45,263 nucleotides of DNA from Olsenella sp. An285 (GTDB taxonomy: Bacteria; Actinomycetota; Coriobacteriia; Coriobacteriales; Atopobiaceae): the NCBI RefSeq assembly GCF_002159625.1, contig NZ_NFIZ01000018.1:1-45263 (forward strand), in the 5' to 3' direction. Shown here piece after piece: positions 1 to 45,263 of the stretch (positions are counted from its first letter, which is position 1; every line of letters begins with the position of its first letter). The position numbers were made by a program, and so were the translations under genes. The notes below the pieces were generated by a model that did no database searches, was not told the DNA's origin, and saw nothing but the letters and a program-made list of their open reading frames with translations.

Positions 1-356
1 GACTTTTCTTACGTTGCTGGATTCGTCCACGCAGCGTGCGACGCAACGCGGTCATGGGAGGCGCCCATGGGTCGGACCTGCATCAGACGAAATTCCCTCA
101 GGGGGGGGGGTTGTCGAGGATGCATGCCGTGCGGCCGTAGTGCCTAGCCGCGGAAAGCGTCAAAGGCCCAACCAAACACAAGAGAAGAGCTGTTGCCACA
201 CGGCGGCTGTGGTGCCCCGCTTCGACAGCGGTGGGGTCCTGCCCGTCATCTCTGGCGGAATCGCTATGCACGTCGTGGCGCCTGAGTGAGGAACTTGGGG
301 CGCTCGCGACCGCGGGCGCCCTCCCCATACGGACACGTACAAGGGAAGGAGTGCTT
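1..356. other. Non-coding upstream region of the surface-protein gene
   Basis: No convincing gene is seen; open frames here lack ribosome binding sites and family resemblance. The stretch holds a G10 homopolymer at 101-110, a short inverted repeat CATGGG/CCCATG around 54-70, and a hairpin GGGCGC (298-303)/GCGCCC (316-321) just ahead of the AAGGAG Shine-Dalgarno at 346-351. No clear -35/-10 pair could be assigned. The long leader may carry control elements for the surface protein, which is inference. Confidence 0.4.
101..110. repeat. G10 homopolymer tract
   Basis: Ten consecutive G residues lie about 250 bases upstream of the surface-protein start codon. Tracts of this length are prone to slipped-strand mispairing. 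In other bacteria, similar tracts near promoters of surface genes give phase variation. Whether this one varies cannot be seen from one sequence. Confidence 0.6.
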
Positions 357-3300
357 ATGCGAGAAGGACCGAGAAGAACGTTGACGGCGAGGTGGCTGAT
401 CGCGCTGTTCGCGGCGGCGCTCCTCGTCTGCGGGCTTGCGCCCGTGCGAGCGTGGGCCGAGGGCGGAGACAATCCGGAATACGACCAGGTGTACGTGAAC
501 GGTGATACCGGTGACGACGAATCCGGTGATGATACCGAAGCTCACCCGTTTAGGACTCTCCATGCTGCCGAAAACAGGCTGAAGTCTGGCGGAACGATCT
601 ACTTAAGTTCCAACATTCAAGAAAGCTACTATACCTTTATTGACGCAAAGAATGTCACTATCAATGGTGGCGGGTTTACAATTACCCGCTCTGATGACTT
701 CATTTCTGTGAACGATGGCGGCCACGGCGGTTATAACCCTGCGATGATTGAGGTCGCTAACGGGTCGAAGCTCACCCTCAAGAACGTGACCCTTGACGAT
801 GGGTTCCGCCACGAGGGCACGAAGTATGAGCTCCATAAGGACGGGGTCAATACCGGAAACGAAGAGCTCGTTCAGGAGGGCATGATTGTCGCGTACGGCG
901 ACGGTGAGGGGACTATCGTTCTGGGCTCGGGTGCCACGCTGAAGAACTTCGGCGGCCTTTCCGCGGTGTACATCTCTGGAGAGGGTGGCAAGGGCGCTAC
1001 GCTCATCATGGAGTCTGGCAGCAAGATTTGCGACGAGCGGCTGGGTAAGCGAGAGGGTGGCTACGCCGCGATCTTCAACCACGGTGGCACAGTTACCGTT
1101 GAGGCGGGCGCTTCTATCGAGAGTGTTGACGGGCGTGCCGTCTACATTGACAACGGTGGTATCACTGCGGTCAATGGTACAGTGAAAGACATAACTACTA
1201 ACGATTACATGGAGCACAGCACCGATATCGGACCTTCCGGGGGTAGTAGCCACTTCGGAGGAATTGTGGCCTATGTTGACGGAAACTCCGTCTTTACGCT
1301 TGGGGGCATGGGGTCCATCGCCGATATCAAGTCCCACAATGGCGATTCGGTTGACACACTGTTTTACCTGAATGGGGGCAAGCTCAATACCGAGGAAGGT
1401 TCGATAATTAGTGGTGTTAAAGTTAGTATTGTTGACTCCAATGGAGGAAGCACATATTTAGATGGTGCTGTAAAAGAAGTTCATTCGGGCAACGTGCCCT
1501 TCCGGCTGCGTGGTACCCAGGGTACGTTTGAGCTCGGTGAAACCGGGAGCATTGTAGATTGTTCGACAACTGACGCTGCCATCATCTATCTCAATGGAGG
1601 GAAGCCAACCATCGAGATTTCGGGCCATGTAAACAATATCGGTGGCACATTCTTGTTCGTCTCGAATAATGGATCTTGGCCTGACGGAAAAGTTACACTC
1701 GCTAAATCCGGCGTTATTGAGAACGTTACCGGTGATGCAATACTAGCAGGCGATCCCTCTATTGCGATGATTGAGGGAACTATAAGGAACTGCGGTGGCT
1801 ACGCTGTGAACTATGGGGCTCAGCTTGGATCAAACCTCACGATTACTGCCGGAGCCTCCATTGAGAACAACCACGGCGGTGGCGCTCAAATCACAGTTGG
1901 GGACCGCAACTATGCAACCTCTGCACTTCAGCATGTTGAGATTGCTTCAGGAACGCTTTCTAACTCTCCCGTGGTCTCTGTTCCTTTTGGAACCCTGACG
2001 CTGGATGATGGATACAAGGACATTCACCTCGGTAAGGCGAGTGTCGACGCAGTCAATAAAATCCAAGACTATCTGAAGTCTAACGGCTCCTTCGAGGGGT
2101 GGGAAGTTGTCCCCTCGTCAATTAGCGAAGGCGGAGTGAAGGCATACGCGGGACTTTGGCTCAAGTCGTCGGATTCCACAGTTCACTTCACTATGCCGCG
2201 TCCTGAGCACGCTCTTAAAACCGGGCTGTATGCAGCGATCCTCAAGCTTAACGATGAAGGTAAGCCCGCCGAAGACGCAACCATTGATTTGATCAAGCTT
2301 GAGAACGCTGTTACGCTTGACGTGACCCTTAGCAACCTTGATGCCAATAGCGCGTATGCGGTTCTTCTTGTTAACAACAAGGAGTACACGCTCGCTCCTG
2401 ATGACATCACCATCTACACCGGCGGAGGACAGGGCAACGAGACCTCCGATACGGGCTTCCCGTTGCTCACTATTGCTGACAGCATCGATCCCATTACGTC
2501 GCTCGTGATTAACGATGAGGAGCCCCTGTCCGGTGATGCCGCCATGCAGGAGCTCCTCGGCCGTCTGTCGGTTGCCTACTACGACGGTGACACGAAGATT
2601 ACTGACGATAGAACCGCTGGTGAGTATGAGGCAAGGCTGTCCTGGAAGGATGGCATGGAGCCCGCGACTATTACCATCAATGGCAACGAGGTCGCAAAGG
2701 ACTTTGGTACCGGTACGCTTATCGTTCGCTACGTTGAGGACATCTCTGATGCCGTCAGCGGTGAGAGCACCCATCCCGTCCAGAGCGTCGATCCTACTGA
2801 GATGCAGGACCACGCAGTTGCAGTCCTTGATGCCGACAGTATGTACTACGTGAACGGTGACCAGGGTAACCAGGTTGCTGACAACTCCGGTGTCTCGATT
2901 CTTGACGACTCCCTTCTCACCAACCAGGGCGACAACCGACAGCAGCTCCTCGAACGGAGGGCCGTCGATTCCAAGCTGCTCCCCGAGCTTAACAAGGGCG
3001 AGGCCTACCGGTTTGCATTCCGCTACCTCGACCTTGTCGACGTCAACAACGGCAACGCCTGGGTGTCCGCAGACAACAACGCTACCATCTACCTGCCTTA
3101 TCCCGATGGCACGACCTACGATCAGGCCCTGGGCGTTGAATTCACCGTCGTCCACTTCAAGGGTCTCCACCGCGAGTACGGCATCACGGGCCCTGATGTC
3201 GAGCCCGCTATCGTTTCGTGTGAGCTCGAGAAGATAGAATGCGACAAAACCTCTCAGGGCATCAAGTTCACCGTCGGGTCATCGGGCTTCTCGCCGTTCG

Positions 3301-4487
3301 CAATCGTGTGGAAGACGCAGGCGTACGCCATCGACGCCTCTGCAGGCACCGGCGGCAGCATCGCCCCGTCCGGTGAAGTGACCGTGGCTGAGGGCGCGGA
3401 CCAGGCCTTCACCATCACACCCGAGCAGGGCTACGAGATCGCCGACGTCAAGGTCGACGGCAAGAGCGTCGGCGCCGTGACCAGCTACACGTTCACGGAC
3501 GTTGATGCCAACCACACCATCGAGGCCACGTTCAAGAGCACTTCCGTCACCCCGCCCGCGACCAAGTACTACGAGATTGACGCCTCCGCCGGCGAGGGCG
3601 GCACCATCAGCCCGTCCGGCACCGTGAAGGTCAAGGCCGGCACGAGCCAGTCCTTCTCGATAACTCCTGCCGAGGGCTACTCCATCCACGCGGTGTACGT
3701 TGACGGCGAGTTCTGCGGTCGCGTCTCGTCCTACACCTTCACCAACGTGCAGGCGGACCACGAGATCAGCGTCCAGTTCAAGAGGGGCAACGACCCGGCT
3801 GACCCCGGTGACACCGGTGTCGACCAGTGGTTCGACGTGACGAACCACGATGCCTTCATGCACGGCTACGACGACGGCACGGGCACCTTCGGTCCCGATG
3901 ACAACATGTCCCGCGCGCACGCCGCCCAGATGTTCTACAACATGCTCAAGGACAAGAGCTACGGCGACATAGAGATCTCGTTCCCGGACGTCGATGAGGA
4001 CGAGTGGTACTACGAGGCGGTCTCCGTCCTCGCCTCCCGCGGCATCATCAAGGGCGACGACTTCACGGGCACCTTCCGTCCCGCGGACTCGATCTCCCGC
4101 GCCGAGTTCACCGCCATGGCCATGCGCTTCTCCAAGGGCGACTACTCCGGCGAGAACATCTTCGTCGACGTCTCCGAGGACGCCTGGTACTACGACGTGG
4201 TCGTGGGCTCCGTGAAGTACGGCTGGATCAGCGGCTACCAGGACGGCAGCCACCGCTTCGGCCCCAGCGACACGCTCAAGCGCGCGCAGGCGGCGACCAT
4301 CGCCAACCGCATGCTCGGCCGCGTGGCGGACAGCACCTGGATCGTCGAGAATCTCGAGAACGACGCCCTCAAGCTCTTCCCGGACGTCGCTCGCGACCAC
4401 TACGCCTTCTTCGACATCGTGGAGGCCACCAACTCCCACGACTACACGAAGGACAACGGCTACGAGAGCTGGAAGGGCCTCAAGTAG
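357..4487 (+). CDS. Large secreted beta-helix surface protein with SLH domains
   Basis: 1376-residue exported protein. ATG at 357 is chosen because AAGGAG (346-351) precedes it and a Sec signal peptide follows (RRT near the start, hydrophobic core ALFAAALLVCGLAP, cleavage near AWA). Residues of about 60-560 are glycine/asparagine-rich short strands with repeated phrases such as LNGGK and VEAGASIES, typical of a right-handed pectate-lyase-like beta-helix. Two bacterial-repeat modules follow at about 990-1065 and 1070-1145 (DASAG.GG.I.PSG). Three S-layer homology domains fill about 1157-1320, which predicts non-covalent attachment to cell-wall polymers. The role is probably adhesion or glycan interaction, but no catalytic site is recognisable. 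The passenger is visibly AT-richer, with many A/T-ending codons, than the SLH end, suggesting a mosaic origin. A strong terminator follows. Confidence 0.85.
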   Translation: MREGPRRTLTARWLIALFAAALLVCGLAPVRAWAEGGDNPEYDQVYVNGDTGDDESGDDTEAHPFRTLHAAENRLKSGGTIYLSSNIQESYYTFIDAKNVTINGGGFTITRSDDFISVNDGGHGGYNPAMIEVANGSKLTLKNVTLDDGFRHEGTKYELHKDGVNTGNEELVQEGMIVAYGDGEGTIVLGSGATLKNFGGLSAVYISGEGGKGATLIMESGSKICDERLGKREGGYAAIFNHGGTVTVEAGASIESVDGRAVYIDNGGITAVNGTVKDITTNDYMEHSTDIGPSGGSSHFGGIVAYVDGNSVFTLGGMGSIADIKSHNGDSVDTLFYLNGGKLNTEEGSIISGVKVSIVDSNGGSTYLDGAVKEVHSGNVPFRLRGTQGTFELGETGSIVDCSTTDAAIIYLNGGKPTIEISGHVNNIGGTFLFVSNNGSWPDGKVTLAKSGVIENVTGDAILAGDPSIAMIEGTIRNCGGYAVNYGAQLGSNLTITAGASIENNHGGGAQITVGDRNYATSALQHVEIASGTLSNSPVVSVPFGTLTLDDGYKDIHLGKASVDAVNKIQDYLKSNGSFEGWEVVPSSISEGGVKAYAGLWLKSSDSTVHFTMPRPEHALKTGLYAAILKLNDEGKPAEDATIDLIKLENAVTLDVTLSNLDANSAYAVLLVNNKEYTLAPDDITIYTGGGQGNETSDTGFPLLTIADSIDPITSLVINDEEPLSGDAAMQELLGRLSVAYYDGDTKITDDRTAGEYEARLSWKDGMEPATITINGNEVAKDFGTGTLIVRYVEDISDAVSGESTHPVQSVDPTEMQDHAVAVLDADSMYYVNGDQGNQVADNSGVSILDDSLLTNQGDNRQQLLERRAVDSKLLPELNKGEAYRFAFRYLDLVDVNNGNAWVSADNNATIYLPYPDGTTYDQALGVEFTVVHFKGLHREYGITGPDVEPAIVSCELEKIECDKTSQGIKFTVGSSGFSPFAIVWKTQAYAIDASAGTGGSIAPSGEVTVAEGADQAFTITPEQGYEIADVKVDGKSVGAVTSYTFTDVDANHTIEATFKSTSVTPPATKYYEIDASAGEGGTISPSGTVKVKAGTSQSFSITPAEGYSIHAVYVDGEFCGRVSSYTFTNVQADHEISVQFKRGNDPADPGDTGVDQWFDVTNHDAFMHGYDDGTGTFGPDDNMSRAHAAQMFYNMLKDKSYGDIEISFPDVDEDEWYYEAVSVLASRGIIKGDDFTGTFRPADSISRAEFTAMAMRFSKGDYSGENIFVDVSEDAWYYDVVVGSVKYGWISGYQDGSHRFGPSDTLKRAQAATIANRMLGRVADSTWIVENLENDALKLFPDVARDHYAFFDIVEATNSHDYTKDNGYESWKGLK

Positions 4488-4520
4488 GCTCTCGCCTCGC
4501 GCTCGCGCACGATTCGGATT

Positions 4521-4551
4521 GGGGAGGGGTCCTTCGGGATCCCTCCCCTTT
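4521..4551 (+). terminator. Terminator of the surface-protein gene
   Basis: A 12-bp stem (4521-4532 with 4537-4548, one G-T wobble) closes on the very stable TTCG tetraloop and is followed by TTTG. It lies 33 bases after the surface-protein stop codon. Confidence 0.8.
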
Positions 4552-4625
4552 GCGTCTTGTGGCACGCGGGTCCTTCTCGTTCTTCTCGCCCTCGTGGCCT
4601 GAGCGCGAGACAGCGGGTGGTCCGT

Positions 4626-4946
4626 CTACGCCTCCTCGCCCGGCGCCTGCTCGCCGTTTCTGTCCAGGCTGCGCGTGGGGACGAACCAGCGCCCGCGCTC
4701 CCAGAAGAGGCGGCGCCTTGCGTGGAGCCTGAGCTCGATGTCCCAGCACATGATCACCGTGCCGTACTCCCAGCGCCCGAGGACGCGCGTGAGCGTGCTC
4801 GCGACGATGGGGTAGTGTCGGCCGTCCGCCCAGGTTATCTCGAGGGGGCGCGTGTGTCCGTCGGCCTCGGTCACTGACCTCACGCAGACATACGTGCGCT
4901 CGTCGTAGCCGGGCACGCCGCTGATGCCGCCGAGCAGCTTTGGCAT
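4626..4946 (-). CDS. Small hypothetical protein
   Basis: 106-residue protein with no signal peptide or membrane segment. The ATG at 4946 follows a purine-rich GGGGGA Shine-Dalgarno. The central part (ITWADGRHYPIV and later RGRWFVP) resembles a family of small uncharacterised proteins in anaerobic Firmicutes and Actinomycetota that pair a W-DGR motif with a C-terminal WFV. No function is known to me and none is proposed. It stands alone, convergent with the surface-protein gene. Confidence 0.5.
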   Translation of the reverse strand: MPKLLGGISGVPGYDERTYVCVRSVTEADGHTRPLEITWADGRHYPIVASTLTRVLGRWEYGTVIMCWDIELRLHARRRLFWERGRWFVPTRSLDRNGEQAPGEEA

Positions 4947-5012
4947 GCTGTCCCCCGATCCCGCAAGTTACGAACCCATGTTCGATAGTAGGGTCAGGAC
5001 CGGACAACAATT

Positions 5013-5041
5013 TGTGACAAAGGGGACAGGGTCGTTTGTCA
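5013..5041. repeat. Left inverted-repeat end of the DUF4160/DUF2442 cassette
   Basis: Contains TGTGACAAAGG (5013-5023), GGGACAGGG (5023-5031) and TTTGTCA (5035-5041). It can fold on itself (TGACAAA/TTTGTCA). The same blocks recur in inverse orientation at 5628-5666, so the two ends bracket the gene pair. Confidence 0.7.
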
Positions 5042-5091
5042 TAGCAACGGTAGATGCTTCGACCATAGAGTGACGAGGGGGCAATGCTGGG

Positions 5092-5120
5092 TATAGTAGG
5101 CTAAACAGACGGAACGGAGG
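5092..5120 (+). promoter_or_regulatory. Likely -10 element and Shine-Dalgarno for the DUF4160 gene
   Basis: TATAGT at 5092-5097 fits a sigma-70 -10 box. GGAGG at 5116-5120 lies five bases before the ATG at 5126. No good -35 hexamer is visible at 17 bases, so the promoter call is tentative while the ribosome site is good. Confidence 0.45.
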
Positions 5121-5125
5121 CTCAC

Positions 5126-5380
5126 ATGCCAGCAATTAGCATGTTCTACGGGATAGTGATCTACATGTACTATCAGGACCACATGCCTCCGCATTTCCAT
5201 GCGAGATATCAAGGGACAGAGGCCTGCTTCACTTTCGACGGCGAACTCATGGAGGGCGATTTTCCCTCGAAACAGCGCAAGCTCGTAGCTGCGTGGTCAG
5301 TCCTCAACGCCGATGAGCTCGAGGCAAACTGGGAGCTTGCGCGCAACAAGCAGGACCTCTTCCGCATCAAGCCGCTCTAG
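5126..5380 (+). CDS. DUF4160 domain protein, first member of a toxin-antitoxin-like pair
   Basis: 84 residues, full length for DUF4160. The family hallmark FYGIVIYMYYQDHMPPHFHARYQG is recognisable in residues 7-30, with the PPHFHA core and conserved acidic/aromatic residues. The gene lies eight bases upstream of a DUF2442 gene, a pairing seen in many bacteria and often proposed as a toxin-antitoxin or mobile accessory module. The biochemical activity is not established. The pair is bracketed by inverted repeats at 5013-5041 and 5628-5666, consistent with movement as a cassette. Expression from the promoter-like TATAGT upstream is inferred. Confidence 0.8.
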   Translation: MPAISMFYGIVIYMYYQDHMPPHFHARYQGTEACFTFDGELMEGDFPSKQRKLVAAWSVLNADELEANWELARNKQDLFRIKPL

Positions 5381-5388
5381 GAGACACG

Positions 5389-5625
5389 ATGAGGTACAAC
5401 GTCAACAAGGCATGGGCTTTGGACGACACGACACTCTACCTCGAGTTTGATGACGGACGCCGCGGAACCTACGACATGTCCGACCTCATTGGCGTCGGCG
5501 TCTTCGAGAGGCTCTCTGACCCCGCTGAGTTTCGCGCCGCCCGTTCCGACGGATTCACCGTGGTGTGGCCCTGTGGGCTCGACATCGCCCCGGAAGAGCT
5601 CTACGAGAACTGTGTGGCACTGTAA
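5389..5625 (+). CDS. DUF2442 domain protein, partner of the DUF4160 gene
   Basis: 78 residues, the usual DUF2442 length. The layout is typical: an N-terminal strand pair (VNKAWALDDTTLYLEFDDGRRGTYDMSDLI), a middle FERLSDPAEFRAARSD, and the terminal VVWPCGLDIAPEELYE. Some relatives carry a C-terminal DNA-binding extension, absent here. Eight bases separate it from the DUF4160 stop codon, so the two are almost certainly co-transcribed. The right inverted repeat begins two bases after its stop codon, so the cassette boundary is tight. Confidence 0.8.
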   Translation: MRYNVNKAWALDDTTLYLEFDDGRRGTYDMSDLIGVGVFERLSDPAEFRAARSDGFTVVWPCGLDIAPEELYENCVAL

Positions 5626-5627
5626 CT

Positions 5628-5666
5628 TGACAGATGGCCCTGTCCCTTTTGTCAACCTTTGTCACA
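5628..5666. repeat. Right inverted-repeat end of the DUF4160/DUF2442 cassette
   Basis: CCCTGTCCC (5638-5646) and CCTTTGTCACA (5656-5666) are exact inverse copies of blocks at 5023-5031 and 5013-5023. A short self-complementary TTGACA/TGTCAA pair (5627-5632, 5650-5655) lies inside. Compared with the left end, about 10 extra bases separate the blocks. Confidence 0.7.
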
Positions 5667-5673
5667 TGGGGAA

Positions 5674-5708
5674 GGCCGGCCGAACCCGGGGGTGGGGTTC
5701 GGCCGGCC
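5674..5708 (-). terminator. Terminator of pgi
   Basis: Perfect 14-bp stem (5674-5687 with 5695-5708), GC-rich, loop of seven bases. It lies about 40 bases beyond the pgi stop codon on the minus strand. It could also stop plus-strand transcription from the cassette; the T-run is weak on both sides. Confidence 0.7.
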
Positions 5709-5746
5709 ACTGGAAGGGGGAACGCCGATGTTGGTGGTGCGGGGCG

Positions 5747-7033
5747 CTACTTGCCGAGGGTCTCGAACATGAGCTGCTTGTAGGCCTCGACGCCGGGCTG
5801 GTCAAAGGGGTTGACGCCCAGGAGCTCGGCGGAGAGGTAGCAGGAGAACATGAAGAAGTAGAAGAGCCGCCCCAGGTGCTCCTCGTCCACGCGGTCGAGC
5901 TCGATGGTGGGGCAGGGGAGCGTGCGCGCGTGCGCGGAGCGGGAGGCCGAGAAGCTCGCCTTGTTGACGTCCCAGAAGTCGGCTCCGTCGAGGTAGCCGA
6001 AGCGGTCGTCTATGTCCTGCCCGCCCAGGACGAGCGAGTCCCCGGCGCCGGGCTCGAGCACGTCGAGGAAGGTCTCCAAGATCTGGTGCGTGCCGTCCTG
6101 GACGTACTGCCCCAGGCTGTGGAGCTCCTCGGAGTACTCGGCGGAGGCGGGGAAGAGCCCGCGCCCGTCCTTGCCCTCGCTCTCGCCAAAGAGCTGCTCG
6201 TACCACTTGGAGAACCAGCGGAAGCGAGGCTCGAAGAAGCTCAGGAGCTCCACGCGCAGCCCTGCGTCCCAGGCGAGCCTGCGCACGAGCGCGTAGCGCC
6301 AGGCGGGGTTGTCCGCGGGGTCAGCGGCGGCGTCGCGCAGCCGCGCCTCCTCGGCGCGCGCGCCGGCCACGAGGGCGCGGACGTCCACGCCGGCGAAGGC
6401 CAGTGGCAGCAGGTGCACCTCGGTGAGCGCGGTGTAGCGGCCGCCCACGGGCTCGGGGAAGGTGGTGAACTCGTAGCCGTGCTCGCGGCAGAGGTCCTCG
6501 AGGTGCGAGCCCGGCGTGCCGCAGCAGACGATTCGCGAGGCCGCGTCCTTCTCGCCGTGGCGCGAGACCAGCCACTGGCGGAGCAGCCTGAAGGAGGAGC
6601 CGGGCTCCAGGGTCTCGAAGTTCTTGGCCACGCAGTCGATGACGACCTCGTGGCCTTCGAGGTCCTCCAGAACGCGCCGCAGCTCAAAGGCGGAGAGCGT
6701 GTTGCCGGCATAGGTGACGCGGTGCGTGCCGTCGAGCGAGCCGTCCCGCACGCCAAGGGCGGCGAGCGCCGCGCGCGCGGCGTTGTTGGAGCCGCCCACG
6801 CCAATGAGGACGAAGGTGTCCGCGCGCTCGCGCAGGCGCGCCGCGAGGGCCTCGACCTGCGCGATTTTCTCGTCTGACGCCCAGTCGCCCACGTGGAGCC
6901 AGCCGAGGGAGCCCGCGTGGCGCGCCTCGCCCGCCTGGCAGCGCGCGAGCACGTCCACGTGGGCAGAGGAGGCCCGGGAGACCTCGGTGGAGGTCACCCG
7001 GGCGCCCAGGTATGTCTCGTTGAGCCTAAGCAT
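5747..7033 (-). CDS. pgi: Glucose-6-phosphate isomerase
   Basis: 428 residues, in the size range of the short bacterial Pgi form. It interconverts glucose-6-phosphate and fructose-6-phosphate in the cytoplasm. Visible motifs are the phosphate-binding GVGGSNNAARA at 78-88, the PGI signature region PVGGRYTALTEV, the active-site GESEGKDGRG segment and the C-terminal signature GVNPFDQPGVEAYK. It is the last gene of the fba-pfk-tpiA-larA-pgi series. Its ATG is only nine bases after the stop codon of the LarA-like gene, and the purine-rich ACGGAG abuts the ATG, so translational coupling is likely. A strong hairpin follows. Confidence 0.93.
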   Translation of the reverse strand: MLRLNETYLGARVTSTEVSRASSAHVDVLARCQAGEARHAGSLGWLHVGDWASDEKIAQVEALAARLRERADTFVLIGVGGSNNAARAALAALGVRDGSLDGTHRVTYAGNTLSAFELRRVLEDLEGHEVVIDCVAKNFETLEPGSSFRLLRQWLVSRHGEKDAASRIVCCGTPGSHLEDLCREHGYEFTTFPEPVGGRYTALTEVHLLPLAFAGVDVRALVAGARAEEARLRDAAADPADNPAWRYALVRRLAWDAGLRVELLSFFEPRFRWFSKWYEQLFGESEGKDGRGLFPASAEYSEELHSLGQYVQDGTHQILETFLDVLEPGAGDSLVLGGQDIDDRFGYLDGADFWDVNKASFSASRSAHARTLPCPTIELDRVDEEHLGRLFYFFMFSCYLSAELLGVNPFDQPGVEAYKQLMFETLGK

Positions 7034-7042
7034 CTCCGTGCG

Positions 7043-8539
7043 CTAGCAGCCGCAGGGGTGCGCGGGGGCGTCGTCGCGGAAGTGGCTGTTCTGGGACGGG
7101 TCCTTCATGCAGAGGTGCGGCACGGCGCGGTTGTAGGCGTGCGGCAGCGCCAGGATGTTGGGGTTGCCGTCCGTGAACTTGCGCGTGGCGTCCGCGATGG
7201 CCTCCTCGAAGGTCGGGCGGGTCTTGAGGCCCATGGTGCGGGCGATGCCCGGCTTCTGCGCGCCCACGATGTAGGTGGCGCTGAGGTACTTCTCGGCGAG
7301 GTTGCCGCAGGTCATCATGCTGAAGCCGTGGAACGGGTGGAAGGCGTTGGCAAAGCGGTACTTGCGGATGTACTCCTCGTTGGTGGCGAAGTACTCGCCG
7401 TACTTGATCATCTCGTCCAGGGTGTTCATCTTGTCGGACTGCCAGACGTCCCAGAGCTCGCGCAGGTAGGGCCAGCGCTCGTCGTGGAACCAGCCGTTGC
7501 AGTAGCTGGCGATCACGAAGACGCAGTGGTCGGAGAGGACGCGCTTGTGGCGGATGACCTGGGCGGAGACGGCCTGCATCATCTGGATGGGGTTGGTGCC
7601 CATGCCGTCGCCGTAGTGGAAGTTGGTGGGCATGCCCATGACCACGATGTCGTACTTCTTCTCGGCCCAGTGCACGTAGGTGCGCTTGTCGGCGAGGGCC
7701 CAGGAGACGGGCTGCATCTCGGCGGCGTAGCCGGAGAAGATGGCGATCTGGCGGCTCCAGGTGTCGAGCACGGCGTCGCAGCAGAAGAACTTCTTGCCCA
7801 TCTTCTCTTCCATGAACATGCCCTGCTGGTCGAACTTGTCGCGCATGAGGGAGGAGGTGGAGACGGGGACGAAGTCCGGGCGGCTCATGACGCGCGGCAC
7901 GTGGTGCGCGCTGATGGAGCGCCAGTGGGTGATGCCGGTGGCGCAGTGCTTGTAGCCGCCGGAGTAGCCGCCGTAGGGGTTGCCCTGCGTGTGGCCGATG
8001 AGGATGGCGATGTCGGCGTCGTAGACGTACTTGTTCATGATCACGTGGTCGCCCTGCGGCGTGAAGCCGAGGTCGACGAGGTGGTCGTAGTCCTCGGAGT
8101 CGTGGGACGTGATCTGGCCCGTGCCCTCGAACTCGTTGTAGAGGTCCTCGCCCAGGATGAGCTTGGCCTCGGCGGTGGAGGTGCGGGGGTGAAGGCCGTT
8201 GGAGAAGAGGAGAAGGACGTCGTCGTGGGAGACGCCGTTGGCGAAGAGCTCGTCGAGGCAGGCGCGGATGGCCACCTTGCGGTGGGAGGTGGGCTGCGTG
8301 CCGCCCTTCACGATGTCGGGAATGACGATGACGGCCTTGGCGCCGGGGTGCGCGAGGTCGGCGAGCGGCTCCATGCCGATGGGGTTGCGGATGCTCTCGA
8401 GGGTGGCGTTGTAGAGGCTGTCCCAGTCCTGCGGCAGGCACTCGGGGTCCTTGACGGTCTCGCCGGTGACGAAGACGTCGGTGGTGTCGGGGAGCTCGGC
8501 TCCCATCATGCCGGTGCCCCACTCAAAGTCAAGATGCAT
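7043..8539 (-). CDS. LarA-like nickel-pincer racemase/epimerase family protein
   Basis: 498 residues; LarA family (DUF2088 N-terminal domain). LarA racemases use a nickel-pincer nucleotide bound to a lysine. Matches include NGLHPRT (His117, equivalent to LarA His108), the cofactor region GGYSGGYK with Lys197 (Lys184) and His213 (His200, nickel ligand) exactly 16 residues on. The second catalytic base, His174 in LarA, falls at residue 187, here Asn. The protein is longer than LarA (about 424) and ends in HPCGC. These differences argue for a substrate other than lactate, perhaps a sugar acid or hydroxyacid. No larB/larC/larE cofactor genes are in the window. AAAGGA precedes the ATG. Its place among glycolytic genes is unusual. 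Confidence 0.75.
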   Translation of the reverse strand: MHLDFEWGTGMMGAELPDTTDVFVTGETVKDPECLPQDWDSLYNATLESIRNPIGMEPLADLAHPGAKAVIVIPDIVKGGTQPTSHRKVAIRACLDELFANGVSHDDVLLLFSNGLHPRTSTAEAKLILGEDLYNEFEGTGQITSHDSEDYDHLVDLGFTPQGDHVIMNKYVYDADIAILIGHTQGNPYGGYSGGYKHCATGITHWRSISAHHVPRVMSRPDFVPVSTSSLMRDKFDQQGMFMEEKMGKKFFCCDAVLDTWSRQIAIFSGYAAEMQPVSWALADKRTYVHWAEKKYDIVVMGMPTNFHYGDGMGTNPIQMMQAVSAQVIRHKRVLSDHCVFVIASYCNGWFHDERWPYLRELWDVWQSDKMNTLDEMIKYGEYFATNEEYIRKYRFANAFHPFHGFSMMTCGNLAEKYLSATYIVGAQKPGIARTMGLKTRPTFEEAIADATRKFTDGNPNILALPHAYNRAVPHLCMKDPSQNSHFRDDAPAHPCGC

Positions 8540-8570
8540 GGTTTTTCCTTTCTGCTTGTGAATGATTCAA

Positions 8571-8587
8571 AAGGGGACTGTCCCCTT
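8571..8587. repeat. REP-like palindrome
   Basis: AAGGGGAC-T-GTCCCCTT, a perfect 8-bp-arm palindrome between tpiA and the LarA-like gene. GGGGAC/GTCCCC palindromes are a common dispersed type, and the GGGACAGGG blocks at 5023 and 5638 resemble it. Confidence 0.55.
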
Positions 8588-8599
8588 GTCAAGGTCGCC

Positions 8600-9439
8600 T
8601 TAGGCGTTGAGGTACAGGTCGACGATCTCGGCGTACTCCTCGGGGTAGAAGCCGATCTCGCCGGTGAAGCGGGTGAGGGCGATGAGGCCGCCGTCGATCT
8701 CCGGGATGCCGGCGAGCATCTCGGCGTTGTCGGACTTGAGGCCGCCGCCGTAGACCACGTCCACGCCGGGCACGACGCTCTTGATGAGGCGGGCGACCTT
8801 GGTGATGTAGGGGGCGTCCGCCGGCGTCTTGCCGGGGCCGATGCTCCAGACGGGCTCGTAGGCGATGCGCACGCCGGAGAGGTCCGCGCCCTCGAGGCCT
8901 TGGGTCACCTGGGCGGTGAGGACGGCCTCCCAGTCGTCGACCTCCTCCTCGCGCTCGCCCATGCAGAAGAGGACCTTGAGGCCGGCGGCCTGCGCGGCGC
9001 GCACCTCGCGGGAGAGAATGCGGCTCACGGCCGCCTCCACCTCGGCCGGGTCCGCCCCGGTCTCGCCCATGATGGCGCGCAGGTTCATGCGCTCCTCGCA
9101 GTGGCCGATGAGCGCCCAGGTGCAGCCGAGCTGCGCCACGGAGTTGCCGGTGCGCAGCGTGGTGAAGGCGCCGAAGTTGCCGCCGGGGGCGGTGTCGGCC
9201 ACGTGGACGCCCTGGCAGCCGATGCCGAGCGGGCTGCCCTCGGCGCCGGCGCAGGCGCCCACGAGGTGCGCCTCGGGGAGGAACGCGGCGAACTCCGCGA
9301 CGTCGGCGTACTTCTCGGCGACGCCCTTGATGGAGGACGCCACGGCCTCGCCCCAGCGGGCGGGCTCGGCGAGGCGGTTCACGCCGCCGCGCTCCGGCGT
9401 CACGTCAAAGCGCTTGAGGTTGAGGAAGATGTGCTTCAT
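8600..9439 (-). CDS. tpiA: Triosephosphate isomerase (divergent)
   Basis: 279 residues; interconverts dihydroxyacetone phosphate and glyceraldehyde-3-phosphate. Catalytic residues are all recognisable: Asn7/Lys9 in LNLKR, His113 in ALIGHCEER and Glu195 in IAYEPVWSIGPGKTP. It is divergent: NLKRF replaces the usual NWKMN, and it is about 25 residues longer than standard TpiA, with an extended YGGGLKSDN...TRFTGEIGF C-terminal part. It may be a second, cluster-specific isomerase rather than the housekeeping copy. GGAG lies six bases before the ATG. Confidence 0.85.
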   Translation of the reverse strand: MKHIFLNLKRFDVTPERGGVNRLAEPARWGEAVASSIKGVAEKYADVAEFAAFLPEAHLVGACAGAEGSPLGIGCQGVHVADTAPGGNFGAFTTLRTGNSVAQLGCTWALIGHCEERMNLRAIMGETGADPAEVEAAVSRILSREVRAAQAAGLKVLFCMGEREEEVDDWEAVLTAQVTQGLEGADLSGVRIAYEPVWSIGPGKTPADAPYITKVARLIKSVVPGVDVVYGGGLKSDNAEMLAGIPEIDGGLIALTRFTGEIGFYPEEYAEIVDLYLNA

Positions 9440-9453
9440 AGAGGCTCCAATCT

Positions 9454-9489
9454 GTGGTCTCGAGCGTGGTCTCGGACGTGGTCTGGCGG
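9454..9489. repeat. Three 12-nt direct repeats
   Basis: GTGGTCT recurs at 9454, 9466 and 9478 with 12-base period (GTGGTCTCGAGC, GTGGTCTCGGAC, GTGGTCTGGCGG). It lies between pfk and tpiA, overlapping the start of the hairpin at 9485. Confidence 0.6.
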
Positions 9490-9516
9490 GCGGGCCCGCG
9501 TGCGGCCCCGCCCGCC
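9485..9516 (-). terminator. Hairpin between pfk and tpiA
   Basis: GGCGGGCGGG (9485-9494) pairs with CCCGCCCGCC (9507-9516), a perfect 10-bp stem eight bases past the pfk stop. It could attenuate read-through into tpiA or protect the upstream message. There is no clear T-run. Confidence 0.55.
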
Positions 9517-9523
9517 GCGGGCG

Positions 9524-10690
9524 TCACACGAAGCTGGCGAAGCGCGGGAGCGCCGGCCCCAGCAGCGGGCGGCACCAGCTGCGGAAGGCGTCGGTCACGC
9601 CGTTGCCGCGCTCGTTGATGAACTCGTCCGGCACGGTGCGCTCGTCCAGCATGACCTTCTCGATGGGGATGCGGATGAGGCGGGACTCGTAGGGCGTGGT
9701 GGAGACGCGCTCGATGCCCACCATCTTGCCGGAGTCGCCCTCCAGCACGGCGCGCGTGGCCTCGCGGCCGCAGGCGACGGCCTCCTCGCGGTCCACGGGA
9801 CTCTGCCAGGCGATGGAGGCGCGGCCGATGAGGCCGGGCTTCTCCGAGCGCGCCTTGTAGCCCAGCTCGGAGATCACGAGCTTGGCGAGATGCGCGGAGA
9901 CGTCGCCGAAGTACGTGGCGCGGCCCACGGTCATGAGGGGCGGGGCCACGGGGGTGCCGTCGGCGGTGTGCACGCCCTCGCTCACCACCACCACGCCCGA
10001 GCCCTTCTCGTCTATGAGGCGCTGGGCGTCGTCCAGGAAGGCGCGCTCGTCGAAGGCGCGCTCGGGCAGGTAGATGAGGTCGGGTCCGCCGGTGCCGGAC
10101 TCGTCCGCGAAGCAGCTCGCCGCGGTGACCCAGCCGGCGTTTCTGCCCATGGCCTCGACCACCACGATGTGGATGGGAAGGCCGCGCACGTCGCAGCAGA
10201 TGGCGGACGTGGTGGCCGCCATGTAGCGCGCCGCGCTCGCGAAGCCGGGCGCGTGGTCCGTGACCGCGATGTCGTTGTCCATGGTCTTGGGGATGCCCAC
10301 CACGTCGATGGGCACGCCCTCCTCGTGGCAGGCGCGCCAGATCTTGCCGCAGGTGTCCATCGTGCCGTTGCCGCCGGTGCACAGCAGCCAGCGGACGCCC
10401 TGCTCGCCCAGGGCGTGGGCGAGCTCGCGGTAGTCCTCGTCCTCGAGGGGCTTGCGGCTGGTGCCAATGGCAGAGGAGGGCGAGAAGGGCAGGAGGTCGA
10501 GCTTCTCGCGCGGGACCTGGCGGAAGTCCACGAACCTGCCCTCGGTGATGCCGCCCACGCCGCCCAGGGCGCCGAGCACGCGGCCCACGCCCGGGGCGGA
10601 GAGGGCCTCGTCCACCGCGCCGTAGAGCGAGGCGTTGATGACGGCGGTGGGGCCGCCGCCGTGGACGACGAGAAGGCCGTCGGATACCAT
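9524..10690 (-). CDS. pfkA: 6-phosphofructokinase (PfkA family, group III-like)
   Basis: 388 residues; phosphorylates fructose-6-phosphate to fructose-1,6-bisphosphate. Motifs: GGGPTAVIN at 11-19, GGNGTMDT at 106-113, PKTMDND at 134-140, MGRNAGW for substrate binding. The PKTxDND lysine is found in PPi-dependent and actinobacterial group III enzymes. However, Gly109, at the donor-selecting position (Asp in PPi enzymes), suggests ATP. The donor therefore stays open. The ATG at 10690 is two bases beyond the fba stop codon, so the genes are coupled. Longer upstream reading frames in this phase only shadow fba. Confidence 0.85.
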   Translation of the reverse strand: MVSDGLLVVHGGGPTAVINASLYGAVDEALSAPGVGRVLGALGGVGGITEGRFVDFRQVPREKLDLLPFSPSSAIGTSRKPLEDEDYRELAHALGEQGVRWLLCTGGNGTMDTCGKIWRACHEEGVPIDVVGIPKTMDNDIAVTDHAPGFASAARYMAATTSAICCDVRGLPIHIVVVEAMGRNAGWVTAASCFADESGTGGPDLIYLPERAFDERAFLDDAQRLIDEKGSGVVVVSEGVHTADGTPVAPPLMTVGRATYFGDVSAHLAKLVISELGYKARSEKPGLIGRASIAWQSPVDREEAVACGREATRAVLEGDSGKMVGIERVSTTPYESRLIRIPIEKVMLDERTVPDEFINERGNGVTDAFRSWCRPLLGPALPRFASFV

Positions 10691-10692
10691 GG

Positions 10693-11850
10693 CTAGATCC
10701 CCGCCTTCTCGTAGCGCTCGGCCATCTCCTCGAGGGTGACGGTCTCGACGTCCGGGTAGTGGCCGAAGCTGCCGAACTCCACGATGAGGGTGGCCACGGC
10801 CTCCTTCACGCCGGCCTCGATGGCGGCCACGAGGGCGGCGCGGTCGTCGTCCTCGACCACGCCGTACATGACGGTGTCGTAGACGGGCGGGAGGAAGGCG
10901 CGCGGGTCGGGGTTCTCCGGGTGCTCCTTGAGGAGCTGGTAGACGCCGCCGATGGACGGGCTCTCCTGCAGCTCCGGGCGCGTGGCAAAGAGCTCGCGCA
11001 TGTTGCGGGTCACGGCGAGGCGGATGTCCGTGTCCACGTTGATCTTGTTGATGCCGGCGGGGATGGCGGCCTTGAGCTCGGAGAGACTGATGCCGTAGGC
11101 GTTCTTGATGTCGCCGCCCAGGGCGTTGATCTCGCGCACGATGTAGCCCGGGACGGTGGAGGAGCCGTGGCTCACGAGCGCGCAGTCGAGGCCCTCGTGG
11201 GCGAGGCACTCGCGGATGGCAATGGGGATCTCGCGGCGCAGCTTCACGTCCTTGCCCTTGGAGGGGCCGTGCATGGTGCCGTAGCTGATGGCGAGGGCGT
11301 CGACCTTGGTGTTGCGCACGAACTCGACCGCGGTGAGCGGGTTGGTGTAGGTGCTCGAGGCGGCGAAGACGTGGTCCTCGACGCCGGCCAGCACGCCGAG
11401 CTCGCCCTCGACGGAGACGCCGCGCGGGTGGGCGTACTTCACGACCTCGCGCGTGAGCTCCATGTTTTCCTCCAGCGGCAGGGAGGAGCCGTCGATCATG
11501 ACGGAGGTGTAGCCGCCCGCGATGGCGGCCTTGACGCTCTCCATGTCGCGGCCGTGGTCGAGGTGCAGGACCACGGGGATGGGGCTGTTCTCGCCGTACT
11601 TCTTCACGGCGTCGCCGATGTTCTTGGCGCCGACGATCTTGTCCTCCACGGTGCCGTTGGCAAAGTCCGCACGGCCGCCCATGAAGGCGTTGGCGAGGTC
11701 GGCGCCCTGCAGGATGGCGGCGCTCCTCAGCATCTCGTGGACCTCGATGACTGCCTTTGCCTGGCAGACGGCGTTGACGTTGAACGCGCCCTGGGCGTAG
11801 CCCCCCTTGCGTGCGGCGTCCAGAACGGGCTTGAGCGGTACGAGTGCCAT
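10693..11850 (-). CDS. fba: Class II fructose-bisphosphate aldolase family protein
   Basis: 385 residues, about 100 longer than FbaA/GatY-type enzymes. Zinc-dependent aldol cleavage of fructose-1,6-bisphosphate (or tagatose-1,6-bisphosphate) is expected. Catalytic Asp98 and zinc ligand His99 lie in VVLHLDHG; further ligands are expected in GTMHG and VSHGSS; NKINVDTD is the phosphate-binding segment. The C-terminal half carries an extended KEHPENPDPRAFLPPVYDTVMYGV region. It is the first structural gene of the glycolytic cluster. AAGGAG sits nine bases before the ATG. The aldolase could prefer tagatose-bisphosphate, which sequence alone cannot decide; the adjacent pgi and pfk favour fructose. 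Confidence 0.88.
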   Translation of the reverse strand: MALVPLKPVLDAARKGGYAQGAFNVNAVCQAKAVIEVHEMLRSAAILQGADLANAFMGGRADFANGTVEDKIVGAKNIGDAVKKYGENSPIPVVLHLDHGRDMESVKAAIAGGYTSVMIDGSSLPLEENMELTREVVKYAHPRGVSVEGELGVLAGVEDHVFAASSTYTNPLTAVEFVRNTKVDALAISYGTMHGPSKGKDVKLRREIPIAIRECLAHEGLDCALVSHGSSTVPGYIVREINALGGDIKNAYGISLSELKAAIPAGINKINVDTDIRLAVTRNMRELFATRPELQESPSIGGVYQLLKEHPENPDPRAFLPPVYDTVMYGVVEDDDRAALVAAIEAGVKEAVATLIVEFGSFGHYPDVETVTLEEMAERYEKAGI

Positions 11851-11949
11851 GCGACCATCTCCTTGTTCGGGCCCGGTCCCCCGGGCGCTTTCCTGTGACG
11901 TTCCTTGCCGTGCGTGTCGTGCGACGTGCCGTGCGAACTTCTCGGAGCA

Positions 11950-11968
11950 GACGGGGACGAGCCCCGTC
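11950..11968 (-). terminator. Terminator-like hairpin after the lacI-family gene
   Basis: GACGGGG (11950-11956) pairs with CCCCGTC (11962-11968) around ACGAG, four bases downstream of the regulator's stop codon. It separates the regulator from fba, which probably has its own promoter. No good -10 box was found in 11851-11949. Confidence 0.5.
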
Positions 11969-11971
11969 CGC

Positions 11972-13030
11972 TTAGTGCTGACGGGGCTCGAGCCTGGGCT
12001 CGATGACGTTGGTGAGCTTGATGATGCGGGCGGAGGGGGCGTTGCCCCTCATGAGCGAGAGGATCTCCTCCGCGCAGGCGATGCCGGTCTCGTAGTTGGG
12101 GAGGCGCGTGTAGAAGTCCGCCGCGAGCCAGTTCTCACCGTTGTTGGCGAGCTCGGCGTAGACGAGGCGCCGCTCCGGGGCCACCTTGCGGAAGAAGTGC
12201 GTCCAGGTGGCCCAGCTCGTGATCACGGCGTCTCCGTCGCGCGCCTCCTCGAGCACCCCGCGCGCGGTCTCCATGAGCTCCTCGCTCAGCTTGAGGCCGT
12301 CCTCGGTGTTGCCCACGGTGTAGCGCTCGTCCCAGACGTCGATGTTGTGCAGGTCGACGGGGGCCTCGCGCACGAGGAGCTCCGCGCCGGAGGTCTCGCA
12401 CATGTCGCGTACGCCCTGCTCGCGCAGGCGCTCCTGGGCGGTGTCTATCCGCGGCCTGAGGTAGACCACGCGGCGGCACCCGCGCTCGAGCACGCGCGAG
12501 GTGATGAGGCGCGCCCCGCCGCTGTAGTCGAGGTCCACGGTGCTGTAGGTGTCCGCCTGCTGCTGGCAGTCAAAGACCACGAGCGGGGCGGACTCGTCCG
12601 AGAGGACCTTGAGGCTCTCCGCGTCCGGGCCCTCGTTCTCGATGCCTATGAATATGATGCCGCCCACGCGCCCGGCGAGGTAGGCGCTCGCGTAGTCCGC
12701 GTGCCCCAGGGCGTCCGTCCTGTTGCCCAGGAGAAGGACGTTGTAGCCGTCCTCCTCAAGGCGGGTCTGGATGCCAAAGGCCATCTGGCTGAAGCGGGGG
12801 ACCGAGAGGTTTCTTCTTAGGACCACGCCCACGCAGGGGACGTTGCGGCTCCTGAGCGTGCGCGCGTGCGCGTTGGGCATGTAGTTGAGGCGTCGCGCGG
12901 CTTGAAGGACCCGCTTGCGCGTCTCCGGGCGTATGGACTGACCGGGGGTGTTATTGATCACATAGGAGACGGTCGCCGCGGTGACCCCGGCCTCCTGCGC
13001 CACGTCCTTGAGCGTCGTACGCTTGCGCAT
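11972..13030 (-). CDS. LacI-family transcriptional regulator
   Basis: 352 residues. The ATG at 13030 is preferred over an upstream in-frame ATG because GGAGG lies five bases before it and the HTH begins at once: MRKRTTLKDVAQEAGVTAATVSYVINN, with hinge helix region RRLNYMPNAHARTLR. The periplasmic-binding-protein-like sensor domain follows (GVVLRRNLS..., GGIIFIGIEN). It probably binds a sugar or sugar phosphate. It lies between the glycolytic cluster (same strand) and the divergent ABC/nag operon. The divergent region contains two copies of ACTTAATCG-N4-AGTGA, one on each side, so it probably regulates itself and the transporter operon; control of fba is less clear. Confidence 0.88.
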   Translation of the reverse strand: MRKRTTLKDVAQEAGVTAATVSYVINNTPGQSIRPETRKRVLQAARRLNYMPNAHARTLRSRNVPCVGVVLRRNLSVPRFSQMAFGIQTRLEEDGYNVLLLGNRTDALGHADYASAYLAGRVGGIIFIGIENEGPDAESLKVLSDESAPLVVFDCQQQADTYSTVDLDYSGGARLITSRVLERGCRRVVYLRPRIDTAQERLREQGVRDMCETSGAELLVREAPVDLHNIDVWDERYTVGNTEDGLKLSEELMETARGVLEEARDGDAVITSWATWTHFFRKVAPERRLVYAELANNGENWLAADFYTRLPNYETGIACAEEILSLMRGNAPSARIIKLTNVIEPRLEPRQH

Positions 13031-13052
13031 TACCGCCTCCAATCTCCCCATG

Positions 13053-13080
13053 CTCACTTTTTCGATTAAGTGAGATAGTA
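13053..13080 (-). promoter_or_regulatory. Operator-like inverted repeat at the lacI-family promoter
   Basis: CTCACTT (13053-13059) and AAGTGAG (13068-13074) form a perfect 7-8-7 inverted repeat. TACTAT, read on the minus strand at 13080-13075, is a fair -10 box, which would place the transcription start inside the repeat. Read on the minus strand the site contains ACTTAATCG-N4-AGTGA, shared with 13267-13284. Confidence 0.6.
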
Positions 13081-13084
13081 CCTG

Positions 13085-13443
13085 TTTACCATGACACGGC
13101 GCTTACGGCCACCAAAACTTGGAGAAAAGCGCTGGCGGGCAAAAACCGACCATTTAGCGAGGTTAAGGGGTTAACAAGTGCTGAGCGGTACCAAATTTGC
13201 CCCGAGCGGCCTTTATCAGAAGTTTACACTAGGAATTCCTCGGGTCCTGTGATTACATGTGCATTAACTTAATCGTTTGAGTGATGGGACGATTAGGCCC
13301 AGACGAGTTCCACGTTCTTCTCGGTGTGTTTGATTGCTTAGATCTTTGGTACGTAGCACGTTAGCCCGGATGCTCTCGTCGCACCTCAGGGAGTCCTCAG
13401 CAGGGGGAGAGGCGACGGCGGGATGGAACGAAGGAGGCCGTAA
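13085..13443. other. Rest of the divergent intergenic region
   Basis: No gene is seen. It contains the second operator-like motif, one GTTCTTCTCG decamer at 13314-13323, and a leader hairpin CGTCGC (13377-13382)/GCGACG (13412-13417) before the AAGGAGG at 13431-13437. I looked for a TPP-type riboswitch because of the transporter family and found no match to its conserved core. Confidence 0.4.
13267..13284 (+). promoter_or_regulatory. Second copy of the operator-like motif, ABC-operon side
   Basis: ACTTAATCG-TTTG-AGTGA repeats the motif found at the regulator's own promoter. It overlaps a further inverted repeat TAATCGT (13270-13276)/ACGATTA (13289-13295). The position, about 160 bases upstream of the permease start, fits an operator for the divergent operon. 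Confidence 0.55.
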
Positions 13444-14223
13444 TTGAAAGAGAAGAAAGTACCCATCTGGAGTAAGGTGCCAAGCTGGGCTTGGGCACTC
13501 ATCTCCCTGGCGCTGGCGATAGCTCTGTGGCTCGCCGCCTCCGGCACGTGGCCGGCGGTCTTTGCGTCGCCCGACAAGGTCCTCGCGGCCTTCATGGAGC
13601 GCGCCCAGAGCGGTCTTCTCTGGGAGCACGTCTGGGCGTCGGTCTCCCGCGTCCTCACCGGCTTTGGCATAGCCTTCGTGGTGTCCATCCCGGTGGCCTT
13701 CCTCATGGCGTGGTACGACCCGTTCCGCCACGTCGTGGAGCCCTGGATCCAGTTCATCCGCAACATCCCGCCGCTGGCCTACGTCTTCCTGATCATCGCC
13801 GCCCTCGGCATCGGTCAGACTTCCAAGATCACGGTCATCTTCATCGCGGCGTTCCTGGTCATGGTCATCACCATCTACCAGGGCGTCAAGGGCGTGGACG
13901 TCACGCTCATCAAGGCGGCGCGCGTGCTGGGCGCCACGCAGAGGGACATCTTCTTCAAGGTCACCATCCCCGCCTCGACGCCGTTCATCCTCGTCGCGGC
14001 GCGCCTGGGCCTCTCCACCTCGCTCACCACGCTCATGGCGTCGGAGATCGTCGGTGGCGACAAGGGCATCGGCATGATGATCCAGCAGGCGAGCGGCTAC
14101 TACCAGATGGACGTCGTGCTCCTGGGCATCATCATGCTCGGCATTATCGGCATCTGCTTCGAGAAGATCGTCCGGTTCCTTGAGAGGAGGTTCACGGGAT
14201 GGCAGGAAACGATTCAGCAGTAA
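13444..14223 (+). CDS. ABC transporter permease, SsuC/TauC-like
   Basis: 259 residues, starting at a TTG codon six bases after AAGGAGG. About six membrane segments are visible, with the inner-membrane permease EAA-like loop around KAARVLGATQRDIFFKVTIPAS that contacts the ATPase. The family serves nitrate, sulfonate, taurine, aliphatic sulfonate and thiamine-precursor importers. It is the first gene of the set; its last 25 bases overlap the ATPase gene. Downstream amino-sugar genes make the substrate uncertain. Confidence 0.85.
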   Translation: MKEKKVPIWSKVPSWAWALISLALAIALWLAASGTWPAVFASPDKVLAAFMERAQSGLLWEHVWASVSRVLTGFGIAFVVSIPVAFLMAWYDPFRHVVEPWIQFIRNIPPLAYVFLIIAALGIGQTSKITVIFIAAFLVMVITIYQGVKGVDVTLIKAARVLGATQRDIFFKVTIPASTPFILVAARLGLSTSLTTLMASEIVGGDKGIGMMIQQASGYYQMDVVLLGIIMLGIIGICFEKIVRFLERRFTGWQETIQQ

Positions 14224-14990
14224 AGGTCCACATCGAGAACGTGGTCAAGAAGTTCAACACCCGCAAGGGCGAGGTGGTTGCCCTCAACGGCGCCAACTTC
14301 GACATCCACGAGAACGAGTTCGTGTGCGTCGTCGGGCCGTCCGGCTGCGGCAAGTCCACGCTCCTGAACATCATCGGTGGCCTTGAGGAGCCCACCGAGG
14401 GCCGCGTCCTGGTGGACGGCCAGGAGGTCACCGGCCCCGGTCCCGACCGCGGCATCGTCTTCCAGCAGTACGCGCTCTTCCCGTGGCTCACGGTCCTCGA
14501 GAACGTCAAGTTTGGCCTCAAGCTCCAGGGCAAGTCCGACAAGGAGGCCGAGGAGATCGCGCTCAAGTACATCAAGCTCGTCGAGCTCCAGGACTTCGTG
14601 CAGTCCTACCCCAAGGAGCTCTCGGGCGGCATGAAGCAGCGCGTGGCCATCGCCCGCGCCTACGCGGTCAACCCCAAGGTCCTGCTCATGGACGAGCCCT
14701 TTGGCGCCCTTGACGCGCAGACGCGCACCCAGCTTCAGTCCGAGCTGCTCGAGACCTGGGAGAAGGAGCAGAAGACCTGCTTCTTCATCACGCACGACGT
14801 CGAGGAGGCCATCATCCTCGCCCAGCGCGTCATCATCATGTACGCGCGCCCGGGCCGCGTGAAGGAGATCGTGGACATCGACATCCCGTATCCCCGCACG
14901 CAGGAGACCAAGATGACCCCGCGCTTCCTCGAGCTCAAGAACCACATCTGGAGCCAGGTCTACCAGGAGTACCTCTCCGTCCGCAAGTAG
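14199..14990 (+). CDS. ABC transporter ATP-binding protein, SsuB/TauB-like
   Basis: 263 residues. Walker A GPSGCGKST at 46-54, Q-loop QQYALFPWLTVLENV, signature LSGGMKQRVAIARA, Walker B LLMDEPFGALD and the switch ITHDVEEA are all intact, so it should be active. It powers import through the permease encoded directly upstream, with which it overlaps by 25 bases. AGGAGG is located inside the permease 3' end before the ATG. Confidence 0.9.
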   Translation: MAGNDSAVKVHIENVVKKFNTRKGEVVALNGANFDIHENEFVCVVGPSGCGKSTLLNIIGGLEEPTEGRVLVDGQEVTGPGPDRGIVFQQYALFPWLTVLENVKFGLKLQGKSDKEAEEIALKYIKLVELQDFVQSYPKELSGGMKQRVAIARAYAVNPKVLLMDEPFGALDAQTRTQLQSELLETWEKEQKTCFFITHDVEEAIILAQRVIIMYARPGRVKEIVDIDIPYPRTQETKMTPRFLELKNHIWSQVYQEYLSVRK

Positions 14991-15082
14991 GTCGGGACAG
15001 CGCAAGATGACGCGGGGCGCGCCCCGCGTCTGGAAAGGGAGGGAAGCGAAGAAGAACTCGCTTCCAGGAGAAAGGAAACGAT

Positions 15083-16177
15083 ATGAAGAAGATCGACATG
15101 AACCAGCTCAGCCGCCGCTCCTTCCTCAAGGTCGCCGGTGCCGCCGGCGTCGTGGGCTCCGGCATGGTCCTCGCCGGCTGCGACAACGGCACCCAGGAGC
15201 CCGCTGCCGACGACACCGCCGACGAGGGCGGCGAGGAGCCGGCCGGCACCGAGTACGAGCCCGTCACTGTCCACGTTGCCTTCATGCCCAACCTGGGCTC
15301 CGCCGCCACGCTCTTCTCGGCCATTGACCAGGGCTACTTCGATGAGGTCGGCATCACCGTCGAGACCGAGCAGTTCCAGGCCGGCCCCGCCGAGATCACG
15401 GCCATGCAGTCCGGCTCCGTGGATATCTCCCAGATCGGCCACGGCGCGCACTCCCTGTGCATCCAGGGCCAGGCCAAGATCTTCGCGTTCGACCAGCTCT
15501 CCCAGGCAGACTGCGTGGTCGCCAACAAGTCCCACGGCATCGAGACCGGCGCTGACCTCGCCGGCAAGACGGTGGGCGTCGCCTCCGGCACCTCCTCCGA
15601 GATCATCCTCCAGTACGTGCTCCAGGACGCCGGCCTCACCGTCGACGACATCAACACCGTCGAGATGGACGTCTCCGGCATGACGACGGCCCTCATCTCC
15701 GGCCAGATCGACGCCGCCGCCACCTGGTCGCCCAACACCGTCACCCTCGAGGAGCAGCTCGGCGACGACTACCTCGTCCTCGGCACCAACACGGACTACT
15801 CCGACGAGGTCGCCTTCCCCGGCTCCTACGTCGTCCTGCCCGAGTACGCCGAGGAGAACCACGACGTCCTCGTGCGCTTTGGCGCCGCTCTGGACAAGGG
15901 CAAGGTCTACCGCGCCGAGCACATCGACGACGTGGCCAAGCTGCTTGCCTCCGAGCTGGGCGTTCCCGAGGACACGCTCCTTCAGTCCACGGGCGAGGGC
16001 GACTGGCAGGGTGCCGTCGACGCCATCGGCAACACCGACACCATCGTGGGCTACTACGAGGCCCAGCAGAAGGTCTTCCTGGACGGCGGCCAGATCGAGG
16101 CCGAGGTGCCCGTCGAGGACTACGTCCTGACCGACGTCATCACCGAGTCCGACGAGCTCTACAGCACCATGGCGTAG
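15083..16177 (+). CDS. NMT1/SsuA-type substrate-binding lipoprotein
   Basis: 364 residues. The N-terminus carries a twin-arginine motif (RRSFLKVAG, Arg11-Arg12) and a lipobox LAGC with Cys33, so the protein is probably exported folded and anchored by lipid outside the membrane. An acidic, alanine-rich linker follows, then the two-lobed binding domain of the NMT1/THI5-like family (FMPNLGSAATLFSAIDQGYFDEVGITVE, GKTVGVASGTSSEIILQYVL). AGGAG precedes the ATG. With the permease and ATPase just upstream it forms one importer. The ligand is not evident; taurine, sulfonates or a small metabolite tied to amino-sugar use are options. Confidence 0.87.
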   Translation: MKKIDMNQLSRRSFLKVAGAAGVVGSGMVLAGCDNGTQEPAADDTADEGGEEPAGTEYEPVTVHVAFMPNLGSAATLFSAIDQGYFDEVGITVETEQFQAGPAEITAMQSGSVDISQIGHGAHSLCIQGQAKIFAFDQLSQADCVVANKSHGIETGADLAGKTVGVASGTSSEIILQYVLQDAGLTVDDINTVEMDVSGMTTALISGQIDAAATWSPNTVTLEEQLGDDYLVLGTNTDYSDEVAFPGSYVVLPEYAEENHDVLVRFGAALDKGKVYRAEHIDDVAKLLASELGVPEDTLLQSTGEGDWQGAVDAIGNTDTIVGYYEAQQKVFLDGGQIEAEVPVEDYVLTDVITESDELYSTMA

Positions 16178-16200
16178 CGCTCTGACGCAGCAATCTCTAG

Positions 16201-16273
16201 GGGGCGCGCGGCGCCCCTGAAAGACGGCCTCTCCGCAGCAGGGTGACCCTCCCCATCCGCGCGGGGAGGCCGT
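16201..16273 (+). promoter_or_regulatory. Structured leader between the binding protein and the NagB-like gene
   Basis: Two stems: GGGGCGC/GCGCCCC (16201-16207, 16211-16217) and a 13-bp stem, 16224-16236 with 16261-16273, containing one wobble and a 24-base loop. The second ends 20 bases before the Shine-Dalgarno. The first may be a weak terminator, the second a leader that adjusts expression of the downstream pair. Confidence 0.45.
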
Positions 16274-16300
16274 ATCGCGCAAGCGAGACAAGGAGGAAGC

Positions 16301-17116
16301 ATGGACTACTATCACATCTCGGCCGAGGACCTGGGCAAGGACGCCCGCGTTCCGCTCGTCTGCGCCGGTGACTCCGCCGAGGTCTTCTTTGACCTGGCCC
16401 TCGAGATGGTGAGCACCATCCGCGAGCACAACGCTCGTGGCGAGAAGACCGTCTTCATCTGCCCGGTGGGCCCCGTCGGCCACTATCCGTACTTCGTCAA
16501 GATGGTGAACGACCAGCGCATCTCCCTCAAGGACTGCTGGTTCATCAACATGGACGAGTACCTGGACGACAACGACGAGTGGATCGACGCGGACAATCCG
16601 CTCTCCTTCCGCGGCTTCATGGCCCGCAACGTCTACGACAAGATCGACCCCGAGCTCGTGATGCCCGAGGAGCAGCGCGTCTTCCCCGACCCGCACGACC
16701 CGGCCAACGTGGGCCGCGTGATCGACAGCCTGGGCGGCGTCGACATCGCCTTCGGCGGCATCGGCATCACGGGGCACCTCGCCTTCAACGAGCCCCAGCC
16801 CGAGCTCACCTGCGAGGAGTTCGCCGCTCTCGAGACCCGCGCCCTCGACATCCACCCCGAGACCCGCGCCACCAACTCCGTGGGCGACCTCGGCGGCGCC
16901 CTCGAGGACATGCCGCACCGCTGCGTGACCATCGGCATGCGCGAGATCCTCGGCGCCCGCAAGGTGCGCCTCGGCGTCTTCCGTGACTGGCACCGCGGCG
17001 TCGTGCGCCGTGCCGCCTACGGCGAGCCCACGGCCGCCTTCCCCGCCACGCTCCTGCAGGGCCACCCCGACGCCAAGATCTACGTGAACGACGTCGCGCG
17101 CCAGCAGGCGTACTAG
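16301..17116 (+). CDS. NagB-like protein (glucosamine-6-phosphate isomerase family) with altered active site
   Basis: 271 residues. NagB enzymes convert glucosamine-6-phosphate to fructose-6-phosphate plus ammonia. Family motifs: FINMDEYLDD with Asp85 (E. coli Asp72), and GGIGITGHLAFNEP at 152-165 with His159 and Glu164 (His143, Glu148). The residue at the place of catalytic Asp141 is Thr157. This suggests a subfamily with a changed reaction or substrate, so the symbol nagB is withheld. It is followed 12 bases later by nagA, which supports an amino-sugar-phosphate role. AAGGAGG is located eight bases before the ATG. Confidence 0.75.
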   Translation: MDYYHISAEDLGKDARVPLVCAGDSAEVFFDLALEMVSTIREHNARGEKTVFICPVGPVGHYPYFVKMVNDQRISLKDCWFINMDEYLDDNDEWIDADNPLSFRGFMARNVYDKIDPELVMPEEQRVFPDPHDPANVGRVIDSLGGVDIAFGGIGITGHLAFNEPQPELTCEEFAALETRALDIHPETRATNSVGDLGGALEDMPHRCVTIGMREILGARKVRLGVFRDWHRGVVRRAAYGEPTAAFPATLLQGHPDAKIYVNDVARQQAY

Positions 17117-17128
17117 GGAGGCCCAGCC

Positions 17129-18292
17129 ATGCAGTCCAGCTGCTACATCACCGGCGCCCGCGTGCTCGTGGGCGAGGAGCTTGCCCGCCTTAACGTCACC
17201 GTCGAGGACGGCGTGGTCACGGGCCTCTCCTCCGCCTACGACAACCCGCGCGAGCTGCCGGTCATAGACGCGAGCGGGCTTCTTGTCCTCCCCGGCTTCA
17301 TCGACGTGCACACCCACGGCGCCGCCGGCTTTGACGTCAACGCCGCCGACGTCGAGGGCCTGCGCACCATCGGCCGCTTCTTTGCCTCCCAGGGCACCAC
17401 GGGATGGCTCTGCTCCATCCTCACGGACACCCCGGAGCAGACGCTCTGGTGCATCGACCAGGCGCGCCAGGTCATCGAGGGCGGCCCCTACGACGGTGCC
17501 GCGCTCCTGGGCATCCACCTTGAGGGTCCGTGCCTCTCGAGCGAGTACAAGGGCGCCATGCCCGAGCACCTGCTCATGCACGAGGCCTCGGTCGACCTCT
17601 TCCGCCAGTACCAGGAGGCCGCGGGCGGGCACGTGCTCTACACCACGCTCGCCCCGGAGGTCCCCGGCGTGCCCGAGCTCATCCCGCAGCTCAACGCCCT
17701 TGGCATCACCTGCGCCATCGGCCACAGCGGCGCCGGCTACGACCTCTCCTGGGCGTGCGTGAACGCGGGCGCCAAGTCTGCGACGCACGTGGGCAACGCG
17801 ATGCGCCTCTTCCACCAGCACGAGCCCGCCATCTTTGGCGTGGCGCTGGAGAGCGACATCTACGCCGAGACCATCTGCGACGGACGCCACCTCGTCCCCG
17901 GCACCGTGCGCCTCTACGTCAAGGCCAAGGGCTGGGACAAGATCCTGGGCATCACGGACTCCATCATGGCCGCGGGCCTGCCCGACGGCAACTACAAGCT
18001 CGGCGTCAACGACGTGGTGGTGGAGGACGGCGACGCCAAGCTCGCCACCACGGGCGTGCGCGCCGGCTCCACGCTCACGCAGGCCACGGCTCTGCGCAAC
18101 TTCATGAAGTTCACGGGCGCCGGCGTGGAGAAGGCGGCCAAGCCGCTCTCCGAGAACCCGGCCAGGCTCTTTGGCTGGACCGACCGCGGGCACGTTGCGG
18201 TTGGCTCCCGCGCCGACCTCGTCCTCATGGACGACGCCTATGACGTGGTGCGCACCATCGTGGGCGGCCGCACCGTCTACGAGCGCGCGTAG
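17129..18292 (+). CDS. nagA: N-acetylglucosamine-6-phosphate deacetylase
   Basis: 387 residues, standard for NagA; removes acetate from N-acetylglucosamine-6-phosphate. Amidohydrolase metal and catalytic residues align well: His61 and His63 in DVHTHG, Glu132 in HLEGPCLS, His199 in IGHSGAG, His220 in ATHVGNAM and catalytic Asp277 in GITDSIM. Its product, glucosamine-6-phosphate, would feed the NagB-like protein just upstream. The two genes share a transcript (12-base gap), and a strong terminator follows at 18324. Confidence 0.92.
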   Translation: MQSSCYITGARVLVGEELARLNVTVEDGVVTGLSSAYDNPRELPVIDASGLLVLPGFIDVHTHGAAGFDVNAADVEGLRTIGRFFASQGTTGWLCSILTDTPEQTLWCIDQARQVIEGGPYDGAALLGIHLEGPCLSSEYKGAMPEHLLMHEASVDLFRQYQEAAGGHVLYTTLAPEVPGVPELIPQLNALGITCAIGHSGAGYDLSWACVNAGAKSATHVGNAMRLFHQHEPAIFGVALESDIYAETICDGRHLVPGTVRLYVKAKGWDKILGITDSIMAAGLPDGNYKLGVNDVVVEDGDAKLATTGVRAGSTLTQATALRNFMKFTGAGVEKAAKPLSENPARLFGWTDRGHVAVGSRADLVLMDDAYDVVRTIVGGRTVYERA

Positions 18293-18323
18293 CGCTCCAG
18301 CCTGAAAGCGCCCTCTTTCCCCC

Positions 18324-18354
18324 GAGGCCCCGAGCTTCCCCCGCTCGGGGCCTC
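18324..18354 (+). terminator. Terminator after nagA
   Basis: Perfect 12-bp stem GAGGCCCCGAGC/GCTCGGGGCCTC (18324-18335, 18343-18354) with loop TTCCCCC. It lies about 30 bases beyond the nagA stop. No T-run follows, as is common in this GC-rich DNA. Confidence 0.75.
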
Positions 18355-18451
18355 CTGCGCATCGCACGAGCGGGCAAACTGTGCATCGCCGTCAGCAACC
18401 TCGGCGCCTTTGTCATAATCGGATGAGGCCGGTCTTCGTCTGGGGGAGGTC

Positions 18452-19234
18452 ATGTTGAGGGTCAGGGCCGTTGCTCTTCTCGCCGTCGCGCTGCTTCTGG
18501 GTGGCTGCACGCCCGCTGTGTCCGAATCCGCCGAGGAGGGCGCGCAGCCCGTGGAGGAGGTCGTCGTGACGGACGCTCCCGCGGAGGAGCCCGAGCCCGC
18601 CGAGTGGCCTGCACCCGACGAGAAACCCGCCGAGGATTCGGAGCCCGCCAAGCCCACCCCCGAGGAGCTCTACGCCGCGCTCGACATCGTCCAGGACATC
18701 CGTCCGGAGTTCGACCATGGGCCCAAGACGGCCGAGCACCAGCGCTACATCGTGCTGCACGACACGGAGGGGGAGTCCGGCCCCGAGGACACCGTCGCCT
18801 GGTGGGCGGGGAACGGCAACCTCGTGGCGGCGCACTTCGTGGTGGGGAAGGACGGGCACATCGTCCAGTGCGTACCGCTCGACCGCATCGCGCATCACGC
18901 GGGCTACGGCGACACCGGCCACAACAAGCTCTACGGCATAGAGGAGGACGGCCGGGACGACATGCTCGGCACCGTTCCCATTGGCTCGAGCTTCGCGGAC
19001 TACGGGATGAACGCGTGGTCCGTGGGCATAGAGATCGTGCACGTGGGAGGCTCCGGGCCCTATCCGGAGGAGCAGCTCGAGGCGCTCGACGGGCTCATTG
19101 CCTACATTGACGCGTATTTTGGCTCGGATTGTCAGATAATAGACCACAAGGCGTGGCGCTCCGGCAACTCGGACACGTCCGCGGAGTTTGCCGAGCACCT
19201 CGCCAACTACCAGGACCATCGCACTCACGACTAG
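18452..19234 (+). CDS. N-acetylmuramoyl-L-alanine amidase (Amidase_2) lipoprotein
   Basis: 260 residues. A lipoprotein signal peptide ends at LLGGC (Cys19), followed by a roughly 50-residue Glu/Pro-rich linker and a zinc amidase domain from about residue 97. Visible: YIVLHDTEG with zinc ligand His103, AAHFVVGKDGHIVQCVPLDRIAHHAG, SVGIEIVH and IIDHKAWRSGNSDTS with the later His/Asp ligands. It should cleave the amide between MurNAc and L-Ala in peptidoglycan outside the membrane, for cell-wall remodelling or muropeptide scavenging. GGAGG is placed before the ATG. It is followed eight bases later by the zinc-ribbon/YARHG gene. Confidence 0.87.
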   Translation: MLRVRAVALLAVALLLGGCTPAVSESAEEGAQPVEEVVVTDAPAEEPEPAEWPAPDEKPAEDSEPAKPTPEELYAALDIVQDIRPEFDHGPKTAEHQRYIVLHDTEGESGPEDTVAWWAGNGNLVAAHFVVGKDGHIVQCVPLDRIAHHAGYGDTGHNKLYGIEEDGRDDMLGTVPIGSSFADYGMNAWSVGIEIVHVGGSGPYPEEQLEALDGLIAYIDAYFGSDCQIIDHKAWRSGNSDTSAEFAEHLANYQDHRTHD

Positions 19235-19242
19235 GGGGACTC

Positions 19243-20112
19243 ATGTTCTGCAGCAACTGCGGCACCAGGCTGCCCGAGGGGACCAAGTTCTGCACCAACT
19301 GCGGCCTGCCTGTTGAATCTCCTGCGCAGGGCGCTGGCGACCAGGCCGCTGCAGACGAGACGGTAGCGATGCCCTCGCCCTCCACAGGATCCGGTCCCGC
19401 GCGCGAGTACGTTCCCATTTCCATAGACGAGCCCGCCGTGGCGCCGGAGCCCGCGGCTCCCTCGTATGCCTCATCGGCACCCCAGAGGTCCGGCGGCACC
19501 AGCCCGGTCACCATCGTCATGGCGCTCATCGCCGCCGTGGCCGTGATCGCGCTCGTCGTGGTGGTTGCCGACCCCTTCCACATGGGAGGGAGCGACCCCG
19601 CTCCCCAGCAGCAGGTCGTCGCGGAGGAGGAGCCGAAGGACGATGCGGCCGACGACGATGCCTCGACCGAGGACGAGTCGACGGCGGATGACGCCTCCGA
19701 CGAGGAAGAGTCTTCCGATGACTCCTCTCGCGGCGGCGACAACAACGTGGTGGTTGTGGTGGGAGACGACGGGAAGGACGAGCCCTCGGGCGGCGACACC
19801 ATCGTGGTCCACGAGTCCCCCGACGGCTACGTGCTGCCCAACAGCTCGTCCCACACCTACTCCGCAGGCGAGCTCTCCCACCTCACGGACTGGGAGCTCT
19901 ACCTCGCAAGAAACGAGATCTACGCCCGCCACGGCCGTGAGTTCCACAACGACGACCTGCAGCGCTACTTCAACGGGCAGTCCTGGTACACGCCGGTATA
20001 CTCGCCCGAGGACTTCGACGCGCGCAGCGGCTCCATCCTCAGCAGCGTCGAGCAGAAGAACGCCGCGACGATTCTCTCCATCGAGCAGTCGCGCGGATCC
20101 GCGTACGTCTAG
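19243..20112 (+). CDS. Zinc-ribbon, single-pass membrane protein with YARHG domain
   Basis: 289 residues. The start at 19243 is chosen because the zinc ribbon begins there: MFCSNCGTRLPEGTKFCTNCG (Cys3, 6, 17, 20). A proline-rich linker leads to one membrane segment (VTIVMALIAAVAVIALVVVV), then a long Asp/Glu/Ser-rich stretch and a C-terminal YARHG domain (LARNEIYARHGREFHNDDLQRYFNGQSWY). The ribbon should be cytoplasmic and YARHG outside, a layout common in Gram-positive cell-envelope proteins of unknown role. It is probably co-expressed with the amidase. Confidence 0.82.
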   Translation: MFCSNCGTRLPEGTKFCTNCGLPVESPAQGAGDQAAADETVAMPSPSTGSGPAREYVPISIDEPAVAPEPAAPSYASSAPQRSGGTSPVTIVMALIAAVAVIALVVVVADPFHMGGSDPAPQQQVVAEEEPKDDAADDDASTEDESTADDASDEEESSDDSSRGGDNNVVVVVGDDGKDEPSGGDTIVVHESPDGYVLPNSSSHTYSAGELSHLTDWELYLARNEIYARHGREFHNDDLQRYFNGQSWYTPVYSPEDFDARSGSILSSVEQKNAATILSIEQSRGSAYV

Positions 20113-20130
20113 GAGGCACGCAAGCACGCC

Positions 20131-20793
20131 ATGCCAAGCTGGAACATCCACACCGCCCACGTCGAGCGGCTCCTTCGCGAGGAGGGTGCCGAGGCGCTGG
20201 GCATCCGTGACGTCAACGCCTTTCTTCTGGGTAACTTCGCCCCTGACATCTACGTGGGCTACATGGTGCCGAGCACCACGTATCGCATAGACTACAAGCT
20301 CACGCACCTGGCCCAGCGCGAGCACATACCCCTGCCGCGCCATGATGACTTCTGGGACTTCTACGTGGCGCGCCAGGACCACGTGAGCGACCTCACCCTG
20401 GGCGCCTGGGCGCACATGGCCTGCGACCACGTCTACAACGCCCATACCCGCACCTACCTGGCGCGCGTTGGCGTGAAGCCGGGCGAGAAGGCGCGCGTGG
20501 GCAAGCAGGGCGACTTCGCGCTCTTTGGGCGCACGCTCGACATCTCCCTCGTGCCGCACGTGGACGACGCCCTTCTGGAGCAGTGCGCCGAGTTTGGCCC
20601 CTACCGCATCCTCGAGCGCGACGCGCGCGCGGCGGTTGACGTTGCCGAGCGAATCGTGGAGAAGAACCGCGAGGAGCACGTGACGGGCGAGCCCGACTAC
20701 CAGCTCCTCACGGCGGACTTCTTCGAGGCAGCGCGTCAGGAGGCCCACGAGATCGTCGTCGCCGGCCTCAGGGCATACGCCGCCACGCTCTAG
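20131..20793 (+). CDS. Zinc-dependent phospholipase C-like protein
   Basis: 220 residues, no signal peptide. The N-terminus (MPSWNIHTAHVERLL...LGNFAPDIY) and later GAWAHMACDHVYNAHTR carry the His/Asp pattern of the zinc-dependent phospholipase C/S1-P1 nuclease superfamily (PF00882-like). Many such cytoplasmic proteins in Actinomycetota and Firmicutes have no proven substrate, so hydrolase is the safe level. AGGAGG overlaps the stop codon of the preceding gene, 12 bases upstream of the ATG. Confidence 0.65.
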   Translation: MPSWNIHTAHVERLLREEGAEALGIRDVNAFLLGNFAPDIYVGYMVPSTTYRIDYKLTHLAQREHIPLPRHDDFWDFYVARQDHVSDLTLGAWAHMACDHVYNAHTRTYLARVGVKPGEKARVGKQGDFALFGRTLDISLVPHVDDALLEQCAEFGPYRILERDARAAVDVAERIVEKNREEHVTGEPDYQLLTADFFEAARQEAHEIVVAGLRAYAATL

Positions 20794-20877
20794 GGCGAGC
20801 CGCCGGCCCCGCGTTCTTCTCGGCTGTGTTGCGCCCGACCGCTAACCCAGCAGAAAAATAGGCGAGCGGCGCGCGGC

Positions 20878-20900
20878 TAGAATGATGGAGGTCTGCAGAC
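20878..20900 (+). promoter_or_regulatory. Likely -10 box and adjoining palindrome before the GH13 gene
   Basis: TAGAAT at 20878-20883 resembles a -10 element. GTCTGCAGAC (20891-20900), a perfect 10-bp palindrome inside a longer imperfect one, lies where transcription would start, as expected of a repressor operator. No matching -35 box is apparent. A GTTCTTCTCG decamer lies at 20813-20822. Confidence 0.4.
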
Positions 20901-20937
20901 TCCGACGCCACCGCGTCGCAGTGAGAGGAGCTCCCGC

Positions 20938-22287
20938 ATGAGCTGGTACGAGCCGTCCTTTGTCTATCAGGTGTATCCGCTGGGCCTCACCGGCGCCCCG
21001 TACGAGAACGACGGCGTTCTCGAGCATCGCATCCTGCAGCTCGTTGACAACGGCTGGATCGACCACATGGCCAGGCTCGGTGTCACGTGCCTGCTGCTCA
21101 ACCCCGTCTTCGAGTCGGACGCGCACGGCTACGACACGCGCGACTACACCAAGGTCGACTGCCGCCTGGGCACCAACGAGGACCTGCGCCGCGTGGTGGA
21201 CGCCTGTCACGAGGCGGGCATCAAGGTGCTCCTTGACGGCGTGTTCAACCACGTGGGGCGTGGCTTCTGGGCGTTCCAGGACGTTCTGGCCCGCCGCGGC
21301 GAGAGTCCGTACGCCGGCTGGTTCGAGATCGACTGGAACGGCAACAACTGCTTCAACGACGGCCTCTCCTACAGCTGCTGGGAGGGCGCCCAGAACCTCG
21401 TGAAGCTCAACCACTGGAACAACGAGCTCAACGACTACCTGGCGGACGTCATCCGCGGCTGGGTGCGCGAGTTTGACATCGACGGCCTGCGCCTGGACGT
21501 CGCCTACTGCCTGGACCAGGGGTTCCTTCGCTTCCTGCGCAACCTTGCCAACCAGATCGGCCAGGAGCGCGGCGAGAAGTTCCCGCTGGTGGGGGAGACC
21601 ATGTTCGGCGACTACAACCAGTGGATGGGCGATGACCTCTGCGACTCGGTCACCAACTACGAGGCCTACAAGGGCCTGTGGTCGTCCATGAACTCCGCCA
21701 ACATGCACGAGATCGCCTATGCGCTGGAGCGCCAGAGCGGCAGCCACCCGTGGGACCTCTACACCGGCCGCCACATGCTGGACTTCGTCGACAACCACGA
21801 CGTCCCGCGCATCGCCACCAAGCTGGAGAACAAGAACCAGCTGGTACCGCTCTACGGCCTGCTCTTTGCCATGTCCGGCGTGCCCGCGGTCTACTACGGC
21901 TCCGAGTGGGGCATCGAGGGCGAGCAGCTCCCCGGCGACCACGAGCTGCGCCCGGCGCTGGACGCTCCCGAGTGGGGCGCGCTCACGGACTGGATCGCCG
22001 CGATCGCGCGCGCCCGCGAGGACTCGACGGCGCTTGTCTGGGGCGACTACACGCAGCTCCAGTGCCAGCCCCAGCAGCTGGTCTTCCAGCGTACGTACGG
22101 CGGCGGCGAGCACGGGACCTATGAGCGCGTGATCGTTGCCATCAACGCGAGCGGCGAGCCCGCGACGGTGCACTTTGACGCCCAGTGCGGGCGCGCGGTG
22201 GACCTCATCACCGGTGAGGAGCACGACTTCGGCGGCGGCTCCGAGCTCAAGCCGTATTCGGCCTACTACTGGCGCTGCGAGCGCTAG
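20938..22287 (+). CDS. Cytoplasmic GH13 alpha-glucan hydrolase
   Basis: 449 residues with no signal peptide, so an intracellular enzyme acting on imported maltodextrin or oligosaccharide. The (beta/alpha)8 motifs of family GH13 are in order: GVFNHVGRG (region I), GLRLDVAYCLD with nucleophile Asp187, LVGETMFGDY with acid Glu220 and FVDNHDVPR with Asp288. A short C-terminal beta domain follows (ERVIVAINASGEPATVHFD). The likely activity is alpha-amylase or neopullulanase-like; sequence does not resolve which. GAGAGGAG precedes the ATG. It stands as a single gene ended by the shared terminator at 22332. Confidence 0.87.
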   Translation: MSWYEPSFVYQVYPLGLTGAPYENDGVLEHRILQLVDNGWIDHMARLGVTCLLLNPVFESDAHGYDTRDYTKVDCRLGTNEDLRRVVDACHEAGIKVLLDGVFNHVGRGFWAFQDVLARRGESPYAGWFEIDWNGNNCFNDGLSYSCWEGAQNLVKLNHWNNELNDYLADVIRGWVREFDIDGLRLDVAYCLDQGFLRFLRNLANQIGQERGEKFPLVGETMFGDYNQWMGDDLCDSVTNYEAYKGLWSSMNSANMHEIAYALERQSGSHPWDLYTGRHMLDFVDNHDVPRIATKLENKNQLVPLYGLLFAMSGVPAVYYGSEWGIEGEQLPGDHELRPALDAPEWGALTDWIAAIARAREDSTALVWGDYTQLQCQPQQLVFQRTYGGGEHGTYERVIVAINASGEPATVHFDAQCGRAVDLITGEEHDFGGGSELKPYSAYYWRCER

Positions 22288-22331
22288 AGGAGCAATCCCC
22301 CTCCTCGCGGTAAGGGCCCTCTCGACAGCAA

Positions 22332-22399
22332 GAGGCCCGCCGGCCTTCCGGAGAGAAGTTCCACGAAGTGCACTTCTCGCAGGAAGGCCGGCGGGCCTC
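22332..22399. terminator. Bidirectional terminator between the GH13 gene and pyk
   Basis: Perfect 18-bp stem (22332-22349 with 22382-22399). Its 32-base loop holds an inner 7-bp stem GAGAAGT (22353-22359)/ACTTCTC (22372-22378). It sits between convergent genes. Confidence 0.8.
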
Positions 22400-22424
22400 A
22401 ACCCTTGCGGGAGAGAGGTCCCGT

Positions 22425-23873
22425 CTACTGGACCTGGGCCACCATCGCCATGTTGGTGGAGGTGGTGTAGTCGCCCATGCGCGGCGAGGTCTGCGGGTCG
22501 CCGGCGGTGATGACCACGATGTCGCCGGTGTCAACGAGGTTGTTGAGCTTGGCGGTGGTCAGCGCGTTGTAGAGCGTGCTCGAGAGCGAGCCCTGCTCGG
22601 TGGTGCGGTACGCGTAGACGCCCCAGTAGAAGCAGGTGCGACGGATGGTCTGCTCGTTGGGGGAGGTGGCGAACAGGGGCACCTTCGGGCGGAAGGTGGA
22701 GATGAGGCGCGCGGAGCGGCCGGAGTTGGTGGGGGCGAGGATGCACTTGGCGCCCACGCGGTCGGCCATCTCCAGGGCGGCGAAGCCGGTGGCGCCGCTC
22801 ACGTTGCGCATGCCGCCGCGCTCGTGGTACTCCTTGCGCTCGGGCAGGTACTTCTCGGTCTCCTTGCAGATGTCCGACATGGTCTTGACGGCCTCGATCG
22901 GGTACTTGCCGGCAGCGGTCTCGCCGGAGAGCATGACGCAGTCGGTGCCGTCGTAGATGGCGTTGGCGACGTCGGTGATCTCGGCGCGCGTGGGGCGCGG
23001 GTTGCGCTGCATGGAGTCGAGCATCTGCGTGGCGGTTATGACCGGCTTGTAGTGCTGGTTGCACTTCTTGATGATGGTCTTCTGGATGTGCGGGACCTGC
23101 GCCGCGGGAACCTCGACGCCCAGGTCGCCGCGGGCGACCATGCAGCCGTCTGCAGCGTGGAGGATCTCGTCGAAGTTCTTGACGCCCAGGGCGCTCTCGA
23201 TCTTGGGGAAGATGAGGACGTTGGGGGTGCCCATCTCGATGCAGATCTTGCGGATCTCCTGCACGGCCTCGCCGTCGCGGATGAAGGAGGCGGCGATGGC
23301 GTCGATGCCCAGCTCGCAGCCAAACATGATGTCCGCGCGGTCCTGGGCGGTGACGGACGGGAGGTTGATGTTGAGGTTGGGGAAGTTCACGCCCTTGCGC
23401 TCGCCGAGCTCGCCGCCGTTGGTGATGCGGCAGGTGATGTCGGTGCCGTCGACGCTCTCCACCTCGAGGCCGATGAGGCCATCGTCGATGAGGATGACGG
23501 TGCCCACCTCGACCTCGTTGGGGAGGTTCTTGTAGTCGAGCGAGAAGCGCTCGGCGGTGCCCACCACGTTGTCGTCCGTGGTGATGACGCAGGTCTCGCC
23601 GGTGACCAGCGTGACCTTCTTGCCGTCCTCGAGAAGCCCGGTGCGGACCTCGGGGCCCTTGGTGTCGAGCATGATGGCAACGGGGATGGCAAGCTCGCGG
23701 GAGAGGGCACGCACGCGCTCGATGTTCTTGCGGTGGTACTCGTGGCTGCCGTGGGAGAAGTTGAAGCGCGCGACGTTCATGCCGTGCAGGATGAGCTGAC
23801 GCAGCACCTCCTCGTCCTCGACGGCGGGTCCCATCGTGCAGACGATCTTGGTCTTCTTCTTGTTGAATGCCAT
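22425..23873 (-). CDS. pyk: Pyruvate kinase
   Basis: 482 residues, full length without the extra C-terminal PEP-mobilising-like domain of some Gram-positives. It transfers phosphate from phosphoenolpyruvate to ADP. Motifs: KTKIVCTMGPA at the N-terminus, NFSHGSHEYH, LDTKGPEVRTG and the signature IFPKIESALGVKNFDEIL followed by ARGDLGVE; ATQMLDSM and SGETAAGKYP complete the site. AAAGGG precedes the ATG. It follows the D-lactate dehydrogenase-like gene by 41 bases, so the lower-glycolysis and fermentation steps are probably co-transcribed. Confidence 0.95.
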   Translation of the reverse strand: MAFNKKKTKIVCTMGPAVEDEEVLRQLILHGMNVARFNFSHGSHEYHRKNIERVRALSRELAIPVAIMLDTKGPEVRTGLLEDGKKVTLVTGETCVITTDDNVVGTAERFSLDYKNLPNEVEVGTVILIDDGLIGLEVESVDGTDITCRITNGGELGERKGVNFPNLNINLPSVTAQDRADIMFGCELGIDAIAASFIRDGEAVQEIRKICIEMGTPNVLIFPKIESALGVKNFDEILHAADGCMVARGDLGVEVPAAQVPHIQKTIIKKCNQHYKPVITATQMLDSMQRNPRPTRAEITDVANAIYDGTDCVMLSGETAAGKYPIEAVKTMSDICKETEKYLPERKEYHERGGMRNVSGATGFAALEMADRVGAKCILAPTNSGRSARLISTFRPKVPLFATSPNEQTIRRTCFYWGVYAYRTTEQGSLSSTLYNALTTAKLNNLVDTGDIVVITAGDPQTSPRMGDYTTSTNMAMVAQVQ

Positions 23874-23914
23874 CTGAGCCCTTTCTTCGAGTGGCTGTTT
23901 GCTTTCAGCGCCGC

Positions 23915-24916
23915 CTAGCAGACGACGCTGCGGTCAACAAAGTCGGTGCCGTCGGCGAATGCCTTGGCGTTGTCGAGGGTCACGCGGGCGATCTCACCGA
24001 GGGCCTCGTGCGTGAAGAAGGCCTGGTGGCTCGTCATGACCACGTTGGGGAACGAGCAGAGGCGCGCGGTGATGGAGTCGATGACCTGGCCACCGCGGTT
24101 CTGGTAGACGTTGGGGCCCTCCTCGTCGTAGACGTCCAGGCCCGCGGCGCCGATCTTGCCGGAGAGGATGCCGCGGATGAGCGCCTGGGTGTCAACGAGG
24201 CCGCCGCGCCCGGTGTTCACGAAGATCACGCCGTCCTTCATCTTGGCGATGGTGTCGTCGTTGATCATGTGGCGGCTCTCCTCGTTGAGGAAGGCGTGGA
24301 GGGAGATGAGGTCCGAGCGGCGGTAGAGCTCGTCGTAGTCCACGTACTCGTCGACGACGCCCTCCTCCACGAGCGCCTGGTTGGGGTAGAGGTCCGCCCC
24401 CAGCACGTGCATGCCAAAGCCCTTGCAGATGCGGCAGAGCGCCGCGCCTATGCGGCCCGTCCCCACGATGCCGGCGGTCTTGCCGTGGAGCGTGTTGCCC
24501 ACGAGGCCGTCGAGCGAGAAGTTGTTCTCGCGCACGCGGATGTAGCCCTTGCAGATGCGGCGGTTTGCCGCGAGCGCGAGGCCCATGGCGTGCTCGGCAA
24601 TTGCCTCGGGGGAGTAGGCGGGAACGCGGGTGACCCTCATGCCAAGGTCGCGGGCGACGTCCACGTTCACGGCGTCGAACCCGGCGCAGCGCATGAGGAG
24701 GAGCTTCACGTCAAAGCCGGCGAGGATCTCGAGCGTCATGGCGCCGCAGTCCGCGTTGACGAAGGCGCAGACGGCGTCGTAGCCGCGCGCGAGGCCGGCG
24801 GTCATGGGCGTGAGGTTGGTCTCGATGAAGTCGATCTTGATCTCGGGGTAGTCCGAGAGCTCCTTGGTGAAGGAGTCCCTGTCGTAGCTTGCGGCTCCGT
24901 AGAAGAGAATGTTCAC
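23915..24916 (-). CDS. D-2-hydroxyacid dehydrogenase, probable D-lactate dehydrogenase
   Basis: 333 residues, starting at GTG with AGAGGA upstream. NAD-dependent 2-hydroxyacid dehydrogenase: the dinucleotide fold carries VGTGRIGA, the catalytic region RCAGFDAVNVD holds the substrate arginine segment, and NTGRGGLVDT and SHQAFFTHEAL carry the later signature and catalytic His. LdhA-type features (ADLYPNQALVEEG, QNRGGQVIDS) point to reduction of pyruvate to D-lactate. It lies upstream of pyk in the same direction, a sensible pairing for regenerating NAD. Confidence 0.87.
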   Translation of the reverse strand: MNILFYGAASYDRDSFTKELSDYPEIKIDFIETNLTPMTAGLARGYDAVCAFVNADCGAMTLEILAGFDVKLLLMRCAGFDAVNVDVARDLGMRVTRVPAYSPEAIAEHAMGLALAANRRICKGYIRVRENNFSLDGLVGNTLHGKTAGIVGTGRIGAALCRICKGFGMHVLGADLYPNQALVEEGVVDEYVDYDELYRRSDLISLHAFLNEESRHMINDDTIAKMKDGVIFVNTGRGGLVDTQALIRGILSGKIGAAGLDVYDEEGPNVYQNRGGQVIDSITARLCSFPNVVMTSHQAFFTHEALGEIARVTLDNAKAFADGTDFVDRSVVC

Positions 24917-25293
24917 GAAGAGTTCCTCTCTGTGTACGTGTATGGCGCACGCACGACTGAAAAACTACCCGTAGCAAGTTTAGCGCAGGCAAGCGGTCTG
25001 TAAGAAGTGCGCCCACCGAAAAACCCTTGTTTATGGGACCGTTCTCATGTCATGCGAGCGTCCTGTCTTCGCTCTTGTTCCCAAGAGATGGTCCGCGTAA
25101 CCCCGACAACACAAGACATGCTCAGTTAACTGGTAAAAGGAACAACGAAATGCGGCGCCGCTGTCGGGTAGAATAATCGCCGTGTATTTGTCCATGCGTC
25201 CGGCATGGCAGCCTTGATGGGCCCTTGCCCCTCTCCTGGGGAATTATGATCGGGCATCAATCTGCCGGGCGCCGACTTCCCAGGAGGGAATGC
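24917..25293. other. Divergent intergenic region upstream of the Ca2+ ATPase
   Basis: No gene is seen. Possible -10 boxes for the ATPase are TAGAAT (25169-25174) and TATGAT (25245-25250), neither with a good -35. GCGGCGCCGC near 25152 is palindromic, and TTGATG/CATCAA arms flank the second -10 box. Shine-Dalgarno AGGAGGG is at 25282-25288. Confidence 0.35.
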
Positions 25294-27981
25294 ATGAAGG
25301 AGTACCTAGAGTCCAAGGACGAGGTGCTGAAGGAGCTGTCCTCCAACGAGGAGAGCGGCATCACCTCGGGCGAGGCATCGTCTCGCCTGGCCCAGTACGG
25401 GCCCAACGAGCTGGAGAAGGAGGAGAAGACCCCGCTCTGGAAGCGCTTTTTCGAGCAGATGGCCGACCCGATGGTCATCATGCTCATCGTCGCCGCTGCC
25501 ATCTCCGCCATCACCGGCACCATCCAGGGCGAGTCCGAGTGGGCGGACGTCATCATCATCATGGCGGTCGTCATCATCAACTCCGTGCTCGGCGTGGTCC
25601 AGGAGGCCAAGTCCGAGCAGGCGCTCGAGGCCCTGCAGCAGATGAGCGCCGCCCAGTCCAAGGTCATCCGCGGCGGCAAGCTGGAGCACCTGCCCTCCGC
25701 CGAGCTCGTCCCCGGCGACGTTGTCCTTCTCGAGGCCGGCGACTCCGTGCCCGCAGACTGCCGCATTCTCGAGAGCGCCTCGATGAAGATCGAGGAGGCC
25801 GCCCTCACCGGCGAGTCCGTGCCCGTCGAGAAGCACACGGACGCCATCACCCTCGCCGCCGACACCGACGACGTGCCCCTGGGCGACCGCAAGAACATGT
25901 GCTACATGGGCTCCACCGTGGTCTACGGCCGCGGCAAGGCCGTCGTTGCCGCCACCGGCATGAAGACCGAGATGGGCAAGATCGCCGACGCCCTCACCAC
26001 CGCCAAGAAGGAGCTCACCCCGCTCCAGATCAAGCTCAACGAGCTCTCCGGCATCCTCACCAAGCTGGTGCTCGCGATCTGCGTGGTCATCTTTGCCGTC
26101 GACCTCATCCGCCACGGCAGCGAGCTCGGCTCCAACCCCGAGATGATCCTCGACACCTTCATGGTGGCCGTGTCCCTGGCCGTCGCCGCCATCCCCGAGG
26201 GCCTCGTGGCCGTGGTCACGATCGTGCTCTCCATGGGCGTCACCAAGATGTCCAAGCGTCAGGCCATCATCCGCAAGATGACCGCCGTCGAGACCCTCGG
26301 CTGCACCCAGATCATCTGCTCGGACAAGACGGGCACCCTCACCCAGAACAAGATGACCGTCGTCAAGCACGAGTGCGCCGGCCCCGAGGAGCTGCACGTC
26401 CGCGCCATGGCGCTCTGCTCCGACGCCCAGTGGGATCCCGAGAAGGGCGAGTCCGTGGGCGAGCCCACCGAGTGTGCCCTCGTGAACGACGCCGCCAAGG
26501 CCGGCTTCTACGAGAACGGCAACGCCGAGCGCTACGAGCGCGTGGGCGAGGCTCCGTTTGACTCCGGCCGCAAGATGATGTCCGTGGTCGTCAAGACCCC
26601 CGAGGGCACCTTCGAGCAGTACACCAAGGGCGGCCCCGACGTGGTTCTCTCCCGCTGCACCCAGATCATGAACGCCGACGGCACCGTCGAGCCCATGACC
26701 GAGGCCCGTCGCGAGAAGATCATGGCCGCCAACAAGGGCATGGCCGACGAGGCCCTGCGCGTGCTGGCCAGCGCCGTTCGCATGCACAAGGCGCTTCCCG
26801 ATGACTGCAGCCCCGAGGGCCTCGAGCACGATCTCACCTTCGTGGGCCTCTCCGGCATGATCGACCCCGAGCGCCCGGAGGTGGCCGCCGCCATCGCCGA
26901 GGCCAAGGAGGCCGGCATCCGCCCGGTCATGATCACGGGCGACCACATCGACACCGCCGTGGCCATCGCCAAGAACCTTGGCATCTGCAAGGACGCCAGC
27001 AGCGCCATCACCGGTGCCCAGCTCGACAAGATCTCCGACGAGGAGTTCAAGGAGAAGGTCACCCAGTACAACGTCTACGCTCGCGTCCAGCCCGAGCACA
27101 AGGCCCGCATCGTCGACGCCTGGAAGGGCCGTGGCATGATCGTCGCCATGACCGGCGACGGCGTTAACGACGCCCCGTCCATCAAGCGCGCCGACATCGG
27201 CGTTGGCATGGGCATCACCGGCACCGACGTCACCAAGAACGTTGCCGACATGGTCCTCGCGGACGACAACTTCGCCACCATCATCAACGCGTGCGAAGAG
27301 GGTCGTCGCATCTACGACAACATCCGCAAGGTCATCCAGTTCCTGCTCTCCGCCAACATCGCCGAGGTTCTTTCGGTCTTCGTGGCCACGCTCGTTGGCT
27401 TCACGATCTTCCAGCCGGTGCAGCTGCTCTGGATCAACCTCATCACCGACTGCTTCCCCGCGCTCGCTCTTGGCCTGGAGGAGGCCGAGGGTGACATCAT
27501 GAAGCGCAAGCCGCGCAAGGCGTCCGACGGCGTCTTTGCGGGCGGCATGGGCGTCGACATCGTCTTCCAGGGCGTTGTCATCACCATCCTGGTTCTCGCC
27601 TCGTTCTTCGTGGGTGTCTACTTCGACATGGGCTACATCGACATCGCCGACATGATCGCCGGCACCGCCGATGAGGAGGGCGTCACCATGGCGTTCATCA
27701 CCCTCTCCATGGTCGAGATCTTCCACTGCTTCAACATGCGCAGCCGCCGCGCGTCGCTGTTCTCCATGAAGAAGCAGAACAAGTGGCTCTGGGGTGCCGC
27801 CATCCTCGCCTTCATCCTCACCGTCATCGTGGTCGAGGTTCCGTTCCTGGCCGACATGTTCGGCTTCATGGAGCTCCCGATGGAGGCTCTTGCCGCGGCC
27901 CTTGGTCTTGCGTTCCTGATCATCCCGATCATGGAGGTCTACAAGGCCGTCATGAGGAGCGTGGAGAAGAACAAGGACTAG
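25294..27981 (+). CDS. P-type Ca2+-transporting ATPase (P2A)
   Basis: 895 residues. The ATG at 25294 follows AGGAGGG; an upstream in-frame ATG lacks a ribosome site. P2A domain order is complete: cation-transporter N-terminal region, TGES actuator motif (AALTGESVPVEK), DKTGTLT with phosphorylated Asp344, nucleotide-binding domain and GDGVND hinge. Ion-site residues match SERCA: Glu302 in the M4 motif PEGL, Asn and Glu in the M5 motif NIAEVL, and NLITD in M6. This supports calcium export across the cell membrane at the cost of ATP. It appears monocistronic, ended by the hairpin at 28016. Confidence 0.92.
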   Translation: MKEYLESKDEVLKELSSNEESGITSGEASSRLAQYGPNELEKEEKTPLWKRFFEQMADPMVIMLIVAAAISAITGTIQGESEWADVIIIMAVVIINSVLGVVQEAKSEQALEALQQMSAAQSKVIRGGKLEHLPSAELVPGDVVLLEAGDSVPADCRILESASMKIEEAALTGESVPVEKHTDAITLAADTDDVPLGDRKNMCYMGSTVVYGRGKAVVAATGMKTEMGKIADALTTAKKELTPLQIKLNELSGILTKLVLAICVVIFAVDLIRHGSELGSNPEMILDTFMVAVSLAVAAIPEGLVAVVTIVLSMGVTKMSKRQAIIRKMTAVETLGCTQIICSDKTGTLTQNKMTVVKHECAGPEELHVRAMALCSDAQWDPEKGESVGEPTECALVNDAAKAGFYENGNAERYERVGEAPFDSGRKMMSVVVKTPEGTFEQYTKGGPDVVLSRCTQIMNADGTVEPMTEARREKIMAANKGMADEALRVLASAVRMHKALPDDCSPEGLEHDLTFVGLSGMIDPERPEVAAAIAEAKEAGIRPVMITGDHIDTAVAIAKNLGICKDASSAITGAQLDKISDEEFKEKVTQYNVYARVQPEHKARIVDAWKGRGMIVAMTGDGVNDAPSIKRADIGVGMGITGTDVTKNVADMVLADDNFATIINACEEGRRIYDNIRKVIQFLLSANIAEVLSVFVATLVGFTIFQPVQLLWINLITDCFPALALGLEEAEGDIMKRKPRKASDGVFAGGMGVDIVFQGVVITILVLASFFVGVYFDMGYIDIADMIAGTADEEGVTMAFITLSMVEIFHCFNMRSRRASLFSMKKQNKWLWGAAILAFILTVIVVEVPFLADMFGFMELPMEALAAALGLAFLIIPIMEVYKAVMRSVEKNKD

Positions 27982-28015
27982 CACCGAGTCCTTCTCGACA
28001 TATGTTCGTCCTGCG

Positions 28016-28046
28016 GGGGGCGGGGGCCTACGGGCTCCCGTCCCCC
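28016..28046 (+). terminator. Terminator of the Ca2+ ATPase gene
   Basis: A G-rich arm (28016-28027) pairs with GCTCCCGTCCCCC (28034-28046) with one bulge and one wobble. It begins 35 bases after the stop codon. A GTCCTTCTCG decamer variant lies between at 27988-27997. Confidence 0.6.
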
Positions 28047-28105
28047 TCTCCTGTGCGCGGACCGCGGGTCGTCCGGTGACGGAGCCCGTCGGCTGGCTGG
28101 AGCCC

Positions 28106-28424
28106 GTTATCCCGGTCCGGCGCCCGCAAGAACTGACCCCAAGTCCCCAAAACGGGCTCCCTCTACCTTGTTATCCCGGTCCGGTGACCGTAATCACCGA
28201 TCTCAAGGCTCGTGGATACTCAACTTCGATTCAGTCATCCCGGTCCTCCAACCGTAAGAACTGGTCTCAAGTCCCCAGGCTGGGTGTCCTGGTCTTGTTA
28301 TCCCGGCCTCCTGACCGTAGGAACAGATTCGAAACCCTCAAGGGGTCCTTCTCGGTCTCTGTTCCAACGGTCGCGGGACCGTAGGGCCCAGCTCTCTCGA
28401 GGGCTGGGCCCGACCGCGGTGCCT
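28106..28424. repeat. Array of five diverged 64-nt tandem repeats (units R1-R5)
   Basis: Units begin at 28106, 28170, 28234, 28297 and 28361, spaced 64, 64, 63 and 64 bases. R1-R4 share GTTATCCCGGTCC, then a variable tetranucleotide, then GACCGTAAGAACTG and CTCAAG. R5 keeps only the central part. The core CGGTC-N4-GACCG can form a small hairpin (perfect in R2; ACGGTC/GACCGT in R5) whose loop varies between units. About 17-20 bases per unit are unrelated. A 64-base period equals a 36-base repeat plus a 28-base spacer, but the repeats are far less uniform than in a living CRISPR array. Confidence 0.75.
28384..28411 (+). terminator. Strong hairpin at the end of repeat unit R5
   Basis: GGGCCCAGC (28384-28392) pairs with GCTGGGCCC (28403-28411); the stem can extend inward with a wobble. 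It is terminator-like, at the right end of the left repeat group. Confidence 0.5.
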
Positions 28425-28536
28425 GTTGCCGCTCCGTTACTCGAGCTGAGGCCAAGCTGTCACCAAACTATCAGAAACATCCAAAAGAAATATTAGAAAA
28501 CTTTAAAAATACGAACAACAAACCAATCTTTTTTGC

Positions 28537-28542
28537 TATAGT
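28537..28542 (+). promoter_or_regulatory. -10-like box in an AT-rich patch before the nuclease-like gene
   Basis: TATAGT ends six bases before the TTG start codon. The surrounding 28450-28550 is strikingly AT-rich for this genome. If used, transcription would start at about the initiation codon, giving a leaderless message. Confidence 0.4.
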
Positions 28543-28547
28543 TCCAA

Positions 28548-29408
28548 TTGTCGACGGCCCCGGGAGACAAAGCCAAGGGGGCGCGGGAGATCGAGGCCGT
28601 CGGCGTCAGAACGCACTGGTTTGGTCTGCCGGTCATGCCGGGAGGGCTGCTGCTGGAGCTTGCGCCCGACGTCTATGTTTCAGGGCCGGAGCTCTGCTTC
28701 GTCCAGATGGCGCGCTCGGCGTCCACGGTCGGTGCCGTCGTGCTGGGAGACGAGCTGTGCGGGGGCTACTCCCAGTTTGCCGAGATGGTGTCCGGCTACT
28801 ACGAGCGAGCCCCGCTCACCTCGGCAGGACGCATAGCGGAGGCGGTGGAGGCGCTTGAAGGCCTCTATGGACTGCGCCATGCTCGGGAGGCCGTCAGGTG
28901 GGTGCTGGACGGGGCTCGCTCGCCGATGGAGACCGTCCTCTCGTCCGAGCTGTTCATGCCCGGGCGCCTGGATGGCCTCGCCTTTGCGGAGCCCGTGCTC
29001 AACTACGAGGTCCCGCTCGACGAAGCCGCTTCCGCGATTGCCGGCACAAGGTCCTGCTCGATAGACATTGCCTGGCCGGGCGCCCGTCGCGGGGCGGAGT
29101 ACGACAGTCTCGAGTTCCATCTCGACCCAGAGAAGGACCTGCGCCGCAAGGAGGCTCTCGAGCACATGGGCTGGACGATAAACTCCATCAAGCTCGACCA
29201 GATGGTCGACCATGCGGAGCTCATGAAGGTGGTCGCGCTCTTTGAGGACGGGGTCCCGCGTCAGAGGGGCGGCCCCGCGCCGACGGATCGTGTCGCAGGG
29301 CTGCACCAGCGGATTCTCAAGGCAACGCGCTGCGGGGTAGGGCTTGAGCGGGCCCTCTTTGGCGTGCCGGTGGCGCACGGCGCGGTGAAGCTTCACGTAA
29401 GGGGCTGA
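28548..29408 (+). CDS. Nuclease-fold-like protein of a coriobacterial family, possibly 5'-truncated
   Basis: 286 residues from a TTG codon with no Shine-Dalgarno; the next in-frame Met is residue 29. The segment SIDIAWPGARRGAEYDSLEFHLDPEKDLRRKEALEHMGWTI has the acidic/hydrophobic spacing of DUF559/Vsr-like PD-(D/E)XK endonucleases (D in DIAW, E in AEYDS, then D..R...LE.MGW). The N-terminal half (ELAPDVYVSGPELCFVQMAR...LGDELCGGY, PLTS) resembles a large paralogous family I associate with Coriobacteriia, whose members seem longer at the N-terminus. Function is unknown; nuclease activity is a hypothesis. It lies between two groups of 64-nt repeats. Confidence 0.5.
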   Translation: MSTAPGDKAKGAREIEAVGVRTHWFGLPVMPGGLLLELAPDVYVSGPELCFVQMARSASTVGAVVLGDELCGGYSQFAEMVSGYYERAPLTSAGRIAEAVEALEGLYGLRHAREAVRWVLDGARSPMETVLSSELFMPGRLDGLAFAEPVLNYEVPLDEAASAIAGTRSCSIDIAWPGARRGAEYDSLEFHLDPEKDLRRKEALEHMGWTINSIKLDQMVDHAELMKVVALFEDGVPRQRGGPAPTDRVAGLHQRILKATRCGVGLERALFGVPVAHGAVKLHVRG

Positions 29409-29438
29409 GGTGCGACGCCGCGTCCCTCTCGGCTCCAA

Positions 29439-29616
29439 GCCCTTCCGGTCGCGTGACCGTAGAGACCGGTTCGAAGACCCCAGGGGCCGTTCTTCCGATC
29501 TGACGACCGTGAGGACAGGGGTCAGGGTGGGGGATGGGAGGGTTTCTCCACTGTTCTCCCCGCCTCAAGACCGTAAGAATGCCGTCTGCCGGGCACTGTC
29601 AGGTCACACCTACGAT
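29439..29616. repeat. Right group of the 64-nt repeats (units R6-R8)
   Basis: Units align at 29439, 29489 and 29553. R7-R8 are 64 bases apart and R6-R7 50, as if 14 bases were lost. R6 has CGGTC-GCGT-GACCGTAG, R7 CGATC-TGAC-GACCGTGAGGAC, R8 CGCCTCAAGACCGTAAGAA. The motif and period match R1-R5 on the other side of the gene. Confidence 0.65.
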
Positions 29617-29638
29617 TGGGGATGGGGTTTGCTATTCA

Positions 29639-29716
29639 GGCCGCACTTGATGGCCGCACTTGTTGACCGGCTCGGAAAACCCGCAGATCAGAGCCTCGTG
29701 CAACTCAAGTGCGGCC
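29639..29716. repeat. Tandem duplication and inverted copy of GGCCGCACTTG
   Basis: GGCCGCACTTGAT (29639-29651) is repeated as GGCCGCACTTGTT (29652-29664). An exact inverse CAAGTGCGGCC lies at 29706-29716, allowing an 11-bp stem over 43 bases. It is part of the debris-like region. Confidence 0.6.
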
Positions 29717-29987
29717 GAGAAGTGCAGCCGATCGGCCGCCAGGCAGGCGAGAAGAACGACGAGAAGAACGACGAGAAGAACGACGAGAAGAACGACGAGA
29801 AGAACATGCGGCTCCAAGCATGACCCGAGGTGGTGAGGACGAGGTCCACACCGTCGTACCGACAGGTGAAGTCCCCGCCGGAGAACTCCAGCCAGTTGAG
29901 GGCGCGGCAGGCCTCGGCGCGGCGGCGCCAGTACATGAAGCAGGACTCGGCGGGCATGCCGACGCCAAAGCAGATGAAGCGGTGCAT
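29688..29987 (-). pseudogene. Possible gene fragment, unknown product
   Basis: A minus-strand frame from ATG at 29987 reads about 58 residues of natural-looking, Cys/Trp-rich protein (CFGVGMPAESCFMYWRRR, then ALNWLEFSGGDFTCRYDG). It then runs into FFSSFFSSFF, an artefact of the 12-nt tandem repeat at 29748-29805. No Shine-Dalgarno is apparent and I do not recognise the family. It is best read as the remnant of a gene cut or overwritten by the repeat. Confidence 0.3.
29748..29805. repeat. 12-nt tandem array, five copies of CGAGAAGAAC
   Basis: GAGAAGAACGAC is repeated in tandem from 29749, with 4.75 units. It contains CGAGAAGAAC at 29748, 29760, 29772, 29784 and 29796. This is the densest cluster of the decamer dispersed elsewhere in the window. 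Confidence 0.85.
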
Positions 29988-29992
29988 GATGC

Positions 29993-30029
29993 GCTTGACG
30001 GCCCCGGTACGGGCTTGACGGCCCCGGTA
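29993..30029. repeat. 20-nt-period direct duplication
   Basis: GCTTGACGGCCCCGGTA occurs at 29993-30009 and 30013-30029. It is a simple duplication in non-coding DNA between the gene debris and the aldolase remnant. Between it and the next gene lies a small hairpin (30126-30149) and nothing else recognisable. Confidence 0.7.
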
Positions 30030-30233
30030 TGGACCCGTTGACCACGTCGGCCGTGCGCTGCGACGCCGCCGCCATGTGGCACCTCATCCCGGGCCGGAAG
30101 TGCGACGGCAAGCGCCCCTGCGACGCGCGCCAACGTTACTCGTTGCGCGGACCATGCCCCACGAGTCCGCCGGAGGGATATAACAGTACGAAAGACAGCG
30201 TGAAGTCCGCTCGACCACAGAAGGAGGAGAGCA

Positions 30234-30521
30234 ATGGCGAGCAAGTTTGAGGCCGAGAGGCTCAAGGGAATCGTCGTTCCCGTCATTGCTCCGGTCGCCA
30301 ACGCCCGCGACGGCGCCATCGACGATGCGCGCCACCGCGAGCAGGCCGACTACGTCATCGAGCGCGGCGTCGCCGGCAAGGACACCGTGGTGTTCCCGGC
30401 CCGCTGCTGCGGCGAGGCGGGCGCGGTCTGCTCCACCTCCAACAAGTACCCCGAGCCCGCCTCCGGCGCCGTCCCTGAGGGCATGAGGGCGGCCATGCGC
30501 GAGGGTGGCTACCTGTCCTAG
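30234..30521 (+). pseudogene. Internally deleted DHDPS-family aldolase (KdgD/GarL-like) remnant
   Basis: 95 codons, with good AAGGAGG before the ATG. The start (ERLKGIVVPVIAP...DGAIDDARHREQADYVIERGVAG) is a typical dihydrodipicolinate synthase/NAL N-terminus. GEAGAVCSTSNKYPE resembles a segment that sits about 190 residues into intact members, and EGMRAAMREGGYL resembles the family C-terminus. A full protein has about 300 residues, so roughly two thirds is gone, including the Schiff-base lysine, yet the frame stays open. It is probably non-functional. Glycerate kinase and garR follow, as in aldarate catabolism, where such an aldolase yields tartronate semialdehyde. Confidence 0.65.
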
Positions 30522-30541
30522 GCGTTTCCTCCTTTCCAACG

Positions 30542-30574
30542 GGCCGGCCGCACCCTGCCATGCGGCGGCCGGCC
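30542..30574 (+). terminator. Terminator after the aldolase remnant
   Basis: GGCCGGCCGC (30542-30551) pairs perfectly with GCGGCCGGCC (30565-30574), 20 bases after the stop codon. A second hairpin, GGGCGGGA-TGCG-TCCCGCCC (30590-30609), follows directly. Confidence 0.7.
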
Positions 30575-30648
30575 TCTCGAGATTTCCCTGGGCGGGATGC
30601 GTCCCGCCCATGACCCAGAAGCCATTTGACGTCAGAGAAGAGGTTCCC

Positions 30649-31824
30649 GTGAAGCAGCCATCGGTACTCATCGCCTCGGATTCCTTCAAGGGGTCTGTCT
30701 CCAGCAGTGAGGTCGCGGACCTCATCGAGCGGGGCGTCCTTCGCGTGTGCTCCGACAGCTCGGTCAGGAAGTTCGCCATCGCAGACGGAGGCGAGGGAAC
30801 GGTCGAGGCCGTGGTGAGCGCGCTTGGTGGAACGCTGCGAGGGATCGAGGTGAGCGGTCCGCTGGGAGACCCCGTACGCGCGCACTACGGACTCGTCGGA
30901 CGCGACCTCGCCGTCATCGAGGTGGCGGAGTCCAGCGGCATCACCCTCATCGAGCAGACGAGCGGCAACGCGCGCAACGCCTCCTCGCTCGGGCTCGGCC
31001 AGATGATTCTCGACGCCATCGACCAGGGGGCCCGCAAGATCTACATCGGGCTCGGCGGGTCCGCCACGAGCGACGGCGGCATGGGCATGGCCAAGGCGCT
31101 CGGTGTCCGCTTCCTCGACGCGGCGGGGGAGGACGTCCCCTGCGGCCTCGCCGGCATGGAGACGCTCGCGACCATCGACTGCTCGCTTCTGAGCGAGCGC
31201 CTGGCCTCCGTCGAGATCGTCGCCCTGACCGACGTGACCAACCCGCTCACGGGGCCCACCGGCGCCGTCGCCGTCTACGGACCACAGAAGGGGATCGCCG
31301 TCGAGGACATCGAGACGCTCGACGGCTGGATGCGGCGCTACGCCGCCATCCTCGAGGCCACCGTGGGCCGCGAGGTCGCCTCCGTGCCCGGGGCCGGTGC
31401 CGCCGGCGGGCTGGGGGCGGGCCTCGTGGCGTTCTGCGATGCGCGCATCGAGCGCGGCATCGAGGCGGTGCTCGACATCATCGACCTCGAGGGCGCCATG
31501 GAGGGCGTGGACCTCGTCATCACCGGCGAGGGCCGCATGGACGAGCAGTCCGCCTTTGGCAAGGCTCCCGTCGGCGTGGCCAGGCGCGCCAAGAAGCACG
31601 GCATCCCCGTCGTCGCCGTGGTGGGCGGGCGCGCCGAGGACCTGGGCAGCGTCTACGACGAGGGTATCGACCTCGTTCTCTCCATCGCCACGGGTCCCAT
31701 CACCCTCCAGGAGTGCATGGAGCGCGCCGACGTCCTTCTCCCCATTGCGGGGGAGAACTGCGTTCGCGCTTTTCTTCTGGGCGAGGCTGCGGCAAGGAGG
31801 TCGCCGAGAAGTCAGATGTCGTGA
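30649..31824 (+). CDS. Glycerate kinase
   Basis: 391 residues, GTG start at 30649 with GAAGAGG upstream. An upstream ATG at 30610 is in frame but lies inside a hairpin region and adds unconserved residues. Glycerate kinase family (GarK/GlxK): phosphorylates D-glycerate to 2- or 3-phosphoglycerate. Visible: VLIASDSFKGSVSS, FAIADGGEGTVEA, YIGLGGSATSDGGMGMAKALG, GAGAAGGLGAGL and VITGEGRMDEQSAFGKAPVGVA. The last residues AAARRSPRSQMS are not native; they read through the deletion joint into garR sequence in another frame. The core is intact and may still work. Confidence 0.87.
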   Translation: MKQPSVLIASDSFKGSVSSSEVADLIERGVLRVCSDSSVRKFAIADGGEGTVEAVVSALGGTLRGIEVSGPLGDPVRAHYGLVGRDLAVIEVAESSGITLIEQTSGNARNASSLGLGQMILDAIDQGARKIYIGLGGSATSDGGMGMAKALGVRFLDAAGEDVPCGLAGMETLATIDCSLLSERLASVEIVALTDVTNPLTGPTGAVAVYGPQKGIAVEDIETLDGWMRRYAAILEATVGREVASVPGAGAAGGLGAGLVAFCDARIERGIEAVLDIIDLEGAMEGVDLVITGEGRMDEQSAFGKAPVGVARRAKKHGIPVVAVVGGRAEDLGSVYDEGIDLVLSIATGPITLQECMERADVLLPIAGENCVRAFLLGEAAARRSPRSQMS

Positions 31825-32528
31825 TCACCATGCTGCCCAACTCCCCGCACGTGGAATCCGCGCTCTTTGGCGAGAACGGCATCGCCGAGGGCCTCACCGC
31901 CGGCAAGTGCGTCATCGACATGAGCTCCATCGCCCCGCTCGCCTCCCGTGACTTTGCCAAGCGCCTCGAGGAGATCGGCGTCGACTTCCTGGACGCCCCC
32001 GTCTCCGGCGGCGAGCCCAAGGCCATCGACGGCACCATCGCCGTCATGGTGGGCGGCAAGGAGGACGTCTTCGCCAAGTACGAGGACCTGCTCAAGACCA
32101 TGGCCTCCACGGTTGCCCTCGTGGGCGAGGTCGGCGCCGGCAACATCACCAAGCTCGCCAACCAGATGATCGTCGCCATCAACATCGCCGGCGTTGCCGA
32201 GGCCTACTCCCTCGCCAAGAAGGCTGGCGTTGACCCGGCTCGCGTCTACCAGGCCATCCGCTCCGGCCTCGCCGGCTCCACGGTCATGGACCAGAAGTCC
32301 CAGAAGATCTTCGACGGCGACTTCACCCCCGGCTTCCGCATCGAGCTCCACATCAAGGACCTCCAGAACGTCATGGACACCTCTCACCAGATCAACGTGT
32401 CCGCCCCGTTCCCCTCTCTTGCCATGGAGATCATGCAGTCCCTCAAGGCCCACGGCCACGAGAAGGACGACCACTCCGGCATCGCCGAGTGGTACGAGAT
32501 GGTCAACGACATGAAGCTCCAGGGCTAG
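31788..32528 (+). pseudogene. garR: 5'-truncated 2-hydroxy-3-oxopropionate reductase
   Basis: About 246 codons match GarR from KEVAEKSDVVITMLPNSPHVE to the C-terminus. The DAPVSGGEPKA motif and catalytic lysine in GAGNITKLANQM are kept. The first 55-60 residues, which hold the GLGxMG NAD(P)-binding Rossmann motif and the start codon, are missing. The sequence joins the glycerate kinase 3' end directly at about 31785-31795. The enzyme would reduce tartronate semialdehyde to glycerate, the step between the aldolase and the kinase. Without the Rossmann start it is almost surely inactive unless a longer copy exists elsewhere. Confidence 0.8.
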
Positions 32529-32553
32529 TGTCCATCTCATAGAGCATCGCCAC

Positions 32554-32588
32554 GGGCGGGCGGCACGGAGGGTTCGTGCCGCCCGCCC
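32554..32588 (+). terminator. Terminator after garR
   Basis: Perfect 14-bp stem (32554-32567 with 32575-32588), loop GAGGGTT, followed by TTCTCG. Confidence 0.8.
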
Positions 32589-32615
32589 TTCTCGATGCGC
32601 GCGTCGCGCGCGTGT

Positions 32616-32825
32616 CGCGTAAATCGGGGCTGGGGCACGGGATTTCGCCTGCGCGTTGCGAGAACTTGGGCTGGGGCACGCCACCGGTGCCGAGCGGACG
32701 TCCTTCTCGCCAGTCGATAACCCGCAGCAACGTGTAGTTAACGTAAGAGATATCCCCTCAAAGGACGGGGCGAGAAGAACGGGCGGATGTGCTCCCACGT
32801 CCGTGCCCCAGCCCCGTTTTCCGCG
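32616..32825. mobile_element. MITE-like 210-bp inverted-repeat element
   Basis: Terminal 25-base inverted repeats, 32616-32640 and 32801-32825, match at 23 of 25 positions. A direct third copy of GGGCTGGGGCACG lies at 32668-32680. Inside is a nested inverted pair GTCCTTCTCGCC (32700-32711)/GGCGAGAAGAAC (32769-32780). There is no coding capacity. It fits a non-autonomous mobile element or a large structured leader of the next gene. Confidence 0.5.
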
Positions 32826-32924
32826 ACGCCCCGGGCCCTCGGGCGTGCCCTGGTCCCCAAAAGCGCAACGCCCGTCAGCGCCGTCTGCCGGACGATCGGC
32901 CACATCCCTCAGAAAGGGGCTCCC

Positions 32925-33779
32925 ATGCCGTTTTGCTGCTCTCCGTCCATCCCCAACGTGTTCGACGTCATCTCGGAGAGGCCCTGGGAGATTGCGGTGC
33001 CGCCGTTCCAGGTGGCCCCGCGGACGTACTACGTCTCCGGGCAGCGCTGGGCGGGCAGCTACCTCATAGACACCGGCGACGGCTGCATCCTCGTGGACAC
33101 GGGGGTGCTCGAGTCCTGCCCGCTGCTCGTGGAGTCCGTGCACGAGCTGGGCTACTCGCTGCGCGACATCCGGATCATCCTCGTCTCCCACGCACACGTT
33201 GACCACTGCGGCGCGGCCGGGATGCTCGCGCACCTTTCGGGGGCGGACGTCCTCATGAGCGGCGAGGACGAGGAGTTCATGCGTGCGTGCCCGGAGGAGA
33301 CCCTGGCCATAGACCCGCGCCTCAGGGCCCAGCCGTTCGAGGTGAGCGGGCACTTCTCGGACGACGAGCCCGTGACGCTGGGGGAGGTTTCCGTGCGGAC
33401 GCTCCTCACCCCCGGTCACACCTGCGGCTGCACCTCGTTCTTCTGGGACGTGGAGAACCCCGCGAGCGGGGAGCGCTACACGGTGGGCATGCACGGCGGG
33501 GTCGGCGTCAACACGATGAACGACGAGTACTACGCAAGCAGCGCGTACCTCACGCCGGCGCTGCGCGAGAGGTTCGTGGAGGACGCGGGGCGGCTGGCAC
33601 GGATGCACGTGGACATAGCGCTCCCCAGCCACCCCAACCAGATAGAGATCATGGACCGCGCGGGGAGCTACACAGACGAGGCGCAGCCCTACCTTGACGC
33701 CGGCGTGTGGGCGGAGTTCCTCGCCGAGCGCGTGCGCCAGGTGCGCGAGGCAATGGGCTCGCAGGTCTCCCGGCGGTAG
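32925..33779 (+). CDS. MBL-fold (metallo-beta-lactamase superfamily) hydrolase
   Basis: 284 residues; ATG chosen for AAAGGGG just upstream. Metal motif SHAHVDHCG gives His89, His91, Asp93 and His94; further ligands are His165 in PGHTCGCTS and His236 in SHP. The PGHT-GCTS pattern is close to the subclass B3-like branch, which includes beta-lactamases and many hydrolases of other substrates. No signal peptide is present, so an intracellular, non-lactamase role is likelier. The substrate is unknown. It stands alone between the MITE-like element and the GltD-like gene. Confidence 0.75.
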   Translation: MPFCCSPSIPNVFDVISERPWEIAVPPFQVAPRTYYVSGQRWAGSYLIDTGDGCILVDTGVLESCPLLVESVHELGYSLRDIRIILVSHAHVDHCGAAGMLAHLSGADVLMSGEDEEFMRACPEETLAIDPRLRAQPFEVSGHFSDDEPVTLGEVSVRTLLTPGHTCGCTSFFWDVENPASGERYTVGMHGGVGVNTMNDEYYASSAYLTPALRERFVEDAGRLARMHVDIALPSHPNQIEIMDRAGSYTDEAQPYLDAGVWAEFLAERVRQVREAMGSQVSRR

Positions 33780-33856
33780 CGCAAGCGCCACATATTATTT
33801 TCTCCAAACGTTCGCAAACTGGTTCAAAGAACATGTCACGTGGCTTTCTAACAGCA

Positions 33857-33915
33857 TATAGTTTGCATCATCAGAAAGTCGCTCTCTTGAAACCAAATCA
33901 ATAATTGATATCAAT
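33857..33915 (+). promoter_or_regulatory. Promoter and palindrome upstream of the GltD-like gene
   Basis: TATAGT (33857-33862) has a weak TGTCAC 17 bases upstream. ATTGATATCAAT (33904-33915) is a perfect 12-bp palindrome in the leader, a likely operator. It resembles an FNR half-site pair but lacks the central spacing. The whole 33780-33920 stretch is AT-rich. Confidence 0.45.
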
Positions 33916-33935
33916 GCGGACGGAAGGGGACAATC

Positions 33936-35162
33936 ATGGCCGTGCGTATCGTCGAGGAGGCAAACCGCTGCCTGCAGTGCAAGAAGCCCATGTGCCAGAA
34001 GGGCTGCCCCATCTCCACCAACATCCCCGAGGTCATCCGCCTCTTCAAGGAGAACAAGATGACCGAGGCGGGGGAGATGCTCTTCGAGAACAACCCGTTC
34101 TCGCTCGTGTGCTCGATGGTGTGCAACCACGAGGGCCAGTGCGAGGGCCACTGCATCCGCGGCCGCAAGGACACCCCGGTGCACTTCAGTGCCATCGAGA
34201 CCTTCATCTCCGACCTCTACCTCGACCGCATGGCCATCGAGCGCGAGCCCGACAACGGGCACCGCGTGGCCGTCATCGGCGCCGGTCCCGCCGGCCTCAC
34301 GGTTGCCATCAAGCTCGCGTGCGAGGGGTGCTCGGTCACCGTCTTCGACGCCAAGGACCGCATCGGCGGCGTCATGCGCTACGGCATCCCCGAGTTCCGC
34401 CTCCCGCGCACCATCCTGGACCGCTACGGCCGGCAGATCGAGAAGATGGGCGTGAAGTTCCGCGCCTGCACCACCATCGGCGGCGCGCTCGAGATCCACG
34501 ACCTCTTCCGCGACGGCTACGAGACCGTGTTCATCGGCACCGGCGTGTGGCGCCCGCGCACGCTGGGGCTCCAGGGGGAGTCTCTTGCCAACGTGCACTT
34601 CTCGGTCGACTACCTGAGCGACCCCTCCGCCTTTGACCTGGGCGAGAACGTTGCCATCATCGGCGTGGGCAACTCGGGCATGGACGTGGCCCGCACGGCG
34701 CTGCGCCACGGCGCGCGCACGGTGCGCATGTACGCCCGGGCGCGCCACATCACCGCGAGCTCCGACGAGCTGGCCTTCGCGCAGCTCGAGGGCGCGGAGA
34801 TCGTCTACTGCAAGGACGTGGTCAAGATCACCGAGGAGGGCCCGCTCTTCCGCACCAACATCCTGGACGAGGAGGGCAACATCGTTGGCTGCGAGGAGGA
34901 GCTCGACCAGGTGCACGCGGACTCCACCATCATCGCCATCAGCCAGGGCCCCAAGAACAAGCTCCTGCTCACCACCCCCGGCCTGGAGTGCACCGAGACC
35001 GGCCTCCTCACCACGGACGAGAACGGCATGACCACGGTGGACGGCGTCTTCTCCGCCGGCGACGTGGTGACGGGCTCCAAGAACGTGGTGAGCGCGGTGG
35101 CGGCGTCCAAGGCCGTGGCCGAGGCCATGATGCGCTACATGGAGGGCAAGGAGGAGCGCTAG
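33936..35162 (+). CDS. NAD(P)-dependent Fe-S flavoprotein, GltD/SudA-like
   Basis: 408 residues. The N-terminal Fe-S domain has two cysteine groups: Cys12, 15, 20, 24 (CLQCKKPMCQKGCP) and Cys59, 63, 69, 73. An FAD-binding Rossmann motif GAGPAG lies at 115-120, a second for NAD(P) at IIGVGNSGMD, and the ending SAGDVVTGSKNVVSAVAASK. This is the glutamate-synthase small-subunit family, which also includes sulfide dehydrogenase SudA and NfnB-type transhydrogenase subunits. No glutamate-synthase large subunit is adjacent, so it probably acts as a stand-alone or NfnB-like electron-transfer protein. AAGGGGA precedes the ATG. Confidence 0.85.
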   Translation: MAVRIVEEANRCLQCKKPMCQKGCPISTNIPEVIRLFKENKMTEAGEMLFENNPFSLVCSMVCNHEGQCEGHCIRGRKDTPVHFSAIETFISDLYLDRMAIEREPDNGHRVAVIGAGPAGLTVAIKLACEGCSVTVFDAKDRIGGVMRYGIPEFRLPRTILDRYGRQIEKMGVKFRACTTIGGALEIHDLFRDGYETVFIGTGVWRPRTLGLQGESLANVHFSVDYLSDPSAFDLGENVAIIGVGNSGMDVARTALRHGARTVRMYARARHITASSDELAFAQLEGAEIVYCKDVVKITEEGPLFRTNILDEEGNIVGCEEELDQVHADSTIIAISQGPKNKLLLTTPGLECTETGLLTTDENGMTTVDGVFSAGDVVTGSKNVVSAVAASKAVAEAMMRYMEGKEER

Positions 35163-35175
35163 CCCGGCGTCCGGG
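35163..35175. terminator. Short hairpin between convergent genes
   Basis: CCCGG-CGT-CCGGG, starting directly after the GltD-like stop codon. The gap to the convergent transporter gene is 25 bases. It is a small stem, so termination is uncertain. Confidence 0.35.
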
Positions 35176-35187
35176 ACGTGCCCGCGG

Positions 35188-36498
35188 CTAGACCACGCCC
35201 GCCGCGCCGAGCGCCATGCCCAGCAGGGACACCGCGATCGGCAGCAGCGCACAGGAGACGAGGACGTAGCGGTACGTGTCCCTTACCTCGGTGCGGGCCG
35301 CCTGGTTGGCGGCGACCATCGCGGAGGTGTGGGGCAGCAGCGTGGCCGGTCCAACCGATGCCATGCAGAGCACGCGGTGCATCATCGCCGGGTCGAGCCC
35401 CGTTGCCAGCAGCGTCTGCGCGGCGCTGCCCAGGTAGATGTTGAGCGCGCCGATGGCCGACCCCGTGATGCCCGCGATGGCAAAGATCGTGACGTAGCCC
35501 TGCCAGAGCGGGCTCAGGCTCGTGTCCATGAGGGCGGCAACGATGCCCTGGTAGGCGGGGGAGGCAACCACCACGCCGCCAAATCCCATGATGGCAGCAA
35601 CGGAGACGAGGGAGCCAAGGCCACTCGCGCACGCCTCGCACACCGCGCGCTTCAGGTTGGGGACCCTCCCGCGATAGAGGGCGCACCCGGCAAGGACGGA
35701 GGCCGTCATGGAGACCACCACCGCGTCCGTGGCGGCAAGGCCCGCGGCCCGCTGCAGCACAAAGACCAGGATGACGAGAAGAACGATCGGCGCGAAGCAC
35801 GCCCAGACGGGCGGCGTGTCCGTGTCCTCCGGTGACGACAGCATCTCCCCGGGGCTGGGGGCAAAGTGCTCGCCGCGTCGGCGGCAGCGGCCGATCTCCC
35901 ACTGGAGGTAGGCGTAGGACGCCGCGAACATCACGGCGGAGCAGACGACGCCCAGGAGCGCCCCGGCGTAGGCGTCCGTCCCGAGGAAGGACGCGGGGAT
36001 GAGGTTCTGCGTGGAGGGGATGCCCGGCATCATGACCATGCCCAGGGTGGCGGGGCATGCCATGATGGCGGCCACGATGAGCTTCTTGGGGATGTCCGCC
36101 CGTTCGAAGAGCTCGGCGGCGATGGGGTAGACCGAGAAGGCGATGATGAACGCGCTGATGCCGCCGTAGGAGAGCACGAGCCCGGTGACCATGATCACCA
36201 GGAGCGCGTGCCGCTCCCCCACGAGGCGCAGCATGCTGCCCGCGATGCCGGCGGAGGCCCCGGAGTCGCCCATCACGCGCCCAAAGACGGAGCCCAGCGC
36301 AAAGAGCAGAAACCAGCTGCCCACGAAGGCGGACATGTCCCCCATGTAGCTGACGTTGATGCTCTCCAGGGGGTCCATGCCGTTGGCGATGATCACCACG
36401 AGCGAGGCCACCACGGAGACGATGGCCATGTGCCAGCCGCGCCAGACCAGAAAGACGATGGCTATGACGGCAAGGACGAGTCCGAATGCTCCGACCAT
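35188..36498 (-). CDS. GntP-family transporter
   Basis: 436 residues, about 12 membrane segments over the whole length. Family features of gluconate/organic-acid:proton symporters are GLVLSYGGISAFIIAFSVYPIAAELFERADIPKKLIVAAI and MMPGIPSTQNLIPASFLGT, with a repeated second half. Likely substrates are gluconate, another sugar acid or a hydroxyacid, taken up with protons. This would fit the sugar-acid genes (aldolase remnant, glycerate kinase, GarR, LarA-like), though none is adjacent. AGGAG precedes the ATG. It lies downstream of the helicase on the same strand, 123 bases apart. Confidence 0.8.
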   Translation of the reverse strand: MVGAFGLVLAVIAIVFLVWRGWHMAIVSVVASLVVIIANGMDPLESINVSYMGDMSAFVGSWFLLFALGSVFGRVMGDSGASAGIAGSMLRLVGERHALLVIMVTGLVLSYGGISAFIIAFSVYPIAAELFERADIPKKLIVAAIMACPATLGMVMMPGIPSTQNLIPASFLGTDAYAGALLGVVCSAVMFAASYAYLQWEIGRCRRRGEHFAPSPGEMLSSPEDTDTPPVWACFAPIVLLVILVFVLQRAAGLAATDAVVVSMTASVLAGCALYRGRVPNLKRAVCEACASGLGSLVSVAAIMGFGGVVVASPAYQGIVAALMDTSLSPLWQGYVTIFAIAGITGSAIGALNIYLGSAAQTLLATGLDPAMMHRVLCMASVGPATLLPHTSAMVAANQAARTEVRDTYRYVLVSCALLPIAVSLLGMALGAAGVV

Positions 36499-36621
36499 GG
36501 GCTGCTCCTGTCGCTCTGGGCCTTGCGGCTGAGGCCGAGTCTCAACGAGTCAGAGTATGAGGGGAGCCGTCGCCATCCGGGAAGGTGGTTGCGCACTGGC
36601 AACATAACGCCCGAGCGAGCC

Positions 36622-39003
36622 CTAGGCCTCCAGCAGGCGGCGGCCCCACTCCGCCACGCGCGCCTTCATGCCCGCCACGTCCAGCACTCCCTCGGCAAAG
36701 CCCTTGCGGATGAGGGACTCCGGCACCAGCTCGTCGTACTTCTCGAAGTAGGGGACCTCGGCGGGGTAGAGGAGCTCCATCGGGTCCTCCAGCCGCTCCG
36801 CCGCGTCGCACACGACCGAGAAGAACGCCTGCTCGTTCTCCTTCATGACGAAGGTCATGAAGTACGGGCGCGACGAGTTGACGCCCTTGATGCCCAGCTC
36901 CGCCGCGCACTTGATCTTGACGAGGCGCTCGAGGGCGAGAAACGCGTACGTTCCCAGCCAGGGCAGCAGGCACCACATGGTCTGCTCCTTGTCGTTCTCC
37001 CCAAGGCAGACGAGGGGCCCCTCGGTGAGGTGCGAGCTTCCTGCCACGTGGCGCGCCTGGCGCAGGCGGGCGCGGGCGTGGCCCATGAGGTAGGGGTAGG
37101 CCTCGTGCTCCTCTAGCACGCGGCGCATGCGCTCGAGGATGTGCGTGTTGATGTCTCCCGCCACGTCCCCGAAGTACGCCGGCACCTTGCCCTTGACCTG
37201 CGTGACGTAGAGGAGGTGCCGCTCGTGGTCCACCTCGTCGACGATCCACACGTGGCCGGCGATGGCCACCTTCTCGCCAGGCGGGGGCGGGGCGCAGAGC
37301 GTGCCGATCTCCGTGGAGTCGCAGCGCACGGTGTACTCCACGTTCTCCTGGAAGACGGCGAAGAACTTGTAGGAGCTCGTGACGCGCTCGCCCGCGAGCC
37401 CCACGATGAGGCCGCCCGACTCCGTCTGCTCGATGAAGTCCAGGCGCAGGAGGTGGCGCAGGAGCTCGCGGAAGTCGTCCGCGGTCACGCGGTGGAAGTA
37501 GGTGAGCGTGAGGACGCGGCTCGCCAGCTGGGCGGGGGAGAGCTCCCCCTCCGAGGCGAGCGTGGCCAGCGTCTGGTGGCAGAGCAGGCTGTAGGGGAGG
37601 CGGTCGAGGTTGGGCGGCTCCACCCAGCGCTCCTCTCGGTACAGCTGGACGAGCGCGATGCCCTGCAGGAGCTTCCAGGGAATGGTCTCGGGCAGGAGGG
37701 TGCGGGCCTCCGGCTGGTCCTCCCGCATGACGAACCACATCTCGGGCGGGCGCTCGCGCCGGCCCGTGCGGCCCATGCGCTGGAGGAATCCGGACACGGT
37801 GAACGGCGCGTCTATCTGGAACGCGCGCTCCAGGCGCCCGACGTCTATGCCCAGCTCGAGCGTTGCCGTGGCCACGATGGAGAGATCCGATGCGTCGTCG
37901 CGCATCCGCTCCTCGGCACTCTCGCGTATGGCGGCGGAGAGGTTGCCGTGATGGATGAGGAAGCGGTCGGGCTCGCCGTTGAACTCGCAGTACGCCCTGA
38001 GCGTGGTGCAGACCTCCTCCGCCTCCTCCCTGGAGTTGGAGAAGATCAGGCACTTGTGACCCCGCGTGTGCTCGAAGATGTAGCCGATGCCCGGGTCGGC
38101 GTTGGCGGGGGCGGTGTCCGTGGGACCCTCGTCAGGGGCGGGGGCAACCTCCGTGCTCAAACAGCTTCGCCCTGCGGGCTGCAGAACTGCGCGCGGAGGT
38201 TGCCCCCGCCCCTGACGAGGGTTGGAAATCGTCTCCACCGCGACGACGTCGGCATCAAGGCTATTGCCGCTCGTTTGGATCTGGCCTTCGTCTGCCTGGG
38301 GATCGGTGTTGTAGAAGTGCTCCATAGAGATGCGCCAGGTGCGGGGCGGCTCCTCCACGCGGGGGATGACCGTGCCGCGCCCGGTGCCTGCTGCCAGGAA
38401 GGCGCCGACCGCCTCCGGGTCCCCAATGGTAGCCGAGAGGCCGATGCGCCTCGGCTGCACGCCCGCGATTCTCGCCAGGCGCTCGATGAGGCAGAGGCAC
38501 TGCCCGCCGCGGTCCTGGCGCAGGAGCGCGTGGACCTCGTCTATGACCACGTAGCGCAGGTCGCAGAAGAGCTTGGAGATGGCGGCGTGGCGGCGCATGA
38601 GCAGGGCCTCGAGCGACTCCGGCGTGATCTGGAGGATGCCGGAGGGCCGCCGCATGAGCCTGGCCTTGTGCGAGGCGGAGACGTCCCCGTGCCAGTGCCA
38701 GACGCTGATGCCCGCCTCCTCGCAGAGGTCCGTGAGGCGATAGAACTGGTCGTTGATGAGGGCCTTGGTGGGTCCTATGTAGAGGGCGCCGACGGATGCC
38801 GGCGGGCGCTCCCAGAACTCGGTGAGGATGGGGAAGAAGGCGGCCTCGGTCTTTCCCGAGGCGGTGGAGGCGCACAGGAGCACGTGGTCGTCCGTGTCAA
38901 AGATGGCCTCGCCCGCGGCCACCTGGATGCCGCGAAGGCTCTCCCACTCGTGCGAGTAGATGAAGTCCTGCACGAACGGCGCGTATCTGTCGAAGACGCT
39001 CAT
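36622..39003 (-). CDS. DEAD/DEAH-box helicase, Lhr/BrxHI-like
   Basis: 793 residues. The ATG at 39003 follows AAAGGAG; longer frames upstream lack support. SF2 helicase motifs: Walker A ASTASGKT (45-52), PTKALINDQ, ITPESLEALL, DEVH (155-158), LSATIG, then in lobe 2 HHGNLS, VATATLELGIDVG and QRMGRTGR. A long C-terminal region resembles Lhr-type helicases and BrxHI of BREX. It probably translocates on nucleic acid. Residues 261-293 are a foreign-looking PRQGRGQPP...APDEG stretch encoded by a perfect DNA palindrome (38125-38222), in the linker between lobes. It is downstream of the BrxD-like gene, suggesting one functional pair. Confidence 0.82.
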   Translation of the reverse strand: MSVFDRYAPFVQDFIYSHEWESLRGIQVAAGEAIFDTDDHVLLCASTASGKTEAAFFPILTEFWERPPASVGALYIGPTKALINDQFYRLTDLCEEAGISVWHWHGDVSASHKARLMRRPSGILQITPESLEALLMRRHAAISKLFCDLRYVVIDEVHALLRQDRGGQCLCLIERLARIAGVQPRRIGLSATIGDPEAVGAFLAAGTGRGTVIPRVEEPPRTWRISMEHFYNTDPQADEGQIQTSGNSLDADVVAVETISNPRQGRGQPPRAVLQPAGRSCLSTEVAPAPDEGPTDTAPANADPGIGYIFEHTRGHKCLIFSNSREEAEEVCTTLRAYCEFNGEPDRFLIHHGNLSAAIRESAEERMRDDASDLSIVATATLELGIDVGRLERAFQIDAPFTVSGFLQRMGRTGRRERPPEMWFVMREDQPEARTLLPETIPWKLLQGIALVQLYREERWVEPPNLDRLPYSLLCHQTLATLASEGELSPAQLASRVLTLTYFHRVTADDFRELLRHLLRLDFIEQTESGGLIVGLAGERVTSSYKFFAVFQENVEYTVRCDSTEIGTLCAPPPPGEKVAIAGHVWIVDEVDHERHLLYVTQVKGKVPAYFGDVAGDINTHILERMRRVLEEHEAYPYLMGHARARLRQARHVAGSSHLTEGPLVCLGENDKEQTMWCLLPWLGTYAFLALERLVKIKCAAELGIKGVNSSRPYFMTFVMKENEQAFFSVVCDAAERLEDPMELLYPAEVPYFEKYDELVPESLIRKGFAEGVLDVAGMKARVAEWGRRLLEA
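38125..38222. repeat. Palindromic element inserted in frame in the helicase gene
   Basis: Perfect 29-bp inverted repeat, 38125-38153 against 38194-38222, with a 40-base loop containing GCCC-TGC-GGGC. Both arms and loop are translated as helicase residues 261-293 without breaking the frame. The encoded stretch is Pro/Gly/Arg/Ala-rich and does not look like helicase sequence. Confidence 0.85.
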
Positions 39004-39043
39004 GCTCGCTCCTTTCCCCTCGTCACAGTATAGAAAGCAGCGC

Positions 39044-39232
39044 GTGCTGCACGCGGACTTCGAGGACGACCTCATCATCGCGGCGGCGCTCAGGGCTAAG
39101 GCGGACTATCTGGTCACCAACAACGAGGGCCTGCTGCGACACTGCCCGGTTGCCGCGCTGGACGCGAGGGACATGGTTGCCCTGCTCGAGACCAAGGACG
39201 TCGCGAGCCCGGGGGAGGCTGCGCGCCCCTAG
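39044..39232 (+). pseudogene. C-terminal fragment of a PIN-domain toxin
   Basis: The plus-strand frame reads HADFEDDLIIAAALRAKADYLVTNNEGLLRHCPVAALDARDMVALLE. This matches the C-terminal half of PIN-domain (VapC-like) ribonucleases, including the DFED and DYLVTNN acidic motifs. No N-terminal half or start exists; the upstream DNA is the helicase start on the other strand. No antitoxin gene is seen. It is a relic of a toxin-antitoxin system lying between the helicase and ATPase genes. Confidence 0.65.
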
Positions 39233-39242
39233 ACCGCAGCCC

Positions 39243-40538
39243 CTAGATCGTGAACTCGGCAAACGCGGCGTCCACGTCCTTCTCGCCAGCGGCAACGGCA
39301 GGTGCCGCCACGGCCCCGGCAAACGCGTCCGAGCGCAGCAGCGCGTCGACGTCCGTCCCCGGGTTCTGGCACACGATGTCCAGGAGCTCTATGAAGTCGC
39401 GGATGACCTCGCGCGGGGTGAGGTGGGTGTCTGCCCCCACGCGGCCGAACTCCACCTGAAGGAAGCTCACGAGCTGGGCCTCCGTGAGCGTGCGCTCGTA
39501 GCCAAAGTATCCGGCGTGGATGTCCGCGAGCTTCTCTATGAGGACGAGCAGCTCCTCGTACGTGAGGGGCTCCAGGTGGATGACGGGCGCCAGCATGTCC
39601 GAGAGGCCCGCGCTCGCAAAGCGCCCCTGCGTGAGGCGACTGCGCAGGGCCTCGTAGGAGAAGACGCCGCGCCGGCGGTCCTCGATGGACTGCGGCGTGC
39701 CGCCCATGATGATGCCAAGGTGGCGCGCCTTGCCCTGGAGGGTGTCGTTGTACATGGTGAGGATCTTCTCGTAGTTGTACTGGCGCGACGTGGCGTTGGG
39801 GATCTTGTAGAGGTTCACGAGCTCGTCTATGAGCACAACGAGGCCCTGGTAGCCGGCGCCCACGAGGAACTGCGCAAAGAGCTTGAGGTACTCGTACCAG
39901 GTATCGTCCGTGATGCAGGCGTTGACGCCCAGCTCGCCGCGGGCCTCGGTCTTGGTGCGAAACTCGCCGCGAAGCCACTTGACCACGCCCGCCTGGAGCT
40001 CCTCGCTGCCCTCGAGGCTCGCCCGGTAGTAGAGCCTGAGCACCTGCGTGAAGTCGAAGCCGCAGACGAGCTCGCGGATGGGGGCGAGCTGCGCGGAGAG
40101 CGCGGCCTCCGGGTCCGCGGACTCCCGCAGCGCGGCGACCCAGCGGTCCAGGACAAGCTGGAGCGCCCCTCCCTCGGGCCGCGTCTTGGTGGAGAGGTTG
40201 CGAACGAGCTCGCGGTACGTGGCAAGGCCCTGCCCCTGGCCGCCCTGGAGGCGCCTCTCGGGGGAGAGGTCCGCGTCTGCCACCACGAAGCCCTTGCCCA
40301 TGGCGTGCGTGCGGATGGTCTGCAGGAGGAAGCTCTTGCCCGCTCCGTAGCGCCCCACAAGAAAGCGGAAGCTCGCCCCGCCGTCCGCCACGAGCTCGAG
40401 GTCGTGCAGGAGCGCCTGGATCTCGCGCTCGCGACCAACGGTGACGTAGGGGAGGCCTATGCGCGGGACGACGCCGCCCTTGAGCGAGTTGATGATGACC
40501 GCCGCTATGCGCTTGGGGACCCTCGGTGCGTCGCTCAT
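39243..40538 (-). CDS. BrxD-like ATP-binding protein (DUF2791)
   Basis: 431 residues. The start at 40538 is chosen because GAGAGGAG precedes it and the conserved RRxxxxxINSLKGGVVPRIGLPYVTVGRE-type N-terminus begins there. Walker A GRYGAGKS at 62-69, Walker B VVLIDE at 234-239. The segments FVVADADLSPERRL, YRELVRNLSTK and MGGTPQSIEDRRRGVFSYEALRSRL are typical of the DUF2791/BrxD group of BREX and Ter-associated systems. In BREX, BrxD is found with BrxHI, and a helicase of that type follows 239 bases downstream here. No PglZ, PglX methylase or BrxC is in the window. A well-formed promoter lies upstream. Confidence 0.82.
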   Translation of the reverse strand: MSDAPRVPKRIAAVIINSLKGGVVPRIGLPYVTVGREREIQALLHDLELVADGGASFRFLVGRYGAGKSFLLQTIRTHAMGKGFVVADADLSPERRLQGGQGQGLATYRELVRNLSTKTRPEGGALQLVLDRWVAALRESADPEAALSAQLAPIRELVCGFDFTQVLRLYYRASLEGSEELQAGVVKWLRGEFRTKTEARGELGVNACITDDTWYEYLKLFAQFLVGAGYQGLVVLIDELVNLYKIPNATSRQYNYEKILTMYNDTLQGKARHLGIIMGGTPQSIEDRRRGVFSYEALRSRLTQGRFASAGLSDMLAPVIHLEPLTYEELLVLIEKLADIHAGYFGYERTLTEAQLVSFLQVEFGRVGADTHLTPREVIRDFIELLDIVCQNPGTDVDALLRSDAFAGAVAAPAVAAGEKDVDAAFAEFTI

Positions 40539-40569
40539 CCTCGCTCCTCTCCACGGTTGCAGGGAGGCT

Positions 40570-40598
40570 ATTCTAGCACATGTGTTCGGTTTTGTGAA
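40570..40598 (-). promoter_or_regulatory. Promoter of the BrxD-like gene
   Basis: On the minus strand: TTCACA (40598-40593), 17-base spacer, TAGAAT (40575-40570) preceded by TGC, an extended -10. It is the best sigma-70-type promoter in the window. Four GTTCTTCTCG copies lie just upstream of the -35. Confidence 0.7.
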
Positions 40599-40676
40599 CA
40601 GAGGGGCGAGAAGAACAGAGGGGCGAGAAGAACGCGAGAAGAACGTCGGGCCGACAGTCGCAGTGCCGAGAAGAAC
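40596..40676. repeat. Four copies of CGAGAAGAAC upstream of the BrxD-like promoter
   Basis: Exact copies at 40607, 40624, 40635 and 40667. Two lie in a 17-nt tandem unit GAACAGAGGGGCGAGAA (40596-40612, 40613-40629). They fill the gap between the LytTR gene stop codon and the -35 box, a position suited to activator or repressor binding. Confidence 0.75.
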
Positions 40677-40681
40677 GTCCG

Positions 40682-41431
40682 CTAGCCAAAGTTGCGCGTG
40701 ACCGCGCTCGCTATCTCCAGCTGTATCTCCTTGATGCGGCGCTCGGGAACGGGGATCGTGTCCCCGCCGGAGAAGACAATGCCGTCCCGGCCCACGCCCT
40801 GGACGAACCTGACGTTGACCACGTAGAAGCGCCCCACCCGCACGAACTGGTCCGGCAGCGCCTCGAAGAGCTCTCCCAGGAGCGTTCCCACGGTCACGGT
40901 GCGGTCCGTGAGGTGCACCACGCTGCGCTTTCCGGCGGACTCGGCGTAGACGATCTCCTCTGGGTCGACGAAGACGAGCCCTCCCTCGGAGCGCAGCTGG
41001 AGGCGCCGGGCCGCGCCGGGCTCCGTCGCATCTGCCGCGCCAGCGGGCATGTACTGGGGCCACTCGTTTGAGAAGTGGGCGAGCGTGATCTTCCAGTTGC
41101 CGTCCATGCGCCGCAGGTTGACCGTGACGCGCTGGTTGACGACCCCCTGTATGCACGGCCCCCTCAGAAGGTAGGTCCCGATGACTATGGCCTCGTCCGG
41201 CTGCGCGGTGTAGGGGGAGCTAAAGACCACGTTGCTCGCCGCGACCCCGGGAGGGTTGAGCGGCCACACCTCGTATGACTCCCGGCCATGGAAGACCTTC
41301 GACCCGGCGGAGATGAGCACGCTCTGCTCGTCCATGAGGTCCAGGAAGGTGGCGCGCTCGTTCGCGAACACTCCGAGAACGCCCTTCTCGACGCGCCTGG
41401 CAAGCTGTGTTCTCTCTTCGTCCGAACCCAT
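40682..41431 (-). CDS. LytTR-domain regulator with N-terminal NTF2/SnoaL-like domain (copy 1)
   Basis: 249 residues, ATG at 41431 after AAAGGAGGAGG. Residues of about 1-130 form an NTF2/SnoaL-like domain (VSAGSKVFHGRESYEVW, RVTVNLRRMDGNWKITLAHFSNEWP) and the C-terminal 100 a LytTR DNA-binding domain (FVDPEEIVYAESAGKRSVVHL, FVRVGRFYVVNV, IPVPERRIKEI). There is no receiver domain, so it is not a classical response regulator; the first domain may bind a small ligand. A paralogue lies 375 bases upstream on the same strand. Targets are unknown; the adjoining helicase/ATPase pair is a candidate. Confidence 0.82.
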   Translation of the reverse strand: MGSDEERTQLARRVEKGVLGVFANERATFLDLMDEQSVLISAGSKVFHGRESYEVWPLNPPGVAASNVVFSSPYTAQPDEAIVIGTYLLRGPCIQGVVNQRVTVNLRRMDGNWKITLAHFSNEWPQYMPAGAADATEPGAARRLQLRSEGGLVFVDPEEIVYAESAGKRSVVHLTDRTVTVGTLLGELFEALPDQFVRVGRFYVVNVRFVQGVGRDGIVFSGGDTIPVPERRIKEIQLEIASAVTRNFG

Positions 41432-41806
41432 GGCCTCCTCCTTTCTGCTCCCATGGTGACGCTGTCGCGACCTTTTACTCCCGCTTTGGGCACACTGGTT
41501 CTGAATGTTGGAGCATTGATTCCAGCATGTGCAGATTAGCACACATTATACCCACCCGGAGGGTGCCCGCTCGTAGGGATGGGCCTCTCAAGCAATCGAG
41601 GACAGGGCCATAAAATAGCTGCTCAGAGACATGATTGCCAAAGGCGTCAGATAAGTCAATTCAAGAGGGGAGGGGGTATATTCTTGATAATCTGATATAT
41701 AAGAATGTAAGTTAATCGAGCCTCCTACATGGGCGAGCGCACGAGTCACACCAACTTGCTCCCCCCTCACAAGAAAAGGGAGGGGACACCTTCTGCCCCC
41801 TCTCCG
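41432..41806. other. AT-rich intergenic region between the two LytTR genes
   Basis: No gene is seen. It contains the promoter of copy 1 (41545-41550) and an AT-rich block at about 41620-41720 that stands out from the GC-rich surroundings. The block may hold LytTR binding sites, but I could not identify a confident pair of direct repeats at the usual spacing. Confidence 0.35.
41528..41565 (-). promoter_or_regulatory. Promoter with flanking dyads for LytTR copy 1
   Basis: A perfect TATAAT on the minus strand (41550-41545). The -35 position is GC-rich and poor, and carries CACCC-GGA-GGGTG (41553-41565). Downstream, at the likely start, lies TGTGC-AGATTA-GCACA (41528-41543). A weak -35 with dyads suggests an activator-dependent promoter. 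Confidence 0.5.
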
Positions 41807-42640
41807 CTACGCCGTTCTTCTCGACAGCTCCCGCTCTACCTCCCGGTGCCTGCGCTTGGGAATGGGGATGCGGTCGCCGTTGGTCATGACGGCCTCCCCG
41901 CCGGAGAGTGCGGTGATGTGGTTCCTGTTGACGACGTAGCTTCGGTGGATGCGGGAGAACTGGGAGGGAAGCAGCTCGTAGACGTTGGCCAGCAGAAGCT
42001 TTGCGGTGAGCGTGCGGTTCACAAGGTGGACGACCGTCTTTTTGGCGTTTGCCTCGGCATAGACGATCTGCGCGGGGCTCACGAAGGCCGTCCCCTCCTC
42101 GACGGGCAGCGCCACGCTCTCGCCGGACTGCTCGTCGCGGATCTTGCTCGCCCTCAGGATGTCCTGGACGTAGCGGTACGTCTGCCTGCTTGCCTTGGCG
42201 GGGAAGGCCACGTCCTCGTCGAGCGGCCCCCACTCGTTGGAGGTGTGGACGAGATAGGCCCTCCAGGTGCTCCCGTCCCAGCGGCAGTTGACGGTGAGGC
42301 GCTGCTTCTCGGAGGAGAGCATCTTGTGGTCCGCGTCCGAGTAGATGGTGTAGAACCCCACGACCACGGCCTCGAGCGGGGAGCTCGTGGGGATGACGCG
42401 GAAGCTGGCGTCGCGGATGATGTAGGTGGGGATGGAGGAGTTGGCGAGGATGGTCTCCGCGAGGCTCCTCACCCCGTGCGAGACGTCGGAGCCGGCCCCG
42501 ATGAAGAGGCAGTCTGAGGTCAGGTGCTCGATGAGAGGGTCGTACTCCTTTTGGTAGTAGGAGGTGACGAGACGGGCTGCGAGCTCGGGAAGCCCGCTCG
42601 TGTCCGGAGTTGTCTGCACGGCTGCGACGGACGTGGCCAT
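41807..42640 (-). CDS. LytTR-domain regulator with N-terminal NTF2/SnoaL-like domain (copy 2)
   Basis: 277 residues, ATG at 42640 behind GAGGAGG. Same architecture as copy 1: NTF2/SnoaL-like domain (SYYQKEYDPLIEHLTSDCLFIGAGSDVSHG, LTVNCRWDGSTWRAYLVHTSNEWG) then LytTR (FVSPAQIVYAEANAKKTVVHL, FSRIHRSYVVNRNHI, IPIPKRRHREVE). The shared phrases (HTSNEWG/HFSNEWP) show common descent by duplication. Its last codons encode SRRTA using the sequence CGAGAAGAAC. It is probably a separate transcription unit from copy 1. Confidence 0.82.
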   Translation of the reverse strand: MATSVAAVQTTPDTSGLPELAARLVTSYYQKEYDPLIEHLTSDCLFIGAGSDVSHGVRSLAETILANSSIPTYIIRDASFRVIPTSSPLEAVVVGFYTIYSDADHKMLSSEKQRLTVNCRWDGSTWRAYLVHTSNEWGPLDEDVAFPAKASRQTYRYVQDILRASKIRDEQSGESVALPVEEGTAFVSPAQIVYAEANAKKTVVHLVNRTLTAKLLLANVYELLPSQFSRIHRSYVVNRNHITALSGGEAVMTNGDRIPIPKRRHREVERELSRRTA

Positions 42641-42746
42641 AGATTCCTCCTCTCGGTCCCCTTGTTCGGATGAAGGTCATTCTCGTTCCTTAACGTCGCC
42701 CAAAATCGTCGCTCGAACCAATACGTGGTCATCGGGAATGAGTGAC

Positions 42747-42824
42747 GCCGCTCGGGGAAGGGCGAGCGGCCCCCGGCTGTCCCCGGAGCCGCGTTCCCGT
42801 GGAGCGATCGCGTGCCGTCGCGAT
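42747..42824. promoter_or_regulatory. Hairpin and inverted repeat between LytTR copy 2 and the nucleotidase gene
   Basis: GCCGCTCG (42747-42754)/CGAGCGGC (42763-42770) is a perfect 8-bp stem. ATCGCG-TGCCGT-CGCGAT (42807-42824) is an operator-like dyad. A TATGAT at 42900-42905 may be the -10 box of the nucleotidase gene. The region 42641-42934 has no gene. Confidence 0.4.
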
Positions 42825-42934
42825 GTCCTTTCGTTCTGCGGCAGGGCCCTCTCGCTCGCTGGCGGGCAGATGAGGGGAGGCTCGCAGGCTCCGGCGGAAT
42901 ATGATGGGCGGCGGAAACAAGCGGAAGGAACATC

Positions 42935-44878
42935 ATGACCAGGAACGTGAAAAGACTCGCGCCCCTCTCGGCGCTCTGCGCGACCGCGCTCGCGGCGGTG
43001 CTCTCCTGCCCGGTGGCCGCGCTCGCGCAGGAGGTGGGCACCGTGTCCATCGTGCACACCAACGACTCCCACGGCGGCTACGGCACGACGGACGCCAACG
43101 GAAACCCCGTGGCCTACTACTCCGTTGTGGCGGGCCTCGCCCAGAGCGCGGAGGCGGACCTCGTGCTCGACGCGGGCGACACCTTCCACGGGGACTCCTT
43201 CGCCACCATCGTGAACGGCGGCAGCGTGGCCGAGCTCATGGCCGCGGCCGGCTACGACGCCACCACGCCCGGCAACCACGACTGGAGCTACGGCGCGGCT
43301 CGCCTGCGCGAGCTCTCCGAGCAGGTGACGGTGCTCGCCGCCAACGTCACCGCCGCGGACGGGTCCGCCTACTTCCAGACGCCGCACCTGGTGGAGGACG
43401 TGACCCTGGAGTCCGGCGAGGTCATCCAGGTGGGCGTGCTCGGCGTCATCGACGAGGAGTTCTACACCTCCACGCCCTCGTACAACGTGGAGGGCCTCAC
43501 CTTTGCGGACCCCGTTGCCACCGCGAGTTCCGTTGCGGCCGAGCTGCGCGAGCAGGGCTGCGATCTTGTGATCGCCATCACCCACAACAAGGACCCCCAG
43601 GGCTTTGCCGCGAGCGTCACGGGCGTGGACGCCGTGATCGCTGGCCACGAGCACATCCTCATCAACGACGTGGTGACCTCCGCGGACGGGCGCCAGGTGC
43701 CCGTGGTGGAGGCCGGCTCCCACGTGAGCCACGTGGGCGAGCTCGAGCTCACCGTTGACCGCGCGGACGACGGCACCTACTCCGTGAGCGGCCACGAGGA
43801 GGTTGCGCACGAGACCGCCTCCCTGGCGAGCCTGGCGGACCCGGCTGTCCTGGACCTCACCCTGCAGCTCATGGAGAAGAACGAGGGCGTCCTGACCGAG
43901 GCCGTGGGGGAGAGCTCCCAGGACTACCCGTTCCCGGACGCCGACTACGAGCTCCCCGCCCCCGGCGGCTGGGAGATGGTTCGCACGGAGGACACCGCCA
44001 TCGGCCACCTGATCACGGCGTCCTATCTCGCCACCACCGGGGCGGATCTCGCGCTTGAGAACGCGGGCGGCATCCGCGGCGGCATCACCGCCGGCACCGT
44101 GACCGCGGGCGACCTCGTCTCCATCTCGCCCTACGGCAACACGCTCGCCACCTACCAGATGACGGGCCAGCAGGTCCTGGACGCGCTCGAGACCTCGCTC
44201 GAGATCTCCTCGCAGTGCCGCGCCGTCCTGGCGCAGCAGATGGAGGCCCTGCAGGCGGGGGAGGACCCCATGCAGTACAGCTGGCCGGACAACAGCGGCA
44301 GCGTGCTCGTGTGCGGTGGCGCCACGATGGAGATCGACTGGTCCCAGCCCAAGGGTCAGCGCATCTGCTCCATCACCGTGGGCGGCGAGGCCCTTGACCC
44401 TGCGCGCACCTACACCGTTGCCATGAACAGCTACCTCCCTGGGTGCGACGAGTATCCGCTCTTTGCCACGCTGCCCGCGGTCCAGGAGTTTGGCACTTGC
44501 GAGCAGGCGCTGCGCTCCTTCGTGGGCGAGGACGGCTGGGAGGGCCGCGTCTACGAGCTCTCCGGCACCGTGAGCTACGTGGAGGCCGAGGAGCCCGGCA
44601 CGCCGGACGACCCGTCCGAGCCCGGCACTCCCGAGACCCCCTCCGAGCCCGTGACGCCCGAGGCCCCGTCCACGCCCTCCGGCTCCGAGGACAGGCCCGC
44701 TGCCGGCACCTCAACCGGCACCTCCGCGGGCGCTGCCTCCTCCGGCTCTGCCGAGAAGATCCCCGCCACCGGCGATCCCACGAGCGCCCTTGGCCTGGCG
44801 GCGCTCCTGGGTACCGGCATGGCGTCCCTGGGCGCGGGGATGCGCCTGCGCCACCGCTCCCGGAGCGTGACGCGCTAG
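42935..44878 (+). CDS. Cell-wall-anchored 5'-nucleotidase (UshA family)
   Basis: 647 residues; AAGGAA precedes the ATG. A signal peptide ends near ALAQE. The calcineurin-like metallophosphatase domain has HTNDSHGGY (His41, Asp44, His46), DAGDTFHGD, GNHDWSYG and GHEHI. The 5'-nucleotidase C-terminal domain follows (ENAGGIRGG, SPYGNTLATYQMTG). A Pro/Glu/Thr-rich stalk leads to IPATGD at 609-614, a hydrophobic segment and Arg-rich tail, a sortase signal of the variant LPxTG type. It should dephosphorylate nucleotides at the cell surface, for nucleoside scavenging and perhaps removal of host ATP/AMP signals. Confidence 0.9.
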   Translation: MTRNVKRLAPLSALCATALAAVLSCPVAALAQEVGTVSIVHTNDSHGGYGTTDANGNPVAYYSVVAGLAQSAEADLVLDAGDTFHGDSFATIVNGGSVAELMAAAGYDATTPGNHDWSYGAARLRELSEQVTVLAANVTAADGSAYFQTPHLVEDVTLESGEVIQVGVLGVIDEEFYTSTPSYNVEGLTFADPVATASSVAAELREQGCDLVIAITHNKDPQGFAASVTGVDAVIAGHEHILINDVVTSADGRQVPVVEAGSHVSHVGELELTVDRADDGTYSVSGHEEVAHETASLASLADPAVLDLTLQLMEKNEGVLTEAVGESSQDYPFPDADYELPAPGGWEMVRTEDTAIGHLITASYLATTGADLALENAGGIRGGITAGTVTAGDLVSISPYGNTLATYQMTGQQVLDALETSLEISSQCRAVLAQQMEALQAGEDPMQYSWPDNSGSVLVCGGATMEIDWSQPKGQRICSITVGGEALDPARTYTVAMNSYLPGCDEYPLFATLPAVQEFGTCEQALRSFVGEDGWEGRVYELSGTVSYVEAEEPGTPDDPSEPGTPETPSEPVTPEAPSTPSGSEDRPAAGTSTGTSAGAASSGSAEKIPATGDPTSALGLAALLGTGMASLGAGMRLRHRSRSVTR

Positions 44879-44893
44879 GCTGCGCTCCCCGCA

Positions 44894-44947
44894 CTAATGC
44901 TCCCTCCGGGGGAGTGGGTGGCCCGGGCCCCGCGCCTTGCGGCATTA
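44894..44947 (+). terminator. Inverted repeat after the nucleotidase gene
   Basis: CTAATGC (44894-44900) pairs with GCATTAG (44941-44947). A smaller CTCCC-TCC-GGGGGAG hairpin lies within. The position suits a terminator but the structure is not compact. Confidence 0.35.
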
Positions 44948-44985
44948 GGCGGTAACGTCTGGTGATGCCGAGGCCAAGGGGGAAC

Positions 44986-45263
44986 CATGGAAGAGAAGAG
45001 CAGTTGGGGAAAGCACGCGAAGACGGGTGGTGCGCCTCGTCATACGCGCCGCACCCTGGAGGGCTTCGAGGCCAGTCCCGTCCACTACGACGATGACAAC
45101 CCGACCCCCCTTATGGAGGGCGCGGAGCCCCCGGCCCGTCAGGTCGGTTCGCGCCGTCCCCGCGGGCGCCTCGAGTGCGACCTGGAGCCGGTGTCGCGCG
45201 CGTCCAGGCACGCCGCCGGCACGGCGGTCCTTGGGGGCGCAGGGGGCGCGGGGCGTGCCTGGA
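44986..45263 (+). CDS. Partial gene, unknown product, cut by the window end
   Basis: ATG at 44986 follows AAGGGGGAA, and the frame stays open to the end of the window (at least 92 codons). The visible part is hydrophilic, rich in Arg, Gly, Pro and acidic residues (MEEKSSWGKHAKTGG at the start, VHYDDDNPTP), with no signal peptide. This looks like the disordered, basic N-terminus of a larger protein, as in some cell-envelope or LCP-type proteins of Actinomycetota. That is a guess only. Confidence 0.5.

Follow-up and report, generated by a model that had tools for sequence, protein, structure and literature searches.

A palindromic repeat with a conserved, invertible tip and mostly locus-specific paired arms lies in frame within proteins of an Atopobiaceae genus

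A perfect hairpin in the linker of a helicase ORF

The window, by which we mean the whole 45,263-nt stretch of Olsenella sp. An285 DNA analysed here, carries a helicase ORF with a long hairpin inside it (Table 1). The initial annotation had described a 98-bp palindrome with perfect 29-nt arms, lying wholly within the coding sequence and between the helicase lobes, and this description was confirmed: the Pfam domains DEAD (residues 51-219 of the host ORF) and Helicase_C (residues 335-441) flank the residues encoded by the element. Several NCBIfam helicase models also matched the ORF, none of them above its own cut-off. The true start of the ORF may be a later ATG, since many orthologue matches begin near residue 20-26. 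The encoded stretch, NPRQGRGQPPRAVLQPAGRSCLSTEVAPAPDEG, had been called low-complexity; judged by eye, it is not notably so.

No longer perfect hairpin was found in the window, the runner-up having arms of 18 nt, and in 100 sequences simulated from a first-order Markov model of the window the hairpin arms never exceeded 15 nt. Shorter hairpins with perfect arms of 14-18 nt, possibly terminators, lie at 22332-22399, 5674-5708 and 32554-32588.

Table 1. Parts of the hairpin and the ORF that contains it (positions in the window)
Feature	Position	Strand	Remarks
Outer arm, upstream on the plus strand, 29 nt	38125..38153	.	Perfect complement of 38194-38222; variable between species, mostly still paired
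Core, 40-nt centre	38154..38193	.	Conserved half-sites flanking a small inner hairpin; this is what recurs elsewhere in the genome; inverted in other species
Core half-sites	38153-38164 (first)		GTGCTCAAACAG at 38153-38164; GAACTGCGCG towards the other arm
Second arm, 29 nt	38194..38222	.	Complement of 38125-38153
Host ORF, DEAD/Helicase_C helicase, 818 aa as listed	36622..39078	-	Element encodes residues ~286-318, the inter-lobe linker

The tip recurs in the genome and the arms are local

The window's own genome (G000; other G numbers denote compared genomes, and L numbers loci) was searched with the whole 98 nt. The view of the arm as the repeated unit did not survive this search, in which the tip alone recurred. 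Besides the self-match, the 98-nt query returned mainly partial matches centred on the tip, together with a few chance-like ones (L009, L013 and L014, for example). What repeats is the tip of a hairpin, about 40-55 nt long and made up of outer pairs, GYGCTCARACAG, an inner hairpin and GAACT(S)GCG; every other true copy has these two half-sites round an inner hairpin that is itself variable. Outside the half-sites, the arms of the copies run for 13-36 nt with 0-2 mismatches (17 copies at 16 loci of this genome). The 14 nt adjoining the core have a mean identity between loci of 44% (16 copies), so that conservation does not extend over the whole element with its arms, and 5 of 120 pairs of copies share at least 11 of these 14 nt, all of them within L022 (first copy), L025, L026 and L028. 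In the 16-copy alignment no arm column is constant beyond the pairs adjoining the core. MITEs have terminal inverted repeats common to their copies, together with a target-site duplication; the copies here mostly do not have their outer ends in common. The arms are mostly particular to their own locus.

Pairing was analysed in an alignment of 16 of the 17 measured copies from this genome, the L010 copy being left out. Standard pairs filled 92.8% of the pair cells, versus 69.2% with partners shuffled, and covariation was 0.610 versus 0.193 after shuffling. Sliding by one column left 38-46% paired and sliding by one to three columns 38-50%, in a comparison that favours the structure, as it was drawn from the same 16 sequences. 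Because the alignment spans different loci, it shows that matched arms are specific to each locus. A covariance model of the tip, built from 16 own-genome copies and run at E 0.01 with up to 150 first-look candidates scored per genome, matched 19 times in the window's own genome and found matches in all 31 genomes of the genus, from 1 (G020) to 39 (G011).

Among matches of the exact core pattern the inner loop seems to be constrained too, with AAAGGAC, ACAGAGC or AGAGGGC between complementary stems. A very long palindrome at L043/L044 (G000:C1:49569-49644) is unrelated; its arms in the predicted fold exceed 40 nt, and it contains an internally repeated unit, TGACAGATTGCTC.

Helicase orthologues keep the palindrome while arms and core orientation change

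Helicase matches were obtained in all 31 genus genomes, those in G010 being only weak ones to other helicases and the gene of G009 being split over contigs. An element or its remnant was present in 29 of the 29 orthologues that are readable at the site (G009 and G010 are unreadable there), one of them degenerate, and on this ground we rejected a recent insertion at the helicase, one of the two readings that had been given for the perfect arms. No empty site was seen among these 29 orthologues, nor any target duplication, and no empty site precise to the base was found in the outgroups, whose linkers are very variable and too diverged for base alignment.

The core has the same orientation as in the window in 18 of the 29 orthologues, is inverted in 10 and is degenerate in G020, and the encoded residues differ with its orientation (PRAVLQ...CLSTE versus PCSNSF...APAELRAE). 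On the helicase gene tree, with the degenerate G020 coded as normal and G007, which has a diverged core, as inverted, orientation changed at least 7 times. None of the 29 orthologues has a stop codon in the element stretch; at 11 of the 29 loci stops occur elsewhere in the whole match, presumably near an end, with open frames of 791-1127 aa.

Over 20 arm positions, 89.4% were Watson-Crick paired in the 27 orthologues that could be anchored (G007 and G020, which could not, were excluded from the arm statistics). Shuffled arms, a control that leaves the relatedness between orthologues in place, gave a mean of 67.4% and a maximum of 73.1%, with 0 of 500 shuffles as high as the observed value, and slid arms gave 30-38%. 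Left arms were distinct in 23 of the 27. The initial annotation had considered a contrary outcome, in which orthologues would carry the same protein sequence and no DNA palindrome; what we found is a palindrome kept in most orthologues while the protein letters change. Its mention of gene conversion, taken in a wide sense, agrees with the homogenisation of the arms; orthologous arms change together yet mostly stay paired. Pairing has decayed in some species, to 11 of the 20 positions in G006, 12 in G019, 14 in G029, 14 in G030 and 15 in G012, and G020 is too degenerate to anchor; as these species have kept the helicase, survival of the gene does not depend on pairing.

Comparison with the sister genome G018 bears on the arms in the window's own lineage. 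Continuous arm pairing extends for only 19 nt in G018, versus 29 nt in G000, and past these 19 nt the left arm of G018 has a similar older form that is common to G029 and G021. Four bases of the outer left arm, three of them adjacent, differ in G000 from G018, all now matching the G000 right arm, and at the protein level EPPEG has become NPRQG. In this single case the change has the form that would be expected if one arm had been copied onto the other. Five more differences between G000 and G018, in the 13 bases just upstream of the arm, are not explained by arm copying.

Copies in iorA and in a permease-like ORF

The likeness to Rickettsia RPE, palindromic repeats inside proteins, that had been drawn from the helicase alone holds more widely. 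The L010 copy lies in frame in iorA (NCBIfam IOR_alpha, above cut-off), where sites are filled or empty, and a third in-frame copy lies near the start of the 570-aa ORF of L028. The latter ORF probably encodes a permease; an FtsX domain occupies its C-terminal part (Pfam above cut-off, NCBIfam under cut-off), and the part with the element has no domain match.

At the threshold used, iorA matches came from 27 of the 31 genus genomes. The site is filled in 19 of these, with 238-266 nt between the chosen anchors, and empty in 8 (G030, G027, G029, G007, G026, G017, G028 and G020), with 169-182 nt. Over 16 positions the arms of the 19 filled genes are 95.7% paired, versus a shuffled mean of 75.7% with 0 of 500 shuffles as high, and the core is inverted in one filled gene, that of G021. 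The filled or empty state changed at least 6 times on either of two gene trees, which do not agree with each other; iorA seemingly undergoes recombination between species. In the outgroup, 11 genomes can be read at the iorA site and show no core there, though the linker of G092 is longer. A loose core-word check had flagged the iorA sites L311 and L314, which we judged to be chance, 169-170 nt being the length of an empty site.

In the permease-like ORF the core of G000 has the opposite orientation to that of G018 and G021, and the arms covary. The frame is open in all three genomes, with spacings of 138 and 144 nt.

Intergenic copies near gene ends and in convergent doublets

Intergenic positions were taken from an ORF survey by codon-position GC, without annotation. 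At 10 of the 13 non-coding G000 loci (L038 included) no more than about 22 nt separate the element from a stop codon; two of the remaining loci are upstream of leuC and leuD, and L002 fits neither class. Many copies form convergent doublets some tens of nt apart, and convergent pairs occur in G000, G018 and G021. At one intergenic site, with flanks that are 98-99% identical, G000 has 128 nt with the hairpin versus 26 nt in G018. No target duplication was seen at this near-identical site, where the 26 nt were replaced and not interrupted. At the same site the element is present in G011 and G016 and absent from G009.

Upstream of ispF (L038), in a spacer that follows a gene we take to be ispD, the element is present in G000 and in 0 of the 10 other species compared (L383-L391 and L395). 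Eight of these 10 have other perfect hairpins in the spacer, with arms of 20-80 nt (80 in G014, 55 in G021, 41 in G011, 36 in G016, 35 in G029, 32 in G008, 28 in G009 and 20 in G022), and in G017 and G018 the arms are just 8 and 7 nt. Some of these hairpins resemble, by eye, those next to the Y1 genes L258, L404 and L429. The 80-nt hairpin of G014 is composed of repeated units.

Three copies lie around leuC, leuD and leuB at L248 (G000:C32:79000-87000), with two of the copies preceding leuC and leuD; the equivalent region of G018 is seemingly rearranged. At the leuB end, G014 and G029 have a B-type copy, and G000 has an A-type core on outer arm bases common to G014 and G029, followed by a half copy of the B type (its right half). 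In a convergent doublet downstream of a gene that looks peptidase-like by eye (L222 in G018, L231 in G021) the arms have swapped places between the two hairpins while the inner cores keep their order, an exchange that simple arm-to-arm copying does not explain.

The element is absent from Y1 transposase loci of the genus

Y1 (RAYT-like) transposase genes are present in 28 of the 31 genus genomes, and the element was found at 0 of their 76 loci, searched with the covariance model and the core word over about 1 kb on each side (some loci being cut by contig ends). We therefore rejected RAYT as the mobiliser: the first 24 loci gave 0 matches and the other 52 gave four, with E values of 1 or worse. 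These four, and a lone half-core word in L411 without its partner half, were judged to be chance. The genomes G001, G004 and G013, in which no Y1 gene was detected, have 12, 7 and 18 model matches. A perfect hairpin of at least 13 nt is present at 45 of the 76 loci, and the hairpins beside Y1 genes (L251-L270, L396-L447) are other sequences, long-armed, many with GGGGAC and without the element.

Template switching as the probable source of matched arms and flipped cores

A recurring tip thus stands on differing, near-perfectly paired arms, and orthologous arms change together. At three orthologous sites within genes the core occurs in either orientation. Sites are filled or empty, and the element is translated in frame. 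Because arm homogenisation and spacer inversion are both present in three ORFs, we infer a REP/RPE-like repeat whose arms are rewritten by template switching. In our judgement the element probably belongs to a dispersed REP/RPE-like family of palindromic repeats, centred on one Atopobiaceae genus, in which template switching during replication homogenises the arms and flips the core; the role of template switching as the cause is inferred from sequence comparison. A switch of template within the hairpin during replication would copy one arm onto the other, leaving the arms matched and sometimes lengthened, and the core could be inverted by the same process or by recombination between the arms. 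Insertions in coding sequence would survive only in tolerant linkers with an open frame, and the element would be mostly neutral or selfish while its mutation process rewrites linker residues. At some sites arms or core type have been replaced wholesale (the L008 locus in G021 versus G000; L025 versus L240); such replacement of arms, like the exchange of arms in the doublet, is not accounted for by simple arm-to-arm copying.

Parts of PMC8604942 describe template switching in yeast coding genes that led to arm homogenisation and spacer inversion, with repeated flips and amino-acid replacements, and homogenised arms with a spacer inverted between relatives are also seen here. The inversion table of that paper has arms of 10-16 nt and spacers of 2-5 nt, whereas here, in bacteria, the members of a dispersed family have arms of up to 36 nt on either side of a conserved spacer, itself about 40 nt long. 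Template switching has been argued, in passages of PMC8794818, to create and maintain hairpin stems generally. It has also been proposed as one possible mechanism for the perfect inverted repeats kept in coding genes of Nematomorpha mitochondria, for which the relevant passages of PMC6649704 mention no conserved dispersed core.

Covarying stems are usually taken as proof of a selected structure, and a conserved tip with covarying stems is indeed also expected of a structured RNA. We consider it unlikely, if worth keeping in view, that selection for an RNA structure (mRNA 3'-end protection or pausing, for example) maintains the element and that arm covariation is compensatory evolution for pairing. 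Such a structure would fit the conserved internal loop, the outer stems that covary and the inner stem that varies, as well as the 10 of 13 non-coding own-genome loci close to a stop codon, but leuC and leuD are preceded by two copies and ORFs contain three, pairing has decayed in the several helicases listed above with the gene kept, and an inverted core presents the opposite RNA strand of the loop where the site itself is unchanged. Rfam searches with 9 loci returned 6 weak matches, mostly to microRNA models and all under the gathering score. Inside translated regions, covariation of the arms and flips of the spacer go together with altered protein letters. This pattern points towards a mutational process that imitates selection, and parts of proteins appear to be rewritten by quirks of DNA copying and not by selection. 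If template switching is at work, the family provides many natural replicates, in 31 genomes and some within proteins, for measuring the process in bacteria, and it bears on the extent of linker evolution driven by template switching and on false calls of structured RNA.

A more speculative version, to which we give little credence, is a hairpin-seeking mobile element: an enzyme would insert a conserved single-stranded tip at the apex of existing hairpins, the older hairpins would become the arms, and template switching would then perfect and lengthen them. Were this true, nested palindromes would follow, and intergenic sites would act as hot spots where palindromes of one family give way to another between species.

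Integron integrase and Y1 enzymes act on hairpins, and a dedicated recombinase or single-strand transposase could in principle recognise the core, invert it and insert it at hairpin tips. Repeated core inversion, convergent doublets, filled and empty sites and an apparent nesting in G103 (see below) would all suit such an enzyme. We nevertheless hold it to be distinctly improbable, because in the enzyme family that was searched, Y1, the element is absent from 76 of 76 genus loci, because the Y1-less genomes named above still hold model matches, and because inverted-repeat arms suffice for inversion without a special enzyme.

The known classes of repeat resemble the family in part. In RPE, palindromic repeats have entered unrelated genes in frame (PMC10969869, in part), as the element has in the helicase, in iorA and probably in the FtsX-domain ORF; here, however, it is mainly the tip that is conserved, most arms are specific to their locus, flipped cores occur, and the arms stay complementary between species (89% in the helicase, 96% in iorA), with decay in some of them. 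With REP, BIME and REPIN, as portrayed in sections of PMC3733652, the element shares small hairpins near gene ends, inverted doublets and occasional intragenic copies. REP stems of 5-13 bp are given in Table 1 of that paper; the arms here are longer, at 13-36 nt, conservation lies at the apex, no constant tag (GTAG/CGTC) is present at the hairpin base in 16 copies, and no genus Y1 locus carries the element. That it is simply an RPE of the Rickettsia type, or the REP that belongs to a resident RAYT, is scarcely credible despite the small palindromes, the in-frame insertions, the doublets and the 28 of 31 genomes with Y1 genes, since the Y1-adjacent hairpins differ, the arms exceed REP stems, and RPE are said in a passage of PMC6649704 to lose repeat identity with time, whereas the arms here are largely matched. 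An assembly error is unlikely, although the compared genomes are mostly drafts, because the arms are at most 36 nt where measured and the pattern is repeated in named isolate assemblies (L077, L079). Arms of 36 nt are short relative to usual read lengths.

Range within the class

Among named organisms, Olsenella and Thermophilibacter have the closest relatives of the helicase. In the family, 79 of 140 genomes, the genus included, had covariance model matches at 1e-5 (up to 34 first-look candidates per genome). We rejected this family-wide range as overstated, since among 26 matches listed at least 4 (L188, L194, L196 and L199) lack the core. Because the model overstates the range outside the genus, the exact core pattern was used for the survey of the class. 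It is present in 41 of 396 class genomes, and a reversed control pattern in 2. Of the 26 genus members sampled, 23 are positive, as are 8 further genomes of the family (one of them at least, G098, likely by chance), 7 in two genera (g44 and g49) of another family, f3, and 3 elsewhere; the exact pattern overlooks G001, G004 and G020, genus genomes that do have covariance model matches. In the open-licence literature drawn on, in part and with preprints outside its scope, no family of this kind is named for Coriobacteriia, and Collinsella, Atopobium, Olsenella and words in Coriobacter- are absent from PMC3733652.

G103, a genome of another genus, has about 30 copies (L190-L206, L273-L290), many of them with a common inner arm sequence such as GGAGGTTATG. 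Some of these copies are apparently nested within the inner hairpin of another copy, which hints at insertion at the tip, and other rearrangements could yield the same arrangement.
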